Part shown: positions 1-64,000 of the stretch, one piece after another
Layout: each line of letters opens with the position of its first letter
Numbering within the stretch: the first letter of the stretch is position 1
NCBI GenBank assembly: GCA_017303975.1
Contig: JAFLBG010000002.1
Location: 1-64,000, forward strand
DNA from: Bacteroidota bacterium
GTDB lineage: Bacteria > Bacteroidota > Bacteroidia > JAFLBG01
Direction: 5' to 3'
Length of the DNA: 64,000 nt
The notes under the pieces: generated by a model
Seen by the model: the letters and a program-made list of their open reading frames with translations, nothing else
Told to the model about the DNA's origin: nothing
Databases searched by the model: none
Translations under genes and position numbers: made by a program

Positions 1-2
1 GG

Positions 3-80
3 ATGTATGATTACAATTTTAAAAGACCACACCAATCTCTTAATAATAAAACTCCGATGGAATTTTTACAACATATTTAA
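3..80 (+). CDS. IS3-family transposase, C-terminal end (partial)
   Basis: This is the last 25 codons of an open frame entering from the left edge. It reads YNFKRPHQSLNNKTPMEFL near the end, which is the hallmark end of the IS3-family DDE integrase core (RPHxSLxxxTPxEF). The frame stops at 78-80 and is followed within about 10 bases by a motif ending in GGGGAGCTTACA, a good candidate for the right terminal repeat of the element. Most of the transposase lies outside the window, so whether the element is intact cannot be judged. Confidence 0.75.
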   Translation: MYDYNFKRPHQSLNNKTPMEFLQHI

Positions 81-89
81 GCTAATTTT

Positions 90-126
90 CTATTTTTGAT
101 TGGCTCATAAAACAGGGGAGCTTACA
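90..126 (+). repeat. candidate IS right end, copy 1 of a repeated motif
   Basis: The motif begins CTATTTTTGATTGGCTC and ends GGGGAGCTTACA, just after the IS3-type transposase stop codon. IS3-family elements typically end in CA. Close copies in the same orientation lie at 29431-29466 and 32424-32459. That this is the transposon terminus is inferred from its place and its repetition. Confidence 0.55.
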
Positions 127-160
127 AATGGAAGTGTCTGTCATTTTTTTCTAAGCATTG

Positions 161-349
161 CCCTTAACGTTTTGCGGGCTTGTGCAGTAGCGGATTCAAA
201 GCGACTACTTGTCCCGAGTGATAAAGTTAAATAAATGCACCACTGTTCACAAGGCTTGCAGAAAAAAGATGCGGGGCGTCAGCCCCACATTAATCATTGC
301 AAGCCTTACTTGCACAAAACCCGCTATTGCACAAGCCTGCTGTTATGCC
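161..349 (-). other. attC-like recombination site (integron-cassette 3' end)
   Basis: Read on the minus strand, the stop codon of the HEPN gene (TAA at 358-356) is followed by GGCATAAC (349-342), a long folded region, and GTTAAGGG (168-161). The outer arms at 174-193 and 321-340 are complementary at 18 of 20 positions. Inside them lie a perfect 10-bp inverted repeat (251-260 with 297-306) and a GGGGC/GCCCC hairpin (273-286). R''/R' boxes flanking an imperfect inverted repeat directly downstream of a gene are the architecture of integron attC sites. The site is long for an attC, and no integron integrase is in the window. Confidence 0.6.
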
Positions 350-355
350 TTGTTT

Positions 356-925
356 TTATCCGGTCTGCCTTATCCAGTCTCTGATGTTCATTCCAATCCG
401 TTCAATGTCGGCTCTTGAAACAATGCCACCATGCATTATTATATTTCTCGATCGTTCTAGTGTCCCAAGTACCGATTTCGACCATTCCATATCCGTCAAT
501 AGGTCTTCAAACAATTCCCAATTTGTGACAATAATTGATGAGAGGTCTCCAAAATCACAATACATAATTTGTTCTCCGCCTCTACTACCATGCCATCTAA
601 ACTTGAGATCATCTTCTTGCCTAGTTTTAACTTTTTTCTGTATTCTATCGGGTACTTTCTCCCACCACTTTTCTTGATACTTTTCCGCTAGTGCTGCCTT
701 TACTAAATTTCGAACTGAATTCTCAAATGCGTGAAGAGCAATATATACAACAGACATTTTTCTGGCTTCTTGAATATTATCTTTGTCAAGCATTTCGAAT
801 GAGAGTGCCTTCATTAAGGCATACTCTTCTTCCTTTCCAAAATTGGATAGTTTTCGTCTACCAACTTTGTCGAGGCTTTCTTCAGTCAGTACACCTCTAA
901 AAATAAAATTATATAAGTCGTCCAT
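356..925 (-). CDS. Swt1-family HEPN domain protein
   Basis: A 189-residue all-helical protein. Residues 160-165 read RNIIMH, giving the Rx4H motif of HEPN RNase domains, and residues 68-72 (ENSVR) fit the first conserved helix of the Swt1-like HEPN group. HEPN proteins are commonly metal-independent RNases in toxin-antitoxin and abortive-infection systems; the role here is inferred from the fold. Its ATG overlaps the stop of the upstream DUF5343 gene (TAATG on the minus strand), so translation is probably coupled. The attC-like site follows directly. No other catalytic domain is visible, so an RNA-binding or non-catalytic role is possible. Confidence 0.7.
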   Translation of the reverse strand: MDDLYNFIFRGVLTEESLDKVGRRKLSNFGKEEEYALMKALSFEMLDKDNIQEARKMSVVYIALHAFENSVRNLVKAALAEKYQEKWWEKVPDRIQKKVKTRQEDDLKFRWHGSRGGEQIMYCDFGDLSSIIVTNWELFEDLLTDMEWSKSVLGTLERSRNIIMHGGIVSRADIERIGMNIRDWIRQTG

Positions 926-1572
926 TATCCAAGATGATCTCTAAGACTTTTGAAAATTGCATCATAAATTGCTTGATCTCTCGTCTCGGGTAGTACAATA
1001 TTAATATGGTACTGTAATCCTTGTAATTTTATTTTTTTATGAATGCCAGAACTTTGTTCCTCTGCCTTGTCTTTCAATTCGGAGTTTTGTTGTTCCTGTT
1101 CCTCTTCCTTCTCCTTTTCAACTTTCTTTCTCACTTCAGGTTTGCTAGATTCAAAATCTGCTAATTCACATAGGCCCGAAAAACTTTTAGCAATTAATTT
1201 TACTAGGTTGTCCTTCTTTGAGCCAGCATATAAAGTTCTTAGTTTATTATATGCTTCATCAGAAGTCATTTTGTTCGCATCTTTTTTTATTGCAAACAAA
1301 TCTGAAAACATTTCTCGAATGCCTTCAGCTAATACCCTTGGTGCGGCAGCTTTGTCTAAATATTCGTAATATCTTTTTGTAGGAACATTGTTACTGTCTA
1401 GAAAGCCAAGCTCTCTAAGTATCCCAACTAGAGCTCTGTCATTCGTACTTTTGAACTCAAGATTCTCCAAAAATTTTACTGAAAATCTTTCAGGAGGTTC
1501 TGCGCCTTGAATGGCGTCAAAGTATGCTGCAAATGAGCCATACTTTACTGTGTAACTATCTGGTAAAGCCAT
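925..1572 (-). CDS. DUF5343 domain protein, partner of the HEPN gene
   Basis: A 215-residue protein. Residues 1-130 follow the DUF5343 pattern: MALPDSY start, a segment PPERFSVKFLENL, then LRELGFLDSNNVPTKRYYEY. A highly charged Glu/Lys/Gln linker, probably coiled coil, covers about 143-172. A conserved-looking tail has INIVLPETRDQAIYDAIF near the end. DUF5343 has no established biochemical function that I know of; the first part looks like winged-helix DNA-binding folds (inference). It is the first gene of a two-gene unit with one-base stop/start overlap to the HEPN gene, so it may neutralise, recruit or sense for that protein. Confidence 0.7.
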   Translation of the reverse strand: MALPDSYTVKYGSFAAYFDAIQGAEPPERFSVKFLENLEFKSTNDRALVGILRELGFLDSNNVPTKRYYEYLDKAAAPRVLAEGIREMFSDLFAIKKDANKMTSDEAYNKLRTLYAGSKKDNLVKLIAKSFSGLCELADFESSKPEVRKKVEKEKEEEQEQQNSELKDKAEEQSSGIHKKIKLQGLQYHINIVLPETRDQAIYDAIFKSLRDHLG

Positions 1573-1607
1573 TTAATTTATATTTAATTGTTAGTTTTTA
1601 ATTCTTT

Positions 1608-1624
1608 TAAAAATAAGGCATAAC
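1608..1624 (-). repeat. cassette 5' boundary, inverted copy of 342-358
   Basis: On the minus strand this reads GTTATGCCTTATTTTTA. The plus strand at 342-358 reads GTTATGCCTTGTTTTTA, 16 of 17 identical, so the two genes sit between inverted repeats. In an integron cassette the 5' end carries the outer part of R', which after excision pairs with R'' of the same cassette. Here GTTATGCC is the exact complement of GGCATAAC, as expected for a cassette starting at 1623. Confidence 0.55.
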
Positions 1625-1640
1625 TCGTTTATACCCCAGA

Positions 1641-1688
1641 CATTACCCTGCAAATCCACCCCAATTGGGGTGGATTTGCAGGGTAATG
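1641..1688. repeat. 48-bp perfect palindrome
   Basis: Two 24-base arms meet with no spacer, centred between 1664 and 1665; the left arm starts CATTACCCTGCAAATCCACC. It lies between two divergent genes (DUF5343 to the left, patatin to the right), so it does not terminate either. It could be a relic terminator of a gene displaced by the cassette, or an operator-like site. Confidence 0.85.
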
Positions 1689-1776
1689 ATATTCTGTTAT
1701 TTTCTAAATATACCCCAATTTCTATTCCCCAAAAATATTTTTTGCGTTTTTATTTTTCATCTAGTATATTAAACGT

Positions 1777-2835
1777 ATGCAACAACAAAAAAAATTAACA
1801 CGTATTTTAAGCCTAGATGGTGGCGGCATTCGGGGTATATTGCCCGGGCAAATTTTGGTAAGCTTAGAGAAAAAATTGCAACAAAAAACAAATAATAGCA
1901 ATGCACGCCTAGCGCATTATTTCGATTTTATTGCAGGCACAAGTACCGGTGGTATTTTAACGTGTGCGTATTTGTGCCCCAACGAGGAGGATGCTACTAT
2001 GCCCAAGTTTACTGCACAAGAGGCGGTTAATTTATATTTGCTAAAAGGAGGAAATATTTTTCAAACCAATGTATTTCAAAAAATAAAATCGGTCTCCGGT
2101 TTGTCGGACGAAAAGTATTCTGCCAAAGACCTGGAAGAAAGCCTGCACACTTACTTTGGCAGCAAGCGCTTGAGTCAGCTGTTAAAACCTTGTATTATTA
2201 CCTCCTACAATATTTTTAGTCGTACTACGCATTTTTTCACACAACACGATGCTGTGCAAAAGGAAGGATACGATTATTATTTGCACGAAGTGGCGCGTGC
2301 TACTGCTGCGGCACCTACGTACTTCGAGCCTGCACTGGTGCATTCCATGTCGGGTGTTTCGTACCCGCTTATTGATGGTGGTATTTTTGCCAACAATCCC
2401 GGCATGGTAGCGTATGCCGAAGCTCGCCAATTGTTTGATAGCCCTGCAAAGCCTTCGGGCAAAGTAACTGCGGCCGATATGTTTATGTTGTCTATTGGCA
2501 CCGGCACAGTTAAAAAACCGTACGATTACAAAAAGGCAAAAAACTGGGGTGCCATAGGCTGGGCAAGCCCAATTATAGATATGATGATGAGTGGTGTGTC
2601 CGAGACAGTCGATTTTCAATTAGGTAAATTGTTTGATGCAGATGGTGCTGCCCAAAATTATATTCGACTTACACCCGAGCTGGGAACCGCGCACAGCGAG
2701 ATGGATAACGCTACCCCCGAAAACCTTCTTGCATTAAAGGAAGCAGGCATTGCTGCTGCCGAAAAATTTGATGACGAGCTGAATGTAGTTGCTGATGTGC
2801 TTATAGCCGGAGAAAGCAACAGGTCTCTTGCCTAA
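1777..2835 (+). CDS. patatin-like phospholipase
   Basis: A 352-residue cytosolic hydrolase without signal peptide. It shows the oxyanion glycine-rich loop DGGGIRG (14-20), the nucleophile elbow GTSTGG with Ser56, and the catalytic Asp in DGG (Asp200), so the Ser-Asp dyad of patatin lipid acyl hydrolases is complete. The family cleaves acyl chains from membrane phospholipids. It is a single gene, divergent from the DUF5343/HEPN cassette and convergent with the esterase gene 15 bases downstream. Patatins also serve as effectors in some anti-phage systems, but no nucleotide cyclase lies nearby, so a housekeeping lipid role is equally likely. Confidence 0.88.
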   Translation: MQQQKKLTRILSLDGGGIRGILPGQILVSLEKKLQQKTNNSNARLAHYFDFIAGTSTGGILTCAYLCPNEEDATMPKFTAQEAVNLYLLKGGNIFQTNVFQKIKSVSGLSDEKYSAKDLEESLHTYFGSKRLSQLLKPCIITSYNIFSRTTHFFTQHDAVQKEGYDYYLHEVARATAAAPTYFEPALVHSMSGVSYPLIDGGIFANNPGMVAYAEARQLFDSPAKPSGKVTAADMFMLSIGTGTVKKPYDYKKAKNWGAIGWASPIIDMMMSGVSETVDFQLGKLFDADGAAQNYIRLTPELGTAHSEMDNATPENLLALKEAGIAAAEKFDDELNVVADVLIAGESNRSLA

Positions 2836-2850
2836 TTTCCAACATGGTAT

Positions 2851-3822
2851 TTATTTTTTTAAAATCCCAAATTCTTTTGCCACGTGATACGTGGAGTGAA
2901 ATCCTTTATCGGTTGCAAACATCATCATTCTTCCACCCTCTTCCTCTTTGTTTCCGGGGTGTATAAGCAATCGATGTCCTAAGTTCGTTATTTGGTAAAA
3001 GCTAACTAGTTGTTCTCCTTTTGTATTTTGGTATTCTAGTCTGGTTATTTCCGGAATACCGGCAAACGACTTTTCGGTTTTATCCGGAATGGTATCGCAA
3101 CCCTGTATTCCTGCCCATTGCTTGAGTAGTAGTGTTGCGTTGGAATAATTTACTATGCCATCACCGGTGCCATGGTAAATTATTAGTTTGCTGTAAGCTC
3201 CTTTGTATAAAGAGTTTTGAGATGTTACCAGTTTTACTAATTCAGTTTGTGATACTGTTTTTTTACCGCGCATTACTTTAAATCCTTCTACTACATTTTG
3301 AGCTACACCATAGGCGGTGCCAGCAAAAACAGCAGCGTTGTTGAATTTGTTTGGATGTGTGGCTGCCATTGCCACACTCATAGCAGCTCCGGCAGATAGA
3401 CCTGTTATAAATATTCGCGTACTATCAATAGAATATTTTTTTTGAGCATATACAATCATCTCAAAAATAGATTGGCATTCGCCTTGGCCCTTTGTAATAT
3501 CTTTCTCTTCAAACCAATTGAAACAATGGTTGGAGTTATTGATAAATTTTTGTTGAGGATACAAAACAATGAAGTTGTGCAAGTCACTCAATTTATTCCA
3601 TCCTGTAAGTTCGGCTACTTCGTTGGCCGTTTGGCTGCACCCATGCAAAACAATAACCAAGGGCCTTTTAAGAGTATCTGAGTTGTTGGGTGTATGAACG
3701 AATAATTTTAGATTTCCCGGATTACTACCAAACTCAGGTATTTCAAGGAGTTTAGACTGAGCAATATTTACACTACAGTAAACAAGTAAAAAAAGGAAAA
3801 CAAGCCCAAGCTGCTTACTCAT
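2851..3822 (-). CDS. PHB-depolymerase-family esterase, secreted
   Basis: 323 residues, starting with a hydrophobic signal peptide (about 1-22). An alpha/beta-hydrolase core follows, with HGCSQTA (60-66) as oxyanion region and lipase box GLSAG with Ser143. The family includes polyhydroxybutyrate depolymerases and feruloyl or acetylxylan esterases, so the substrate cannot be named from sequence. It is probably exported to the periplasm or cell surface. It is the last gene of a minus-strand run that begins at etfB, 30 bases after the DUF1569 gene. Confidence 0.8.
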   Translation of the reverse strand: MSKQLGLVFLFLLVYCSVNIAQSKLLEIPEFGSNPGNLKLFVHTPNNSDTLKRPLVIVLHGCSQTANEVAELTGWNKLSDLHNFIVLYPQQKFINNSNHCFNWFEEKDITKGQGECQSIFEMIVYAQKKYSIDSTRIFITGLSAGAAMSVAMAATHPNKFNNAAVFAGTAYGVAQNVVEGFKVMRGKKTVSQTELVKLVTSQNSLYKGAYSKLIIYHGTGDGIVNYSNATLLLKQWAGIQGCDTIPDKTEKSFAGIPEITRLEYQNTKGEQLVSFYQITNLGHRLLIHPGNKEEEGGRMMMFATDKGFHSTYHVAKEFGILKK

Positions 3823-3852
3823 CTAGAAAAAGATTAGTGATGGGCGCTACTT

Positions 3853-4305
3853 CTACGCCCCAAACTGCGTTAGGTGATGGTCTAAATGTTTATAAAACAT
3901 ATTGTTCCACTCCGCTTTATTAAGTACACCAAACGAATGAGATTCTTTCCCATCAAAATGTGCTTCACCCAATTGTTGGGTTTTAGTGATGTATTCTACT
4001 AATCGTTTTTTTTCGGTTTCAAATTCTTTCGCAGATGTAATAAGAAATTCCGGTGCCGTTGGACTTCCCTTTTTATAAGGCTTTTCGTTTACAACAATAT
4101 TCTTAACAAATAGCTTTAGAATAAATTTTTTAAATCCTGTAGGCTTAGGATGTTTGTTATCGTAAACCAATTCGTATGTAACATTGCAATGAGCAAGCAT
4201 TTGACTAACATTCATTTTGCCCCAAGTTGGTTTAGAAGCTGCAGTTAGTTTGTTTATACGAGCTATTAATTCGTTCGAATCGCTTAGATTAAATACGTTC
4301 TTCAT
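3853..4305 (-). CDS. DUF1569 (DinB-like) protein
   Basis: A 150-residue soluble protein of the DUF1569 family, related to the DinB/YfiT four-helix fold. The region WGKMNVSQMLAHCNVTYEL (about 28-46) contains the first His of a possible metal site, and the C-terminal YKHLDHHLTQFG supplies further His residues. DinB-like proteins are often thiol or metal dependent, but the function of this group is not established. It lies 13 bases downstream of the nucleoside transporter gene, probably in the same transcript. Confidence 0.7.
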   Translation of the reverse strand: MKNVFNLSDSNELIARINKLTAASKPTWGKMNVSQMLAHCNVTYELVYDNKHPKPTGFKKFILKLFVKNIVVNEKPYKKGSPTAPEFLITSAKEFETEKKRLVEYITKTQQLGEAHFDGKESHSFGVLNKAEWNNMFYKHLDHHLTQFGA

Positions 4306-4318
4306 CGCTTGTTTTTTA

Positions 4319-5551
4319 TTAAATCAACATTCCGGCAATAGTAGCAGAAAGATAAGATGCCAGTGTACCACACAACAAGGCTTTCATACCTAGTTTAGCT
4401 AAATCGGTTCTGCGTTCAGGAGCCAGTGCGCCAATACCGCCAATTTGCATACCTACGCTGCTAAAGTTTGCAAAGCCGCAAATAGCAATACTTATAATTA
4501 GTAATCCTTTTTCGGTAAGCACAGGTACCGCTTTTGTTGTTAAATTTTGAAATGCAACAAATTCATTCACTGTTAATTTTTGTCCTAGTAAGGTAGCGGC
4601 ACTACCCACATCTTGCAGCGGTATTCCCATTGACCAAGCAATAGGATAAAATAATTTTCCGAAAATAAAATCAAGTGTCAATTCGGGATAAATATGTCCT
4701 AATATCCAATTAATCATCGCGATTAATGCAATAAAACCAATAAGCATAGCCACCACATTCATGGCAATTTTAAATCCATCTGCAGCACCGTGGCTTATCG
4801 CATCAATCAAATTACTATAATTACTTTTTACCTCTAGCTTTACATTGCCCATGGTTTGCGACTCTTCTGTTTCGGGGAAAACAATTTTAGAAATAACCAA
4901 TGCACCCGGAGCAGCCATCAAACTAGCTGCAATTAAATATTCTGCTTTGGCACCCATGTTTGCATACACAATTAAAATACCGCCTGCAATACACGCCAAA
5001 CTACCGCTCATAGAAGCAAGCAGTTCGCTCTTGGTCATCGTTGGTAAATACGGGCGAATCATAACTTGTGCTTCTACTTGTCCTACAAATGCACTGGCAA
5101 CATTGCTCAATGCTTCGGCACCGCTTACGCGCATTACAAAGTTCATAGCCTTAGCAATAACAGAAACAATGCGCTGCATAATACCTACATGGTAAAAAAT
5201 TGCTACCAATATGCACACTAAAATAATTGTGGCGGTAATATTAAATGCAAATACAAATGTATGCGGCATAGAATAGTTTTGTACGGTGCCATCATAACTT
5301 GATGTAGCAATACCTCCGTACACAAAGTTGGCGCCTTGTTTGGCAAAGCCTTCTATTTTTTGCATACCGGTTCCTAATAACTGAAAGAAACGAGTTACGG
5401 GAGGAACTTTTAAAACCAATACCGCAATAAATAATTGTAAGCCAATGCCACTCAGTACCAATCGGTAATTAATAGCTTTGCGGTTGTTAGAGGCCAAAAA
5501 GGCTATTCCGAGTATTAGTAATACTCCAATAATTCCGATAAATCTTTCCAT
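4319..5551 (-). CDS. concentrative nucleoside transporter (CNT/NupC family)
   Basis: A 410-residue inner-membrane protein with about ten hydrophobic segments. It carries CNT-family signatures: a gate-like region around GSLACIAGGILIVYA and the NEFVAF motif that in characterised CNT proteins contacts the nucleoside. The family imports nucleosides with Na+ or H+. It follows the bifunctional nuclease gene by 22 bases in a run starting at etfB. Uptake of nucleosides released by nucleases is a plausible theme, but that link is inference. Confidence 0.9.
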   Translation of the reverse strand: MERFIGIIGVLLILGIAFLASNNRKAINYRLVLSGIGLQLFIAVLVLKVPPVTRFFQLLGTGMQKIEGFAKQGANFVYGGIATSSYDGTVQNYSMPHTFVFAFNITATIILVCILVAIFYHVGIMQRIVSVIAKAMNFVMRVSGAEALSNVASAFVGQVEAQVMIRPYLPTMTKSELLASMSGSLACIAGGILIVYANMGAKAEYLIAASLMAAPGALVISKIVFPETEESQTMGNVKLEVKSNYSNLIDAISHGAADGFKIAMNVVAMLIGFIALIAMINWILGHIYPELTLDFIFGKLFYPIAWSMGIPLQDVGSAATLLGQKLTVNEFVAFQNLTTKAVPVLTEKGLLIISIAICGFANFSSVGMQIGGIGALAPERRTDLAKLGMKALLCGTLASYLSATIAGMLI

Positions 5552-5573
5552 TAGTATGGGCTGTTAAATTGAA

Positions 5574-6185
5574 TTAGGATTTTTTACGCTTGTTTAATTC
5601 ATCGCGTATTTTCGAAGCTCGTTCGTACATTTCATCATCAATGGCAGATTGAAGCATGTCGGTTAATTCTTCTGTTGTTCTTGTTTGAAAATCAGATTCG
5701 CTTACCGCAACGGAAACTTCTTGCTCCTCTCCGCTTACCAATGCCGGATCTGCTTGTGTAGAAGGAGTTCCACCTTCTTCTAAAATTATTCCTGCTGAAG
5801 ATAGTATAAACTCGTAGGTAAAAATAGGACATTGAAATCGTACCGCAAGTGCAATGGCATCAGATGTTCTTGCATCTACCTCAACTTCCTTTTCTCCGTC
5901 AGTACAAATAAGTTTGGCAAAAAATATTCCTTCTACCAAATTATATATAATTACTTCCGACACTTTAATATTAAAGGTATCGGCAAAGCTCTTAAACAAA
6001 TCGTGTGTAAGTGGGCGACTTGGAGTCATTTTTTCTAACTCAATAGCAATGGCTTGAGCTTCGAAACCTCCAATAATAATAGGCAATCTGCGTTTTCCTT
6101 TTGATTCGCCAAGTACCAACGCATACGCTCCGGTTTGAGTTTGGCTATAGGATAAACCAACAATATCTAACTTAATTTTTTTCAA
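5574..6185 (-). CDS. bifunctional nuclease family protein (DUF151) with UVR-like tail
   Basis: A 203-residue cytosolic protein. Residues 1-130 form the DUF151/BFN domain, with IIGGFEAQAIAIELEK and RTSDAIALAVRF as its most conserved stretches. After a low-complexity linker the C-terminus (about 168-200) resembles a UVR/UvrB-C helical hairpin (MLQSAIDDEMYERASKIRDE). BFN proteins have reported DNase and RNase activity in plants; bacterial roles are poorly defined. The two-domain form is common in Bacteroidota. It sits 17 bases downstream of etfA. Confidence 0.85.
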   Translation of the reverse strand: MKKIKLDIVGLSYSQTQTGAYALVLGESKGKRRLPIIIGGFEAQAIAIELEKMTPSRPLTHDLFKSFADTFNIKVSEVIIYNLVEGIFFAKLICTDGEKEVEVDARTSDAIALAVRFQCPIFTYEFILSSAGIILEEGGTPSTQADPALVSGEEQEVSVAVSESDFQTRTTEELTDMLQSAIDDEMYERASKIRDELNKRKKS

Positions 6186-6202
6186 AATAAAATGTGCGTT
6201 AT

Positions 6203-7174
6203 TTAATTATGACTTGCTTTAAACTTTTTTACTGCCTCTACTAATTTAGGTACAACATCAAAAGCATCTCCAACTATACCGTAATCAGCTGCTTTAAAGA
6301 AAGGAGCTTCTGCATCACTGTTAATCGCAACAATTACTTTTGACGAGCTTACGCCTGCTAAATGCTGTATAGCACCTGAAATACCAATAGCAATGTATAA
6401 ATTAGGACCAATAGTTATTCCGGTTTGTCCAACGTGTTCGTGGTGTGGTCTCCAGCCGATATCCGAAACGGGCTTAGAACATGCAGTTGCAGCGCCTAAT
6501 AGGTCTGCCAATTGCTCTACCATTCCCCAGTTTTCAGGACCTTTTAATCCACGACCTGCAGATACAACTAATTCGGCTTCGGTGAGTGCAATTTTTCCTG
6601 CTGTTTTTTTGGTTTCTACCGAGCTGTAAGTTCCTGCATTGGTAGCAACTGCAAAGTCTTCAATTGCAGCAGCTGCATCGGCAGCAATTACTTGAAATGC
6701 ATTCGGTGTTAGGCCAATTACTTTATTCGCAGAGCTTACAACCACATCAGTTAATCCTTTTCCGGAGAAGCATTTTTTACGAACAGTAAAAGGGCTTGTA
6801 CTGCTTGGAAGTTGAGTAGCACCCGCAACAAATCCGCCTTTTAAACGAACCGCCACTCGTGCAGCAATTGACTTGCCTGTATATGTTTGTGAAATTATAA
6901 CGATAGATGCGCTCACTTTCTGAGCCGCTTCTGCAATGATTTGGGTATAAGCAGCAGGATTCAATTTTGCCAACGATTCATCACCTGAACGTAAAATTTT
7001 AGCTGCACCGTATTTTCCCAATGTTTTTAATTCATCATCAGCAATTTTACCAATTGCTACAGCACATACATCAGTGCCTGTTTGTTTAGCAATTTCGCTT
7101 GCATACGATACTGCTTCGTAGGTTGATTTTTTAAATTTACCATCCCAATTTTCTGCAAAAACTAATACCGACAT
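6203..7174 (-). CDS. etfA: electron transfer flavoprotein subunit alpha
   Basis: 323 residues. The C-terminal half carries the FAD-binding region (SAGRGLKGPENWGM, then GQTGITIGPNLYIAIGISGA, about 206-266), diagnostic of ETF alpha. With ETF beta it forms the soluble heterodimer that takes electrons from acyl-CoA dehydrogenases and passes them to the quinone pool. An acyl-CoA dehydrogenase that could be a donor is encoded at 16551-17723. It follows etfB by 35 bases. Confidence 0.95.
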   Translation of the reverse strand: MSVLVFAENWDGKFKKSTYEAVSYASEIAKQTGTDVCAVAIGKIADDELKTLGKYGAAKILRSGDESLAKLNPAAYTQIIAEAAQKVSASIVIISQTYTGKSIAARVAVRLKGGFVAGATQLPSSTSPFTVRKKCFSGKGLTDVVVSSANKVIGLTPNAFQVIAADAAAAIEDFAVATNAGTYSSVETKKTAGKIALTEAELVVSAGRGLKGPENWGMVEQLADLLGAATACSKPVSDIGWRPHHEHVGQTGITIGPNLYIAIGISGAIQHLAGVSSSKVIVAINSDAEAPFFKAADYGIVGDAFDVVPKLVEAVKKFKASHN

Positions 7175-7209
7175 ATAGTTGATTTTATTGTGTTAGTGAT
7201 TGATTTATA

Positions 7210-7947
7210 TTAAATAACTTTTGCTTCTGTGTGTAATAGATTTACCAACTCATCTATGTTATCTGCTTTTATGTATTTACAAGCAGATTTTGCAGGAGGA
7301 AGTTCGTATCCGGCAGAAGATGTAAGCATATCTGCTCCAACAGGCTCAACAACTGTAAGCGGCTTGGTGCGAGCAGTCATAATTCCACGCATGTTTGGGA
7401 TACGTGGCTCTGCCATTCCTTTTTGAGCACTTGCAACAAGAGGCAAAGACATTTTAACAACTTCTTTTCCACCATCAATTTCTCTTTCTAAAGTAGCTTC
7501 TGTACCTGCAACATCTAATTTTGTTGCAACAGAAACAGAAGGCATACCAAGTAATTCGGCAATCATACCGGCAACTTGTCCTCCATTGTAATCAATAGAT
7601 TCGCGACCGGTTAAAATAATATCGTATCCATTTTTTTTAGCTACCTCAGCAATTTGGGTTGCCACAAAATAAGCATCAGTAGGCTCTGCATTTACGCGTA
7701 TTGCATCATCAGCACCAATAGCTAACGCTTTACGAATATTTGGCTCTGTAGTAGCAGCGCCTACGTTGATAACGGTAACAGTTCCACCCATTGCTTCTTT
7801 CAATTCCAAGGCTCTTGTCAAGCCAATCTCATCATATGGATTGATAATAAACTGAACACCTGCTGTGTTAAAATCCTTGTTATTGTTAGCAAACGTAATC
7901 TTTGTAGTAGTATCCGGAACGTTGCTTATACAAACTAAAATTTTCAT
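7210..7947 (-). CDS. etfB: electron transfer flavoprotein subunit beta
   Basis: 245 residues with the ETF-beta fold: MKILVCISNVPDT start, ILTGRESIDYNGGQVAGMIA (about 116-135) and LPLVASAQKGMAEPRIPNMR (about 168-187), the AMP-binding and docking regions of this subunit. It is the first gene of the minus-strand unit etfB-etfA-bfn-cnt-DUF1569-esterase. A possible -7 box TAACTTTG lies 62 bases upstream. Confidence 0.95.
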   Translation of the reverse strand: MKILVCISNVPDTTTKITFANNNKDFNTAGVQFIINPYDEIGLTRALELKEAMGGTVTVINVGAATTEPNIRKALAIGADDAIRVNAEPTDAYFVATQIAEVAKKNGYDIILTGRESIDYNGGQVAGMIAELLGMPSVSVATKLDVAGTEATLEREIDGGKEVVKMSLPLVASAQKGMAEPRIPNMRGIMTARTKPLTVVEPVGADMLTSSAGYELPPAKSACKYIKADNIDELVNLLHTEAKVI

Positions 7948-8008
7948 ATGTAGTTGTTTAAAAGTTCGTTTAAATTGTATTTGTAGACTAGAATTAATTT
8001 AAGCCTGG

Positions 8009-8016
8009 CAAAGTTA
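8009..8016 (-). promoter_or_regulatory. possible -7 box for etfBA
   Basis: The minus strand reads TAACTTTG, matching the Bacteroidota -7 consensus TAnnTTTG. No clear TTG is seen 19-21 bases further upstream, so support is partial. Confidence 0.35.
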
Positions 8017-8160
8017 ATAAAATACGTTTATTATTTAGTTTAATTCATTAAAATTTGGAATAAAGAGCTACCATAGCAATTAACTGTAAATCAATAATTT
8101 AAATTGATTTAAGGGTTGATTTTGATTAGTTAAAATAGAAACAAGACGTTCTATTAATTT

Positions 8161-9828
8161 CTATTTAGGGGGATTTCGGACATAGAATACAAACCCATTT
8201 TTTCTACCCACTTCCTGCAATTGAGGAAAATTGTTCCTTACGTTTTCTTCGTTTGTTATTTTCGTTGAGAAATAGCACGGCTTATCAATCTCTCCATCTA
8301 CCAGCCAATCCATATAAATACTCATAGGATGATCGGTTGGTTTTTTTTGAGCATAAAATAATTGAGCATAGCTTTTGTATCTCATGCTAATGGCATAGCA
8401 TTCTTTATCCTTTAAGGATTTAAAGAATTCGATGGCGGCATTTTGTGAATACTGCTCAATTTTGGGCAAAACTATCAAAAACACCAAGTTAAAAGCAATC
8501 ATGGTGCCAGCAAATAACAACAATATCGCCTTTTGAATTTTATTTTTACGCACATAAAACACGTACGTGATTAGGGTAGCTAGAATTAGCGCCCCAATCA
8601 ACGATTCAAACCCTCTCCAGTGCACATCTGCTTGCAGATTGGCTTCGGCAAAGGGGTCCTTAATTAGTTTAGATTTAATTATCTCTTGTTTGTATTTATC
8701 AACTAAAGGAAGTACTGCAAACGATATTGTCAACAAACTACCAATAAAAACAAGTATTCCGGAAATCCACTTATTCCATTTTTTTTGTTCGTGTATAACC
8801 TGATAAATAAAATAGCTTGCTAAATAAGTAAGCGGAAAATAACAAAGAGACGAATAGTGAATAATCTTTGTTTTTACTATAGAAAACAAAATCAACACAA
8901 CCCAAAACAGTATCATCATCCATATTTTAACATGTTTTTGAGTAGGAGAATTGGTCGCACTATTCTTAAATCCAAAAATTGCAAATATGGAAGCTGGAAA
9001 GCATCCAATAAATAAAATAATGAAATGGAAAAAGAATGGCCCGCCATGTCCTGCATCCTGCGTGGTAAGCAAACGAATTTGGTATTCAAAAAAGTCATAA
9101 ATGATTTGTTTATTGCCGGAAAGAAGTAAGAACAAAAACCATAAACCACCTATAGATAATGCAGTAGCGAAAAACAAAACAAGATGTTGGAATTTGATAT
9201 TGGTTTTAAAGCGGTTGACTACTAAGTAACACAATAGACAGGTGCAATAGATTAGTAAAGCAACGGGACCTTTGGTCATAATGGCTAATCCAATAAATAA
9301 TCCGCTTAGTGTAAGTCTATAATTAGAGGGTGTTTGAGAGGTATCCGTAAAAACTAGTAGCTGATAAATACCCAAGAAAATAAACAGATTGAACCATGGG
9401 TCTATAATGCCCGATTTGAAATAGAGTTGAGGCAATAACGAACCAGCATAAACCAATACCCAAATTAATCCAAATGTAGTTGAAACTATTTTTCTGCCAA
9501 TAGAAAAAAGCATTAGAAGAACAGTTACACCACAAACCGCATTGGGGAATCGAGCAGCAAACTCATTTACCCCAAACACTTTCATGCTAGCAGCTTGCAG
9601 CCAAATAAAAAGTGGAGGTTTTTCCCAAAAAGGCTTAAAATTTATTTGAACGGTTTTGTAATTATTCGTAACGAGCATCTCACGGGCGCACTCTGCAAAA
9701 TTGATTTCGTCCCAATCAAATAGATGGGTGCTTCCCAAAAATGGAAATGATAGCAATGCCCCCAGCACAAACAGCAACAAATAAATTAAATAGATATTTT
9801 TCTTAAGATAATTTGTTGAAAATAACAT
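8161..9828 (-). CDS. family 39 glycosyltransferase (ArnT/PMT-like)
   Basis: A 555-residue integral membrane protein with about 11 hydrophobic segments. The first periplasmic loop holds FDWDE (Asp40, Glu41), the catalytic acidic pair of GT-C enzymes such as ArnT, followed by FAECAREML. These enzymes transfer a sugar from a polyprenyl-phosphate donor to a lipid or protein outside the inner membrane; the acceptor cannot be predicted. It starts 3 bases after the upstream methyltransferase stop, so the two are co-transcribed. A donor lipid might come from the DPM1-like enzyme at 61263-62012 (speculative). Confidence 0.85.
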   Translation of the reverse strand: MLFSTNYLKKNIYLIYLLLFVLGALLSFPFLGSTHLFDWDEINFAECAREMLVTNNYKTVQINFKPFWEKPPLFIWLQAASMKVFGVNEFAARFPNAVCGVTVLLMLFSIGRKIVSTTFGLIWVLVYAGSLLPQLYFKSGIIDPWFNLFIFLGIYQLLVFTDTSQTPSNYRLTLSGLFIGLAIMTKGPVALLIYCTCLLCYLVVNRFKTNIKFQHLVLFFATALSIGGLWFLFLLLSGNKQIIYDFFEYQIRLLTTQDAGHGGPFFFHFIILFIGCFPASIFAIFGFKNSATNSPTQKHVKIWMMILFWVVLILFSIVKTKIIHYSSLCYFPLTYLASYFIYQVIHEQKKWNKWISGILVFIGSLLTISFAVLPLVDKYKQEIIKSKLIKDPFAEANLQADVHWRGFESLIGALILATLITYVFYVRKNKIQKAILLLFAGTMIAFNLVFLIVLPKIEQYSQNAAIEFFKSLKDKECYAISMRYKSYAQLFYAQKKPTDHPMSIYMDWLVDGEIDKPCYFSTKITNEENVRNNFPQLQEVGRKNGFVFYVRNPPK

Positions 9829-9831
9829 TCT

Positions 9832-10725
9832 CTAATTTGCTTTTTCCAATGCAAAAAGTATGTATTTCTTTTCTTTCCCAAACATTACCGGATCTATGGA
9901 TGCAATTTCTTTTGTAATTTTCTTATCTATAGATTCTCTTATATCACCCGTTAAATAATATATCCACGCCTTTTTAAATCTTAGCTTCTCGAAAGCAAAA
10001 TGCTTGATAGGAAGCATAAATCGCTCTACATATAAATTAACCAAATGTAGTGTTGGCAACACATTGGGCGTGATGTCTTGTTGATGAACAATTTTCCAGT
10101 TGTTTGATTTTATTTTTTCCAAAAAATCGCTGAGCATGTGTCCCGATTTATTAATGGTATTGGTGCTTGTTCTAAAATAATCTACCACAATCCATCTACC
10201 TCCCGGCTGCAGATGCTTATCTACCAACGCAAAAGCTTCATCCAATTTTATATACTGCAGCGACTCGGAATTAATGATAGTGCCGTATGTATTTGTGGTA
10301 TTAAGCTCTTCGAATTTACATTTGTAGCAGGTTAGCGTAGGATACTTTTTACTTATATGCTCTTTTTGATTTGCATTAGGAGTGAGCGCTTCCGGCTTAA
10401 ATCCTTGTTGCATCAACATAGCAGATAATCCACCCATTCCACAACCTACATCTAAAATAGGTTTGTCTTTTGCCGTAACTAAATCAATAATATTTTGTGC
10501 ATATTTAATTTGAGCTTCTTCCACCTTTCTAATGGAAATAGTGTCGGGAGCAATTGTTACATCTTCAAAATAGCCATAATGAAGCATGTCGTTTTTTAAA
10601 ATCTTAGAGTAAAGAAACAACTCCAAATCATACGAAGATTTGGAGTATTGAGCGTTTTTTTTCTGAAAATTATAGGCTCGCACCCAATTTATAGGATTAA
10701 GCAATTTAAATATGGTTTTCTTCAT
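9832..10725 (-). CDS. class I SAM-dependent methyltransferase
   Basis: 297 residues. Motif I is DVGCGMGG (92-99), and QYIKLDEAFALVDKHLQPGG follows at the usual distance. The N-terminal part (MLHYGYFED, about 47-55) resembles cyclopropane-fatty-acid-synthase-like and sterol-type methyltransferases, so a lipid-like acceptor is plausible but unproven. It is the first gene of a pair with the GT39 gene, which suggests both act on one envelope molecule. Confidence 0.8.
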   Translation of the reverse strand: MKKTIFKLLNPINWVRAYNFQKKNAQYSKSSYDLELFLYSKILKNDMLHYGYFEDVTIAPDTISIRKVEEAQIKYAQNIIDLVTAKDKPILDVGCGMGGLSAMLMQQGFKPEALTPNANQKEHISKKYPTLTCYKCKFEELNTTNTYGTIINSESLQYIKLDEAFALVDKHLQPGGRWIVVDYFRTSTNTINKSGHMLSDFLEKIKSNNWKIVHQQDITPNVLPTLHLVNLYVERFMLPIKHFAFEKLRFKKAWIYYLTGDIRESIDKKITKEIASIDPVMFGKEKKYILFALEKAN

Positions 10726-10846
10726 CTAGGTATTGGTTAATTTTAGCTAAATGGAATGCTATTTTGAATGCAATAATACATAATCTAGCTGATTAAACAG
10801 GTTCAATAGCAGTATTTTAAGAGAAATTTATTTTAGACAAAATAGC

Positions 10847-10876
10847 TTGCTAATTGTGCTGTGCGTACTATATTTG
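10847..10876 (+). promoter_or_regulatory. promoter for pdhB
   Basis: TTG at 10847-10849 and TATATTTG at 10869-10876 with 19 bases between match the Bacteroidota housekeeping pattern TTG-N19-21-TAnnTTTG. The start codon is 65 bases downstream. Confidence 0.6.
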
Positions 10877-10940
10877 TGTCAACCTCCAAAATTTAATAGG
10901 AGTTACACTTATAAACATTGTTTAAGATTAACTAATTGAT

Positions 10941-11924
10941 ATGAGAACAATTCAATTTAGAGAAGCATTGCGTGAAGCGTTAAGTGAAGAAATGCGTAAA
11001 GATGAGCGCGTATTTTTAATGGGCGAAGAAGTGGCAGAATACAATGGTGCTTACAAAGTAAGTCAAGGAATGTTGGCAGAGTTTGGACCCAAACGCGTAA
11101 TTGACACCCCCATTGCAGAGCTTGGTTTTGCTGGCATAGGGGTGGGAGCAGCCATGAATGGATTGCGTCCGGTAATTGAGTTTATGACATTCAATTTTTC
11201 GTTAGTGGCTATTGATCAAGTAATCAACTCGGCCGCAAAAATGATGTCTATGTCTGGTGGGCAGTTTACTGTTCCTATTGTATTTAGAGGTCCTACAGGT
11301 TCGGCAGGCATGCTTAGCTCTCAGCATTCACAAGCATTTGACAACTGGTATGCAAATTGTCCGGGATTAAAAGTAATTGTGCCATCCAATCCATACGATG
11401 CCAAAGGCCTTTTAAAATCAGCTATTCGCGATAACGATCCAGTAATATTTATGGAAAGCGAGCAAATGTATGGCGATAAAGGAGAGGTGCCGGAAGGCGA
11501 GTATTTATTGCCTATTGGCGTTGCCGATATTAAAAAAGAAGGAACGGATGTAACCATTGTTTCGTTTGGAAAAATTATGAAAGTGGCTTTGGCTGCTGCT
11601 GCAGAGTTGGAGAAAGAAGGTATCAGCGCAGAAGTAATAGATTTACGCACTATTCGTCCGATTGATTATGCTTGCATAATTAATTCGGTTAAGAAAACGA
11701 ATAGATTAGTAATAGTAGAGGAAGCGTGGCCATTGGGTTCCATCGCTACCGAAGTTGCATTTAAAGTACAACGCGAAGCTTTTGATTATTTAGATGCTCC
11801 TGTATTACGTGTTACAACTGCTGATGTACCATTGCCGTATGCACCAACTCTAATAGAGGCTTCGTTGCCAAATACAGCAAGAGTTGTAAAAGCGGTAAAG
11901 GACGTGATGTACGTGGAGAAATAA
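10941..11924 (+). CDS. pdhB: pyruvate dehydrogenase E1 component subunit beta
   Basis: 327 residues, full length for the beta chain of a heterotetrameric E1. It begins [14 protein letters not shown] and contains the conserved [19 protein letters not shown] (about 60-78), [20 protein letters not shown] (about 129-148) and the C-terminal transketolase domain LRTIRPID. With E1 alpha it decarboxylates pyruvate using thiamine diphosphate. No E1-alpha or E2 gene is adjacent, so pdhB stands alone here, with its own promoter. Branched-chain 2-oxoacid dehydrogenase beta is the main alternative. Confidence 0.9.
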
Positions 11925-12172
11925 AATCGATTCCCTTGCTTTAATCTTGAATGAAGTGGCTAGCTTAGAAGAAAATAAGAAAAATAAAAAAACCTCTCAA
12001 ACATATGAGGCGCGTTTCTTTTTTTTGATGCGTTTGATTCGAATTAGTAAGATGCTTAAGGGAGCTACTATTATTCCCTCTCCAAAAGACAAATGAAGCC
12101 AAGATCCATTTAATAATGAAATCGCCTCATTCAAGAATTAAGGTGGTGAATTTGTTTTAGTTGTTGATAACC

Positions 12173-13423
12173 TTACGCTACTTTCAACTTGTTTAAAATA
12201 GCCTTAGAAAGATTTTCCTTAATAAAGTCTAATGTAATTACAATCTCCTTGGTAGCAGGAGTAGATGGCGTTTCAAACATAGTGTCCACCATCAAAGCTT
12301 CGCAAATAGAACGTAATCCACGAGCGCCTAATTTAAATTCAACGGCTTTATCTACAATAAAATCAAGTGCTGCAGGTTCGAATGAAAGTTTTACACCATC
12401 AATTTCAAACAGCTTTGTATATTGTTTTGTAAGTGCGTTTTTAGGTTCGGTTAAAATTCTACGCAACGTTGGTGCATCTAATGGATTGAGGAAAGACAGT
12501 ACCGGCAAACGACCTATCAATTCAGGTATTAACCCAAATGATTTTAAATCTTGCGGTGCAATGTATTGTAATAAATTTTGTTTGTTTACAGCTTCTCCTT
12601 CTTTGTTAGTAGAGTATCCAATGGTTTGAGCTTGCACTCTACGTGCAATAATTTTATCAACCCCGTCAAACGCGCCACCGCAAATGAATAAAATATTTCT
12701 GGTATTTATTTGAATCATTTTTTGTTCCGGATGCTTACGTCCACCTTGCGGAGGAACGTTTACCACAGAACCTTCCAATAGCTTTAATAATCCTTGTTGC
12801 ACGCCCTCGCCCGATACATCGCGCGTAATAGAAGGATTATCGCCCTTGCGTGCTATTTTATCTACTTCATCAATAAAAACAATTCCTCTTTCTGCTGCTG
12901 CCACATCAAATTCGGCAGCTTGCAACAAACGAGTTAAAACACTTTCTACATCCTCGCCCACATAACCAGCCTCGGTAAGAACCGTTGCATCTGCTATACA
13001 GAACGGCACGTTCAATATTCTAGCAATAGTACGCGCCAGTAAAGTTTTTCCGGTGCCGGTTTCTCCAACTAAAACAATGTTCGATTTCTCAATCTCTACA
13101 TCATCAATATCGGTAGTACTTTTCGATGTTTTTTGTAAAATACGTTTGTAATGGTTGTACACCGCTACCGACAATACTTTTTTGGCTTCATCTTGACCAA
13201 TCACATATTCGTCAAGATGTTTTTTAATTTCGGTTGGCTTTAAAAGTGTAAGTGCCGAAACATAGCTAGTATTGCCCTTTTCAAGCATTTCTTCCTTTAC
13301 AATTCGCTGTGCTTGTTCAATGCACTTATCGCAGATATGCCCATTGATACCCGCAATAAGTACTACTGTGTCTTGCTTATCTCTATTGCAAAAGGAGCAA
13401 CGAATAGCGTCTTTTTCAGCCAC
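12173..13423 (-). CDS. clpX: ATP-dependent Clp protease ATP-binding subunit ClpX
   Basis: 416 residues. The N-terminal zinc-binding domain has Cys9, Cys12, Cys31 and Cys34. Walker A is GETGTGKT (120-127) and Walker B ends in FIDE (Glu186). ELIGRLP lies in the region of the sensor and arginine-finger elements. ClpX unfolds tagged substrates and feeds them to ClpP, whose gene ends 4 bases upstream. The C-terminal domain is complete. Confidence 0.97.
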
Positions 13424-13427
13424 TAAA

Positions 13428-14093
13428 TTATTTATTAGTTCTAATTAAAATCTCATCAATCATTCCGTATGCTTTCGCTTCTTCGGCTGTCATCCAGTAA
13501 TCACGGTCGCTATCAGCCCATACCTTATCGTATGTTTGGTTGCTGTGCTTTGCAATAATTTCATACAACTCTTTCTTTAATTTTTGAATTTCGCGAGCTG
13601 TAATTTCAATATCGGATGCTTGTCCTTCGGCACCACCAAGCGGTTGGTGAATCATGATACGCGCATGTTTTAAGCTGGTACGCTTTCCTTTTGCACCTGC
13701 ACACATTAACACAGCGCCCATAGATGCTGCCATTCCGGTACAAATAGTTGCTACATCGGGTGCAATGTATTGCATCGTGTCATATATCCCCAAACCTGCA
13801 TAAACAGAGCCTCCTGGAGAATTTAAATAAATTTGAATGTCTTTTTTAGCATCAACCGATTCTAAGAAAAGTAATTGAGCTTGAATAATATTAGCAACTT
13901 GGTCGTTAATACCTGTGCCCAAGAAAATAATTCTATCCATCATCAAACGAGAGAAAACGTCCATTTGGGCAACGTTTAACTGGCGCTCCTCAATGATATA
14001 GGGAGTTAAAGATGATCTGTATTTATCTAGTGTAAGGCTATTGATGCCCATATGCTTTGTAGCATATTTTTGAAATTCGTCTTTTGGAAACAT
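13428..14093 (-). CDS. clpP: ATP-dependent Clp protease proteolytic subunit
   Basis: 221 residues, typical ClpP length. The catalytic triad is visible: Ser124 in GMAASMG, His149 in MIHQPLGG and Asp198 in DRDYWM. It forms the double-heptamer chamber that degrades substrates delivered by ClpX. It is the middle gene of tig-clpP-clpX, 12 bases after tig. Confidence 0.97.
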   Translation of the reverse strand: MFPKDEFQKYATKHMGINSLTLDKYRSSLTPYIIEERQLNVAQMDVFSRLMMDRIIFLGTGINDQVANIIQAQLLFLESVDAKKDIQIYLNSPGGSVYAGLGIYDTMQYIAPDVATICTGMAASMGAVLMCAGAKGKRTSLKHARIMIHQPLGGAEGQASDIEITAREIQKLKKELYEIIAKHSNQTYDKVWADSDRDYWMTAEEAKAYGMIDEILIRTNK

Positions 14094-14105
14094 AGTTGTT
14101 GTAGT

Positions 14106-15455
14106 TTATTTTTTATCTAATTTATAGAAATCTTCGTAAGAAACCTCTTTATTTACAATTGTAAATGATTCCTTAAATAGTTTAAGTACTTTATCGTTGT
14201 ATAGCTTATCAAACACGCGTTTTACCTCCTCTTCGTTTTCCAATACACGTTTAGCAGTATTATCAATCTCTTCATCGCCCATTCCTAAATGTCCCATTTT
14301 TGCTAATTGTGCGCGAACAGCCCCTTTTACATAGTCTGTAGCTTCATCGGTAGAAACCTTAATTTGAAAATCTTTTAAAATTTTATTCTCAATCAATTGC
14401 CACTTCAAGCTTTTTGAATACATATCGTATTCCTTGCTAACCTGCTCGTACGTTAACGGCTTCTCGTTAACAGTCATTAACCATCTTTTCAAAAATTCAT
14501 CCGGCAAATTAATATTTAGCTTACTTAGTAAATCTTCTGCTATGTCATTTTTTAGCTTGCGATCGCTGTCTTCGATGAAGGTTAGGGCCAGTTCCTCCCT
14601 AATTTTATTGTGAAACTCCTCTACACTAGTTACTGCACCCGGACCATACAATTTATCAAACAACTCTTGATTAGCGTCTGCCGGAAATACACGACCAATA
14701 TTTTTAATCGTCAGTTGGAAATTTGCATTTATATTTTCTGCTTTTGCTTTATCTATGCCCAACATAGCGGATATGTCGGTTGTATTATTAGATAAATCTC
14801 TAACATTCGCAACCACTTTATCGTCTTTTTTAAGACCAATGAATTTAGCTTTGATTGTAGGATTAATAATTCTGTCAGTAGCAATGGATGAGGTTTTGAA
14901 AATACCTCCTGCTAAAATTTCGTTGTTTGCATCTAATTCCACAAAATCACAAACCACCAAATCTTGGTCTTCTATTTGCTCGGGGTTTTGGATATTTCCG
15001 TAACGCTTGCGAATATCTTCTGTGTATTTGCTTAATAGAGCATCGTCTATCTTAATTGTTTCGTAATTGTAGGTGTGTTTTTTAGAAATATCTACGGCAA
15101 ATTGAGGAGCCAGTCCTAATTCGTATAAAAATTCAAAATCTTGCACTACATCAAAATCTTTGGGCTGCTCTTCGGCCTTAGGAAGCGGATTTCCAAGTAT
15201 TTCAAGGTTGTTTTCTGAAATATATTTTTGCAGTGAATTGCTAAGAAGCTTATTTAATTCATCAGCCAAAATTGCTTTGCCATACATTTTTTTGATCATT
15301 CCTGTAGGCACTTTACCTGGTCTAAAACCGGGCATTGCAGCTTTTCTCTGATAATTCTTTATAGCTGTTTCATATTGAGGTAAGTAATCGTCCTTTGCTA
15401 CTTTTACTTTAATAACCGCATTTAATGCATCTACATTTTCTTTTACAATATCCAT
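14106..15455 (-). CDS. tig: trigger factor
   Basis: 449 residues. The N-terminal ribosome-binding domain includes PGFRPGKVPTGMIKKMYG (about 42-59), containing the GFRxGKxP signature that docks on ribosomal protein L23. A peptidyl-prolyl isomerase-like region and the helical C-terminal arms follow. The protein is a ribosome-associated chaperone. It is the first gene of tig-clpP-clpX; a TATCTTTG box lies 21 bases upstream of the start. Confidence 0.92.
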   Translation of the reverse strand: MDIVKENVDALNAVIKVKVAKDDYLPQYETAIKNYQRKAAMPGFRPGKVPTGMIKKMYGKAILADELNKLLSNSLQKYISENNLEILGNPLPKAEEQPKDFDVVQDFEFLYELGLAPQFAVDISKKHTYNYETIKIDDALLSKYTEDIRKRYGNIQNPEQIEDQDLVVCDFVELDANNEILAGGIFKTSSIATDRIINPTIKAKFIGLKKDDKVVANVRDLSNNTTDISAMLGIDKAKAENINANFQLTIKNIGRVFPADANQELFDKLYGPGAVTSVEEFHNKIREELALTFIEDSDRKLKNDIAEDLLSKLNINLPDEFLKRWLMTVNEKPLTYEQVSKEYDMYSKSLKWQLIENKILKDFQIKVSTDEATDYVKGAVRAQLAKMGHLGMGDEEIDNTAKRVLENEEEVKRVFDKLYNDKVLKLFKESFTIVNKEVSYEDFYKLDKK

Positions 15456-15475
15456 GTGATAAATAAATTAGGCTG

Positions 15476-15483
15476 CAAAGATA
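15476..15483 (-). promoter_or_regulatory. possible -7 box for tig-clpPX
   Basis: The minus strand reads TATCTTTG, an exact fit to TAnnTTTG, 21 bases upstream of the tig start. The -33 region has no TTG, so the assignment rests on one half of the promoter. Confidence 0.4.
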
Positions 15484-15602
15484 GCTAAATACCTATATAA
15501 TAGAAAATTTGGAGCTATTTGTTTTACTAAGTAAAGCGCTCCGAGACAAACACTACAATTGCGGTAACTATAATGTAATGAGGGGATTATGAAAAAAGTA
15601 TG

Positions 15603-16028
15603 TTATTCTTTGTACGGCAGCCAAGTTTGCGTTCTATATACAAACAGCACATATCCGCGTACTTTTAAATTGCCACCTTCAAGCCATAATTTGCAATCGT
15701 AAACAGTACCATTATTCGGATCCATGATTGTTCCGTCTTCCCATTCATCACCATCTTTTTTCATATCGCGGATTATTTCCATGTTAATTATTTTTTTGTT
15801 TTTGCGGTCGTCATCGCATTTGTCGCAAATAGGGTCTTGGTCTTCTTGTGGCGTGCGAAAAAGCTTAATTATTTTGCCATACAACTTTCCATTTTTCTCA
15901 AAAATTTCAACCACTGATTTTGGTTTCCCTGTTTTGTCGTCTATTGTTTTCCATTTGCCCACCACCGATTGAGCAGACATACCTAGTGTGACAAGAACTA
16001 TGATTAGTAAGGTGTGTATAAATTTCAT
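15603..16028 (-). CDS. DUF2147 secreted protein
   Basis: 141 residues with an N-terminal signal peptide (about 1-20, ending near MSAQS). The mature part has VVGKWKTIDDKTGKPKSVVE at its start and a Cys pair in DPICDKCDDD, and ends with VYRTQTW, the DUF2147 pattern. The family is a small beta-barrel, lipocalin-like secreted domain of unknown function. It is a single gene with its own surroundings. Confidence 0.8.
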   Translation of the reverse strand: MKFIHTLLIIVLVTLGMSAQSVVGKWKTIDDKTGKPKSVVEIFEKNGKLYGKIIKLFRTPQEDQDPICDKCDDDRKNKKIINMEIIRDMKKDGDEWEDGTIMDPNNGTVYDCKLWLEGGNLKVRGYVLFVYRTQTWLPYKE

Positions 16029-16215
16029 TTTTACTTATTATTTCTGTTTATAAATGCCAAAATTATGAAATTACTAGAATTACGACAAAACATTAAATGA
16101 TGTAGGAATAACGCCTAAAAAGGCACCTACTACGTAAAACATTTTTTAAAGTTACACTAAAATTGAATAACTATTTTTTTTTACAAACGTACAATTGTGT
16201 AAAAACTTCAAAACC

Positions 16216-16416
16216 ATGATGAACCAATCTAACACAACAGATTTAGTGCATTGGCTAAGCAGTCAAATAGACAATGCAAACGAGATAATTAGCGAATCTC
16301 ACAGAACTAACAACTACGGGAGAGAAGCACTCTACGAAGGCATGAAAAACGCCTATTTGAATTGCCTAAATAAATTAAAAAAGGACAATTTTGACGAAAC
16401 GAACTTGGCTGCTTAG
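16216..16416 (+). CDS. small hypothetical protein
   Basis: 66 residues from the ATG at 16216; an earlier TTG at 16195 is a weaker start. It is hydrophilic and helical (NANEIISESHRTNNYG, then YLNCLNKLKK), with no signal or membrane segment. No family is recognised. The gene stands alone between convergent DUF2147 and acyl-CoA dehydrogenase genes and could be spurious, although its composition looks protein-like. Confidence 0.45.
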   Translation: MMNQSNTTDLVHWLSSQIDNANEIISESHRTNNYGREALYEGMKNAYLNCLNKLKKDNFDETNLAA

Positions 16417-16550
16417 AAAATTACTACTCACCAACATTATACTTTAACAGGTCCGATTGACTTACTGATACAACTCTAAAAAAAACTACGAGCTTATTTA
16501 GGATTCGCTCAGATTTATGATTTGTTAGTCTTTCTTGTAAATAAGTCTTT

Positions 16551-17723
16551 CTACCCTTTCAATATTTCTCGGGCAATTACCAATTTTTGAATTTCTGATG
16601 TACCTTCTCCAATGGTGCAAAGTTTAGAATCTCTGTAATATTTTTCTGCCGGAAAGTCTTTTGTATAGCCATATCCGCCAAAAATTTGAACAGCCTCGTT
16701 AGATACCTTAACAGCTATTTCGGAAGCATAATACTTTGCAAAAGCCCCTTCTTTGGTAACTTTCATGTGCCTGTTCTTCAAATCAGCTGCCTTAAAGGTA
16801 AGCAGCTCTGCGGCTTCTATTTGAGTAGCCATATCAGCTATTTTAAATGCAATGGCTTGGAAATTGGCAATAGGTTGACCAAACTGTTCTCTCTCTTTAG
16901 CATATTTTACAGATGCTTCATACGCACCTCTTGCAATACCGCATGATAACGATGCAATAGAAATTCTACCACCATCTAATACTTTCATGGCTTGTATAAA
17001 ACCATCCCCTACATTGCCCATTATTTGGCTTTTGTGAACACGGCAATTTTCAAAAATAAGCTCCGCTGTTTCGGAAGCACGCATACCCAATTTATTTTCT
17101 TTACGCCCGCTTTTAAAGCCTGGCGTGCCTTTCTCAACAATGAATGCTGTCATTCCGTGCGAATCGCCTTTTGCACCGGTACGTGCAATTACCACAGCCA
17201 CACTGCCTGTTATAGCATGTGTAATAAAATTTTTAGACCCATTCAACACATAATAATCTCCATCAGGAACGGCTGTAGTAAGCATTCCTCCTGCATCAGA
17301 GCCTGTGTTTACTTCTGTTAAGCCCCAAGCACCAATCCATTCGGCACTAGCCAGCTTTGGTAAATATTTTTTCTTTTGCTCTTCGTTTCCAAATTGCAAA
17401 ATATGGCCTGTACAAAGCGAGTTATGAGCCGCCATGGACAAACCAATGGAACCGCATATTTTAGATAATTCTATGATTGCTGTAACGTACTCAAAATAAC
17501 CAAAACCAGAGCCTCCATATTCTGTTGGCACTAAAACTCCCATTAATCCTAGGTCGCCAAGTTTTTTAAAAACTTCGATAGGAAATTCTTGGGATTCGTC
17601 CCATTCCATTAGTTTAGGCTTAATATGTTCTTCCCCAAACTTACGAATCATATCAGCTATCATTTGCTGATTTTCGCTTAACTCAAAATTTATTCCTACA
17701 GATGTTTCGGCAATAGTACTCAT
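16551..17723 (-). CDS. acyl-CoA dehydrogenase
   Basis: 390 residues, full length. It has the FAD-contacting WGLTEVNTGSDAGG (133-146), the ITH loop, and the C-terminal GEGTSEIQ in which Glu373 matches the catalytic base of short-chain and butyryl-CoA dehydrogenases. It oxidises acyl-CoA at the alpha-beta carbons and delivers electrons to ETF (etfAB at 6203-7947). Chain-length preference cannot be read reliably. It is the last gene of a minus-strand run, 28 bases after apt. Confidence 0.93.
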   Translation of the reverse strand: MSTIAETSVGINFELSENQQMIADMIRKFGEEHIKPKLMEWDESQEFPIEVFKKLGDLGLMGVLVPTEYGGSGFGYFEYVTAIIELSKICGSIGLSMAAHNSLCTGHILQFGNEEQKKKYLPKLASAEWIGAWGLTEVNTGSDAGGMLTTAVPDGDYYVLNGSKNFITHAITGSVAVVIARTGAKGDSHGMTAFIVEKGTPGFKSGRKENKLGMRASETAELIFENCRVHKSQIMGNVGDGFIQAMKVLDGGRISIASLSCGIARGAYEASVKYAKEREQFGQPIANFQAIAFKIADMATQIEAAELLTFKAADLKNRHMKVTKEGAFAKYYASEIAVKVSNEAVQIFGGYGYTKDFPAEKYYRDSKLCTIGEGTSEIQKLVIAREILKG

Positions 17724-17751
17724 GTGGTTATTTTTTTATAAAAATACGAAA

Positions 17752-18279
17752 TCAATAATTAACTAAACTAACAATTTTCGGAGAATAGTTGTTCAATTTT
17801 TCGCGACCTTTTAAGAACCCTAATTCTATTAGGAAACAGAACCCAATTATATTTCCCTCTTGTTGATGAATAAGTTTTGCAGCTGCTTCGGCAGTACCGC
17901 CAGTGGCAAGTAAATCGTCATGAATTAAGACATTGGCTCCTTTTTTTATTTCGTCCAATTGCATTTCTACTGTTGCGCTGCCATATTCCAAATCGTACGA
18001 TTGAGCAATTTTTTTATAGGGCAACTTACCCGGCTTGCGAACCATTACAAATGGCACATTGAGCAATGTTGCTAATTTAAATCCAAACAAAAAACCTCTG
18101 CTCTCGATTCCCACAACCGCATGTATAGGCTGTTCTAAAAATCTATTTTTAAGTTCGATAGTTATGTCTTCGCAAAGAACTGTATCCTTTAAGATGGGTG
18201 TAATGTCTTTAAAAATAATTCCTTCTTTTGGGAAATTAGGAATGTCTCTAATGGTTGATTTTATTCGTTTTTCAAGCAT
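17752..18279 (-). CDS. apt: adenine phosphoribosyltransferase
   Basis: 175 residues, the usual length. The PRPP-binding signature VLIHDDLLATGGTAEA (about 116-131) and the upstream GIESRGFLFG (about 58-67) are typical of Apt. It salvages adenine to AMP with PRPP in the cytosol. It sits between a small membrane-protein gene (19-base gap) and the acyl-CoA dehydrogenase. Confidence 0.95.
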   Translation of the reverse strand: MLEKRIKSTIRDIPNFPKEGIIFKDITPILKDTVLCEDITIELKNRFLEQPIHAVVGIESRGFLFGFKLATLLNVPFVMVRKPGKLPYKKIAQSYDLEYGSATVEMQLDEIKKGANVLIHDDLLATGGTAEAAAKLIHQQEGNIIGFCFLIELGFLKGREKLNNYSPKIVSLVNY

Positions 18280-18298
18280 ATTTAGTTTACTAGTACTG

Positions 18299-18490
18299 TT
18301 ATTTTATCTGATTTTTTTCAGACAAATCGGGTAAAAAAAATAAAATTATCGTGGCAATGAATGGAAGCACTAGCGATATAAAAAACCAGGCTAGTGGATT
18401 TCGCCCCATTCGTTTAGCAAAAAAGTATGTCGACAAAGGAACAACCATCGCAATAAAAAGACCCATTAAAACCAATGCTCCGTGTGCCAT
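18299..18490 (-). CDS. small membrane protein
   Basis: 63 residues with two hydrophobic segments (about 5-24 and 34-53) separated by a short basic loop (AKRMGRN). No characterised family is recognised. It lies 3 bases after the helix-hairpin-helix gene and 19 bases before apt, so it is expressed with them. It may be a membrane-anchored accessory to the ComEA-like protein, but that is only positional. Confidence 0.65.
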   Translation of the reverse strand: MAHGALVLMGLFIAMVVPLSTYFFAKRMGRNPLAWFFISLVLPFIATIILFFLPDLSEKNQIK

Positions 18491-18493
18491 ATT

Positions 18494-19405
18494 TTACAAG
18501 CTAATATAAGGGGCTAATTTACTGTAAATACTGTCATTTATCACAACAATATTCTTTATATCTTCTTTTGTATGGTAGTTGCCATGTTGAGTTCTGTATA
18601 GTATGAGCAAATTTGCAAGTTTGTATTTTATGTACGGATGCTTTGCCAATGCGTCTTTTTCGGCTGTATTTATATTTAACTTGGCAAGCCCTTCAACACT
18701 TACAGTAATAGAAGGTTCTATTAGGTTATAGGTATCTGATGTGATTCCATACACTTCTTTAAGTTGTGTTTTTGTATAAAACCCACCTAATGAATTTCTG
18801 TATTTAATAATTCTGTCGGCCAATTTACTGCCAATACCTTTTAACGATTTTAATTGATTGGTATCGGCCGTATTCACATCAATTAAATTTTTAAAACTCC
18901 CCTTTTTGTCCAATGGAATTCCGGCTCTTTGCGCAGTTAATGTAGAGTCGTTTTCGATATAAATGTATGGCTCCAACTTGCAATACAGTTGTTCTGAAAA
19001 CCCGTATATTTTTTTTAAATCAAGCTTATTTTTAAAACTACCTCCCGCTTGCTCGTATTTTTGAATGTTGTTTACAATGCGCTCTGAAACTCCTAATTTA
19101 CGCCACTCTTCCTTGGATAGATGATTGGGATTGAATCTAAAGTAATTGTTGTTAGCTCCTTCTATAGAAGTGGAATCTGTTGGAGTGGCAGCTTCTTGCT
19201 CATCGACCAATTCTTTCGTTCTTTTAAGACTATTTATCTCGGATTGAAAGGAGGTGTCTATAAGAGTTGGATCGGATGAAGAAGAAACATAGTCAGAAAA
19301 AAAATAAATTGTTGCTATAGAAATTACGATAAGCAATGCAATCCAAATACCCCGTTTCTCTTGGTTTGTATAGCTAACGTATTTTCTAAAAAAACTTTTC
19401 ATCAC
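18494..19405 (-). CDS. ComEA-like helix-hairpin-helix protein
   Basis: 303 residues. A membrane anchor lies near the N-terminus (about 19-38), followed by a Ser/Thr-rich linker and three repeated helix-hairpin-helix units: around FRFNPNHLSKEEWRKLG, IDVNTADTNQLKSLKGIGSK and LNINTAEKDALAKHPYIKYK. The second unit is the classical ComEA motif. Such proteins bind DNA without sequence specificity outside the inner membrane, often in DNA uptake. A role in competence here is inference. Confidence 0.85.
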   Translation of the reverse strand: MMKSFFRKYVSYTNQEKRGIWIALLIVISIATIYFFSDYVSSSSDPTLIDTSFQSEINSLKRTKELVDEQEAATPTDSTSIEGANNNYFRFNPNHLSKEEWRKLGVSERIVNNIQKYEQAGGSFKNKLDLKKIYGFSEQLYCKLEPYIYIENDSTLTAQRAGIPLDKKGSFKNLIDVNTADTNQLKSLKGIGSKLADRIIKYRNSLGGFYTKTQLKEVYGITSDTYNLIEPSITVSVEGLAKLNINTAEKDALAKHPYIKYKLANLLILYRTQHGNYHTKEDIKNIVVINDSIYSKLAPYISL

Positions 19406-19444
19406 TTCGCACTGTGCTTAAAAAGCACATCCCATCTTTTCTTA

Positions 19445-20896
19445 TTATTTTTTATTCCCTACTTTACTGTGTTTACGGCTATATCCAAAGTAGATTGCCA
19501 TTCCAATTGCCAACCAAATAAATAGACGCATCCAATTTTCGGTACCTAATCCGTAAATCATGGCCAAACAAACCAGCACACCCAATATTGGAACAATAGG
19601 AACCAAGGGCGTTTTAAACGGACGAGGCATATCAGGGTTTGTTTTACGCATTACCAACACGCCAATACATACTAGTACAAATGCAAAGAGTGTTCCTATA
19701 CTTGTCATATCTCCAACAATATCGCCCGGAACAAATGCTGCAAAAACACCTACAAACAAAAAGAACAAGAGGTTTGATTTGTGCGGTGTACGGTACTTTG
19801 GATGTAAATCAGAAAATATTTTTGGTATCAATCCATCTTTTGACATAGAGTAAAATACACGCGATTGACCTAACAACATCACTAAAATTACAGACGAAAA
19901 TCCTGCCAAAATAGCTACGGTTACAGAGGTTGCCAACCAACCGTACTCGGGCATGTAAGTGTTTATAACATATGCAACAGAAGCTTCTTTTCCTGCCACT
20001 TGAAATTCTTTGTAGTTAGCAATCCCGGTAAGAACGTGCGCAAACAAAATGTACAAAACAGTACAAATGGCTAATGATACCAATATTCCTATTGGCATGT
20101 CTCTCTTAGGATTTTTTGCTTCTTGTGCAGCAGTAGAAACTGCATCAAAACCAATAAATGCAAAGAATACAATTCCTGCGGCACTCACAATTCCACTCCA
20201 GCCAAACGAACCAAAAACACCCGTATTTTCAGGTATATACGGTGTGTGGTTAGCCGGATTGATATAGCCCCAACCAAGAGCAATGAACAAAATAACAATC
20301 ACCACTTTTACTATCACAATAAGGCCATTTACAAAAGCAGATTCTTTTGTACCCCTTATTAACACAAGAGAGAGCAAGAATATAATAACTAATGCAGGAA
20401 TATTAATTATTCCACTTACGCCATCTAGCGATGACTGAAAAGGAGAGTGGCACCACTGATAGGGTATTGTAAAGCCAAATACATTGGTACATAAATTATT
20501 CAAATACTCTGACCACGCAATAGCCACCGTAGCCGCACCCAATGCATACTCCAACACCAAATCCCAGCCAATAATCCAAGCTACAAACTCTCCCATCGTT
20601 GCATACGAATAGGTATAAGCGCTACCTGCAATAGGAATCATTGACGCAAACTCTGCGTAGCATAATCCTGCTAGGGCACATCCTATAGCGGCTACAATAA
20701 ATCCGATAGTAACTGAAGGTCCGGCATGATCTGCTGCTGCTGCTGCTGTTCTAACAAACAAACCTGCTCCTATAATAGCTCCAATACCTAAAGCCACAAG
20801 GCTTGTTGCGCTTAATGAGCGCTTTAAGCCTCCTGTTTCATCAGATGCCTCGTGGAGTAAACTCTCTATAGATTTTTTTGCAAATAATTTTGACAT
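19445..20896 (-). CDS. APC-family amino acid permease
   Basis: 483 residues with about 12 transmembrane segments. The first helix has the APC consensus VALGIGAIIGAGLFVRTAAA (about 34-53), which forms the substrate site. The sequence most resembles the cationic amino-acid transporter branch. It is an inner-membrane importer; the substrate cannot be fixed. A TACTTTTG box lies 46 bases upstream. The HhH gene follows after 39 bases. Confidence 0.9.
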   Translation of the reverse strand: MSKLFAKKSIESLLHEASDETGGLKRSLSATSLVALGIGAIIGAGLFVRTAAAAADHAGPSVTIGFIVAAIGCALAGLCYAEFASMIPIAGSAYTYSYATMGEFVAWIIGWDLVLEYALGAATVAIAWSEYLNNLCTNVFGFTIPYQWCHSPFQSSLDGVSGIINIPALVIIFLLSLVLIRGTKESAFVNGLIVIVKVVIVILFIALGWGYINPANHTPYIPENTGVFGSFGWSGIVSAAGIVFFAFIGFDAVSTAAQEAKNPKRDMPIGILVSLAICTVLYILFAHVLTGIANYKEFQVAGKEASVAYVINTYMPEYGWLATSVTVAILAGFSSVILVMLLGQSRVFYSMSKDGLIPKIFSDLHPKYRTPHKSNLLFFLFVGVFAAFVPGDIVGDMTSIGTLFAFVLVCIGVLVMRKTNPDMPRPFKTPLVPIVPILGVLVCLAMIYGLGTENWMRLFIWLAIGMAIYFGYSRKHSKVGNKK

Positions 20897-20942
20897 GTGT
20901 GAGTGTATTTTTTTTAAACCTACATGATTTTTTTTATTAACC

Positions 20943-20950
20943 CAAAAGTA
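20943..20950 (-). promoter_or_regulatory. possible -7 box for the amino acid permease
   Basis: The minus strand reads TACTTTTG, matching TAnnTTTG, in the divergent region between the permease and nhaD. A clear -33 TTG is not seen. Confidence 0.35.
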
Positions 20951-20971
20951 TTTTTTCCATATATTTAGCTT

Positions 20972-22261
20972 ATGCAGATATTGCTTATATCCATATTTGT
21001 TATCGGTTATTTAGCCATTGCGCTAGAGCATACCATAAAATTAAACAAGGCCGCTAGTGCACTACTAACTGGTGTATTGTGTTGGGCTGTGTTGGCTCTA
21101 ACGATGAATACGACTGAAGGCACACACGCTGCATCAGAAAAACTTGTAGAACATTTGGGCGAATTATCGGGGATTTTGTTTTTCCTGATGGGCGCTATGA
21201 CTATCGTTGAATTGATAGATGCACACGATGGTTTTATGGTTATAACAGACAAAATCAAAACCGCCAATGCTCGAAAAATGCTGTGGATAATAGCTCTTGT
21301 GAGTTTTGTGCTTTCTGCAGTGTTAGACAACCTTACAACAGCCATCGTAATGGTTTCTTTATTGAAAAAATTAATTGACGATAAAAAAACACGCTTGCTT
21401 TTTGTTGGAATTGTTGTGATTGCCTGCAACTCAGGTGGGGCGTGGAGTCCTATTGGAGATGTTACCACTACAATGCTTTGGATTGGCGGGCAAATTACCA
21501 GTACCAATATTATGCTAAAACTCATTTTACCTAGTTTAGTATGTTTACTTGTACCGTTGAGCGTACTAACATTATTGATAAAAGGAAATGTAACCCGTCC
21601 GATAGCTGTATCCGGCACTAGAAGCACTTCATCAACACATAAGGAAAGAAATCTTGTTTTTTTTGCTGGCCTAGGTTCTTTATTGTTTACCCCGATTTTC
21701 AAATCGATTACTCATTTGCCTCCATTTATGGGCGTTCTGTTTGGCTTAGGTATTTTGTGGATTATTACCGAATACATTCATCATGGTAAAAATGAAGAAG
21801 ACAAAGACAATTTTTCTGTAGTGCATGCTTTGCGAAAAATTGATGTCCCTAGCATCTTGTTTTTTCTAGGAATATTAATGGCAATATCGGCATTACAAAC
21901 TGAAGGCATTTTGTCGGAATTGGCAATGTTTATGAATACTACAATTGGAGACAACACCGTTATTGTACTCTTAATTGGGTTATTGTCTGCTATAGTAGAT
22001 AATGTTCCGTTGGTAGCTGCAACTATGGGAATGTACGATTTAGCTACATTCCCGACTGATAGTTTTATGTGGGAGTTTATAGCTTATTGTGCCGGCACAG
22101 GAGGCAGTATTTTAATTATCGGCTCTGCTGCAGGAGTTGCTGCCATGGGAATAGAGAAAATTGATTTTATGTGGTATCTAAAAAAAATAGGCTGGTTGGC
22201 AGCATTGGGTTATTTCTCGGGTGCGCTTGTGTATATTGGGCAGTCTCTATTAGGATTTTAA
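20972..22261 (+). CDS. nhaD: NhaD-type Na+/H+ antiporter
   Basis: 429 residues with about 12 hydrophobic segments. It contains SAVLDNLTTAIVM (about 115-127), GGAWSPIGDVTTTMLW (about 155-170) and the second half-repeat SAIVDNVPLVAATMG, the paired motifs of the NhaD/ArsB ion-transporter superfamily. It exports Na+ in exchange for protons. It overlaps no neighbour and is followed after 4 bases by a hydrolase gene on the same strand. Confidence 0.9.
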   Translation: MQILLISIFVIGYLAIALEHTIKLNKAASALLTGVLCWAVLALTMNTTEGTHAASEKLVEHLGELSGILFFLMGAMTIVELIDAHDGFMVITDKIKTANARKMLWIIALVSFVLSAVLDNLTTAIVMVSLLKKLIDDKKTRLLFVGIVVIACNSGGAWSPIGDVTTTMLWIGGQITSTNIMLKLILPSLVCLLVPLSVLTLLIKGNVTRPIAVSGTRSTSSTHKERNLVFFAGLGSLLFTPIFKSITHLPPFMGVLFGLGILWIITEYIHHGKNEEDKDNFSVVHALRKIDVPSILFFLGILMAISALQTEGILSELAMFMNTTIGDNTVIVLLIGLLSAIVDNVPLVAATMGMYDLATFPTDSFMWEFIAYCAGTGGSILIIGSAAGVAAMGIEKIDFMWYLKKIGWLAALGYFSGALVYIGQSLLGF

Positions 22262-22265
22262 TGCA

Positions 22266-23036
22266 ATGCAATTACTCAACTATAAAAAACTAGGAGAAAA
22301 AGGAGAATCTGTTTTCATATTGCATGGGTTGTTTGGCTCGCTTGATAATTGGCAAACAATTGGCAAACAACTTTCCGAAAAATATACCGTTTACCTTGTA
22401 GATCAACGCAACCACGGGCATTCTTTTCATGCAAACGAATGTACCTACGAAAGCATGGCAAACGATTTGCATAATTTATCGGAACAGATTGGTTGCGCGA
22501 AAGCTTCTATTATTGGGCATTCCATGGGAGGCAAAACGGCAATGGTGTTTGCAAGAGAATATCCGCAATTGATAGAAAAACTTATCGTAGTGGATATTGC
22601 ACCAAGATACTATGCTCCGCATCATACAACCATTATTGATACACTTTCGGGAGTAGATTTTTCTGTTGTGAAAACCAGAAAAGAAGTAGAAGCTGCATTG
22701 CAAGCGCGCATAACAGAACAAAGCACTATACAGTTTTTGCTAAAAAATTTATACTGGAAAGATGGCGATTCAAATGAACTTGCATGGCGATTTAATTTAC
22801 CGGTGCTGCGAGAACAGATAGAACAAATTGGAAAAAAAATTGATATGGGCTATTGCTCCATTCCAACGCTTTTTTTAAGAGGCGAACACTCAAAATATAT
22901 TTCTGATAGTGATTTTGCAGACATTCAAAACTCATTTGTAAATGCCGAATTGCAAACAATACCCAATGCCGGACACTGGATTCATGCTGAGCAACCACAG
23001 CTTTTTTTAGAGCACCTTTTAAATTTTTTGCGATAA
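22266..23036 (+). CDS. alpha/beta hydrolase (YbfF-like)
   Basis: A 256-residue cytosolic protein. HGLFGSLDNW (20-29) forms the oxyanion region, Ser86 lies in GHSMGG, and His237 is in NAGHWIHAEQP, so the Ser-His pair is in place. The overall layout resembles YbfF-type acyl-CoA/ester hydrolases. The substrate is unknown. It is co-oriented with nhaD with a 4-base gap; a bidirectional terminator follows at 23045-23083. Confidence 0.85.
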   Translation: MQLLNYKKLGEKGESVFILHGLFGSLDNWQTIGKQLSEKYTVYLVDQRNHGHSFHANECTYESMANDLHNLSEQIGCAKASIIGHSMGGKTAMVFAREYPQLIEKLIVVDIAPRYYAPHHTTIIDTLSGVDFSVVKTRKEVEAALQARITEQSTIQFLLKNLYWKDGDSNELAWRFNLPVLREQIEQIGKKIDMGYCSIPTLFLRGEHSKYISDSDFADIQNSFVNAELQTIPNAGHWIHAEQPQLFLEHLLNFLR

Positions 23037-23044
23037 CTAAAAAA

Positions 23045-23083
23045 TTAAAGTCCTCTGAAAATGTTGTTTCCAGAGGACTTTAA
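23045..23083. terminator. bidirectional hairpin terminator
   Basis: A 13-bp perfect stem (TTAAAGTCCTCTG with CAGAGGACTTTAA) and a 13-base loop lie between the convergent hydrolase and T9SS-protein genes. Confidence 0.8.
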
Positions 23084-23100
23084 TCAACCTTAAAACAAAA

Positions 23101-25050
23101 CTACTTTTTTACAAATCTATTTATACGCATCTCATTGTTACTAGCTGCATATAGCTTTAAAATATATGTTCCTTTTTCTAGAGCGGAAACATTTATTGTT
23201 TCGGAACCTTTAACGGTACCAGAAGCAATTTTCTGTCCCACTACATTACTTATTTCATAGGTGTTAGCTGCTTCATCCAAGCCAACAATGGAAATATAAT
23301 CTGCTGTTGGGTTTGGAGCCAATAACAAATCTGAGGAAGCAATCTCATTTACACCTAGTGCAACATTAAATTGTGGAGTGATTCCATTACCGCCAATTGG
23401 CAAGTATTGACCATTGTATCGCATAGCTTTTACGTTTCCAACACCAAAACTACTTGCTCCTGAGTTTGTAAATGCATTTGCTTTAAAAACAAGCGTTCCC
23501 AGCTTACCAATTGCATTACTACTTTGCTTGTCGGTTCTTACTAAGCACACTTCCACATATCCCGCAGATGCTCTATAAATAGCCTTTGCAAGCAAATTGC
23601 TTCCTTGAATACCCATAGCAGACGCATTAAATGAAGCTCCTACAAATTGTGAAATGTATTGTGTTGGGACGTACACTCTAAACGTAATTCCAAAAATAGA
23701 ATTGGAATTTGTTGAATTAGCAGGCAAATACATATCTACCGAAAATTGCTGATTAGGTCCGATAGCCTGTGTAGAGGAAGACAATGTAATATTTCTATAA
23801 TTTGAAACACTTTGCAATGTAGGGCTAGAAGGCGAATTCTTGAACACATGAGTTGATCCGCTATTCAGAAAAACAGCCAACGTATCATTCAAATCTATAA
23901 CTCCATCTCCATTGCAATCTGCATGTTTGTATTCTGTTCCATACACGGTTTTCTGACCCCAATCTGCTGATGGTTCGGCATTCCAATTATTAGTTGCGCC
24001 AGTTCTTGCAGGGCCTGTAGCTCCATTTGCCCAAGCTATATAAATCAAATCGTTTAAATCTGCTGTTAAATCGTAATTCGCATCCCCCGGCCAAACGTTT
24101 GCAACATTACCGGTGCTATCCATACGTGCATCAAAATAAGCGTATCCGCTGTGTCCGTCATAAATACATCCGGCAGTTGTAACACGAACAGTTACATTTT
24201 GTCCAACATAAGCCGAAAGATCTACTGAAACAGGAGTCCACGGCTTATAATATATTCCATCCGGTGCAACTTGATATATAGATGGATAAAAGCCAGGAGT
24301 AGTACCATTATCAGACTGTATATAAATTGCAGTGCCCGGAATATCAACACCTGCAGAATCGAGCACACTAAATCTAAAATAAGCTTGTTCTCCAACAACT
24401 GCGCTATGTCCACCATCTTCTAACACCAATGCATAGGCGTAATTGAGCACCTGCTGACCTGCTGTTACATTAAATGTTTGCTCCAACACAGATGCTTCGT
24501 AATACCTGCAAAATCTACCAACGCGAGCAACATAATTCCCTCCCAATGGCGAAGCAAGAGGAATGCCTGTAAGCGGGTCGGATCCGATAGCGGGCGTCAT
24601 TAACCCATGTCTCATAGATGCATCAATCATGTCACAGGTATTTGTACCCATGTAACTATAATAGGTGTCTATTTGCAACGTATCTGATAATCCAGCAACA
24701 GATGGCACTACATTACTCAATGAGCCAAAAGAGTTCATGTCGTTATCGCCTACATACAATTGCCATCCGGTATAATCTCCGGTTTCAAAATCGATGTTCG
24801 ATGCCGACTGCAAGGTGTTAAAAACACCACTTCCATTTTTAAATGAAGGTTGTTGTGTAGCAGCAGGCACAAGCCCATTAGCCACTTGCCATTCTTTGTA
24901 CTTATGACTTACGTATCCTGCATGGTCTGCAGGCGATAGTCCTTTTTGTTGTGCTTCCTGTAAGGCTGCCGCATTATTAAATATGGTGCTGTTTTGTGCA
25001 AAAGCTACTCCTGCAAAAAACAATGCCGGGATAAGTACTCTTTTTTTCAT
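23101..25050 (-). CDS. secreted T9SS protein with dockerin-like repeats
   Basis: 649 residues: signal peptide (about 1-18), a large beta-rich region, two dockerin-type calcium-binding segments (GDANYDLTADLND and DCNGDGVIDLND, roughly 320-385), a cohesin-like or Ig-like domain, and a C-terminal type A sorting domain starting PNPTADYISI and ending NRFVKK. The sorting domain sends the protein through T9SS to the cell surface. No catalytic domain is recognised. Paired dockerin-like and cohesin-like modules suggest calcium-dependent self-association (inference). It is a single gene. Confidence 0.8.
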   Translation of the reverse strand: MKKRVLIPALFFAGVAFAQNSTIFNNAAALQEAQQKGLSPADHAGYVSHKYKEWQVANGLVPAATQQPSFKNGSGVFNTLQSASNIDFETGDYTGWQLYVGDNDMNSFGSLSNVVPSVAGLSDTLQIDTYYSYMGTNTCDMIDASMRHGLMTPAIGSDPLTGIPLASPLGGNYVARVGRFCRYYEASVLEQTFNVTAGQQVLNYAYALVLEDGGHSAVVGEQAYFRFSVLDSAGVDIPGTAIYIQSDNGTTPGFYPSIYQVAPDGIYYKPWTPVSVDLSAYVGQNVTVRVTTAGCIYDGHSGYAYFDARMDSTGNVANVWPGDANYDLTADLNDLIYIAWANGATGPARTGATNNWNAEPSADWGQKTVYGTEYKHADCNGDGVIDLNDTLAVFLNSGSTHVFKNSPSSPTLQSVSNYRNITLSSSTQAIGPNQQFSVDMYLPANSTNSNSIFGITFRVYVPTQYISQFVGASFNASAMGIQGSNLLAKAIYRASAGYVEVCLVRTDKQSSNAIGKLGTLVFKANAFTNSGASSFGVGNVKAMRYNGQYLPIGGNGITPQFNVALGVNEIASSDLLLAPNPTADYISIVGLDEAANTYEISNVVGQKIASGTVKGSETINVSALEKGTYILKLYAASNNEMRINRFVKK

Positions 25051-25269
25051 GATTCTCTTTATTAGTTAAACTTCGTTTTGAGTTGTATTTAGTATAACTA
25101 CACTCAACATTTTAAAAAGTAACCCTCTGTTGTACTAATTTTATGTACAATTAATTTAGCCCTAACGTATAGAAGGGACAAACCCAAAAATGCGCATTAT
25201 TAGAACTTGAAAACAAACATCTTTTTCAATGAATGAAACAACACATGTGGGGAAATACCAAAGAAAAGC

Positions 25270-26241
25270 CTAATCAAATGACTGTGAAGAGCGGGATGCC
25301 ACCTCAATCATCTCTTGGTATTGGGCAGGAGAAAGATCGTTGTAGTAGAAGTTAATCGGATTAATTTTTGCTTCGTTTTTAATAATCTCGTAATGCACGT
25401 GCGGTGCGGTAGACAAGCCTGTATTTCCTACATAGCCTAATAATTGTCCTCTTTTTACAGCTTGCCCAACACGCACAGACATTTTAGTCATGTGTGCGTA
25501 TAATGACTTGTATCCATAGCCATGATTCACTACTACGTGATTTCCATATCCTTGAGCCATATTATCCGCACGTTCTATCACACCATCTCCGGTAGAATAA
25601 ATTTCTGTTCCTTCTGGTGCAGCAAAATCCATCCCGGCATGAAACTGAGATGTTTTATAGATTGGATGCGTTCTCCAACCAAAACCAGAAGGCGCATGAC
25701 GTAATTTTTTCTGGCTAATAGGCATGATGGCCGGAATACTGGCAAACATTTTCTCTTTATTAGCCGCCATTTTTACAATATCATCAAATGATTTAGACTG
25801 AACATACAGTTGCTTTGCTAAACGGTCTATTCGCTTCGTAGTTTCAATCATCAACGTTGAATTTTCAAAACCTTCTAACTCTTTGTATCTATCTACGCCT
25901 CCGTACCCTGCCTTTCTAACAGTAGATGGAACAGGCTCTGCTTCAAAAATCATTCTGTAAATATTATCATCACGCTGTTGTAAATCGCTCAAAACAGTTG
26001 ACACTTGTGCAAATCGGGTGTTTAGCAATTGATACTGGAATTTCAATGCTTCAATTTCACGCTTCTGAATTTTTTCTTTAGGAGAATCGAAATAAGTAAA
26101 TGCAATTAATATAGTAACTGTTGCAAATACAGTACCCGTGGCTAAATAAGACAACAAGCGTAAAATACGCTTGCGCCAAGAAGTTTCAACCCTCTCGTAG
26201 GTTAATGATTTGGTGTTGTATCTATATTTAATTTTCGACAT
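25270..26241 (-). CDS. M23-family peptidoglycan metallopeptidase
   Basis: 323 residues: a short basic cytoplasmic start, one membrane anchor (about 28-51), a coiled coil (about 55-95), then the LytM/M23 domain. Zinc ligands are visible as His201 and Asp205 (FHAGMD) and His283 of HVH (281-283), with catalytic His250 in LYAHM. It is anchored in the inner membrane and acts in the periplasm, cleaving peptide cross-links or activating amidases. It has its own promoter (26264-26294) and is divergent from alaS. Confidence 0.92.
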   Translation of the reverse strand: MSKIKYRYNTKSLTYERVETSWRKRILRLLSYLATGTVFATVTILIAFTYFDSPKEKIQKREIEALKFQYQLLNTRFAQVSTVLSDLQQRDDNIYRMIFEAEPVPSTVRKAGYGGVDRYKELEGFENSTLMIETTKRIDRLAKQLYVQSKSFDDIVKMAANKEKMFASIPAIMPISQKKLRHAPSGFGWRTHPIYKTSQFHAGMDFAAPEGTEIYSTGDGVIERADNMAQGYGNHVVVNHGYGYKSLYAHMTKMSVRVGQAVKRGQLLGYVGNTGLSTAPHVHYEIIKNEAKINPINFYYNDLSPAQYQEMIEVASRSSQSFD

Positions 26242-26263
26242 TTAATCAACTAAAAATCAAGTG

Positions 26264-26294
26264 CAAATTTAGCGTATTTACTATATTTATGCAA
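26264..26294 (-). promoter_or_regulatory. promoter for the M23 peptidase gene
   Basis: The minus strand has TTG (26294-26292), 20 bases, then TAAATTTG (26271-26264), an exact Bacteroidota-type promoter 23 bases from the start codon. Confidence 0.6.
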
Positions 26295-26337
26295 TTTTAG
26301 AAAAAACACAGAAGTTAAACTTTGTTAAGGAACTTAT

Positions 26338-28989
26338 ATGAACTCCATCCAAATACGCGAAACATTTTTACAATTTTTCAAATCAAAGAATCATGAGATA
26401 GTGCCGTCTGCACCCTTGGTAATTAAAAATGACCCAACGCTTTTGTTTACTAATGCAGGCATGAATCAATTTAAGGATTTATTTTTAGGCAATGCAGCCA
26501 TCAAACATCCGCGTATTGCAGACACACAAAAATGTTTACGTGTATCAGGCAAGCACAACGACTTAGAAGAAGTTGGTGTTGACACCTACCACCACACTAT
26601 GTTTGAAATGCTTGGCAATTGGAGCTTTGGCGACTATTTTAAAAAAGACGCCATTAATTGGGCGTGGGAACTTTTAGTGGATGTTTATAAAATTCCGGTT
26701 GACAGATTATACGTAACCGTTTTTGAGGGAAGCAAAGAAGACAACCTCCCTTTTGACCAAGAGGCCTATGATTTGTGGAAACAACATATTTCAGAAGACA
26801 GAATTTTACGTGGAAATAAAAAAGATAATTTTTGGGAAATGGGTGATACCGGCCCATGCGGACCATGTACCGAAATACATGTAGATATAAGAAATGAAGA
26901 CGAGCGAAAAAAAATACCTGGCAAAGAACTCGTAAATCAAAGCCATCCGCAAGTAATTGAAATATGGAACAATGTATTCATGGAATTCAATCGCTTGGCC
27001 AATGGCAGTTTACAAAAATTACCTGCACAACATGTTGATACAGGAATGGGCTTTGAGCGTTTGTGTATGGTACTACAAGGCAAACAGTCGAATTATGACA
27101 CCGATGTCTTCTCTCCTATCATTAATAAAATTGAAGATTTATCGGGATTGCGTTATCGTCCAACAGAAAAAGCCCAACAGCATGAGATTGTAAATATTGC
27201 GATGCGTGTAATTGCGGATCATATTCGCGCAATTTCATTTTCTATTGCAGATGGTCAGTTGCCGTCCAATAACGGTGCGGGTTATGTAATTAGACGGATT
27301 TTAAGAAGAGCTGTTCGCTATGGGTATCAATCATTGAATTTGAAAGAACCATTTATGTGCAGACTAGTGCCCGTACTTGCAAACCAAATGGGGGATGCTT
27401 TTCCGGAGCTTCGCACTCAAAAATCATTAATTGAAAAAGTTATAAAAGAAGAAGAAACTGCATTCTTCAAAACATTGGAACAAGGCTTAAAGCGTATTGA
27501 CCAAGTTTGTATAAATGCAATTACGCAAGACAAATCAAAAACTATCAGCGGAGTGTTGGTATTTGAATTATACGACACATATGGATTTCCGGTTGACTTA
27601 ACATCCTTGATTGCTCGTGGGTACGGACTTAGTATCAATGAAGAAGAGTTTCAAGCAGAATTGCAAAAACAGAAGGATCGCTCTAGACAAGCAACTGCAA
27701 TGGATACAGGAGACTGGGTACAAATTAGTTCAAAGTTCGAAGTTCAAAGTTTAAAGTTTGTTGGATATGATAGTTTGGAATGCCAATCAAAAATCGTACA
27801 GTATAGAAAGGTAAAAGCCAAAAATAAAGAACAGTATCAGTTAATACTTGATAAAACTCCTTTTTATGCAGAGAGTGGCGGACAAGTGGGCGATACGGGT
27901 ATTTTAGAATCAAGTAATGAAAAAATTGTCATTACAGATACAAAAAAAGAAAATGGATTAATCATTCATTTTTCTGACAAACTACCCGAAAACATTACTT
28001 CTTATTTTACTGCAAAAGTAGATAGTGTAAAACGTACACTAACATGCAACAACCACAGTGCAACACATTTACTACATGCAGCACTAAGAAGTGTGCTGGG
28101 GTCTCATGTGGAGCAAAAAGGCTCGTTAGTAAATGATGACTATTTACGATTCGATTTTTCTCATTTTGCAAAGCTTACCGATGAAGAAATACAACAGTTA
28201 GAAACAATTGTAAATGAGAAAATACGTGAAAATATTTTTTCTGATATAAAAACAATGGCTATTGAAGATGCAAAGAAAACTGGCGCAATGGCTTTGTTTG
28301 GAGAGAAATATGGCGACACAGTGCGCGTAGTAACATTCGACAAGAATTATTCTATTGAATTGTGCGGGGGCACACACGTGCAATCAACAGCTCAAATTGG
28401 GCTATTTAAGATCACCTCTGAAAGCGCAGTTGCTGCTGGCATTAGAAGAATTGAAGCTATTACTTCTGTAAAAGCAATTGAATTTTTAAATGCACAGGTA
28501 GCTATTTTAGGCAACTTAAAAGAAGCCCTTAAAAACCCAAAAAACCTTGTAAAAACAGTACAATTATTGCAAGAAGAAAACACACTTCTTCAAAAACAGC
28601 TACAACAGTTTATACACGAAAAAGCGCAAGTAATAAAACAAGAATTGAAGAAAAAAGTGCAATCAAAAAATGGATTGAATTTTATTGCGGAACAAATAAA
28701 TTTAGACTCGGCTGAAGCTATTAAGGATATTGCCTTTGAACTACGCAATGAGATAACAAATTTATTTTTAGTATTAGGTACAGAGATAAAAGGTAAGCCC
28801 TCATTAACAGTAGCTATTTCAGACAATCTAGTAAAAGAAAAAAACATGAATGCCGGCACAATAGTAAAAGAGCTTGCCAAAGAAATTAATGGCGGTGGTG
28901 GCGGACAAGCGTTTTATGCTACGGCAGGAGGAACAAAACTGGAAGGCTTGAAAGCAGCGGTTGAAAAGGCGAATACAATTGCAATTTAA
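26338..28989 (+). CDS. alaS: alanyl-tRNA synthetase
   Basis: 883 residues, full length. The class II aminoacylation domain begins with [20 protein letters not shown]; the editing domain shows [12 protein letters not shown] and CGGTH zinc-site motifs; the C-terminal oligomerisation region has [14 protein letters not shown]. It charges tRNA-Ala and clears mischarged Ser or Gly. A five-unit heptamer repeat (27727-27761) encodes residues 464-475, just before the editing domain, in an otherwise normal protein. It is divergent from the M23 gene. An accessory island starts directly downstream. Confidence 0.96.
27727..27761 (+). repeat. heptamer tandem repeat inside alaS
   Basis: Five consecutive 7-base units: AGTTCAA, AGTTCGA, AGTTCAA, AGTTTAA, AGTTTGT. 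The reading frame passes through, adding [11 protein letters not shown]-type sequence. Similar AGTTCAAAG repeats are, to my knowledge, frequent between genes in Bacteroidota. Confidence 0.8.
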
Positions 28990-29008
28990 ATAGTATTGAG
29001 TACCAAAT

Positions 29009-29026
29009 TCTCCCCTTGAGGGGAGA
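29009..29026. terminator. hairpin downstream of alaS
   Basis: TCTCCCC and GGGGAGA form a perfect 7-bp stem with loop TTGA, 20 bases after the alaS stop. There is no T-run, so termination is uncertain; the following GAGGGGTGTG resembles a dispersed intergenic motif. Confidence 0.4.
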
Positions 29027-29129
29027 TAAAGAGGGGTGTGAAAGATGCCCCAAAAGGAAAATTTAATTATACAACTCAAATGAAAAATTTACTGATTTCG
29101 TATGGGCAGGAAGTTTAGATTAAGCCGCA

Positions 29130-29220
29130 ATTTTAGACTCGTCTAAAATTTAAACACACTCCAACTTTAAGTTCGTTTTTGGGGCAAGCTTACAGCATTA
29201 TAGTTGCTTAGATAAAAAGT
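29130..29220 (-). pseudogene. possible decayed end of an outer-membrane protein gene
   Basis: The minus strand reads SNYNAVSLPQKRT and, after a frame change, LKVGV and a final FKF followed by TAG. This resembles the last beta strand of Bacteroidota outer-membrane proteins. Bases 29130-29157 match 25 of 28 positions at 36257-36284, where they form the true end of the OmpP1-like gene. The fragment is very short, so the call is weak. Confidence 0.25.
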
Positions 29221-29419
29221 ATGGAGGATAAAATTTTACATACAGTGGAATGCGGCAAATTAGTTTAATGATAGCCGAAGGAATTTAGAATTAGCTTATG
29301 ATATTCCAAAGCCTACGGAAAGTCAAAAATATTTAGATCTCAACAAACCCATGGTGGAAATAGCCTTTGGAAAAGGAGGACTTCAATTGGCTCAGGTATT
29401 GAATGAAATATTTAAATAG
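29216..29419 (+). pseudogene. decayed 3' end of an S1/P1-nuclease-like gene
   Basis: The frame has one internal TAG (29261) and no start. The last 46 codons end MVEIAFGKGGLQLAQVLNEI plus FK, matching the C-terminal helix of S1/P1 (phospholipase C-like) nucleases (VVxxRLAxGGxRLAxxLNxIF). Stop codons in the other segments between 28990 and 29216 and the missing N-terminal three quarters show it is a remnant. It ends 11 bases before the second IS-end motif. Confidence 0.4.
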
Positions 29420-29430
29420 AAAAAGGAATT

Positions 29431-29466
29431 CTATTTTTGATTGGCTCGAATAGAGGGGAGCTTACA
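29431..29466 (+). repeat. IS-end-like motif, copy 2
   Basis: It starts CTATTTTTGATTGGCTC and ends GAGGGGAGCTTACA; apart from the middle it is identical to the motif after the IS3-type transposase at 90-126. No transposase is adjacent here. It is the left border of the PD-(D/E)XK/DUF2779 block. Confidence 0.6.
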
Positions 29467-29479
29467 ATGTCGCTGTGGA

Positions 29480-30655
29480 TTATTTTTTTGTTTGCTTGAC
29501 TTTTCTGCCGTTGTTGTCTATAAATGTTGTTAAGAGATTATTAAAGTCAGTTGCTATTTTGGAGTAAAACTCGTCATCAAATTTGTCGGTATGCAAGTCA
29601 TACTGGCGCCCCCAATAAAAGTAATCTCCAAATTCTGAAATTTGTAATGGATTAAAAAGTTTTCCACTTGTGCCGTCAATGAGTTTGAAGTAACCGTTAT
29701 TAATTGCATAATCATCATAACCACTGTCCACCCAAGTAAATGAAGTAAGGTTAGGATTTTTTCGGTATTCGTGCTTATATTTTTCGTCCCAGAGTGGCAT
29801 AAATTTTTTTTGTTCGTTTTTATTTTGATAACCTGCCAAAACAATTCCTATTTTTTTTAATAGCACATTAATAAACACAAAACCAGAATAGTCCTTGATG
29901 TGCCAATTTTTTATGTCAAATGTCCGATAGAGGCAAGGCAATGTGTCGCTGGATTCATCATCATTCTTTTCAACCAATTCACCGCATTCAAGAATTATTT
30001 TATTTTTTATTTTTTCAATGGAGTTATTGAAAATATCTTGCACGGTGTCTTGATTTGTAACTATCCCTTGATAGTTGTCAACGAAAATTTTAAGTTCTTG
30101 AGCATTCATAGTTGTATATTTACCGAGTTTGTAATGTTTTGCAAATGTTAAAAACTCCTCTACGATTATTGAATTTGAGAAGCCATGTAATTTTGTTTTG
30201 TCATTGAGAAGTTCAAGTAATTTTTTCCATGAAATAAATCCGATTTTGCCGATATTTTTTTCTTGGATTTTTTGTAATTCAGAGGGGCAATATTGATCGC
30301 CCGATAAAAATAAACACCAAACGTTGTCTATGCCGAATTCTTTTTTTGCACCTTGATAGTGTCTTGTTATCTGGTCTTTATCAAAATGGTCTGGATAAAT
30401 TTTAGTTTCAAGAATTAAAAATTTGTTGGAAGAGAACTCTACCACAGCATCAGGACGACTTGATTCTAATGGATATTGGACAGTAATGTCAACAATACTG
30501 TCAACTTTTTCAATTTTTAGGTTTGCGGTCTTAATGATGTCAAATAAAATTGTTTTGGGCAACTTTTCCAAGAGGTAAACCAAAAAATTGGTGCATTGGT
30601 CTTCCGCTACTTTCGTCTTTATTATTGCGTCATATATACTTTTTATTTTTCCCAT
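29480..30655 (-). CDS. PD-(D/E)XK nuclease family protein
   Basis: 391 residues, cytosolic. The nuclease core is visible as Pro68-Asp69 (SRPDAVVEF) followed by Glu83-Thr-Lys85 (FLILETKIYP), giving the PD-(D/E)XK metal site. The C-terminal half (about 200-391) is a separate domain rich in aromatic residues, with no family I recognise. Similar PD-(D/E)XK proteins occur as lone accessory nucleases in defence islands. It is divergent from the DUF2779 gene and lies 13 bases from the IS-end motif. The substrate is unknown. Confidence 0.75.
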   Translation of the reverse strand: MGKIKSIYDAIIKTKVAEDQCTNFLVYLLEKLPKTILFDIIKTANLKIEKVDSIVDITVQYPLESSRPDAVVEFSSNKFLILETKIYPDHFDKDQITRHYQGAKKEFGIDNVWCLFLSGDQYCPSELQKIQEKNIGKIGFISWKKLLELLNDKTKLHGFSNSIIVEEFLTFAKHYKLGKYTTMNAQELKIFVDNYQGIVTNQDTVQDIFNNSIEKIKNKIILECGELVEKNDDESSDTLPCLYRTFDIKNWHIKDYSGFVFINVLLKKIGIVLAGYQNKNEQKKFMPLWDEKYKHEYRKNPNLTSFTWVDSGYDDYAINNGYFKLIDGTSGKLFNPLQISEFGDYFYWGRQYDLHTDKFDDEFYSKIATDFNNLLTTFIDNNGRKVKQTKK

Positions 30656-30928
30656 TATTGTCTGTAAATCCTTCGTTACTGTCTTCGGAGAACGGTCTTT
30701 TGGGTGTTATCGTTAAGCTTTACGCAAAAAATATTATTCTCCCCTTATTTTCTATTTATTAATATTATTTTCGAATACTTAATAATACTTAATAATACTT
30801 TTGAATATAATTAAAATTGAGGAATTTACATTTAAGAAATTGTCATGCTCCTAGGATAATAAACATCGAGGAAGTTACCTTAAGGGCAAATTCAAAAAAA
30901 TAAATTATACATAACCTAGTCTTTAATA

Positions 30929-32407
30929 ATGCCTTCAACCTATCTCATATCTAAATCTACATTTTTGAAGGGGAACCAATGCACTAAAGCCATTTATCTA
31001 AATCGCTTTCATAAGGAGCTCAGAGATGAAATGGATGAATCCCAGGAAGCAGTATTTGCCCAGGGCACTAATGTTGGACAATTAGCTCAAGGATTATTTC
31101 CAAATGGCGTTGATTGTAGCCCTGAAGACCAGACCAAATTTGATAAATCTGCAATACGAACAACAGAAGAAATTTCTAATGGGCAGAAGGTAATCTATGA
31201 AGCAACTTTTATATACGATGAAGTGTTATGCGCCTTAGATATTCTTGTGAAGGATAAAGCAGGATGGATTGGATACGAAGTCAAATCTTCAACCGAAGTA
31301 AAGGATACATATATTTTAGATTCGGCTTTGCAATATTATGTGATTACAAATTCAGGGATTAAATTAAAAGACTTTTTTATTGTTCACATCAACAACGAAT
31401 ATGTTAAAAGCGGAAAATTAAATATCAAGAAGCTCTTTTCCCAGAAATCTATCATTAAAGAAATTAAAGAATTGCAGCCCTTTATTGCAGAAAAAATTAG
31501 GGAGCTCAAAACGGTTATAAAAGCAAAGCAAATCCCGAAGAAGGATATTGGGCTCCATTGTAGCGACCCATACCCTTGTGATTTTTCTGGACACTGCTGG
31601 AAGCATATACCAGAGTATTCTGTTTTTGATATTGCCAATTTACGAGGTAATAAAAAGTTTGAATTATATTATCAGGGAATATTGGATATAAAGGAAATAC
31701 CAAAGGATGCAAAATTGAATGAAAAGCAATGGCAACAGATAGAATGCGAGTTGGAACAAAAAGTGGTGATTGACAAACCTAAAATCAAAGCATTTATAAA
31801 GTCATTAAATTATCCCTTGCATTTTTTGGATTTTGAAACCTTTCAGCTCGCTGTTCCGATATTTGATAATAGCCGACCCTATCAACAATTAGTTTTTCAG
31901 TATTCTTTGCATACGTTGGATAAGAAAGGTACAACAAAACATTTTGAATTCTTAGCTGATGGGACCAAGGATCCTCGTATTGATTTTATCGAACAACTAA
32001 TTAAAGATTGTGGAGAGGGAGGTGGTGATATTTTGGTTTACAATATTAGCTTTGAAAGAGGCAAACTAAATCAGCTTGCCGAAGATTTTCCGAAATACGA
32101 AAAACAAATTTCAAAAATTGTTGAGCGATTGAAAGACCTTATGGTTCCATTTCAGAAGAGATGGTATTATAAACCCGAATTAAGAGGGTCTTATAGTATT
32201 AAACAGGTTCTCCCTTGTCTTGTTCCCGAACTCTCTTATGACAGCCTAAATATTGCAAATGGTGGTACAGCAAGTGCAACCTTTTCAGCAATAGTTGAAG
32301 GAACATTTGAAGGTGATATCGAGGAAACTAGGAAACATCTCCTTGAATACTGCAAATTAGATACCTTGGCTATGGTAAAAATAGTAGAAGTATTAGAAAA
32401 GGTTTAG
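30929..32407 (+). CDS. DUF2779 protein: Cas4-like nuclease fused to DEDD-type exonuclease
   Basis: 492 residues. The N-terminal part is PD-(D/E)XK-like: Asp104 (CALDILV) and Glu117-Val-Lys119 (GYEVKSS). Cys18 plus Cys211, Cys217 and Cys223 resemble the split four-Cys iron-sulphur site of Cas4/AddB nucleases. The C-terminal DUF2779 region has Asp301 and Glu303 (FLDFETF) and Asp478 (YCKLDTLAM), acidic residues of an RNase H-fold exonuclease. It is probably a DNA end-processing enzyme. No cas genes or CRISPR array are near. It ends 16 bases before IS-end motif copy 3. Confidence 0.8.
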   Translation: MPSTYLISKSTFLKGNQCTKAIYLNRFHKELRDEMDESQEAVFAQGTNVGQLAQGLFPNGVDCSPEDQTKFDKSAIRTTEEISNGQKVIYEATFIYDEVLCALDILVKDKAGWIGYEVKSSTEVKDTYILDSALQYYVITNSGIKLKDFFIVHINNEYVKSGKLNIKKLFSQKSIIKEIKELQPFIAEKIRELKTVIKAKQIPKKDIGLHCSDPYPCDFSGHCWKHIPEYSVFDIANLRGNKKFELYYQGILDIKEIPKDAKLNEKQWQQIECELEQKVVIDKPKIKAFIKSLNYPLHFLDFETFQLAVPIFDNSRPYQQLVFQYSLHTLDKKGTTKHFEFLADGTKDPRIDFIEQLIKDCGEGGGDILVYNISFERGKLNQLAEDFPKYEKQISKIVERLKDLMVPFQKRWYYKPELRGSYSIKQVLPCLVPELSYDSLNIANGGTASATFSAIVEGTFEGDIEETRKHLLEYCKLDTLAMVKIVEVLEKV

Positions 32408-32423
32408 GTTTAAATAGTAGATC

Positions 32424-32459
32424 CTTTTTTTGAGTGGCTCAAAATAAATGAAGCTTACA
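32424..32459 (+). repeat. IS-end-like motif, copy 3 (diverged)
   Basis: It reads TTTTTTTGAGTGGCTC and ends GAAGCTTACA, in the same orientation and with the same spacing from a preceding stop codon as copies 1 and 2, but with several substitutions. It closes the block that copy 2 opens. Confidence 0.45.
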
Positions 32460-32581
32460 TTGCGTCTTACAAGATTATAAAATCTTAATTGTTGAAAACA
32501 TTAAACTTCCTTTTTATCAACAGGTAACGATAAAAAGAAGGCTAATCAATATCTTTGACAAGATCCCTATTCAAATGTAAA

Positions 32582-33481
32582 ATGGAACCCCAAAACAATA
32601 ATTCAATTACAACCCTTCTCACTAAAGCCTTCAAACGAATTGATGAAGTTGGCTCAGCACCAAATGGAGTCATTGGAATTCCAAGTGGTTATAAGGAGCT
32701 TGATGCATGTACTTTGGGCTGGCAACCCTCTAATTTTGTCATCATTGCAGGTCGCCCAGCCATGGGAAAAACAGCCTTGGCACTTAACCTAGCAAGAAAT
32801 GCTGCTGTAGATTATAATAAATCGGTATTATATTTTTCTATGGATGAGTCATCTGCTCATTTAACTAATCGGCTACTGTCAATTGAAACATCAATTGCTT
32901 GTGAGAAAATAAGAAAAGCTCTGTTGGAACCAATTGAGTTGAAGGATATGAATTCAAAAATTGAAGGTCTTTTGCACTCACCGCTTTTTATTGATGATAC
33001 TGCATTTCTATCTGTTGAAGAATTATGTAAAAGAGCACGAGAGTTTACATATGCTCAAAATATTAAACTGATTGTTATTGATTATTTACAACTTTTAGAT
33101 ACAAGTTCAAATAACGAACAAGCTAAACATATTTGTGTTTCATTGAAAAAGTTGGCGAAGGAATTAAACTTACCGATAATTGCTCTTTCTCAATTACCTC
33201 GTTCTGTGGAGTTAAGAAAGAAAGATAAGCGACCACTAGTAAAAGACCTTCGTGAACTTGGAATTCCTGACCAGATTACGGATATGGTAATCTTTCTTTA
33301 CAGAGCATCATACTATGGTATGGAAAAAGCAGATAATGATTTACCGGAAAACTCAGCAGAATTAAGTATTTCAAAAAATCGCAATGGCTCGTACAAATTG
33401 ATTGTATTAGATTTTATCGAAAGAATAGGAAAGTTCGTTGAATTTGAGCAAAGCACTTTTAATCTACTTTATAAAGATTAA
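32582..33481 (+). CDS. free-standing DnaB C-terminal-like helicase domain
   Basis: 299 residues from the ATG at 32582. It is a RecA-fold ATPase of the replicative helicase DnaB: Walker A GRPAMGKT (57-64), Walker B VIDYLQLL (Asp167), QLPRSVELR (205-213), KDLRELG (221-227), and SISKNRNG with an arginine-finger-like Arg267. The whole DnaB N-terminal domain is missing, and the usual DLRESG is DLRELG. It could be a mobile-element helicase, a RadA/KaiC-like DNA-handling ATPase or a decaying dnaB copy. It is in the accessory island, alone on its strand. Confidence 0.8.
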   Translation: MEPQNNNSITTLLTKAFKRIDEVGSAPNGVIGIPSGYKELDACTLGWQPSNFVIIAGRPAMGKTALALNLARNAAVDYNKSVLYFSMDESSAHLTNRLLSIETSIACEKIRKALLEPIELKDMNSKIEGLLHSPLFIDDTAFLSVEELCKRAREFTYAQNIKLIVIDYLQLLDTSSNNEQAKHICVSLKKLAKELNLPIIALSQLPRSVELRKKDKRPLVKDLRELGIPDQITDMVIFLYRASYYGMEKADNDLPENSAELSISKNRNGSYKLIVLDFIERIGKFVEFEQSTFNLLYKD

Positions 33482-33599
33482 GGTTGCAAAATATTTTTTT
33501 CTTGTATGAGTTATAGTTCGTTTCAAAAGCAAAATGACCAACATTTTGAACACTATCAAAAACCCCTAGGTCACAGAGAAACCAATAGATTTTTCCATA

Positions 33600-34337
33600 T
33601 CATTTAGTTTTTGTAAGCGTTAGTGGGGAACCCAAATACTGGTTTTCTTTTTGGTTTAACTTACTAATTGGTGAATAGAAATCTTGCCAAAGGGCAACCA
33701 CTCCTTTTTGTTCAAAGCACTTTGTGAATGTATCTAAATCTTCAATAACATAACCAATAATTTTACGATTGTAATCTTTGTAATTTATATCATTTTCGCA
33801 ATGTTTTTGGATTCTAGCTCGAGCAATTGTGTATGAATGCGTCTTTGTCGATAGTACTATAATGCAGCTCTTTTTAATGTTTTTTTTGTTTGAGGTTCTA
33901 TCAAGTTGAATTTTGAATGTAAAAACGCATTTAGTTTTTCTCCATTTCTTTCTTTGTTCATCTATGAGATCTATTGCGTTGTTAATTTTGGAAATGGAAA
34001 TCTCGTCAATTATAGGATGCTGTTGTAGTTCTAAAAAGTCTGATACCTTTGCTGTAACCTTGAAAAAATCTTTACCAAATGGCATTTCGGTATACTTAAA
34101 GGGTTTAAGTATACTAATTAATTGTTTCCTATTGTCTCTTCTAATTTCAGCTTGTTTTAGTTTATCACTTTTACTTAACTGTATATTATCATTCCTTTTG
34201 TTTTTAAATCCCTTAAAAGTAATTATTGCAACTGCTATTTGATTCTCTAGCACTATTGATTTCCTTTTAGGTTTCCAGTTACTTAAATCAATTTTATTAC
34301 TTTGCTTTCTGGTCTTTCTCAATTCTAATTTCCCCAT
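33600..34337 (-). CDS. hypothetical protein, second gene of an overlapping pair
   Basis: 245 residues, very basic at the N-terminus (LELRKTRKQSNKIDLSNWKP), with no signal peptide or membrane segment. The middle (about 140-165) alternates beta-like stretches (CVFTFKIQLDRTS, SCIIVLSTKTHSYT). No family is recognised. Its start lies inside the end of the upstream gene (13-base overlap), so it is made from the same message. AT-rich codon use resembles the rest of the island. Confidence 0.6.
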   Translation of the reverse strand: MGKLELRKTRKQSNKIDLSNWKPKRKSIVLENQIAVAIITFKGFKNKRNDNIQLSKSDKLKQAEIRRDNRKQLISILKPFKYTEMPFGKDFFKVTAKVSDFLELQQHPIIDEISISKINNAIDLIDEQRKKWRKTKCVFTFKIQLDRTSNKKNIKKSCIIVLSTKTHSYTIARARIQKHCENDINYKDYNRKIIGYVIEDLDTFTKCFEQKGVVALWQDFYSPISKLNQKENQYLGSPLTLTKTK

Positions 34338-34981
34338 CTTTTATTGTTTTTCGTTACTTTTTTCTGAATCTTTCCTCCATTATGATACATTATTAACTCT
34401 ACTGTTCTGTATTTAGTCATATTGTTGGCACGCTTTTCGAGTTTTCCTAGTTTTTCGCAAATTGATTTGTGAACATTTTCATATTCCTTTAATTGGGTTA
34501 TGGAATCACAAAAAGTTAAGTAGTCTAAAAACACCTTAGCATTGCCTATTCTATTTTGGTAGGGTTCTTGGCCTTTTGTTAGATAACGATAGACCCTGCT
34601 ATCCCAAATTGCAAATTTTTCAGGATTTATAAAATGAAGCAGCTTTGAAGTGCCAACGAGTGAATTGTTGAATAACTCTTTTAAAATTTCAAGCTCTTCA
34701 ACTGAAGGACGTTTCCCTTCCTTTGCTCGATTAAGAATTTGAATCGCTTCCTCAAACCTATTTGAACAAAAATCGAGAATAGTTGGCATCCACCCATAGG
34801 TAAAGTTTATCCCAATAATCAAATTATGCTTGTCAATTGGTTCTGTAAGGTTCTGGAAGTATTTTATAAATTCAGGATAAGAAATGTAATATGTTTTTTT
34901 CTCCTCCACCTTGAATTCATTACAATCTTTCAAAAACTTTTGTGGCGTTATATTTTTTTTAAATTCTTCAAGCATCTTCAT
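34325..34981 (-). CDS. hypothetical protein, first gene of an overlapping pair
   Basis: 218 residues, cytosolic, mainly helical. The most distinctive stretch is LVGTSKLLHFINPEKFAIWD (about 108-127) followed by SRVYRYL. This kind of segment recurs in uncharacterised bacterial proteins and loosely recalls helix-hairpin-helix DNA-glycosylase folds, but I cannot assign it. The C-terminus is Lys/Asn-rich. It overlaps the next gene by 13 bases and is divergent from the HMCES-like gene. Confidence 0.6.
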   Translation of the reverse strand: MKMLEEFKKNITPQKFLKDCNEFKVEEKKTYYISYPEFIKYFQNLTEPIDKHNLIIGINFTYGWMPTILDFCSNRFEEAIQILNRAKEGKRPSVEELEILKELFNNSLVGTSKLLHFINPEKFAIWDSRVYRYLTKGQEPYQNRIGNAKVFLDYLTFCDSITQLKEYENVHKSICEKLGKLEKRANNMTKYRTVELIMYHNGGKIQKKVTKNNKRWGN

Positions 34982-35124
34982 TTACATTTTTCCATTAACT
35001 ATGCTTCTTTATAAATTCTTGTTTTTCAATATACTGAATTACTGATATATGATGTAATGCAAAATATTAACAATCCTTTTAAGATGGTGCTTTTTAAGTA
35101 TTTTTACCTAATGATTTTTCAACC

Positions 35125-35844
35125 ATGTGCTACCACTACACACTTGTAAACACCGAAAAGGAATTAATAGAACATTACGACCTTGGAAACATTTCTGTTG
35201 GGTGGGAACCTATCTTCCATGTAAATGCATTTAACTATCCTAAAATGCCTGTCATTATGGATTGCAGGCCAAAGGAACTAAGTCTAGTATCTTGGGGGCT
35301 CATCCCTTTTTGGGTGAAGGATATGGAGTCAGCAGAAATATTGCGAAAAAGAACCTTGAATGCACGAATTGAAACTGCATTTGAGAAACCAAGCTTTCGT
35401 GATGCCATCAAAAGAAGAAGATGTTTAGTTCCTGCCAGTGGTTTTTTTGAATGGAGAGAATTTAATAAGAAGAAATACCCCTATTTTATTTCGTTGAAAG
35501 AAGTACCCATTTTTTCCTTTGCAGGAATTCATGATTCTTGGGTGGATAAGTCCACAGGAGAAATTGTAAATACGTTTTCAATTTGTACCACGGAAGCCAA
35601 TCCATTAATGGCTAAAATTCATAACACCAAATTGCGTATGCCTGTTATTCTGCATAGGGAGTTAGAGAAATCGTGGTTAGATGCTAGTAGTAGTAAAGAA
35701 GATATTTTGAAATTCAGTGACCCTTTTGAGGAGCAGCAAATGAAAGCGCATACGATTTCCAAACTTATTACTTCAAGAACAGAAAACTCAAATGTTCCTG
35801 AAATAATGGATGTAGTGAAGTTTGATGAGTTAGCAGAAATTTAA
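35125..35844 (+). CDS. SOS response-associated peptidase (YedK/HMCES family)
   Basis: 239 residues. Cys2 becomes N-terminal after Met removal and is the residue that forms the thiazolidine link to abasic sites. Asn79 (LNARIE), Glu109 (GFFEWRE) and His166 (HNTKLRMP) complete the active site known from HMCES. The family shields abasic sites in single-stranded DNA. It shares the island with several nuclease and helicase genes. No LexA-type box was recognised. Confidence 0.93.
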   Translation: MCYHYTLVNTEKELIEHYDLGNISVGWEPIFHVNAFNYPKMPVIMDCRPKELSLVSWGLIPFWVKDMESAEILRKRTLNARIETAFEKPSFRDAIKRRRCLVPASGFFEWREFNKKKYPYFISLKEVPIFSFAGIHDSWVDKSTGEIVNTFSICTTEANPLMAKIHNTKLRMPVILHRELEKSWLDASSSKEDILKFSDPFEEQQMKAHTISKLITSRTENSNVPEIMDVVKFDELAEI

Positions 35845-35856
35845 CACCCCTAGGTT

Positions 35857-35878
35857 GAGTTTAATTCGAATTAAACTC
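35857..35878. repeat. 22-bp perfect palindrome
   Basis: GAGTTTAATTC is followed directly by its complement GAATTAAACTC, 12 bases after the HMCES-like stop. It may be a terminator with an A/T-rich stem or a protein-binding site. Confidence 0.6.
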
Positions 35879-35920
35879 CCACAATTAGTTTTACCTTGCT
35901 ACCTCAATAAAATAGAGAAA

Positions 35921-36066
35921 ATGAAAAAAAACATCTTTAAACTTTTAGCAAAATTCAATAAGATGGTTTCACCAAAATATTATAAGCGAGATTTAAAAAA
36001 CTCAAGACTTGGGAAAAAGCTATCATTGGCTATAAGTATTGGGTTACACTGCGATGCTTAGATTAA
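35921..36066 (+). pseudogene. frameshifted small conserved protein
   Basis: The ATG frame starts MKKNIFKLLAKFNKMV and runs to RDLK, then changes at a run of six A (35995-36000) into unrelated sequence. With one more A the frame continues as KLKTWEKAIIGYKYWVTLR and ends LD at 36066, giving a 48-residue protein. This is the shape of a small Bacteroidota protein (about 45-50 residues, GYKYWVT near the end) that I recall seeing annotated loosely as SsrA-binding protein. It may be a true pseudogene, a homopolymer error or a slippery site. Confidence 0.6.
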
Positions 36067-36256
36067 GCTAAGTTGCATTTTTCCCAAAAAACACTTAGGA
36101 AAACTGTGCATTCAAAATACATTCCCAAGGATCTAGAATTCCTTGTAGGTGATAATTTAATTGTGCAATAGGATTCTTTTTACAAAACGCTCAAAGTGCG
36201 TTCGAGCCGCAGATACCTGTACATCACAATAGTAAAGCTCAATTATAAATTAGTAC

Positions 36257-36284
36257 ATTTTAGACTAGCCTAAAATTTAAACCC
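36257..36284 (-). terminator. possible terminator overlapping the ompP1 stop
   Basis: An imperfect inverted repeat (TTTTAGACTAGCCTAAAA) sits on the minus-strand stop codon of the OmpP1-like gene. A near copy is at 29130-29157. Confidence 0.35.
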
Positions 36285-37742
36285 AAGAGTAGCCATAAAA
36301 ACAGAAGCACTCATTTTATTTTTAGCAGGATTTACGGTTGTGCCTGTGTACATATAGTACGTATCTTTTTGTTGTGTTACAGAATACGCAAAATCCAGGT
36401 AATAGCTATCTTGTCGGTATCCTACACCAAATGCATAATTAGTGCGCATGCCATTATTTGCCACGGACGATTTGTACGGATTCCCAAGCAATCCATAACC
36501 GGCACGCAGGGTAATTGGGTCTAAGCGAACTTCTGCTCCTACCCTAAAATTATTTGCAGTAGTGTACATTTGCTGAATATTGGTATTCGCAGATCGAAAC
36601 GAATAGCCACCCGTAACCGTAGCAAGATCCATTGAATTTAGTTTTGCCATTGAATAATCTACAAATTCGTGATCAACACTTAAAAGCGCATTCTTGAGTA
36701 CTACAAACGCAAGACTTGTGTTTACTCTAAAAGGAGTTGTTAAACGATAATCAAACTCCCCTTGCGGAGACTGTGCTCTAAGAACAACACCATTATCATA
36801 AGATGCGGCCATTTCGTTGTTGTAATTATCTTTTAATCCGATATACGTTGGCGTTTGAATGGAAGCACCAATTCTTACCCAATCAGCAGGGCGATAGATA
36901 GCTCCAAACTTAGCATTAAAGCCCGTTCCGCGGGTAGATAATTCTCCACTATATACATATCCTTTAAACCCTGCGATACTATCTTTCGTGTCAGACTCTT
37001 GGTAATTAAACTCCTCTTCATACCTTACACTCACAATGTTTATAGACCCTCCAAGATATAATCTATTTGCATAGTTTGCTCCAACTGCAATGTAAAATTC
37101 GCCCATACTACCGCGTGTACTTATTAATTTAGACTGGTCTAAATTTGATTCGGATGGTATTGGTGTGTAGTAGGTATCTGTTGTGCCGGAAACAGTATCT
37201 AACAAATACGTTTCAAATGCCAAGCCTTCTGCAAAACTATTCAACCCCATAGGATTTGTGCCGTTCGCATTTTTACGCATGGCATCTAAATAGGTAGAGC
37301 CATTGCTCTCTCCAATAATAGCTGCTCTGTTGTGAAAATTATTTATTTTATTAAATCCAATGGCAAAGTTGGTGTTTACCCAATTACCTGAAATAGCAGG
37401 GTTTTTCATTCGTGCTATAGCCAAACCCAACGATGAAAAATTAAATCCCAAACGAGAATCGCTACCGGTAGAATTGTTGTAAGTGCTATTGGTGTTTCCT
37501 AAAATTAATGTAGGTGTAAAATTAAACTCCGATTTATTCATAACACCCAACCCTGCAGGATTAATTGTTATAGAAGACAAATCTGCACCTAATGCACCGA
37601 ACGCTCCACCCATAGCAGTATATCGAGCCGACCCTTTATAGTTTAGCATGGAATAACGAAGTGCATCTACCTCTGTTTGTGCAACCGCTGTTATTGCAGT
37701 AGTAGTAAAAATTCCTAGAATTATTTTTTTTAGCGTATTCAT
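36270..37742 (-). CDS. OmpP1/FadL/TodX-family outer-membrane transporter
   Basis: 490 residues with a signal peptide (about 1-21). A typical FadL-type N-terminus follows (YSMLNYKGSARYTAMGGAFG, then LSSITINPAGLGVM), where NPAGL is the family hallmark. A long beta barrel ends in FKF. The family lets hydrophobic compounds such as fatty acids cross the outer membrane. It lies 97 bases downstream of the Asn-rich lipoprotein gene and is probably linked with it. Confidence 0.9.
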   Translation of the reverse strand: MNTLKKIILGIFTTTAITAVAQTEVDALRYSMLNYKGSARYTAMGGAFGALGADLSSITINPAGLGVMNKSEFNFTPTLILGNTNSTYNNSTGSDSRLGFNFSSLGLAIARMKNPAISGNWVNTNFAIGFNKINNFHNRAAIIGESNGSTYLDAMRKNANGTNPMGLNSFAEGLAFETYLLDTVSGTTDTYYTPIPSESNLDQSKLISTRGSMGEFYIAVGANYANRLYLGGSINIVSVRYEEEFNYQESDTKDSIAGFKGYVYSGELSTRGTGFNAKFGAIYRPADWVRIGASIQTPTYIGLKDNYNNEMAASYDNGVVLRAQSPQGEFDYRLTTPFRVNTSLAFVVLKNALLSVDHEFVDYSMAKLNSMDLATVTGGYSFRSANTNIQQMYTTANNFRVGAEVRLDPITLRAGYGLLGNPYKSSVANNGMRTNYAFGVGYRQDSYYLDFAYSVTQQKDTYYMYTGTTVNPAKNKMSASVFMATLGFKF

Positions 37743-37838
37743 GGTAATTATTTTTTAGTCTTTTTTTCGCACACAAATTCTTTAAAACATAGTGCAAACA
37801 CAATGCCATAATTTTAAAAACACATTGTTCTCTGCAAA

Positions 37839-39719
37839 TTATCTTGGGCGAGCTTGTCTTGCACCATTAGAACCGTTGCTTCTTGGAGCTTCGGAACTTC
37901 TTGAAGGTGCAGAAAACCCTCCTGATCTATTGCCTCCTCCGTTATTATTTTGTGGTGCACTAAAAGACTCTTGTCTTTTAGGTTGCGAAGGAGCCGGAGC
38001 AGGTGCCGGGCTAGGTGCATTATTTCTAGGCGCATTATTCATCTCGTTGTTACGAGGAGTATTGTCTCTTTGAGGTGTGTTCCAATTATTATTCCCTCTA
38101 GGGGTTGTAGTGTTGTTGTTTCTAGGCACATCCCATGTATTATTTGGTCTGCTATAATCATTGCTACCATTACTTCTTGGAGCTACATTTGTACCGTTCG
38201 ACCTAGTTGGAGAGGAAGGTCTATCCCAATTATTATTTGGGGTTTCCCAATTTGAGTTAGGTCTGGCAGTATTGTTTTCATTACCTCTAGGTGCCACATC
38301 CCACGAATTAGATCGAGATGGATTTGTAGGCTGCTCCCAATTATTGTTTTGGGGTCTATCAAATTGTTGTTGCGAATTTGAATTACCATTTGATTTTGGA
38401 GCCGTGTACTCATTATCCCAATACTGATTTGAATTGGAATTATTTTGAGTAGGAGGTGTTTGATTTATTGTACCATTCCCTCTATCAATAGTTTGTAATG
38501 AATTGCCCGCACTGTTATTATTTATAGCATCTTGCTTTCCGCTGTAATTGCGGATATCAGGATATCCACCGGAAGTGCCGGTTGTGCTTGCAGGTCTTTC
38601 TACCGTGCTAGTACCTTGCACCGGCTTATTAGCGGAATTATCGTATTGCTTTACCCCATTGTTAGATGTATTTGTAGGCAACGAATTCCCTTTTGTAGCA
38701 GTTGATGTTGGTGCTACACTCGAAGCATTTGTAGGCTTTGTATATATTACCGGCAATCTATCATCGTTAAAGCTATTTGCATATTTAATTGTATTTCGAG
38801 TTGTATTACTTGCTGAAGCTACATCCGCTACTGCGATATCTTGATACCGTTGTCCCCAACTATTATTCGGGTTTGCAGGTCTGTTGCTTCCGCTCATACT
38901 ATTGCCTCTTGGGCCGTAATGATAGCTGTAGCTGTTAAAATCTTGTCCATTAAAATAGTAGTTGTTGTATAGTCCGGCATGATATCCATCCCAATACCCA
39001 TTGTTGTAGCCATTCCAATATCCATTGTTATATCCACCCCAAAAATTGTTTCCATAAAATCCGTTGTTCCAGCCATTTCCGCAGCCATAGCCCCATCCCC
39101 AATTATTGTATCCACCCCACCCGTAATAAGAATTCCATGAGTTTCCAAAACCAAATCCACCGTTCCATCCTGTCCAAGGACTCCACCCCCAGCTAAATCC
39201 ACTGTTATAACCCCATGTACCTCCCCAAAAATAAGAAGGATTGTAGTTGTAAGCATAATAGGTAGGTCCCCACCAATTGTAGCCTAAGTAAATACTTACA
39301 CCCCAACTAGCCGGATTATTATTGTACCAATAAGAATTGGTATAGTATGGATCGTAATAGCTAAAGCCTTGAACAGGGTTGCTAAATCTACTAATTCGAG
39401 CTGCATACGAATAATCATAGTAATCGTCCGGATTATAGCTGCTAGTAAAATTATTGGGATCAACAGGCTGATAATTCTGCTGATTAGCATTAGAGTTTTG
39501 AGCAGGTTGTTGTGCAGAAGAACCGGAAGAATAGTTTTCTACCGCTGCTGCAACAGCAGCCGTTTCTTGCATTTGAAGCTTCTTAATATCGTCAGAAGAC
39601 ATATACACATCGTCATAATACGCGCTTTTGCTTGCAGTGCTCTTTGAGCTTGAACAAGACGAAGCCATTAATGCAACTGCAATAATGGATGCTACATAGT
39701 TTGTGCTTTTTGTTTTCAT
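37839..39719 (-). CDS. Asn/Tyr/Trp/Gly-rich lipoprotein
   Basis: 626 residues from the ATG at 39719; an earlier frame start gives no signal peptide, while this one begins MKTKSTNYVASIIAVAL and reaches a lipobox at SSC. Residues about 110-270 are dominated by Tyr, Trp, Gly and Asn (NNPASWGVSIYLGYNWWG-type repeats). The C-terminal half is a low-complexity Asn/Ser/Pro/Arg region with recurring NNNW and PRSNGS units. No enzyme domain is seen. The protein is probably surface-exposed and sticky or structural. As far as I recall, similar genes sit beside proS in other Bacteroidota. Confidence 0.7.
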   Translation of the reverse strand: MKTKSTNYVASIIAVALMASSCSSSKSTASKSAYYDDVYMSSDDIKKLQMQETAAVAAAVENYSSGSSAQQPAQNSNANQQNYQPVDPNNFTSSYNPDDYYDYSYAARISRFSNPVQGFSYYDPYYTNSYWYNNNPASWGVSIYLGYNWWGPTYYAYNYNPSYFWGGTWGYNSGFSWGWSPWTGWNGGFGFGNSWNSYYGWGGYNNWGWGYGCGNGWNNGFYGNNFWGGYNNGYWNGYNNGYWDGYHAGLYNNYYFNGQDFNSYSYHYGPRGNSMSGSNRPANPNNSWGQRYQDIAVADVASASNTTRNTIKYANSFNDDRLPVIYTKPTNASSVAPTSTATKGNSLPTNTSNNGVKQYDNSANKPVQGTSTVERPASTTGTSGGYPDIRNYSGKQDAINNNSAGNSLQTIDRGNGTINQTPPTQNNSNSNQYWDNEYTAPKSNGNSNSQQQFDRPQNNNWEQPTNPSRSNSWDVAPRGNENNTARPNSNWETPNNNWDRPSSPTRSNGTNVAPRSNGSNDYSRPNNTWDVPRNNNTTTPRGNNNWNTPQRDNTPRNNEMNNAPRNNAPSPAPAPAPSQPKRQESFSAPQNNNGGGNRSGGFSAPSRSSEAPRSNGSNGARQARPR

Positions 39720-39827
39720 AGTGCCCTCTCTTTCTTTACTAATCAATTTAAACATTTTTACTCGAATTAAGTTTAACATTTCAATGCTTATGCTTAAATT
39801 CACAAAATACGTGCCAAACAGTAATTT

Positions 39828-41303
39828 ATGAGTAAAGAAGTAGTAAAAAGAGAAGACAATTATTCCGAATGGTATAATAATCTGGTAGTTAAAGCCGATT
39901 TAGCCGATCACTCTGCCGTTCGTGGGTGTATGGTTATTAAACCTTACGGATACGCCATTTGGGAGAAAATGCAGGCCACTTTAGACAAGATGTTTAAAGA
40001 TACAGGTCATGTAAACGCTTATTTCCCATTATTCATACCTAAATCATTTTTTAGCAAGGAAGCGAGTCATGTGGATGGCTTTGCTAAAGAGTGTGCCGTT
40101 GTTACCCACTACCGCTTAAAAAATGCACCGGATGGTAGCGGAATTATAGTGGATGAGGATGCTAAATTGGAAGAGGAATTAATAGTTCGTCCTACCTCCG
40201 AAACTATTATTTGGAACACGTATAAAAGTTGGATACAATCGTACCGAGATTTGCCAATACTTGTAAACCAATGGGCAAATGTGGTTCGCTGGGAAATGCG
40301 TACACGTTTATTTTTACGTACTACCGAATTTTTATGGCAAGAGGGACATACCGCACACGCCACAAAAGAAGAGGCTATTATTGAAGCGGAAAAAATGTTG
40401 CATGTATATGCTGATTTTGCTGAGAACTGGCTTGCTGTGCCGGTTTTAAAAGGTGTTAAAACAGCCAACGAACGTTTTGCAGGTGCAATAGAAACGTATT
40501 GCATTGAGGCTATGATGCAAGATGGAAAGGCATTACAAGCAGGCACATCGCACTTCTTAGGACAAAATTTTGCAAAAGCTTTTGATGTGAAATTTGCCAC
40601 CTCCGAAGGAAAACAAGAGTTTGTATGGGCTACATCTTGGGGCGTTTCAACTCGCTTGATGGGTGCACTGGTAATGGCACACTCCGACAACGAAGGATTG
40701 GTGTTACCTCCAAAGCTTGCTCCTATACAAGTGGCAATTGTTCCGATTTACAAAGGAGACGAGCAATTGCAGCAAATAAGCACTATTGCAAACAACCTTA
40801 AAAAAGAATTAGAAGGGAGAGGAATCTCTGTAAAGTACGATGACAGAGACAACCAACGTCCGGGCTGGAAATTTGCCGAATATGAATTAAAGGGAATACC
40901 TGTGCGTATTGCCATTGGTGGACGCGATTTAGAAAACGGCACAGCCGAAGTTGCAAGAAGAGATACGAAAGAGAAAGCCACTATCAAACAAATAGACCTT
41001 GTTGGTCATGTAGCGCAGCTGATGGAGGATATTCAAAAAAATATTTATGCCAAAGCAATAGAGAAAAGAAAAAGCCTAACGAGCGAAGCCAATAGCTATG
41101 ATGAGTTTAAAAAACTATTGGACGAGAAAGGTGGATTTATTTATGCACATTGGGACGGAACAAGCGAAACAGAAGAAAAAATAAAAGAAGAAACAAAAGC
41201 TACGATTCGCTGCATTCCTTTAGATAACAAGCAAGAGAATGGAACATGCATATACTCAGGCAAACCATCTACACAAAGAGTTGTTTTTGCTCGAGCATAT
41301 TAA
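39828..41303 (+). CDS. proS: prolyl-tRNA synthetase (archaeal/eukaryotic type)
   Basis: 491 residues, the short ProS form without an inserted editing domain. The class II motifs include motif 2 ([20 protein letters not shown], about 146-165, with [11 protein letters not shown] after it) and motif 3 ([19 protein letters not shown]). The C-terminal extension ends in VVFARAY. It charges tRNA-Pro. It is divergent from the Asn-rich lipoprotein; the 41338 gene follows after 34 bases. Confidence 0.95.
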
Positions 41304-41337
41304 TAGTTATATTTAGTTTATTCAACAAATTACGTAC

Positions 41338-42030
41338 ATGGCAAATCCAACTCCCAAAGAGCTTATCATAAAAACACTTTCTGAGAAATCTGTAACTAAG
41401 CAAGATGTTTACAAGCAAACGTTGGAGACTTTCAAAATGTTAAAGAGTGCTTGCAAAGAGCTGTCTGAAGACTTGAAAGGAGCTACCGCTAAAATTGACA
41501 AGCGGCTAATTGTTGATTACAAAGATAAAAGCGAGTTTGAATTTGAGCTCCGCGTAGCTGGCGATGTGCTTATGTTTTACATGCACACCAACGTGTTTGA
41601 GTTTGACAAAAGTCATCCTGTTTGGAAAACATCGTACGTTAAAAAAAATGAATTCAACTCTTATTGCGGACAAATTTATATTTACAATTTTCTCTCCGAC
41701 TCTTTTAAATACAACAGGTCTAGAGATGTTGGCTATCTAATTGCTCGACTATTTATAAATAAGGATGCACATTATTTTGTAGAAGGAAAAAGACAATTAG
41801 GTTTTTTGTATAACAATTTTGCAAATGCAGTAGTTGACAAAGAGCACCTTAAAAACATTGTAGAATCGGCTGTTTTGTATTGTTTAGATTTCGATTTATT
41901 TGTGCCTCCGTTTGAAAATGTAAAAGAAGTAAGTGTTATGGAAATGCAAGAAGCCAGCAACAGCATGCAAATAACAACAGGCAAGCGTCTTGGATTTAGA
42001 TTCTTAGCTGACAACGACCAACTGGAATAA
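41338..42030 (+). CDS. conserved hypothetical protein
   Basis: A 230-residue soluble protein. It begins with a helical, Lys-rich region and continues with beta-type segments (FEFELRVAGDVLMFYMHTNV, then GQIYIYNFLSDSFKYN). The patterned sequence looks like a genuine conserved protein, but I recognise no named domain. It is co-oriented with proS 34 bases upstream and is probably in the same transcript; it is convergent with the phosphatase-family gene. Confidence 0.7.
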   Translation: MANPTPKELIIKTLSEKSVTKQDVYKQTLETFKMLKSACKELSEDLKGATAKIDKRLIVDYKDKSEFEFELRVAGDVLMFYMHTNVFEFDKSHPVWKTSYVKKNEFNSYCGQIYIYNFLSDSFKYNRSRDVGYLIARLFINKDAHYFVEGKRQLGFLYNNFANAVVDKEHLKNIVESAVLYCLDFDLFVPPFENVKEVSVMEMQEASNSMQITTGKRLGFRFLADNDQLE

Positions 42031-42070
42031 CGTTCATAATTAAGACCTGCTAATTATTGTACGATTCAAC

Positions 42071-43210
42071 TCACCTATAAGTAAAAGTACCACAGATAGG
42101 AAAATGATCAGACAACTCTTCTCGAACAATACTAAAATCAGTTAGCTCTAATTGCTTACTGTGTAAAATATAATCTATTCTAAAAGAAGGGAATTTTCCT
42201 GCATAACTTTTCCCAAAGCCAAATCCTTTCTCCATAAAAGCATCGTTTAGTTTTGATGAAATTTTTGAATACGCATACGAAGATGGAGTATCGTTAAAAT
42301 CTCCGCAAACTATCACTTTGTAAGGACATTTGGCAATATGCGCAGCAACTGCTTCCGCTTGCAAAGCACGTTTTTTAAATGCAGATTTTAATCTACTCAA
42401 AATCTTTTTTGATTTTTCAACTTCCTCTTCTGCTTCTTTATCTGTCATTATACTCTCAACAAATTTATAATCCGAATTACTAAAATGAATAGACTGCAGG
42501 TGCATATTATAAATACGAATGGTGTCCGATTGTATTACTACATCTGTAAACATGCAAATATTATTGTTCTTAACTTCAAACGGAACTACTCCTTTACCAA
42601 CAATTGGAAATTTTGAAAAAGTAGCTAATCCAATGTGCAATGTATCTCGCTTGCTTGTGTAGTTGTAGGTATACTCCTCGTGCACATATTTTGCTTTTTG
42701 AAATGCAAGCAGTGTATCACGTGTTTTAAAACCATCGGTATCGTCCTGGTAAAACTCTTGAAAGCAAATAATATCGGGAGCTTCCTCAATAAGTAAATCG
42801 AAAATTTTATTCCGCGTTTCCTTGTTCTTAGTCCAATTGTACAAATCAAACAGCCGCACATTATATGACATCAATTTAAATTCTTTTTCGGAATGATTCT
42901 TTTCGTGATTAGCTGCAGATAAATTAATCTGCACCAAAGCTGCTATGTTAGAATATCCGATGAGAATGGAAACCAATGAAATTAAAGCTAAGCGCCATTT
43001 TAAGAACAACCAAAATAAAATAAAAATAAAATTTACGAGTAGTAAAGCTGGATACCCGAGGCCGAGAAATGCAATGTACCAAAAGTTCTCGGGGCTTATG
43101 TATGGAGCCAAATAAGAAAAAAGCAACAATAAAGCTACAAGCACATTGGCAAGCAATGCAATTGTTTTTCCCCAACGTCTAATAAAACTTTTTTCTGTAT
43201 TAGCTTTCAT
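42071..43210 (-). CDS. membrane-anchored endonuclease/exonuclease/phosphatase family protein
   Basis: 379 residues from the ATG at 43210, which sets the first membrane helix at about 15-38; the frame could start 13 codons earlier. About three hydrophobic helices lie in the first 95 residues. The EEP domain follows: MSYNVRLFD, PDIICFQEFY (catalytic Glu), VCGDFNDTPSS and a C-terminal SDHFPI. Members hydrolyse phosphodiesters in DNA, RNA or lipids; the anchored form is common in Bacteroidota and its substrate is unknown. Confidence 0.88.
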   Translation of the reverse strand: MKANTEKSFIRRWGKTIALLANVLVALLLLFSYLAPYISPENFWYIAFLGLGYPALLLVNFIFILFWLFLKWRLALISLVSILIGYSNIAALVQINLSAANHEKNHSEKEFKLMSYNVRLFDLYNWTKNKETRNKIFDLLIEEAPDIICFQEFYQDDTDGFKTRDTLLAFQKAKYVHEEYTYNYTSKRDTLHIGLATFSKFPIVGKGVVPFEVKNNNICMFTDVVIQSDTIRIYNMHLQSIHFSNSDYKFVESIMTDKEAEEEVEKSKKILSRLKSAFKKRALQAEAVAAHIAKCPYKVIVCGDFNDTPSSYAYSKISSKLNDAFMEKGFGFGKSYAGKFPSFRIDYILHSKQLELTDFSIVREELSDHFPICGTFTYR

Positions 43211-43385
43211 TATAATAACACCCGAATGGCAAATTGCGCATGGGTTCAATTTATAAAATTAACTTAATATTATAGGTAAAGTTGTACCTTTATTACTCAA
43301 CGTATTTTAAACAATTTGGTGTTGTTATGAATTCGTAAGATAAAATAAGGTATGCCTTAAGAAAACAGAAAAACAATAAAAAAAT

Positions 43386-44258
43386 ATGAATTTAGTTTAC
43401 CCAAAAAACTGGAAAGATTATGAACTACTTGATGTAGGTGACTTTTTAAAGCTAGAACGTTGGGGCGACTATATAACTATACGACCCGAACCACAAGCTG
43501 TTTGGAGTAAAGTATTTTCTATGAGAGAATGGGAACAACAAGCACACCTTCGTTTTGTACCAAAATCAAGCTCTTCGGGCAGTTGGGAAAAATTAAAAAA
43601 AACTCCCGACAACTGGAATATTTCTTACACAATTTCTCCTGAAAAAAAATTAAAATTCAAATTAGCACTTACCTCTTTTAAACATGTTGGCTTATTTCCT
43701 GAACAAGCCGACAATTGGGAATTTATTTACGATTCGATAAAAAAAATGAATATCGCCACTCCTAAAGTGTTGAATTTATTTGCCTACACAGGCGGAGCTT
43801 CTTTGGCAGCAAAGGCGGCAGGTGCAGATATTACGCATGTAGATTCTATAAAGCAAGTTGTAAGCTGGTCGAGAGAAAATATGGAACTATCCGGATTAGA
43901 CAATATTAGATGGGTAGTAGAAGATGCTTTAAAGTTTGTAAAGCGCGAATTAAAACGTGGAAATAAATACAACGGAATAATACTAGACCCTCCTGCCTAC
44001 GGACATGGCCCTAATGGCGAGAAGTGGAAGTTGGAAGATAACATTAATGAAATGATGAAGGGGGTATTGGATTTACTGGATGAAGAAAACCACTTCCTAA
44101 TTTTAAATGCGTATTCGCTCGGATTCTCTTCTCTTATTATTGAAAATTTATTGAAAGCAAAAAAATCAAAAACACTAACTACCGGAGAATTGTATTTACC
44201 CTCAAAATCCGGAATGAAATTACCATTGGGTGTATTTGGAAGGTTAAGTACAGTTTAA
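43386..44258 (+). CDS. class I SAM-dependent methyltransferase (RlmI/COG1092-like)
   Basis: 290 residues. SAM motif I is VLNLFAYTGGASLAAKAAGA (about 128-147) and the catalytic-loop motif is ILDPPAYGHG (about 198-207), the DPPxY signature of rRNA methyltransferases of the RlmI/RlmK type. The N-terminal PUA domain of RlmI is missing, replaced by a short region starting MNLVYPKNWKDYELL. It probably methylates a base in rRNA, with the target site undetermined. It is a single gene. Confidence 0.85.
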   Translation: MNLVYPKNWKDYELLDVGDFLKLERWGDYITIRPEPQAVWSKVFSMREWEQQAHLRFVPKSSSSGSWEKLKKTPDNWNISYTISPEKKLKFKLALTSFKHVGLFPEQADNWEFIYDSIKKMNIATPKVLNLFAYTGGASLAAKAAGADITHVDSIKQVVSWSRENMELSGLDNIRWVVEDALKFVKRELKRGNKYNGIILDPPAYGHGPNGEKWKLEDNINEMMKGVLDLLDEENHFLILNAYSLGFSSLIIENLLKAKKSKTLTTGELYLPSKSGMKLPLGVFGRLSTV

Positions 44259-44262
44259 GAAC

Positions 44263-44724
44263 TTACCCTTTACTGTTTTCGTATTCTACGTCAATCTTCA
44301 AATCCCTTCCTAATGCAGCCTCTACGGCTAGTTCATCGCATCTGTTATTTTCCGGATTATCCGCATGCCCTTTTACCCAGACAAATTTCACTTTGTGCTT
44401 TGGATAAATTTTCAAAAAACGTTTCCACAAATCTGCATTCATTTTTTTTTTGAATCCGATTTTTTCCCAACCAAACACCCATTTTTTTTCTACTGAATCA
44501 ACTACATATTTTGAATCGGAGTATACAGTAATACTAGCATTAGCAGCCTTTACGGTTTCTAAAGCAACAATAACACTTAATAATTCCATTCGATTATTTG
44601 TAGTTATTCTAAACCCTTCAGACAATTCTTTTCGATGACTACCCGACATCATAATAATGCCATATCCTCCGGGCCCTGGATTGCCTCGAGAAGCACCATC
44701 TGTATATATTTTTATTTCTGCCAT
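44263..44724 (-). CDS. rnhA: ribonuclease HI
   Basis: 153 residues, standard length. The metal-binding carboxylates are visible: Asp9 (YTDGASRGNPGPGG), Glu47 (NNRMEL), Asp70 (VYSDSKYV) and Asp in NNRCDELAVEAA. It removes RNA from RNA/DNA hybrids. Its start overlaps the end of the upstream paiB-like gene by 13 bases, indicating one message. It is convergent with the methyltransferase gene. Confidence 0.96.
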   Translation of the reverse strand: MAEIKIYTDGASRGNPGPGGYGIIMMSGSHRKELSEGFRITTNNRMELLSVIVALETVKAANASITVYSDSKYVVDSVEKKWVFGWEKIGFKKKMNADLWKRFLKIYPKHKVKFVWVKGHADNPENNRCDELAVEAALGRDLKIDVEYENSKG

Positions 44725-45338
44725 TTGCTTTTCCTTTGCATCAAGTTCGCTATTTCTCTAGCCCCCACATCATTCTCATTTGACAAGTGAGTTGTTATTT
44801 GTTGCTTATCTACTTCAGTTCTGTTTTGAGATAATTTATTTTTCGCCAATATTTTCTCAACAGTTACTTCAAATGCTACAATCTCTTTTAAATACGCATC
44901 GTACATCTCATTGCTAATAGAAGACAAATGAAATCTATTTTCTCTTCCATGCTCATATTTTTCAACCATTTGAGCTAACAAATCTTTTGTTTCTTCTCTA
45001 GACAATTCTCTCAAACGACCTTGCACATGCACGGCTACATAATTCCAGGTAGGTACATTTACTGTTGAATACCATGACGAAGAAACATATGCATGCGGCC
45101 CTTGAAATATACACAATACATTTTCCTGATTTAAAACTGCTTGCAGTTGATTATTTTTCCTAGCAATGTGAGCTGTTAATTTTAGTTCGTTAGCAGCGTT
45201 TGTAGTAATATGAAAAGGAATATGCGTTGCTTCTAATAAAGAATCAATTTTAGTAACAAGTATTCCAAAACTATTAGCTTGCAGAAATGCTGTTATTTCC
45301 TCGTAATTTGTATTTTGAAAATAAGAAGGGATGTACAT
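44712..45338 (-). CDS. PaiB-family FMN-binding regulator-like protein
   Basis: 208 residues. It begins MYIPSYFQNTNYEEITAFL and contains the PaiB hallmark HAYVSSSWY (about 103-111) followed by VPTWNYVAVHVQGR (about 115-128), forming the split-barrel FMN fold. PaiB is reported as a negative transcriptional regulator in Bacillus; many homologues are probably flavin-binding enzymes. It overlaps rnhA by 13 bases. Confidence 0.9.
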   Translation of the reverse strand: MYIPSYFQNTNYEEITAFLQANSFGILVTKIDSLLEATHIPFHITTNAANELKLTAHIARKNNQLQAVLNQENVLCIFQGPHAYVSSSWYSTVNVPTWNYVAVHVQGRLRELSREETKDLLAQMVEKYEHGRENRFHLSSISNEMYDAYLKEIVAFEVTVEKILAKNKLSQNRTEVDKQQITTHLSNENDVGAREIANLMQRKSKWQK

Positions 45339-45391
45339 AAACTTTATGTGTTACCACTTGTTAAAGTAATAAGATTAATTGGGGAACTAAA

Positions 45392-46318
45392 ATGAATTCC
45401 AAAAAAATAGTTATTGCAGGCGGAAGCGGAACTTTAGGCAGATTAATTGCTGCGCATTTCTCTGAAAAAGGATTTGCGGTTATTGTTTTAACAAGAACAT
45501 CTGCTAAAGAAGATGGGGTAGTTAAATATATTCATTGGGATGCAAAAACGCACGTTGATGATTGGGTTCAACATCTTGATGGTGCCGAAGCCGTTATTAA
45601 TCTAACCGGCAGTTCTATCAATGTTCGCTTTACAGACAAGAACAAAAAAACAATTTTGGCTTCGAGAATAAATGCAACAAATGCATTAGGCTATGCAATC
45701 CAACGCTTAAAGAATCCACCTAAAACATGGATGAATGCTAGTGCAGTAGGCATTTACAAAAAGCACGAACATCCTCAAACAGAAGAATCAACTCCGGCAA
45801 CCGATTTTATGGGAACGGTTTGTGCAGAATGGGAAAAGAGTTTTTTTTTACACACTACAACTTCTACAAGAAAAATTGCACTACGAATTGGTATCATGCT
45901 TACTCCAACCGGTGGAATTCTAGAACCGTTGCTTAAAATCACAAAATTGGGATTGGGCGGAAAAGCAGGAACAGGAAAGCAATACATAAGTTGGCTGCAC
46001 TATAAAGATTTAATTGGTATAATTGATTTTATGCTACAAAAAGAAACTATTGAAGGAGTAGTAAATTGCACATCGCCCAATCCTGTCACAAATAAAGCGT
46101 TCATGGAGTCGCTAAGAGCAAGTTTGCAAATACCTTTTGGATTGCCAAATCCAACACTAGCATTAAAAATAGGCTCTTGGCTTATGAATACAGAAGCGGA
46201 CTTGGTGTTAAAAGGAAGTAATATTATTCCGCAAGTACTTTTAAACAATAATTTTCAATTCCGGTTTGCATCATTACTGAATGCTTTAAAAGATTTAAAA
46301 AAACAAACTCCCTCCTAA
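45392..46318 (+). CDS. TIGR01777-family epimerase/SDR protein
   Basis: 308 residues. The dinucleotide-binding loop is GGSGTLG (10-16), followed by NLTGSSINVRF and MNASAVGIYK in the positions typical of the TIGR01777 (YfcH/SDR39U1) group. The C-terminal domain (DUF1731) includes PFGLPNPTLALKIGSWLM. These atypical short-chain dehydrogenases have no firmly known substrate. It is a single gene, divergent from paiB. Confidence 0.88.
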   Translation: MNSKKIVIAGGSGTLGRLIAAHFSEKGFAVIVLTRTSAKEDGVVKYIHWDAKTHVDDWVQHLDGAEAVINLTGSSINVRFTDKNKKTILASRINATNALGYAIQRLKNPPKTWMNASAVGIYKKHEHPQTEESTPATDFMGTVCAEWEKSFFLHTTTSTRKIALRIGIMLTPTGGILEPLLKITKLGLGGKAGTGKQYISWLHYKDLIGIIDFMLQKETIEGVVNCTSPNPVTNKAFMESLRASLQIPFGLPNPTLALKIGSWLMNTEADLVLKGSNIIPQVLLNNNFQFRFASLLNALKDLKKQTPS

Positions 46319-46371
46319 ACACCCTTGCAAGTCAAGCATTTAGACCAAACAAGCCAACTAGAAAAAATGGC

Positions 46372-46402
46372 TTGTACAGACGAATCCTTTTTAATACATT
46401 TG
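46372..46402 (+). promoter_or_regulatory. promoter of first T9SS paralogue
   Basis: TTG at 46372-46374, 20 bases, then TACATTTG at 46395-46402, 22 bases upstream of the ATG: a full Bacteroidota-type promoter. Confidence 0.6.
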
Positions 46403-46424
46403 CACAACTTAACCAAACAAGCAC

Positions 46425-48332
46425 ATGAAAACAAAAACACTAGCGGTAGCCGCCCTACTGGGTATTTCGGCTATTTCAAGCAATCAATTATTTTCTCAAG
46501 CAACAATTGGCTGGAAACAGCAGTTTAACGGAATGGTTCTTCACGAATCAGACGAGAATTACGCCAGCATCATGTCAACATTTGACACGCTATCAAGCAC
46601 TATTTATTACAGAACCTCTATTGCAGCCGAGACAACAGAAGATTTTGATCCAAGTTCGGCAAAGGCGCTAGTAAAAGGAGGTTCAAACTTTGACGATTAC
46701 TTTGCTGAAGGAGAATTGCAAATGGGAAGAGACATTGGACTTCCGGTTATATCTGCATATAATACGACTACCGGAAAATACAGATGGGCAAATAAGTTCG
46801 AGCCCATTGGAATAAATAGTTATGTTGATTTAACAAATATAGAGGCGATAGGAAAAGCATCGGGTTTATATGCTGCAATTTCGTTTAAGGGAAAAGTAAA
46901 ATACAAGACAGCTACCTTTACCTCTATTACCAAGCCTGATAGCACAAACAACAACGACATCCTATTAGCAAGAATAGACCAAAACGGGAATTTTGTAAAA
47001 GGTGCTCGAATTGTACCTGTTGATGCTTCTTTTAAAGAAGGAAGTATTTACACCTCAAAAATGGCTGTAAATACAAATGGCGATTTAATTGCTGCGGTTC
47101 AGTATTATGGCGACAATACCAATCTACCACAAGGAGTAGCATATAAAATTGTTACATCAAACATAACACATACTGTTATTTTAGACAAAGGCGATATTGT
47201 GTTATTGCGCTTAGATGGTAGCATGAAATACCTTGCACACACCGTAATAAAAGCAAATGGAAACGACCTTTCCATAATCGACATGAAAGCAGATGCATCT
47301 AAAAACATATTGGTAGGTTTTGATTTGTATCGTTTTAACACAAAAACTATACATGTAAGTACCGGTGCAAATGGAATGACAATTGGATCTAACGACCCAG
47401 TAAATTCTTTCAAAAAATTCTTAGTTAAATTTCAACCTATGCTCAACACTACCAGCATAGCTACGTATGTTGAAATGCCTCATTTTACAATAGAAACAGA
47501 CAAAATGGGAAATATTCTTCTAACATCAATTATTGATGAAAACGAAGATGCTAAAGCCGGAATATATACCATAAAGCCAAGTGTGAATAATAGCATACAG
47601 CTAATTACAAAATATGATAAGTTTGGCACATACCTAACTCACTCTGCAATTACAAGACAACAATCAAGCTATATAGATGGATGGGATACATACCTGGATG
47701 AGAACAACAACCTATATGTTTCTTACGGAATAAATGTTACTACTACCGGAGAGTGGAAATACGAAAGACAATTTATGTCTAAAGTAAGAACAACAGGTGC
47801 AACAATGACAGAAGTTTGGAAAAACAGCATCATGGCAGTAGGGTCTGGATACCATGCAAGTGCAAGCTCTATCTATGCTCACAAAAACAAAGTATTATTT
47901 ACTGCCCTATTGGATCCACACACAAGCAATTATAAAATTTTGGTGAGCAATCCTTTACAACAAATAAAAGTAAATGGAGATCGATCTGTAAGTTGTATGA
48001 TTCAATACAACTTGAGTGGAGCAGCATTATCACCAGAAGAACAAACCGAAGACAACAACAATATAGCCTACAAAACATCCTTTGATGACGTTAGCTCTAG
48101 CTTAGTAGTGTATCCAAATCCTTCTAAAGATGAGGTTAATGTACAAATTACACTAAGTGAAAACGAACAAGCTACTATTACACTTTTCAACTACAACGGA
48201 GTAGCTGTGAAAAATGTAGTTACTACTGAGGTAGAAACAAAACTAAACATTGCTGAACTACCTGCAGGAATGTACTTTGTGGAAGTTGTTTCTAACAATG
48301 GAAAAGAAGTTAGAAAATTGATAAAAGAATAA
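46425..48332 (+). CDS. secreted T9SS type A sorting domain protein (paralogue 1)
   Basis: 635 residues: signal peptide (1 to about 24, ending LFSQA), a long repeated beta region with DFDPSSAK and LLARIDQNGNFVKGA-like SBBP-type segments, and a C-terminal sorting domain (about 560-635) starting VVYPNPSKDEVNV and ending RKLIKE. It is exported by T9SS to the surface; no enzymatic motif is seen. It is paralogous to the next gene, and the sorting-domain DNA is almost identical (152 of 153 bases). A strong terminator follows. Confidence 0.85.
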   Translation: MKTKTLAVAALLGISAISSNQLFSQATIGWKQQFNGMVLHESDENYASIMSTFDTLSSTIYYRTSIAAETTEDFDPSSAKALVKGGSNFDDYFAEGELQMGRDIGLPVISAYNTTTGKYRWANKFEPIGINSYVDLTNIEAIGKASGLYAAISFKGKVKYKTATFTSITKPDSTNNNDILLARIDQNGNFVKGARIVPVDASFKEGSIYTSKMAVNTNGDLIAAVQYYGDNTNLPQGVAYKIVTSNITHTVILDKGDIVLLRLDGSMKYLAHTVIKANGNDLSIIDMKADASKNILVGFDLYRFNTKTIHVSTGANGMTIGSNDPVNSFKKFLVKFQPMLNTTSIATYVEMPHFTIETDKMGNILLTSIIDENEDAKAGIYTIKPSVNNSIQLITKYDKFGTYLTHSAITRQQSSYIDGWDTYLDENNNLYVSYGINVTTTGEWKYERQFMSKVRTTGATMTEVWKNSIMAVGSGYHASASSIYAHKNKVLFTALLDPHTSNYKILVSNPLQQIKVNGDRSVSCMIQYNLSGAALSPEEQTEDNNNIAYKTSFDDVSSSLVVYPNPSKDEVNVQITLSENEQATITLFNYNGVAVKNVVTTEVETKLNIAELPAGMYFVEVVSNNGKEVRKLIKE

Positions 48333-48345
48333 ATCCCTTAATCAT

Positions 48346-48388
48346 AAAACAAAAAACGGGCTAGATAATCTAGCCCGTTTTTTGTTTT
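48346..48388 (+). terminator. intrinsic terminator after T9SS paralogue 1
   Basis: A 20-bp perfect stem (GGGCTAGA/TCTAGCCC core with A-rich and T-rich outer arms), a 3-base loop TAA and a T-run. Confidence 0.9.
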
Positions 48389-48557
48389 ATATAGCTTACA
48401 ACCAAAAAAATCGCGTACACCAGAAATCTATTCTATTCAAAAAACATTTAGCATCAACGAATTTCTATCCTTCATCTACAACTTAAGTTGTTCATAAACA
48501 AGGCCCATTCGCCCAAATCAGCCTATTTCTAAAGGTTCAAATGAACCTATTTTGTTT

Positions 48558-48587
48558 TTTGTTGCCCTAGTGCGTTTTATACTTTTG
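48558..48587 (+). promoter_or_regulatory. promoter of second T9SS paralogue
   Basis: TTTG at 48558-48561, 18 bases, then TACTTTTG at 48580-48587, 28 bases before the ATG. Confidence 0.5.
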
Positions 48588-48615
48588 CGAAGTATTAAAA
48601 ACTTAAACCCAAACC

Positions 48616-50529
48616 ATGAAGACACAAAAATTACTAACTGCATTGGCTATTACGGCTGGCAGCTTTATTTCAGAAATTAATGCACAAGCTACGGTAGCGT
48701 GGAAACAACAATTTAGTGGTGCAGCTTTGCATGACATTAGTGAGGAGGAAGACGGTTATCCCAACCTAAGATCATCTGCGTTTGACACCTTAAGTAATAG
48801 TTTGTATTACTTATCCTCTGCTCCTAAATCAAGCTCAGTAGATTTCGATCCAAACCCATCGATTAAAGCCAGTATTAAAGGTGGAAGTAACGTATACAAG
48901 CATTATAACAATGGAGAAATTTACCAGGAAATAGATTTAGGAACTCCTGTTATTTCTGCTTTTAACAGCACAAATGGGAAATACAGATGGGCAAATAAAT
49001 TCGAGCCTATTGGAGCTAATAGCTATATAAATCCTACCAAAATTGAAGCAATAGGTAAAGCATCCGGCCTATATTTCTCTGCACAATTCAAAGGTAAAGC
49101 AAAATATAAATCAAATACATTTACATCAGTTTCAAATGCCACAAATTCGAACAGCTGTGATGTGCTTTTCGGTCGTTTAGATCAAAATGGAAACATTCTA
49201 AAAAGCGCTTCTATTGTACCCGTTAATCCATCAAACAAAAATGGAACTATTTACACGGAAGAAATGACAGTAAATAATAGCGGAGACTTAATAGCTGCAA
49301 TAAGTTATAGAAATTACGATAACAACATTGGTTCAAGCTTTAAAATTGTTGGAACAAACATGACTAAAACAATTACTATGGCAGAAGGAGATATTGCCTT
49401 AGTAAGATTTGACGGTAGCTTAAAATACATTACACATACTATTATTAAGCCTTCGGGAAATTACATTTGGATTAATGATTTAAAATCTGATGCTTCCAAA
49501 AATATACTAGTTGGTTTACATACTTATAGACACAACAACAACTCCTTGACTCTAAGTTCCGGACAGATAGTTACATCTCCTAGCACTTCTGACTCAGTAG
49601 GCTCTCAAAAAAATTATATTGTTAAATTACCCGCAATGCTTACTAACATTAATCTAGTTAAGGAAATTGATAAGGAAGCCTTCACCATTGAGACAGATAA
49701 ACTTGGCAATATACTTGTAACATCAATCCTTGGTGCTGGCGATAAATGGGAAATACAAAATAATACTATACAAGCAGACACCAATGAAGTAGTACAAGTG
49801 GTTGTGAAATATGACAAAAATGGTAATTACAAAAATCATCTTGCTATAGCAAGACAACAATCACGCTATGTAGATGCTTGGGACACTTATATGGATGGGA
49901 ACAACAACTTATATATTTCTTACGGAATTAATGTGGCTGCAGGCGATTTCTGGCTTTATGAAAGACAATTTATGTCCAAAATAAGAACAAGTGGAACTAC
50001 TATGACTGAGATTTGGAAGAACAGCATTATGGCTAACGGAAACTATTACCATGTAACCGCAAGCTCAATCTATGGTCATAAAAATGCAGTGTTTCTAACA
50101 ACACTTTTACAACCACATGCTAACAGCTATAAAATTTTAGTGAGCAATCCATTACAACAAATCAAGGTAAATGGAGATAAATCCGTGAGTTGTATGATTC
50201 AATACAATTTGAGTGGAGCTGCATTATCACCGGAAGAACAAACAGAAGAAAACAACAGTAATGCTTACAAAACTTCTTTTGAGGAAGTAAGTTCTAGCTT
50301 AGTGGTATATCCAAATCCAACTAAAGATGATGTTAATGTACAAATTACACTAAGTGAAAACGAACAAGCTACTATTACACTTTTCAACTACAACGGAGTA
50401 GCTGTGAAAAATGTAGTTACTACTGAAGTAGAAACAAAACTAAACATTGCTGAACTACCTGCAGGAATGTACTTTGTGGAAGTTATTTCTAACAGCGGAA
50501 AAGAAGTGAAAAAATTAATTAAGCAGTAA
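48616..50529 (+). CDS. secreted T9SS type A sorting domain protein (paralogue 2)
   Basis: 637 residues: signal peptide (1 to about 23, ending INAQA), a beta-rich body parallel to paralogue 1 (FDPNPS, YRWANKFEPIGANSY, LFGRLDQNGN), and a sorting domain beginning VVYPNPTKDDVNV. The body has diverged from its neighbour while the C-terminal DNA is nearly identical, which points to recent gene conversion of the secretion signal. It has its own promoter and terminator, so it is not in an operon with paralogue 1. Function beyond surface location is unknown. Confidence 0.85.
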   Translation: MKTQKLLTALAITAGSFISEINAQATVAWKQQFSGAALHDISEEEDGYPNLRSSAFDTLSNSLYYLSSAPKSSSVDFDPNPSIKASIKGGSNVYKHYNNGEIYQEIDLGTPVISAFNSTNGKYRWANKFEPIGANSYINPTKIEAIGKASGLYFSAQFKGKAKYKSNTFTSVSNATNSNSCDVLFGRLDQNGNILKSASIVPVNPSNKNGTIYTEEMTVNNSGDLIAAISYRNYDNNIGSSFKIVGTNMTKTITMAEGDIALVRFDGSLKYITHTIIKPSGNYIWINDLKSDASKNILVGLHTYRHNNNSLTLSSGQIVTSPSTSDSVGSQKNYIVKLPAMLTNINLVKEIDKEAFTIETDKLGNILVTSILGAGDKWEIQNNTIQADTNEVVQVVVKYDKNGNYKNHLAIARQQSRYVDAWDTYMDGNNNLYISYGINVAAGDFWLYERQFMSKIRTSGTTMTEIWKNSIMANGNYYHVTASSIYGHKNAVFLTTLLQPHANSYKILVSNPLQQIKVNGDKSVSCMIQYNLSGAALSPEEQTEENNSNAYKTSFEEVSSSLVVYPNPTKDDVNVQITLSENEQATITLFNYNGVAVKNVVTTEVETKLNIAELPAGMYFVEVISNSGKEVKKLIKQ

Positions 50530-50579
50530 AATTCAATCGTGTATTTCCGACTTAGTAAGTTTTACTAAAATATAATTTT

Positions 50580-50629
50580 ATCAAAAAGGGAAAGCCTTGT
50601 TTTATAAAACAAGGCTTTCCCTTTTTGAT
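50580..50629. terminator. 50-bp perfect palindromic terminator
   Basis: Two perfectly complementary 25-base arms with core GGGAAAGCCTTG, between convergent T9SS paralogue 2 and nadK. It is suitable for both directions. Confidence 0.88.
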
Positions 50630-50662
50630 TTCTATCTTAACATGTATTTTACAATAGTAGCA

Positions 50663-51535
50663 TCAATTCCTTTTATCTAAACCCCAATTAAGCTTATTGC
50701 GTATGGTGGTAAAGAAACTTTGATTTTCGAAACGAATCAAGTTAAATTTAAAATCAGCCTTATGTATCACCAACTCAAAAGAGCTATCTATAGAGGCAGA
50801 ACGAGAATCTAATGTTACCAAAAACTCTTTGCTGCGCCCTTCTATTTTCAATGTTAATACTTTGTCGTCAGGAATAATAAGAGGACGCACCGTTAGGTTG
50901 TGCGGTGCAATTGGCGTTATAACAAAGCTTTTGGCATCGGGTACCATTAGCGGACCACCACAGCTCAACGAATAAGCGGTAGATCCGGTAGGTGTTGCAA
51001 CTATTAAACCATCAGCCCAATAAGAGTTTAAAAATTCGCCATCTAAAAAAGCATGAATAGTCATCATGGTAGAATCTTTTTTAGTAATCGTTATCTCATT
51101 GAGCGCATAATTGATGTCGCCAAACAAATTATTCTTTGTATTTAATTGAAGTAAGGATCTTTTTTCGAACGAAAAATTCTTTGTCAGTAAATAACCTATT
51201 GCATTATTAATTTCATCTTTTGAAACATTTGCCAAAAAGCCTAATCTGCCCGTATTTATACCTAACACAGGCACTCCTGAATTGCGCACCATGGCAATTG
51301 TTTCCAGCAAAGTACCATCTCCCCCTATACTTAGCATATAGTCGAGCTGTGCTACTTCTGTATAATCAGAAAATGTTTTGTAGTCGGAACCTACCGATGA
51401 ATTTGATTGGAGGAAAGTGTAAAATTTATCGTAAATAAAAACTTCATTGCTAGCATTCTTTAGTTGTGTCAACATGTTTACAACAGAGGCACTTGTATTG
51501 TCAATTACCGGGCGCGCATATACAGCTATTCTCAT
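50663..51535 (-). CDS. nadK: NAD kinase
   Basis: 290 residues. The catalytic GGDGT motif is at 71-75, followed by NTGRLGFLA (about 99-107) and YSLSCGGPLMVP, all diagnostic of NAD kinases. It phosphorylates NAD+ to NADP+ in the cytosol. It has its own promoter in the gap after the TM2 gene and ends at a shared palindromic terminator. Confidence 0.96.
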   Translation of the reverse strand: MRIAVYARPVIDNTSASVVNMLTQLKNASNEVFIYDKFYTFLQSNSSVGSDYKTFSDYTEVAQLDYMLSIGGDGTLLETIAMVRNSGVPVLGINTGRLGFLANVSKDEINNAIGYLLTKNFSFEKRSLLQLNTKNNLFGDINYALNEITITKKDSTMMTIHAFLDGEFLNSYWADGLIVATPTGSTAYSLSCGGPLMVPDAKSFVITPIAPHNLTVRPLIIPDDKVLTLKIEGRSKEFLVTLDSRSASIDSSFELVIHKADFKFNLIRFENQSFFTTIRNKLNWGLDKRN

Positions 51536-51552
51536 GAAAAAAAATTATTCTT

Positions 51553-51584
51553 CAAATTTAGGGATTATCTGAGTATTTACGCAA
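51553..51584 (-). promoter_or_regulatory. promoter for nadK
   Basis: The minus strand shows TTG (51584-51582), 21 bases, then TAAATTTG (51560-51553), 18 bases from the start codon. Confidence 0.55.
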
Positions 51585-51607
51585 TTCACAAATTGCATTT
51601 ATGGCTA

Positions 51608-52072
51608 TTACTTTACCCACATAAATAGTTTATCGTTATTCTCAAACCTACTCAAATCCTTGCTTGTGGCAATTACTACAAAATCTATCATAGGTAATAT
51701 CCCAAAACATCCGCCTAATGTAGCAATATAAACAACCGGAATGTATGGTTTAGCACCTAAGTAAATTCTATGCGCGCCTATAATACCAACCGGAAATGGC
51801 AACGCAAGCAATAGTGCTACAAGTTTCTGTTTCTCGTCTTGTTGGGTTAATACATATGAAACTGCATTCTCTCCGGCAAAAGCGCTGTCTGTTACAAACG
51901 ATATAGTGTTCTCTTCTTGGGTATTAGCAGCAATTAGTTTTTGTACAAGCAACTCCTTTAGGGTATGTTTATTCAAAGAGTTTTCAACACTTAGATGCCC
52001 TTGAGAATAGCTATAATAGCTAAAACCAACAAGAAGAATACCTATCGCTATATATGCACGAAGCGTTTGCAT
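51608..52072 (-). CDS. TM2 domain-containing membrane protein
   Basis: 154 residues with an N-terminal hydrophobic segment that may be a signal or anchor (about 5-24). The C-terminal TM2 domain comprises two helices joined by a short turn (LLALPFPVGIIGAHRIYLGA, then YIATLGGCFGILPMIDFVVI). TM2 domains occur in membrane proteins of diverse, mostly unknown function. It follows the NHL-repeat lipoprotein by 7 bases and is probably co-transcribed with it. Confidence 0.8.
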   Translation of the reverse strand: MQTLRAYIAIGILLVGFSYYSYSQGHLSVENSLNKHTLKELLVQKLIAANTQEENTISFVTDSAFAGENAVSYVLTQQDEKQKLVALLLALPFPVGIIGAHRIYLGAKPYIPVVYIATLGGCFGILPMIDFVVIATSKDLSRFENNDKLFMWVK

Positions 52073-52079
52073 GCAATAT

Positions 52080-53222
52080 CTATTTCTTAAACTCTATTTT
52101 ACGAATACAGTTGTTGTAGGTGTCCGCAACAAATAAATTACCTGCATTATCAAATGCAAGCCCTTTAGGAGCATTGAATAAAGAAGCTTCTAGAGCACCG
52201 TCTCTATAACCGGACGAATCTTGAGCTGTACCTGCCACCAAATGAATAATGCCATTACTATCAATCTTCCGGATAGCATGACTACCCACAGCAGTAAAAT
52301 AAATATCATTTTTATAAATTAACAACAACTCCGGATTCGCTAACGCTGCATCTATTGCATTGCCTCCATGCCCCCATTTCTGCGTATCAGGATTTCCGGC
52401 ATATGTGGTTATTACCCCGCCTTTATCAATTTTTCGAATTCGCTTATTCCACGAATCGGCTATATAAATAGTTCCATCTGTAGAAGTCGCAACGCCTCCA
52501 GGAGAAAACAATCTTGAAATAGCAGCAGGACCGCCATCTCCTGCAAACGACTGTTCACCGTCTCCGGCAAGAGTTGTTATAACACCTTGTGTATCCACCT
52601 TTCTTACTCTATTATTTACGTTCTCAGCAATGTATAAATTTCCGACTGCATCTAGCGCAATACCCACAGGCACATCTAGGCTTGCCTTAACAGACAACCC
52701 TCCATCTCCCGAATAACCTCTATTGCCGCTACCCGCAACAGTTGTTATTATTCCTTTAGCATCGATCTTTCTAACCACATGATTTGAGCCGTCTGCAAAA
52801 TAAATATTGTCCTGTGCATCAATCGCAATGGCTCTTGGCCCCCATATTTCAGCCTTTTCGGCCAATCCTCCATCTCCAGAATAGCCACCATGCCCTGTTC
52901 CTGCAACCGTTACAATTTTCTGATCTGTTGTTATTTTTCTAATTCTATTATTGTCCTTATCGGCAATAAAAAGCTCTCCCTTCGAATTAAAGGCAATACC
53001 GTATGGTTGATTGAACTGTGCGCTCTTTGCAGGACCGCCATCTCCAAAATAATCACCTTTTTCTGTCCCGGCAATGGTTGTAACCACTCCATTTAAAAAG
53101 GAATTTGCATTGGTTTCTTTTCCAGCATTTTTGTTTTCAGTCGAATTTTGTTGGCAAGAACCCAAAAAAATTGTAGTTAATGCTCCTAAACAAATACGAC
53201 CAAGGCTTATTGATTTTATCAT
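52080..53222 (-). CDS. NHL-repeat beta-propeller lipoprotein
   Basis: 380 residues from the ATG at 53222, which puts a clean lipoprotein signal (IKSISLGRICLGALTTIFLG) directly before the lipobox Cys in GSC. Six NHL repeats follow, each with an AGTG-YSGDGG turn and a NRIRKI-like strand, forming a six-bladed propeller. It is anchored in an envelope membrane. Such propellers usually bind proteins or ligands; catalytic residues were not recognised. It is the first gene of a pair with the TM2 gene. Confidence 0.88.
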   Translation of the reverse strand: MIKSISLGRICLGALTTIFLGSCQQNSTENKNAGKETNANSFLNGVVTTIAGTEKGDYFGDGGPAKSAQFNQPYGIAFNSKGELFIADKDNNRIRKITTDQKIVTVAGTGHGGYSGDGGLAEKAEIWGPRAIAIDAQDNIYFADGSNHVVRKIDAKGIITTVAGSGNRGYSGDGGLSVKASLDVPVGIALDAVGNLYIAENVNNRVRKVDTQGVITTLAGDGEQSFAGDGGPAAISRLFSPGGVATSTDGTIYIADSWNKRIRKIDKGGVITTYAGNPDTQKWGHGGNAIDAALANPELLLIYKNDIYFTAVGSHAIRKIDSNGIIHLVAGTAQDSSGYRDGALEASLFNAPKGLAFDNAGNLFVADTYNNCIRKIEFKK

Positions 53223-53360
53223 AATGCAACAATTTAGCACTTTTTTCTTATATCTAATTTTAATATAGGAATATAAGATAAATTAAATATAAACACTTTA
53301 TATATTGAATAGTTAATTACAAATTATATTTTAGGAATATTATAACTAAATAAAAAAGGG

Positions 53361-53391
53361 TTGACGTTAGATTATTCCACAGGTAGTTTTG
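53361..53391 (+). promoter_or_regulatory. promoter of the 53418 gene
   Basis: TTGAC begins at 53361. Counting from the TTG, 20 bases separate it from TAGTTTTG (53384-53391), 27 bases before the ATG. Confidence 0.6.
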
Positions 53392-53417
53392 ATGCATCAC
53401 ACTAAAACCAAACAAAT

Positions 53418-54380
53418 ATGAAAACAGTTATCCCCCAAAACCAATTCTTGAATTTAAGAATAGTAGTAATTGCATTTGTATTACTATCAAATACCGTTGC
53501 CGCACAAAAGCGAAACAAAAACTTAATCTCGCACTACTCTTATGAGCAAAATGCCACTGCTGTTGATTCAGAAGGGAACACGTATAAGCTAGGAAATATA
53601 AGTAATCAGATTGCTATAACGAAAAAGGACAAAAAGAGCGAAAACTTAATAGATATTGTTTTGGAAAAATTTAACGTATTGGATGAATTAGTTTGGAGAA
53701 AAACAATTGGAGGAAATGGTATCGAAATGGGCTATTCTCTTGCTATTGACAACACTAATGCAATATACATTACAGGGTATTTTACAGAAATTACCGACTT
53801 AGACCCAAGTGAAAATGTTTTTGCTTTGAATACAGATCATTCTAGCGCCACTATTTTTGTTTCAAAATATGAGAGTAACGGCAATTTTGTATGGGCCATT
53901 AATATGGGCGTTGGTAGTGGCTATGCAATAGATACAGACAAAGAAGGAGCAGTTTATGTAACCGGAGGAAAAGTAGCTGAGTCATTATCCTCCCAAAATA
54001 CTATAGATGGAGGATACAGCGACATTTTTATTTGCAAACTAGATAAAAATGGCAACTCTATATGGAATCACACTCTAGGCGGGAATGGCAACGATATTGG
54101 GTACAAATTGTTTGTTGAAAGCTCTACAATTAGCATATGCGGGGTATTTTCCGGTGAAAATATAGATTTTGATCCAAGCTCAAACACATATGTACTTTCT
54201 GCAGATAGTCGTTCAGAAAGAAATAGATTTATTCAACGATTAGATTTAGATGGGAATTTTATTTCCGCTGTAAATACCGATAAAATAGGTGGTGGTTTAT
54301 CAACTAGTGGCTTGAAAAGAAACATTGACGAACTTAATGAACAGTTAAATTTTTATTCTCCCAAAGAAATAATTGAGTAA
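53418..54380 (+). CDS. secreted beta-propeller-like protein without sorting domain
   Basis: 320 residues with a signal peptide (about 1-31, ending VAAQK). SBBP-like repeats follow (LDPSENVFAL, KYESNGNFVWAINMG, AIDTDKEGAVYVTGG, KLDKNGNSIWNHTLGGNG), the kind of body normally found in T9SS cargo. The sequence ends in a hydrophilic tail (LKRNIDELNEQLNFYSPKEI) with no T9SS domain, so it may be truncated or retained in the periplasm. It is a single gene with a clear promoter and a terminator downstream. Confidence 0.75.
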   Translation: MKTVIPQNQFLNLRIVVIAFVLLSNTVAAQKRNKNLISHYSYEQNATAVDSEGNTYKLGNISNQIAITKKDKKSENLIDIVLEKFNVLDELVWRKTIGGNGIEMGYSLAIDNTNAIYITGYFTEITDLDPSENVFALNTDHSSATIFVSKYESNGNFVWAINMGVGSGYAIDTDKEGAVYVTGGKVAESLSSQNTIDGGYSDIFICKLDKNGNSIWNHTLGGNGNDIGYKLFVESSTISICGVFSGENIDFDPSSNTYVLSADSRSERNRFIQRLDLDGNFISAVNTDKIGGGLSTSGLKRNIDELNEQLNFYSPKEIIE

Positions 54381-54450
54381 GGCGAGCCATATCCGAAAAG
54401 CTCGAAAATAGTAGAAAAAAAATGAATGATTGTTTTCGTGTGGTTTACCC

Positions 54451-54484
54451 AAAGGGGGTGTGCTGTTGGTTGCACGCCCCCTTT
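54451..54484 (+). terminator. intrinsic terminator after the 53418 gene
   Basis: AAAGGGGGTGTGC pairs with GCACGCCCCCTTT (13 bp, one G-U pair) around an 8-base loop. Confidence 0.75.
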
Positions 54485-54556
54485 ACCTTTTTAACCGCAA
54501 TTAGGCTGTAGAAGCTTTTGAAAAAAGCCCACTATCAGTCTTAGTACGGGTAACCC

Positions 54557-54597
54557 CAACTAAATATTAGTACGGAAACCTTACTAATATTTAGTTG
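54557..54597 (-). terminator. hairpin downstream of phoH
   Basis: A 16-bp perfect stem (CAACTAAATATTAGTA and its complement) with a 9-base loop, 43 bases beyond the phoH stop. The stem is AT-rich, so termination strength is uncertain. Confidence 0.5.
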
Positions 54598-54639
54598 TAG
54601 GCAGTTGTATTTTCCAACTGCGTATTTAGGGTTTAATTA

Positions 54640-55980
54640 TTACAAAAACTCATTGGCCAAATTAGCCAACTCAGAGCGCTCTCCTCTTTCTAGAGTAATA
54701 TGTGCATATACTGATTGTCCCTTTAAACGGTCTATTAAATAAGACAATCCATTACTTTGCGTATCTAAATAAGGCGTGTCAATTTGATATATATCTCCGG
54801 TAAAAACAATCTTGGTATTCTCTCCGGCTCTGGTAATAATCGTTTTAACTTCGTGCGGAGTAAGATTTTGAGCTTCATCCACAATAAAGAACACGTTTGA
54901 TAAGCTTCGCCCCCTAATGTATGCCAATGGGCAAACAATCAACTTTTCACTTTCTACCATTTCGTTAATTTGCTTGTACTCTTTATCTTTTTCATTAAAC
55001 TGGTTCTTAATGTACTTCAAGTTGTCCCAAAGTGGCTCCATGTAAGGATTTACCTTTGATTTGATATCTCCAGGCAAATAGCCAATATCTTTATTGCTAA
55101 GTGGTACAATAGGTCTGGCCAAATAAATTTGATGGTAATTTCTTTTTTGCTCTAATGCGCCTGCTAAAGACAGCAATGTTTTTCCCGTACCTGCCACTCC
55201 TTGAATAGTGACCAAAGAGATATTAGGATTCATTATTGCATCCATTGCAAAAGCCTGTTCGGCATTTCGGGGCTCTATACCCAAAGTAGCATGCTTTTTA
55301 ACTCGTTCCATCTGTTCGCTAATAGGGTTGTAATGAGCTAAAACAGACTTTTGTCCGTTTTTTAAAACATAATAATGATTTGCGGATGGAATTTGTTTCT
55401 TTAACAACTCTGTAGTAGTGCAAAAACCTTTTTCGTATAAGGAGTCTATAGCTTCTATTGGAGCTTTTTCAAGAGTGGTTTTGCCGGTATATAAATTTTC
55501 GTCCTCAATTTTACCTGTTTCGTAATCTTCGGCTGTAATATTAAGCGATTTGGCTTTCAACCGTAAATTAATGTCTTTGGTAACCAAAATAACCTTTCTG
55601 TTTGGGTACTCTTGCGCCATGTGTAGCGCACAATTAATTATTTTGTGATCGGGTTTTCTTTCTCCAAAAACCTTCTCCGCATCTATTTTAGCCGATTGGC
55701 TCATTTCAATTTTAAATTTTCCTCGCCCCTTTCCATCCAAGCTTATCCAGTCTTGCAGGGTATTGTTGCCCGAAAGCTTATCAATAAAGCGAATAAATTC
55801 ACGGGCAGAGTAATTCTTCGTATCATTTCCTTTTTTAAAATTATCTAACTCCTCCAAAACAGTTATCGGAATTACCACGTCATGGTGTTTAAAATTTTTT
55901 ATGGCTGTATGGTCATATATAATAACAGACGTGTCTAACACAAAAATCTTGTTATCTTTTTCTAAAACTGATTTGGTCAT
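54640..55980 (-). CDS. PhoH family protein with N-terminal PIN domain (PhoH2-type)
   Basis: 446 residues. The N-terminal PIN-type RNase domain has Asp16 (FVLDTSVIIYD) and VLEELDNFKKG (41-51). The C-terminal PhoH ATPase has Walker A GVAGTGKTLLSLAGA, Walker B FFIVDEAQNLTP and VFTGDIYQID. The PIN-PhoH fusion is described as a sequence-specific RNA helicase/nuclease in mycobacteria; the target here is unknown. It is a single gene. Confidence 0.92.
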   Translation of the reverse strand: MTKSVLEKDNKIFVLDTSVIIYDHTAIKNFKHHDVVIPITVLEELDNFKKGNDTKNYSAREFIRFIDKLSGNNTLQDWISLDGKGRGKFKIEMSQSAKIDAEKVFGERKPDHKIINCALHMAQEYPNRKVILVTKDINLRLKAKSLNITAEDYETGKIEDENLYTGKTTLEKAPIEAIDSLYEKGFCTTTELLKKQIPSANHYYVLKNGQKSVLAHYNPISEQMERVKKHATLGIEPRNAEQAFAMDAIMNPNISLVTIQGVAGTGKTLLSLAGALEQKRNYHQIYLARPIVPLSNKDIGYLPGDIKSKVNPYMEPLWDNLKYIKNQFNEKDKEYKQINEMVESEKLIVCPLAYIRGRSLSNVFFIVDEAQNLTPHEVKTIITRAGENTKIVFTGDIYQIDTPYLDTQSNGLSYLIDRLKGQSVYAHITLERGERSELANLANEFL

Positions 55981-56081
55981 GTTATTTTTTGTTGATGTAA
56001 TTAAAGCTAATTAATACTTTAAATAATATGTTTAACACACATTTTTTTAATTAACATTGCAATGTTGATGGTAGAAAACAA

Positions 56082-56089
56082 TATTTTTG
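56082..56089 (+). promoter_or_regulatory. possible -7 box for the RidA-family gene
   Basis: TATTTTTG fits TAnnTTTG 33 bases before the ATG; a TTG at 56057-56059 is 22 bases upstream, slightly longer than the usual spacing. Confidence 0.4.
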
Positions 56090-56122
56090 AAGAAGATTTA
56101 ACCATTTTAATTTTTTTAGCGC

Positions 56123-56545
56123 ATGAATTCCGACAACTCTATTAATTCAAGCAAGGCTCCCGAGCCTGTTGGCTTATATCCGCATGCAAAGAAAGTCGGC
56201 AATCTTCTTTTCTTGTCGGGAGTTGGCCCAAGAGAGCGTGGAACAAAGAAAATACCGGGTGTAGAACTAGATGCGGCAGGAAACATCATGTCTTATGATA
56301 TAGCCTTACAATGCCATAGTGTGTTTAAAAATGTGAAGGCTATTTTAGAGGAAGCTGGCAGTTCTTGGGGCAATATAGTAGATGTGACGGTGTTTTTAAC
56401 TAATATGAAGGACGACTTTGCAACATACAACAGGCTGTGGGCTGAATATTTTAAGGAAAATGCTCCCTGCAGAACAACTATTGAAATAAATTGTCTGCCC
56501 ACTCCTATTGCAATAGAATTAAAAGTAATTGCGACAATTAATTAA
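56123..56545 (+). CDS. RidA-family deaminase, 2-aminomuconate deaminase-like
   Basis: 140 residues, trimeric YjgF/RidA fold. GLYPHAKKVGNLLFLSGVGP (17-36) and PCRTTIEI (about 116-123), whose Arg anchors the carboxylate substrate, are visible. The stretch GPRERGTKKIPGVELD is closer to 2-aminomuconate deaminases of tryptophan breakdown than to classic RidA, but no other pathway gene is nearby. Generic imine deaminase activity is the safer reading. Confidence 0.8.
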   Translation: MNSDNSINSSKAPEPVGLYPHAKKVGNLLFLSGVGPRERGTKKIPGVELDAAGNIMSYDIALQCHSVFKNVKAILEEAGSSWGNIVDVTVFLTNMKDDFATYNRLWAEYFKENAPCRTTIEINCLPTPIAIELKVIATIN

Positions 56546-56625
56546 TGTAAAAATTTTTTTAATTGAAACTTTTTTTTAGAAATTTGCACCAGTCGTTAAA
56601 GCAACAAAAGTAATAATCGGCAAAA

Positions 56626-56868
56626 ATGAAAAAGGCATCAAAAAAAGAAACTAAAGAGAAAGCACCTAAGGCTAAAGCGGCAGGTGCAAAAAAAACTACA
56701 TCTGCTAAAGCAGATAAGAAAGCTACTAAAACCAAAAAAAGCGCCATTGCTGAAGATGACGAAGAGTTTGGAATTGGCGATGATGTTACTGCCATTAAAA
56801 TTGAAGATTTGAACACCAATCTTTATGACGATGACGATGACGAAGAGTTTTTTGATGATGGATTTTAA
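56626..56868 (+). CDS. small Lys/Ala-rich and Asp/Glu-rich protein
   Basis: 80 residues in two opposite halves: a histone-tail-like basic part (1-40, KKASKKETKEKAPKAKAAGA onward) and an acidic part (42-80) ending in a run of Asp/Glu. No signal peptide is present. The basic half resembles nucleic-acid-binding tails, and the acidic half could self-mask it or bind basic proteins. No named family is recognised. It has its own terminator at 56894-56931. Confidence 0.7.
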   Translation: MKKASKKETKEKAPKAKAAGAKKTTSAKADKKATKTKKSAIAEDDEEFGIGDDVTAIKIEDLNTNLYDDDDDEEFFDDGF

Positions 56869-56893
56869 TTTATAACCAAAAATATTTCTTTAC

Positions 56894-56931
56894 TATAAAG
56901 CCAGTTGCAGGTTGCTGCAACTGGCTTTATA
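56894..56931 (+). terminator. intrinsic terminator of the 56626 gene
   Basis: A 17-bp perfect stem (core AAAGCCAGTTGCAG) with loop GTTG, 26 bases after the stop codon. Confidence 0.85.
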
Positions 56932-56970
56932 TGTTTATATCACTCCATAAATCCTAATCCAAGTATAAAA

Positions 56971-57006
56971 AAAAGAGGCTTGCTAAAGTTTTAGCAAGCC
57001 TCTTTT
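56971..57006 (-). terminator. terminator of the tRNA-Glu gene
   Basis: AAAAGAGGCTTGCTAAA pairs with its 17-base complement around a 2-base spacer, directly downstream of the tRNA on the minus strand, with a T-run. Confidence 0.8.
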
Positions 57007-57007
57007 G

Positions 57008-57079
57008 TAGCCCATAGGGGAATCGAACCCCTGTTTACAGAATGAAAATCTGCTGTCCTAACCCCTAGACGAATGGGCC
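57008..57079 (-). tRNA. tRNA-Glu (anticodon UUC)
   Basis: A 72-nt cloverleaf on the minus strand. Acceptor arms are GGCCCAT and ATGGGCT (first pair G-U) plus discriminator A; TTCGATT is the T-loop; the anticodon loop holds TTC. CCA is not encoded. This is the only tRNA seen in the window. Confidence 0.95.
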
Positions 57080-57218
57080 TTATGGTAAATAAGGTTGCAA
57101 ATATACACAACTATTTATTTTTATCAAAATCTCATGCTGTTTTCTTTTTATATTTTTTAGTTTGGCTTGTGTATAAATGTTGTAATATTGCCACGCAATT
57201 AACAAAAACCTTTTAAAA

Positions 57219-57833
57219 ATGAAAAAACAAGTAATTATTTTATTAACGGCTGTACTAGCTAGCACAATGCTATTCGATAGCTGTAAAAAAGGAGAAAACG
57301 ATCCGTTTTTATCTTTACGTTCACGCAAAGCGCGCTTAGTTGGCGAATGGAAGTTGACTGCTGGCGAAGAAACATATACTTCTTCCAACTCGGTTTCGTC
57401 TACAACAACAAGCAGAACATACGATGGCTCTAACAGAACAAGCACCACAAACGGAAGTTCTTCTACTACAGCATATGTAGAATCATGGACATTTGAGAAA
57501 GATGGAACCTACAAAATGTCGGCAAACGGAGGCTCTGGTGCTGGCGTTTGGACAATAGAAGAATCCGGCACTTGGAATTTTATGGGTGGTGTAGGCGAAG
57601 AGAAGAAAAAATCTCAAATTATTCTTTATACTCTTTCATATAAAGAAACATCCGGAACAAGCGCCAATAATGTTATTAATGAGTACACTGCAACAGGAGC
57701 AAGCGCTACTTCTACTATAATGAAAATTGATGAGTTGAGAAATAAAAAAATTGTGTTTATCTATGATAATAGCTACACTCCAAGCTCAGGAACATCAACT
57801 TCTTTAAAAGGAACAAAAACATTTGAACAATAA
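57219..57833 (+). CDS. lipocalin-like lipoprotein (tandem paralogue 1)
   Basis: 204 residues with a lipoprotein signal (about 1-21) ending at the Cys of FDSC. Mature residues start KKGENDPFLSLRSRKARLVG, then GEWKLT, the opening strand of lipocalin-like Bacteroidota lipoproteins. Ser/Thr-rich segments (about 48-80) and EKDGTYK-type strands follow. It probably sits in the outer membrane. The next gene is a paralogue; 44 bases around the lipobox are identical in both. Confidence 0.75.
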   Translation: MKKQVIILLTAVLASTMLFDSCKKGENDPFLSLRSRKARLVGEWKLTAGEETYTSSNSVSSTTTSRTYDGSNRTSTTNGSSSTTAYVESWTFEKDGTYKMSANGGSGAGVWTIEESGTWNFMGGVGEEKKKSQIILYTLSYKETSGTSANNVINEYTATGASATSTIMKIDELRNKKIVFIYDNSYTPSSGTSTSLKGTKTFEQ

Positions 57834-57853
57834 TCTTTTAAATCATACAAAAA

Positions 57854-58459
57854 ATGAAAAAACATATTTTAACATTCGTTGCTATTTTAGGTGCGATAGT
57901 ACTTTTTGATAGCTGTAAAAAAGGAGAAAACGATCCGTTTTTATCTTTACGCTCGCGCAAAGCGCGTGTAGCAGGGGAGTGGAAACTTACTTCCGGTGAA
58001 ATGAATATAACCTCTGACGATGGTACTTCTTCAATGACTGCAGATGGCAGCACAAGGACATATACAGACAATTCAGGATTTTCTTCATCTGAGGTTTTTA
58101 CATTGGTATATACATTTGAGAAAGATGGTACTTTTAAATCAACAGAAGTAAGTGGAACCGGATCTTCTGCTACAACTGTAGTTAGAGAAGGCACTTGGAA
58201 CTTTACAGCAGGTGTTGGCAAAGAAGTAAAAAGAAAAGAGCAGATTGTACTAATTACTCTTACCAAAACTACTACCACAAGCTCTTCTTCTAGCACTGTT
58301 ACTTATACAGGCGGAGATGCGCCAACTGATTATTGGATGCTTGACGAGTTGAGAAATAAGAAAATGGTTGCTTTATTAGATGGCACTTCTACTATTATTA
58401 AGCCAACTATGCTAGCTGATAATTATACTACTACAGGAAATTTAACGTTTGAGCAATAA
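57854..58459 (+). CDS. lipocalin-like lipoprotein (tandem paralogue 2)
   Basis: 201 residues, with the same plan as the preceding gene: signal ending FDSC, KKGENDPFLSLRSRKARVAG, GEWKLT, EKDGTFK, and a C-terminal DELRNKKMV strand. It starts 20 bases after paralogue 1, so the pair is one operon. The Ser/Thr-rich middle has diverged. A very strong palindromic terminator follows. Function is unknown; ligand binding in the envelope is a guess from the fold. Confidence 0.75.
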   Translation: MKKHILTFVAILGAIVLFDSCKKGENDPFLSLRSRKARVAGEWKLTSGEMNITSDDGTSSMTADGSTRTYTDNSGFSSSEVFTLVYTFEKDGTFKSTEVSGTGSSATTVVREGTWNFTAGVGKEVKRKEQIVLITLTKTTTTSSSSSTVTYTGGDAPTDYWMLDELRNKKMVALLDGTSTIIKPTMLADNYTTTGNLTFEQ

Positions 58460-58474
58460 TTAAAATTTAATTAG

Positions 58475-58518
58475 TAAAAAAAGAGGGGTGGTTTTTAAAA
58501 ACCACCCCTCTTTTTTTA
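58475..58518. terminator. 44-bp perfect palindromic terminator
   Basis: Two 22-base complementary arms (core GAGGGGTGGTTTTT) between convergent genes; its right end includes the stop codon of the acyltransferase gene on the minus strand. Confidence 0.9.
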
Positions 58519-59823
58519 TTTTCGATATGCCTCTACAACGGCCGTCAAATGCTTTGCGCGAATAGCATCAAGTGTATTTACTCTAGAAAAAGCAGAAAGT
58601 CTCCGTAATACCTTCTTGGCATAAGAAGTAAAAAAAAGCAAGTACATTCCTAAAATCGGAATTGCCATTGCACAAATTAAAGCATTATAGTTACCTAGTA
58701 AACTCTTTATTGTCAATAGCTCTACTGTATATTGCACCAACCAAAAAATCATTCCTAAATTTAGGGCAAAGGATCCCACAAAAACATTATCCTTTACCAT
58801 ACGTTTTGTTAGCCAGCCGGATATAAGATAAGCAGGCGCATTTACTAAAAAAGCAACAGTAAAAAGAGGCACCGCCAGCACACACACAAACAAATGAAAT
58901 ATAAGATTCAACATTCCGGTATTAGGAACAAATAGTTGCAAAGCATCTTGAATATTGTTTTTTTTTAGCTCAACTAAACACGCTTCGCATGCTTTTTTCA
59001 GGGAATCTATATTCGCGGGATTTACATTTTGTGTATTGGATATTTTAGCGGCTATTTCTTTTTCCATTAAATACCCTTGCTCAACATTGTCAACTTCAAA
59101 ACCTTTATCTACAAGCAATTTGGGCTTTAGCAGCAAACACAGTTGTTTAAATAAATCATCGTTCTCGGGATACTTTTGCACAACAACAGCGCCCTTTAAG
59201 CTATCTTCTATTTCTTGTGTAAAGTCTGTTATCGCCTTTGCTTTATTCTCTTTGTAGCTATTTGCATAGGATGCAGCAGAAATTGGCTTTCCAAACTCTA
59301 CACACAAATTACTTCTAAATTTAGTCGGCTCGGAGTAATTTAATCCAACTGGCACAACTAGCACATCTTTCTCAAAATTAAATGCTTCTTCGGTATAAAA
59401 TACAATACGGGCTAATCCTTTCTTTAGTTTACGAATACGTTTTTCTTGTACACAATCGCCTTCCGGAAAAATCAATATTGATTTGTTTTCTGCCAATAAT
59501 TTCTTGCATTCTTCAAATGCTTGTTCATTCTTCTTAACCTCTGCAAACCCTTCTCTTATTCGATACATAGGACTAACACTCAGCGAATTCAAAATTCTTT
59601 TTTTTAGTGAGGAGTTAAACACATCGGAACGTGCAAAAAAACGAACTTTTTGTTTACAGGCAATGGCAATCACAATAGGGTCGACAAAGCCATTTACATG
59701 ATTAGGCGCAAACACAACCGGTTTGCCCATCGGAATATTCTCTAACCCTCGATAATGAATTCGATAGAAAACATTGTGAAAGATGGTAACAAAAGGACGG
59801 ACAAATGAATACAACATGTACAA
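58516..59823 (-). CDS. PlsC-type acyltransferase with C-terminal membrane domain
   Basis: 435 residues. The acyltransferase domain (about 30-210) shows NHVNGFVD with His42 and Asp48, and FPEGDCVQEKRIRKLKKG as the acceptor-phosphate site. A helical region follows, then about four hydrophobic segments (305-410). The family acylates lysophosphatidic acid or glycerol-3-phosphate. The long membrane tail suggests a tie to another lipid step (inference). It lies 86 bases after the dihydroorotase gene. Confidence 0.85.
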   Translation of the reverse strand: MYMLYSFVRPFVTIFHNVFYRIHYRGLENIPMGKPVVFAPNHVNGFVDPIVIAIACKQKVRFFARSDVFNSSLKKRILNSLSVSPMYRIREGFAEVKKNEQAFEECKKLLAENKSILIFPEGDCVQEKRIRKLKKGLARIVFYTEEAFNFEKDVLVVPVGLNYSEPTKFRSNLCVEFGKPISAASYANSYKENKAKAITDFTQEIEDSLKGAVVVQKYPENDDLFKQLCLLLKPKLLVDKGFEVDNVEQGYLMEKEIAAKISNTQNVNPANIDSLKKACEACLVELKKNNIQDALQLFVPNTGMLNLIFHLFVCVLAVPLFTVAFLVNAPAYLISGWLTKRMVKDNVFVGSFALNLGMIFWLVQYTVELLTIKSLLGNYNALICAMAIPILGMYLLFFTSYAKKVLRRLSAFSRVNTLDAIRAKHLTAVVEAYRK

Positions 59824-59909
59824 CTAAATTGCGCTGGCTAAATATCGGTACTAATTTTTTAATTGAAAAATATAGGTGTATACAACCCTCTATTTGTGCA
59901 AACCAAGTA

Positions 59910-61244
59910 CTACCTATCAAAAAGAACTCGCATCCCTTTTTTAGATTCGTCAAACACCCCATCGTTGTAAACATGATGCCCATTGACAAACGTATGTTTG
60001 ATTTTTGACTTAAACGTGTACCCTTCAAAAGGGCTCCAATTACATTTATACAAAAGATTTGACTTATCAACCGTCCACGAACTATTTAAATCAACCAACA
60101 CTAAATCGGCATAATATCCTTCTTTAACATAGCCTCGTTTTTCAACCTGAAAACAATCTGCCGGAGCGTGGCACATTTTCTCTACAATTCTCTCTAAACT
60201 TATTTTTTGTTGGTGATAAAATTCTAACATGGCTACCAACGAGTGCTGAATGAGAGGCCCACCGGACGGAGCTTTTGTATATACCTGCATTTTTTCCTCC
60301 TGCGTATGTGGTGCATGGTCTGTTGCAATTATATCAATTTTATTTTCTAAAACAGCATTAAAAACGGCTTGCCTGTCTTGTTCTGTTTTAACAGCAGGAT
60401 TCCATTTAATAAAATTGCCTTTTACATCGTAATCTTTTTCGCTAAACCAAAGATGATGAATGCAAGCTTCGGCCGTAATTCGCTTATCCTTTAAGGGAAT
60501 ATTATTCTTAAATAAACTAATTTCTTTTGCAGTAGAAATATGCAAAATATGTAAGCGAGTATTGTATTTAGCCGCCAACTCCGCAGCATAGGAAGACGAT
60601 TTATAACAAGCTTCTTCGCTTCGAATAAGTGGATGAAAGCGCACAGGAATATCGTCTCCATATTGTGCAATAAACTGCGCTATTTTTTTTTTAATTGTGG
60701 GCTCATCTTCGCAATGAGTAGCGATAAGGGTTTTGCACTCGGCAAAAATAGTTTCTAGTGTTTGTTTATTATCCACCAACATATTTCCAGTAGAAGAACC
60801 CATAAATATTTTAACACCACACACCGTTTTAGGATTTGTCTTAAGCACCTCATCTCTATTATCATTCGAGGCTCCCATAAAAAAAGAATAATTTGCCAAT
60901 GAAACCTCCGATGCCCTGCTATACTTTTGTTCTAACAAATCTTGTGTAAGTGTAGCAGGAATTACATTTGGCATCTCCATATACGTTGTTACGCCTCCGG
61001 CAACAGCAGCTTTAGCTTCGGTGTATATTTCTCCTTTGTGCGTTAAACCAGGTTCCCGAAAATGCACCTGATCATCAATTACACCGGGCAATAAATACAA
61101 GCCTTTCGCATCAATAATTTTAGTAGCGTTTTCTTTGAGTTGTGGTGCTATTTTTTTTATGATTCCTTCTAAAACATGCACATCTGTAAGGACTACAGAG
61201 CCTTCATTTACTAGCATGGCGTTCTTAATAAGGATAGACGACAT
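59910..61244 (-). CDS. pyrC: dihydroorotase (Gln replaces the first metal-site His)
   Basis: 444 residues, amidohydrolase fold. The N-terminal metal motif reads DDQVHFREPG (57-66): the usual HxH is Gln59-Val-His61. GGVTTYMEMPN, HCEDEP, LHILHIST and TDHAPHT follow as expected for dihydroorotase. The enzyme closes carbamoyl-aspartate in pyrimidine synthesis. Bacteroidota forms with this Gln are, to my recollection, common, so it may still be active. It starts 18 bases after the DPM1-like gene. Confidence 0.88.
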   Translation of the reverse strand: MSSILIKNAMLVNEGSVVLTDVHVLEGIIKKIAPQLKENATKIIDAKGLYLLPGVIDDQVHFREPGLTHKGEIYTEAKAAVAGGVTTYMEMPNVIPATLTQDLLEQKYSRASEVSLANYSFFMGASNDNRDEVLKTNPKTVCGVKIFMGSSTGNMLVDNKQTLETIFAECKTLIATHCEDEPTIKKKIAQFIAQYGDDIPVRFHPLIRSEEACYKSSSYAAELAAKYNTRLHILHISTAKEISLFKNNIPLKDKRITAEACIHHLWFSEKDYDVKGNFIKWNPAVKTEQDRQAVFNAVLENKIDIIATDHAPHTQEEKMQVYTKAPSGGPLIQHSLVAMLEFYHQQKISLERIVEKMCHAPADCFQVEKRGYVKEGYYADLVLVDLNSSWTVDKSNLLYKCNWSPFEGYTFKSKIKHTFVNGHHVYNDGVFDESKKGMRVLFDR

Positions 61245-61262
61245 AAAAAGAGTATTAGGGTA

Positions 61263-62012
61263 TTATATTTTTTTCATTCTCATTTTCCAAACGCCAACAA
61301 ATGCTTCCTTAAATATTTTGGTACTCATCTTGGAAGTCCCTTCTACTCTATCTTTAAAGGTTATAGGGATTTCTTTAAGTTTAAAGCCTAGTTTCCAGGC
61401 GGTGTACTTCATCTCAATTTGAAAAGCATATCCCATAAATCGTATGGAGTCGAGCGGCATTGCTTCCAACACTTTTCTGGTATAGCATTTAAATCCTGCA
61501 GTAGTATCTTTAACAGGAATCCAAAGTATTAATCTAACATACAACGAAGCAAAATAAGACATCAATATTCTGTCCAGCGACCAATCTTTTACCTGCCCCC
61601 CTTTCACATATCTTGAGCCAATTGCAACATCTGCACTGGAGTTTGCACAAGCATCTCTAAGACGAATTAAGTCGGATGGATTGTGCGAAAAATCTGCATC
61701 CATTTCAAAAACATAATCGTATTTATTTTTTATAGCCCACTTAAATCCATGAATATAGGCTGTACCTAACCCTAATTTTCCTTTGCGCTCCTCTATAAAT
61801 AGCCTATCCGAAAACTCATTCATCAAGCCCTTTACAATAGCAGCTGTTCCATCGGGGGAATTGTCTTCCACTATTAAAATATGAAATGAATGTGGCAAAG
61901 AAAATACCGTTCGAATCATCTTTTCGATATTCTCTTTCTCGTTGTACGTTGGAATTATGACAATACTATCCGGCACTTTTCTATTTGTTTTACAAGGTGC
62001 ATTAAGGTACAA
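61263..62012 (-). CDS. polyprenol-phosphate mannosyltransferase (DPM1-like GT2)
   Basis: 249 residues. A GT2 fold with VIIPTYNEKENIEKM (about 18-32), VEDNSPDGTA (about 49-58) and the metal-binding FEMDADFSHNP (about 98-108), matching dolichol/polyprenol-phosphate mannose synthases without a membrane domain. It makes the lipid-linked sugar used by GT-C enzymes such as the GT39 protein at 8161-9828. The manC gene at the right edge could feed GDP-mannose. It is in one unit with pyrC. Confidence 0.88.
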   Translation of the reverse strand: MYLNAPCKTNRKVPDSIVIIPTYNEKENIEKMIRTVFSLPHSFHILIVEDNSPDGTAAIVKGLMNEFSDRLFIEERKGKLGLGTAYIHGFKWAIKNKYDYVFEMDADFSHNPSDLIRLRDACANSSADVAIGSRYVKGGQVKDWSLDRILMSYFASLYVRLILWIPVKDTTAGFKCYTRKVLEAMPLDSIRFMGYAFQIEMKYTAWKLGFKLKEIPITFKDRVEGTSKMSTKIFKEAFVGVWKMRMKKI

Positions 62013-62052
62013 AATATTTGATAAATAAACAGAAACGAAGGCGCTTTAAATA

Positions 62053-62083
62053 TTGTCAAACTCACTATTTTAATGTACGTTTG
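62053..62083 (+). promoter_or_regulatory. promoter of the aminotransferase gene
   Basis: TTG at 62053-62055, 20 bases, TACGTTTG at 62076-62083. It lies across an alternative upstream start (62073), which argues for the ATG at 62109. Confidence 0.65.
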
Positions 62084-62108
62084 TGCGTTGCTTAAACTCA
62101 TTGCCCGT

Positions 62109-63386
62109 ATGGTAGAACAAACAACTCCGCTTCGCGTTTCTCAACTAGCAGAAAACATTATTGGCTCAGAAATAATTAGACTTGCTGCCGAAGTAAATGA
62201 AAAAATAAAAAAAGGAGAAAAAATATACAATCTTACTATTGGAGATTTCAACCCTAAGCTTTTCCCCATTCCTGCCGAGCTTAAGTCGGCCATTATTACG
62301 GCATACGAAAATGACGAAACAAATTATCCGAGTGCAGAAGGAATGATAGACTTACGCAATTCGGTTTCTGCGTATTTAAAGAAATACGGTAATTTGAATT
62401 ATGGTACGGATGAAATTGTAATATCAGGCGGTGCTCGTCCACTTATTTATTCGGCTTATCGAACGTTGATAGATCCGGATGACGTAGTAGTTTTTCCTAC
62501 TCCATCGTGGAACAACAATCACTATTGCCATTTAACATCGGCAAAAGCGATAATTGTTGAAACAACAGCAGAAAATAATTTTATGCCCACTGCGGCAGAG
62601 CTAAAACCTTTTTTAAAGGATGCTACCATGTTAGCACTCTGTTCGCCTTTAAATCCAACGGGTACAACGTTTTCGAAAAATCAGTTGCGAGAAATTTGCG
62701 AGCTTGTATTAGATGAAAACCGCAAACGAGATTACACCCAAAAGCCGTTGTATTTATTGTACGATCAAATTTATTGGGCACTTACATTCGGAGATACCAA
62801 GCATTACGATCCGGTTTCCTTGCTTCCGGAAATGAAAAAATACACTATTTACATTGATGGTATTTCAAAATCGTTAGCTGCCACAGGCGTTAGAGTTGGC
62901 TGGGCTTTTGGACCTAAAAAAGTAATTGATAAAATGAAGTCTATAATTGGGCATGTAGGTGCTTGGGCTCCCAAGGCAGAACAGATGGCTTGTGCCGACT
63001 ACCTATCCAATTATGCGAGTATAGATTCTTTTATGGTTAACATGAAAGAAAAAATCAACAGTAGACTACAGGCATTTTATACAGGATTTACGCAACTACA
63101 AAAAGAAGGATTTAAAGTTGCCTGTATAGCCCCACAAGCAGCTATATATCTTACGGCACAATTCCGTTTAATCGGAATGAAAAAAGAAAACGGGGAACAA
63201 CTTTCTTCCACTAAAGAAATAACTGCGTATTTGCTGAATGAAGCAAAAATTGCGATTGTTCCGTTTTACGCTTTTGGAGACAAAGAAACATCTGACTGGT
63301 ACAGAATATCCGTTGGTACTTGTAAGACAGAAGACATTCCTTTAATTATTGACAACATAAGACACGCATTAAAAAAATTATCGTAA
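62109..63386 (+). CDS. class I/II pyridoxal-phosphate aminotransferase
   Basis: 425 residues from the ATG at 62109, chosen because a good promoter ends at 62083. It has the fold type I sequence: NYPSAEGMIDLRNSVSAYL, SGGARPLIYSAYR, LCSPLNPTGT (178-187), the YDQIYW Asp/Tyr pair, and the PLP-binding Lys254 in DGISKSLAATGVRVGW. It resembles aspartate/aromatic aminotransferases; the exact substrate pair cannot be given. manC follows after 3 bases. Confidence 0.9.
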   Translation: MVEQTTPLRVSQLAENIIGSEIIRLAAEVNEKIKKGEKIYNLTIGDFNPKLFPIPAELKSAIITAYENDETNYPSAEGMIDLRNSVSAYLKKYGNLNYGTDEIVISGGARPLIYSAYRTLIDPDDVVVFPTPSWNNNHYCHLTSAKAIIVETTAENNFMPTAAELKPFLKDATMLALCSPLNPTGTTFSKNQLREICELVLDENRKRDYTQKPLYLLYDQIYWALTFGDTKHYDPVSLLPEMKKYTIYIDGISKSLAATGVRVGWAFGPKKVIDKMKSIIGHVGAWAPKAEQMACADYLSNYASIDSFMVNMKEKINSRLQAFYTGFTQLQKEGFKVACIAPQAAIYLTAQFRLIGMKKENGEQLSSTKEITAYLLNEAKIAIVPFYAFGDKETSDWYRISVGTCKTEDIPLIIDNIRHALKKLS

Positions 63387-63389
63387 AAA

Positions 63390-64000
63390 ATGCAAAACCA
63401 GTATTGTGTAATAATGGCAGGCGGTGTAGGAAGCCGCTTTTGGCCCATGAGCAAAACAGCTCGACCTAAACAATTTATTGATGTATTAGGAACAGGTAGA
63501 ACGCTTTTGCAACAAACATTCGACCGCTTTATAAAAATTTGTCCAATTGAAAACATAATTATTGTTACGCATAAATCGTATTTAGATTTGGTAAAGGAAC
63601 AATTACCGGATATAAAACACGAAAATATTTTATGCGAACCGATTCGAAAAAACACCGCACCTTGCTTAGCTTACGCAAGCTATAAAATACACAAAAAAAA
63701 CCCAAGGGCACTAATTGTAGCTGCACCTTCTGACCATTTGATAAAAAAAGAAGATACGTTTGTAAAAGCAATAAATTCGTGTTTTAAAAAAGCACAACAA
63801 GAAGAATGTATTGTAACACTTGGCATTAAACCCACTCGCCCCGACACCGGATATGGATACATCCAATTTATTGAATCCACGCACAAAGAGAGAGACAAGC
63901 GAATTAAACGAGTAAAAGTATTTACCGAAAAGCCGGATTTAGACATGGCTAAATTTTTTATGCAAAGCGGTGATTTTCTGTGGAACTCCGGCATTTTTAT
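63390..64000 (+). CDS. manC: mannose-1-phosphate guanylyltransferase (partial, runs off the right edge)
   Basis: The frame is open from the ATG at 63390 to the end of the window (about 203 codons) without a stop. It starts MQNQYCVIMAGGVGSRFWPM, with the nucleotidyltransferase loop GGVGSRFWP, then CEPIRKNTAPCLAYA, APSDHLI and TEKPD, all typical of GDP-mannose pyrophosphorylases. It makes GDP-mannose for surface glycans and for polyprenol-phosphate mannose. The C-terminal part is outside the window. Confidence 0.92.
   Translation, partial: MQNQYCVIMAGGVGSRFWPMSKTARPKQFIDVLGTGRTLLQQTFDRFIKICPIENIIIVTHKSYLDLVKEQLPDIKHENILCEPIRKNTAPCLAYASYKIHKKNPRALIVAAPSDHLIKKEDTFVKAINSCFKKAQQEECIVTLGIKPTRPDTGYGYIQFIESTHKERDKRIKRVKVFTEKPDLDMAKFFMQSGDFLWNSGIF

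Follow-up and report, generated by a model that had tools for sequence, protein, structure and literature searches.

A two-gene candidate defense module borne as a probable gene cassette of an integron-type gene-capture system of Bacteroidota

The described systems closest to the locus analyzed here are the classical integrons (IntI / attI / attC), the clusters of attC lacking integrase (CALIN), and the XerA-type recombinases (NCBIfam NF040815, 'site-specific tyrosine recombinase/integron integrase'). For Bacteroidetes, the IntegronFinder 2.0 paper (PMC9024848) mentions an earlier survey that found only elements with an integrase and no attC, and then one complete integron, that of Salinibacter ruber. 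In PMC2426708, only integrases with the additional domain of IntI were kept, and PMC8138268 regards the IntI insertion as indispensable to the working of integrons. A Bacteroidota integron without IntI is not described in the searched passages of PMC9024848, PMC8618304, PMC9668308, PMC2426708, and PMC8138268. Our literature search returned no description of such an integron either; one may exist in subscription papers or preprints.

The window, that is, the whole stretch of 64,000 nucleotides of Bacteroidota DNA analyzed here, had been given an initial annotation as carrying a solitary integron-cassette-like unit with two genes. The coordinates and letters of this unit proved correct when re-read in the sequence. 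The following features were distinguished:

1624-168, minus strand: complete cassette, starting with GTTATGCCTT (1624), with two genes and its own folded site, and ending at G|TT
1572-925, minus strand: DUF5343 gene, PDC-M34A, 215 aa (Pfam PF17278, 8.3e-39; PADLOC PDC-M34A, 4.1e-72)
925-356, minus strand: HEPN (Swt1-like) gene, PDC-M34B, 189 aa (Pfam PF18731, 7.1e-14; PADLOC PDC-M34B, 3.7e-73)
349-162, minus strand: attC-like folded recombination site, with the R'' box AAGGCATAAC at 351-342 and, after a ~180-base hairpin, the G|TT junction (168-166)
168-127, minus strand: probable remnant of the 5' part of the following cassette, starting with GTTAAGGGCAATGC, judged from its fit to GTTRnnnGCAA
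1-126, plus strand: 3' end of what we take, from the transposase tail DYNFKRPHQSLNNKTPMEFLQHI, to be an IS3-type insertion sequence, at an assembly break (100% identical to the beginning of contig C45)
1637-1625, minus strand: attI-type site GGGGTATAAACGA| directly before the cassette, with no recombinase gene beside it; top GTT in the window by the attI matrix
1641-1688: perfect 48-base palindrome before attI, between a patatin-like gene and attI

We consider the unit to be, with a probability of roughly 0.9, a gene cassette of an integron-type gene-capture system of Bacteroidota. The DUF5343 ORF (1572-925) and the HEPN ORF (925-356) overlap by one base on the minus strand. On the same strand, the folded site has GGCATAAC at its 5' side (349-342) and GTTAAGGG at its 3' side (168-161), and the left boundary of the cassette reads GTTATGCC (1624-1617, minus strand). 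The complementarity of the cassette start to the cassette end, already pointed out in the initial annotation, stretches to 10 bases (GTTATGCCTT / AAGGCATAAC), and the two boxes agree at 7/7 variable bases. On either strand, the fold is stronger than those of dinucleotide-shuffled sequences (z of -3.9 and -4.4; 0/200 shuffles as good). The site has the attC-type architecture of an imperfect hairpin with R'' and R' boxes, the R' of the cassette end being inherited at the start. As in classical integrons, the folded sites end in AAC...GTT, the boundary lies at G|TT, and each cassette holds its own R'.

Only one whole cassette remains within the window. No second site was found there with the covariance model R1 (see below) and no recombinase remnant by tblastn, as the initial annotation had stated for attC and integrase; the lack of a recombinase beside the cassette counts against our main reading, and so does the lack of an empty copy of this exact site, the order containing no genome other than this one. 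'Solitary' was not supported: GTTAAGGGCAATGC conforms to GTTRnnnGCAA, the start of many array cassettes, and probably begins a further cassette into which the IS3 end cuts after ~40 bases. The single unit would then be merely what is left, because the next cassette is apparently broken by the IS3 end (1-126). The left flank GGGTATAAACGA is an attI-type site rather than arbitrary sequence. Hairpins also precede many recombinase-adjacent attI sites, as the palindrome at 1641-1688 precedes that of the window. The window thus holds an orphan attI followed by one whole cassette and the apparent start of another, cut by the IS3 end at the contig break. It resembles a CALIN in having a cassette without a neighboring integrase and differs from one in keeping an attI-type site and in the placement of its sites outside the classical attC family.

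BLAST with the window fold on 396 Bacteroidota genomes gave short matches in 16, repeating one layout (AAC, stem, CCGCTACT.., GTT) directly 3' of unrelated genes. The covariance model R1 was built from 11 copies of the fold; the window site, itself a member of this training set, scores 99.7 bits at 162-344. R1 matches were found in 176/396 Bacteroidota genomes and 105/172 genera (E<=1e-3; up to eight candidates per genome scored, genome set drawn evenly) and in 0/150 genomes of another phylum. In an alignment of 117 distinct sites fitted to the R1 model, which favors pairing figures, standard pairs filled 93.9% of the paired cells vs 55.2% in shuffled data, and double changes numbered 631 vs 193; the pairing signal collapsed when the alignment was slid by one column. 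The window site belongs to a covarying site family. The other folded sites of its own genome were missed by BLAST and detected only by the covariance model, and BLAST of the window site against plasmids gave no match. Contigs C8 and C59 of this genome end exactly at attC-like sites. Such repeats therefore interrupt assembly, and counts of arrays from draft genomes are probably too low.

The site family is not the classical one. The classical attC model R2, made from nine sites, finds classical arrays; it gave no match in the window or in the array on contig C6 of the same genome, and R1 gave none in classical arrays. The identification of the site as a classical attC was rejected, as R1 and R2 do not cross-detect. 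The refuting conditions set in the initial annotation do not apply in their original form: the classical attC model gave no match, but the site belongs to a different Bacteroidota family, whose own recombinase and attI occur in the source genome (contigs C6 and C3). The unit could still be a cassette mobilized by a classical IntI and stranded at a secondary site, given that it has the general cassette anatomy, that the same two genes occur in IntI arrays elsewhere, and that IntI occurs frequently in the phylum outside this class (105/396 genomes). We find this very unlikely: the search for intI elsewhere in the genome, also suggested initially, gave none over the TIGR02249 cutoff, a single IntI was seen among same-class genomes, the models separate the sites as described, and the cassette boundary is the attI of a non-IntI recombinase.

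Unlike in classical integrons, the R boxes of the Bacteroidota sites are long (about 9-11 bp) and cassette-specific. R1 sites stand in one-direction arrays. A cassette once closed as a circle at its own site must carry a start box complementary to its own end box and not to the next junction. Such complementarity (>=6/7 bases) was found in 74/89 consecutive pairs, with a random expectation of 2.9% (binomial, 4e-98), whereas the control, the cassette end against the following junction, was complementary in only 5/112. The exceptions mostly arise where a very short unit, missed by R1, lies in between. These pairs and the 7/7 agreement in the window strongly support both the integron-cassette-like reading and the excision logic of the initial annotation, in which the cassette's own R' is restored. 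At the level of sequence, the cassette boundaries and the R''/R' inheritance were established, as was the covariation of the fold.

The C6 array comprises 14 cassettes, all with matching boxes as assessed by eye. In agreement with the functional definition of an integron, one-direction cassettes each with an own site occur in this array and in those of many genomes. The view that two genes in one cassette are unusual was not supported, since cassettes of the same genome appear multi-gene; such cassettes are apparently common in Bacteroidota, unlike in classical integrons. In the cargo of the C6 array (G000:C6:93514-129906, L083-L085), a streptomycin adenylyltransferase-type gene forms a cassette by itself. 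Also encoded are a transpeptidase/glyoxalase protein and, apparently inside 8-kb multi-gene cassettes, an RND efflux set and a type I restriction system accompanied by an OLD-type nuclease. The very long C6 cassettes (8 kb) may hide undetected sites. An Rfam DUF805b RNA motif lies close to a cassette start (L084:12584-12618). Very short cassettes (GTTGAAGAAGAATTCGCTCC..., GTTCAGCAAGATTCGC...) recur after many sites (L091/L092 in G038, L017/L102 in G390) and look like gene-less miniature cassettes.

The enzyme at the head of the C6 array is a tyrosine recombinase of 374 aa (92344-93465), and the array begins 48 bp 3' of its gene. Relatives were found in 116/396 Bacteroidota genomes (1e-40); the array recombinases were collected through their similarity to a single array-head enzyme, and related Xer-like enzymes may do other jobs, a point against our main reading. 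In 40 recombinase-centered regions, 99/100 R1 sites were downstream on the same strand, usually beginning 0.5-2 kb from the recombinase. At least one R1 site was present in 33/40 of these regions, and its absence from the other 7/40 speaks against our main reading; the control, 20 random 20-kb regions (400 kb), contained one. The Bacteroidota recombinase is often co-directional with its array, unlike in classical integrons, while a second group of 20 recombinase regions showed the canonical divergent layout where sites existed. At L093 in G198, an array has several additional copies of Xer-like recombinases within it or close by.

The catalytic set R, K, H, R, H, Y was complete in 61/62 array enzymes, one being truncated. 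The K-to-H spacing was 64-70 residues vs 106 in 11 IntI, and the IntI-specific insert was absent from all 61 measurable array enzymes. IntI with the additional domain was found neither in the source genome, over the TIGR02249 cutoff, nor among the array enzymes. IntI rows formed a separate clade in the tree, obtained by a quick search with SH-aLRT only and few Xer references. The array recombinase scored over the cutoff for NF040815 (232 bits vs 220) and under that for TIGR02249; its predicted fold (pLDDT 86) matched XerA/IntI-type folds, with XerA and Xer-like enzymes as the best PDB relatives. By these sequence criteria, the array-head recombinase is not IntI. It shares core homology with XerA-type recombinases and differs from them in heading cassette arrays and in extra N-terminal domain(s). 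About 27 array recombinases have an N-terminal extension whose pattern 'FPYDeeL..VK.LPGarWS..kkcWYiP' recalls HARP/DUF5710 (weak Pfam matches, DUF5710 1e-4 and HARP 0.16), a label that we treat as a lead from sequence; the frequent HARP/DUF5710-like N-domain and the missing IntI insert both set the Bacteroidota enzyme apart from the classical integrase. Two or three copies of this domain precede the recombinase core in L164, L165, L169, and L172.

The array-head recombinase would, from its sequence and position, catalyze the cassette reaction. Another enzyme might move the cassettes, the tyrosine recombinase merely living beside the arrays: its role is assigned from sequence, and some sites occur in genomes without a match to it at 1e-40. 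Such genomes may, however, have a more distant enzyme, have lost theirs, or have imported their cassettes, and the linkage of recombinase and array is tight and directional across many genera, with attI just behind the recombinase gene. We regard this alternative as unlikely.

The gap between the recombinase stop and the first cassette is 44-130 bp in most regions and contains the shared sequence GCATATAAACGA|GTT. In about 25 regions, the attI consensus, ..TATAAACGA|GTT, follows the recombinase gene; there, in agreement with the functional definition of an integron, attI lies beside the integrase gene as the insertion point. With classical integrons the system shares one-direction cassettes, attI, and a tyrosine recombinase heading the array. 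An attI matrix made from 24 recombinase-adjacent sites of other genomes ranked the window boundary 1624 first of 2,365 GTTs (12.05 vs 9.26 bits). The placement of the cassette at a random secondary site was rejected on this ranking. The C6 attI of the own genome does not fit the matrix (-5.0), which counts against our main reading. Contigs C3 and C40 of the source genome share 148/150 of the bases preceding the junction, beyond which their cassettes differ; on C40, 47 residues of a recombinase remain, with 89% identity to that of C3. The related genome pairs G084/G290 and G052/G173 likewise switch at GTT. Sequence comparison thus established that recombinase, attI, and array are linked and that cassettes are replaced precisely at attI|GTT.

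An RNA element (regulator or terminator) after the genes, with the array order incidental, would likewise give strong paired covariation, and the fold does stand at gene 3' ends. Such an RNA leaves the start/end complementarity across units of 1-8 kb unexplained, together with the recombinase and attI at the array head and the replacement exactly at GTT, and no Rfam family fits the fold: Rfam searches gave only chance matches to the palindrome and other low-scoring matches in the window, and no attC-type family in the arrays. We therefore consider the RNA explanation extremely improbable.

The cargo corresponds to the PADLOC candidate defense system PDC-M34. Both proteins match the A and B models over their full length, and the M34A gene adjoins the M34B gene; here the system is borne as a Bacteroidota-type cassette. 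The DUF5343 + HEPN pair is conserved in 18 other genomes from many phyla (HEPN 46-83% identical), in at least six of which it lies between or beside classical attC sites. A true IntI was present in 6/7 checked genomes having the pair near such sites and, by coordinates, heads the same array as the pair in L036 and L047. The HEPN protein has the catalytic-type motif RNIIMH, in agreement with Rx4-6H; R160 and H165 do not vary among 19 homologues, and all four fixed positions of RNxxMH (R, N, M, and H) are conserved without exception. A fold search with DUF5343 found no PDB relative. By analogy with HEPN modules in general, the predicted HEPN ribonuclease may be restrained by, or triggered through, its DUF5343 partner, and the cargo would have a defense role.

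Returning to the gene-cassette reading, we propose that the XerA-like tyrosine recombinase at the array heads (C6 and C3) would excise cassettes at G|TT of the attC-like sites, the single-stranded fold being the probable substrate. The free circle would bear a site with perfectly complementary R'' and R' boxes and would be re-inserted by the recombinase at attI (..TATAAACGA|GTT), 44-130 bp behind its own gene. In the window, re-insertion would have taken place at an attI left without a recombinase, delivering a two-gene candidate defense system (DUF5343 and a HEPN ribonuclease-type protein). Of the initial annotation, the cassette and its excision logic stood, while its solitary state and the rarity of two-gene cassettes were not supported.

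The system is widespread in Bacteroidota and appears to use a recombinase and sites different from those of classical integrons: in at least 176/396 sampled genomes, a cassette site of another kind occurs, in arrays that follow a recombinase lacking the IntI insert. Because recombinase and sites differ, it escapes the standard integron models. PDC-M34 defense modules occur as cargo of both integron kinds, and the C6 cargo (streptomycin adenylyltransferase-type, RND efflux, type I restriction) bears on the spread of such genes. If the system works, folded-site cassette capture can do without IntI. We would give even odds to a broader hypothesis, that Bacteroidota have a second, phylum-wide integron system which arose from XerA-like recombinases independently of IntI, and in which recognition of the folded site falls to an N-terminal HARP-like junction/ssDNA-binding domain instead of the IntI insert. 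If this is true, a second integron system of the Bacteroidota would be overlooked by surveys that demand classical attC models or the IntI insert.
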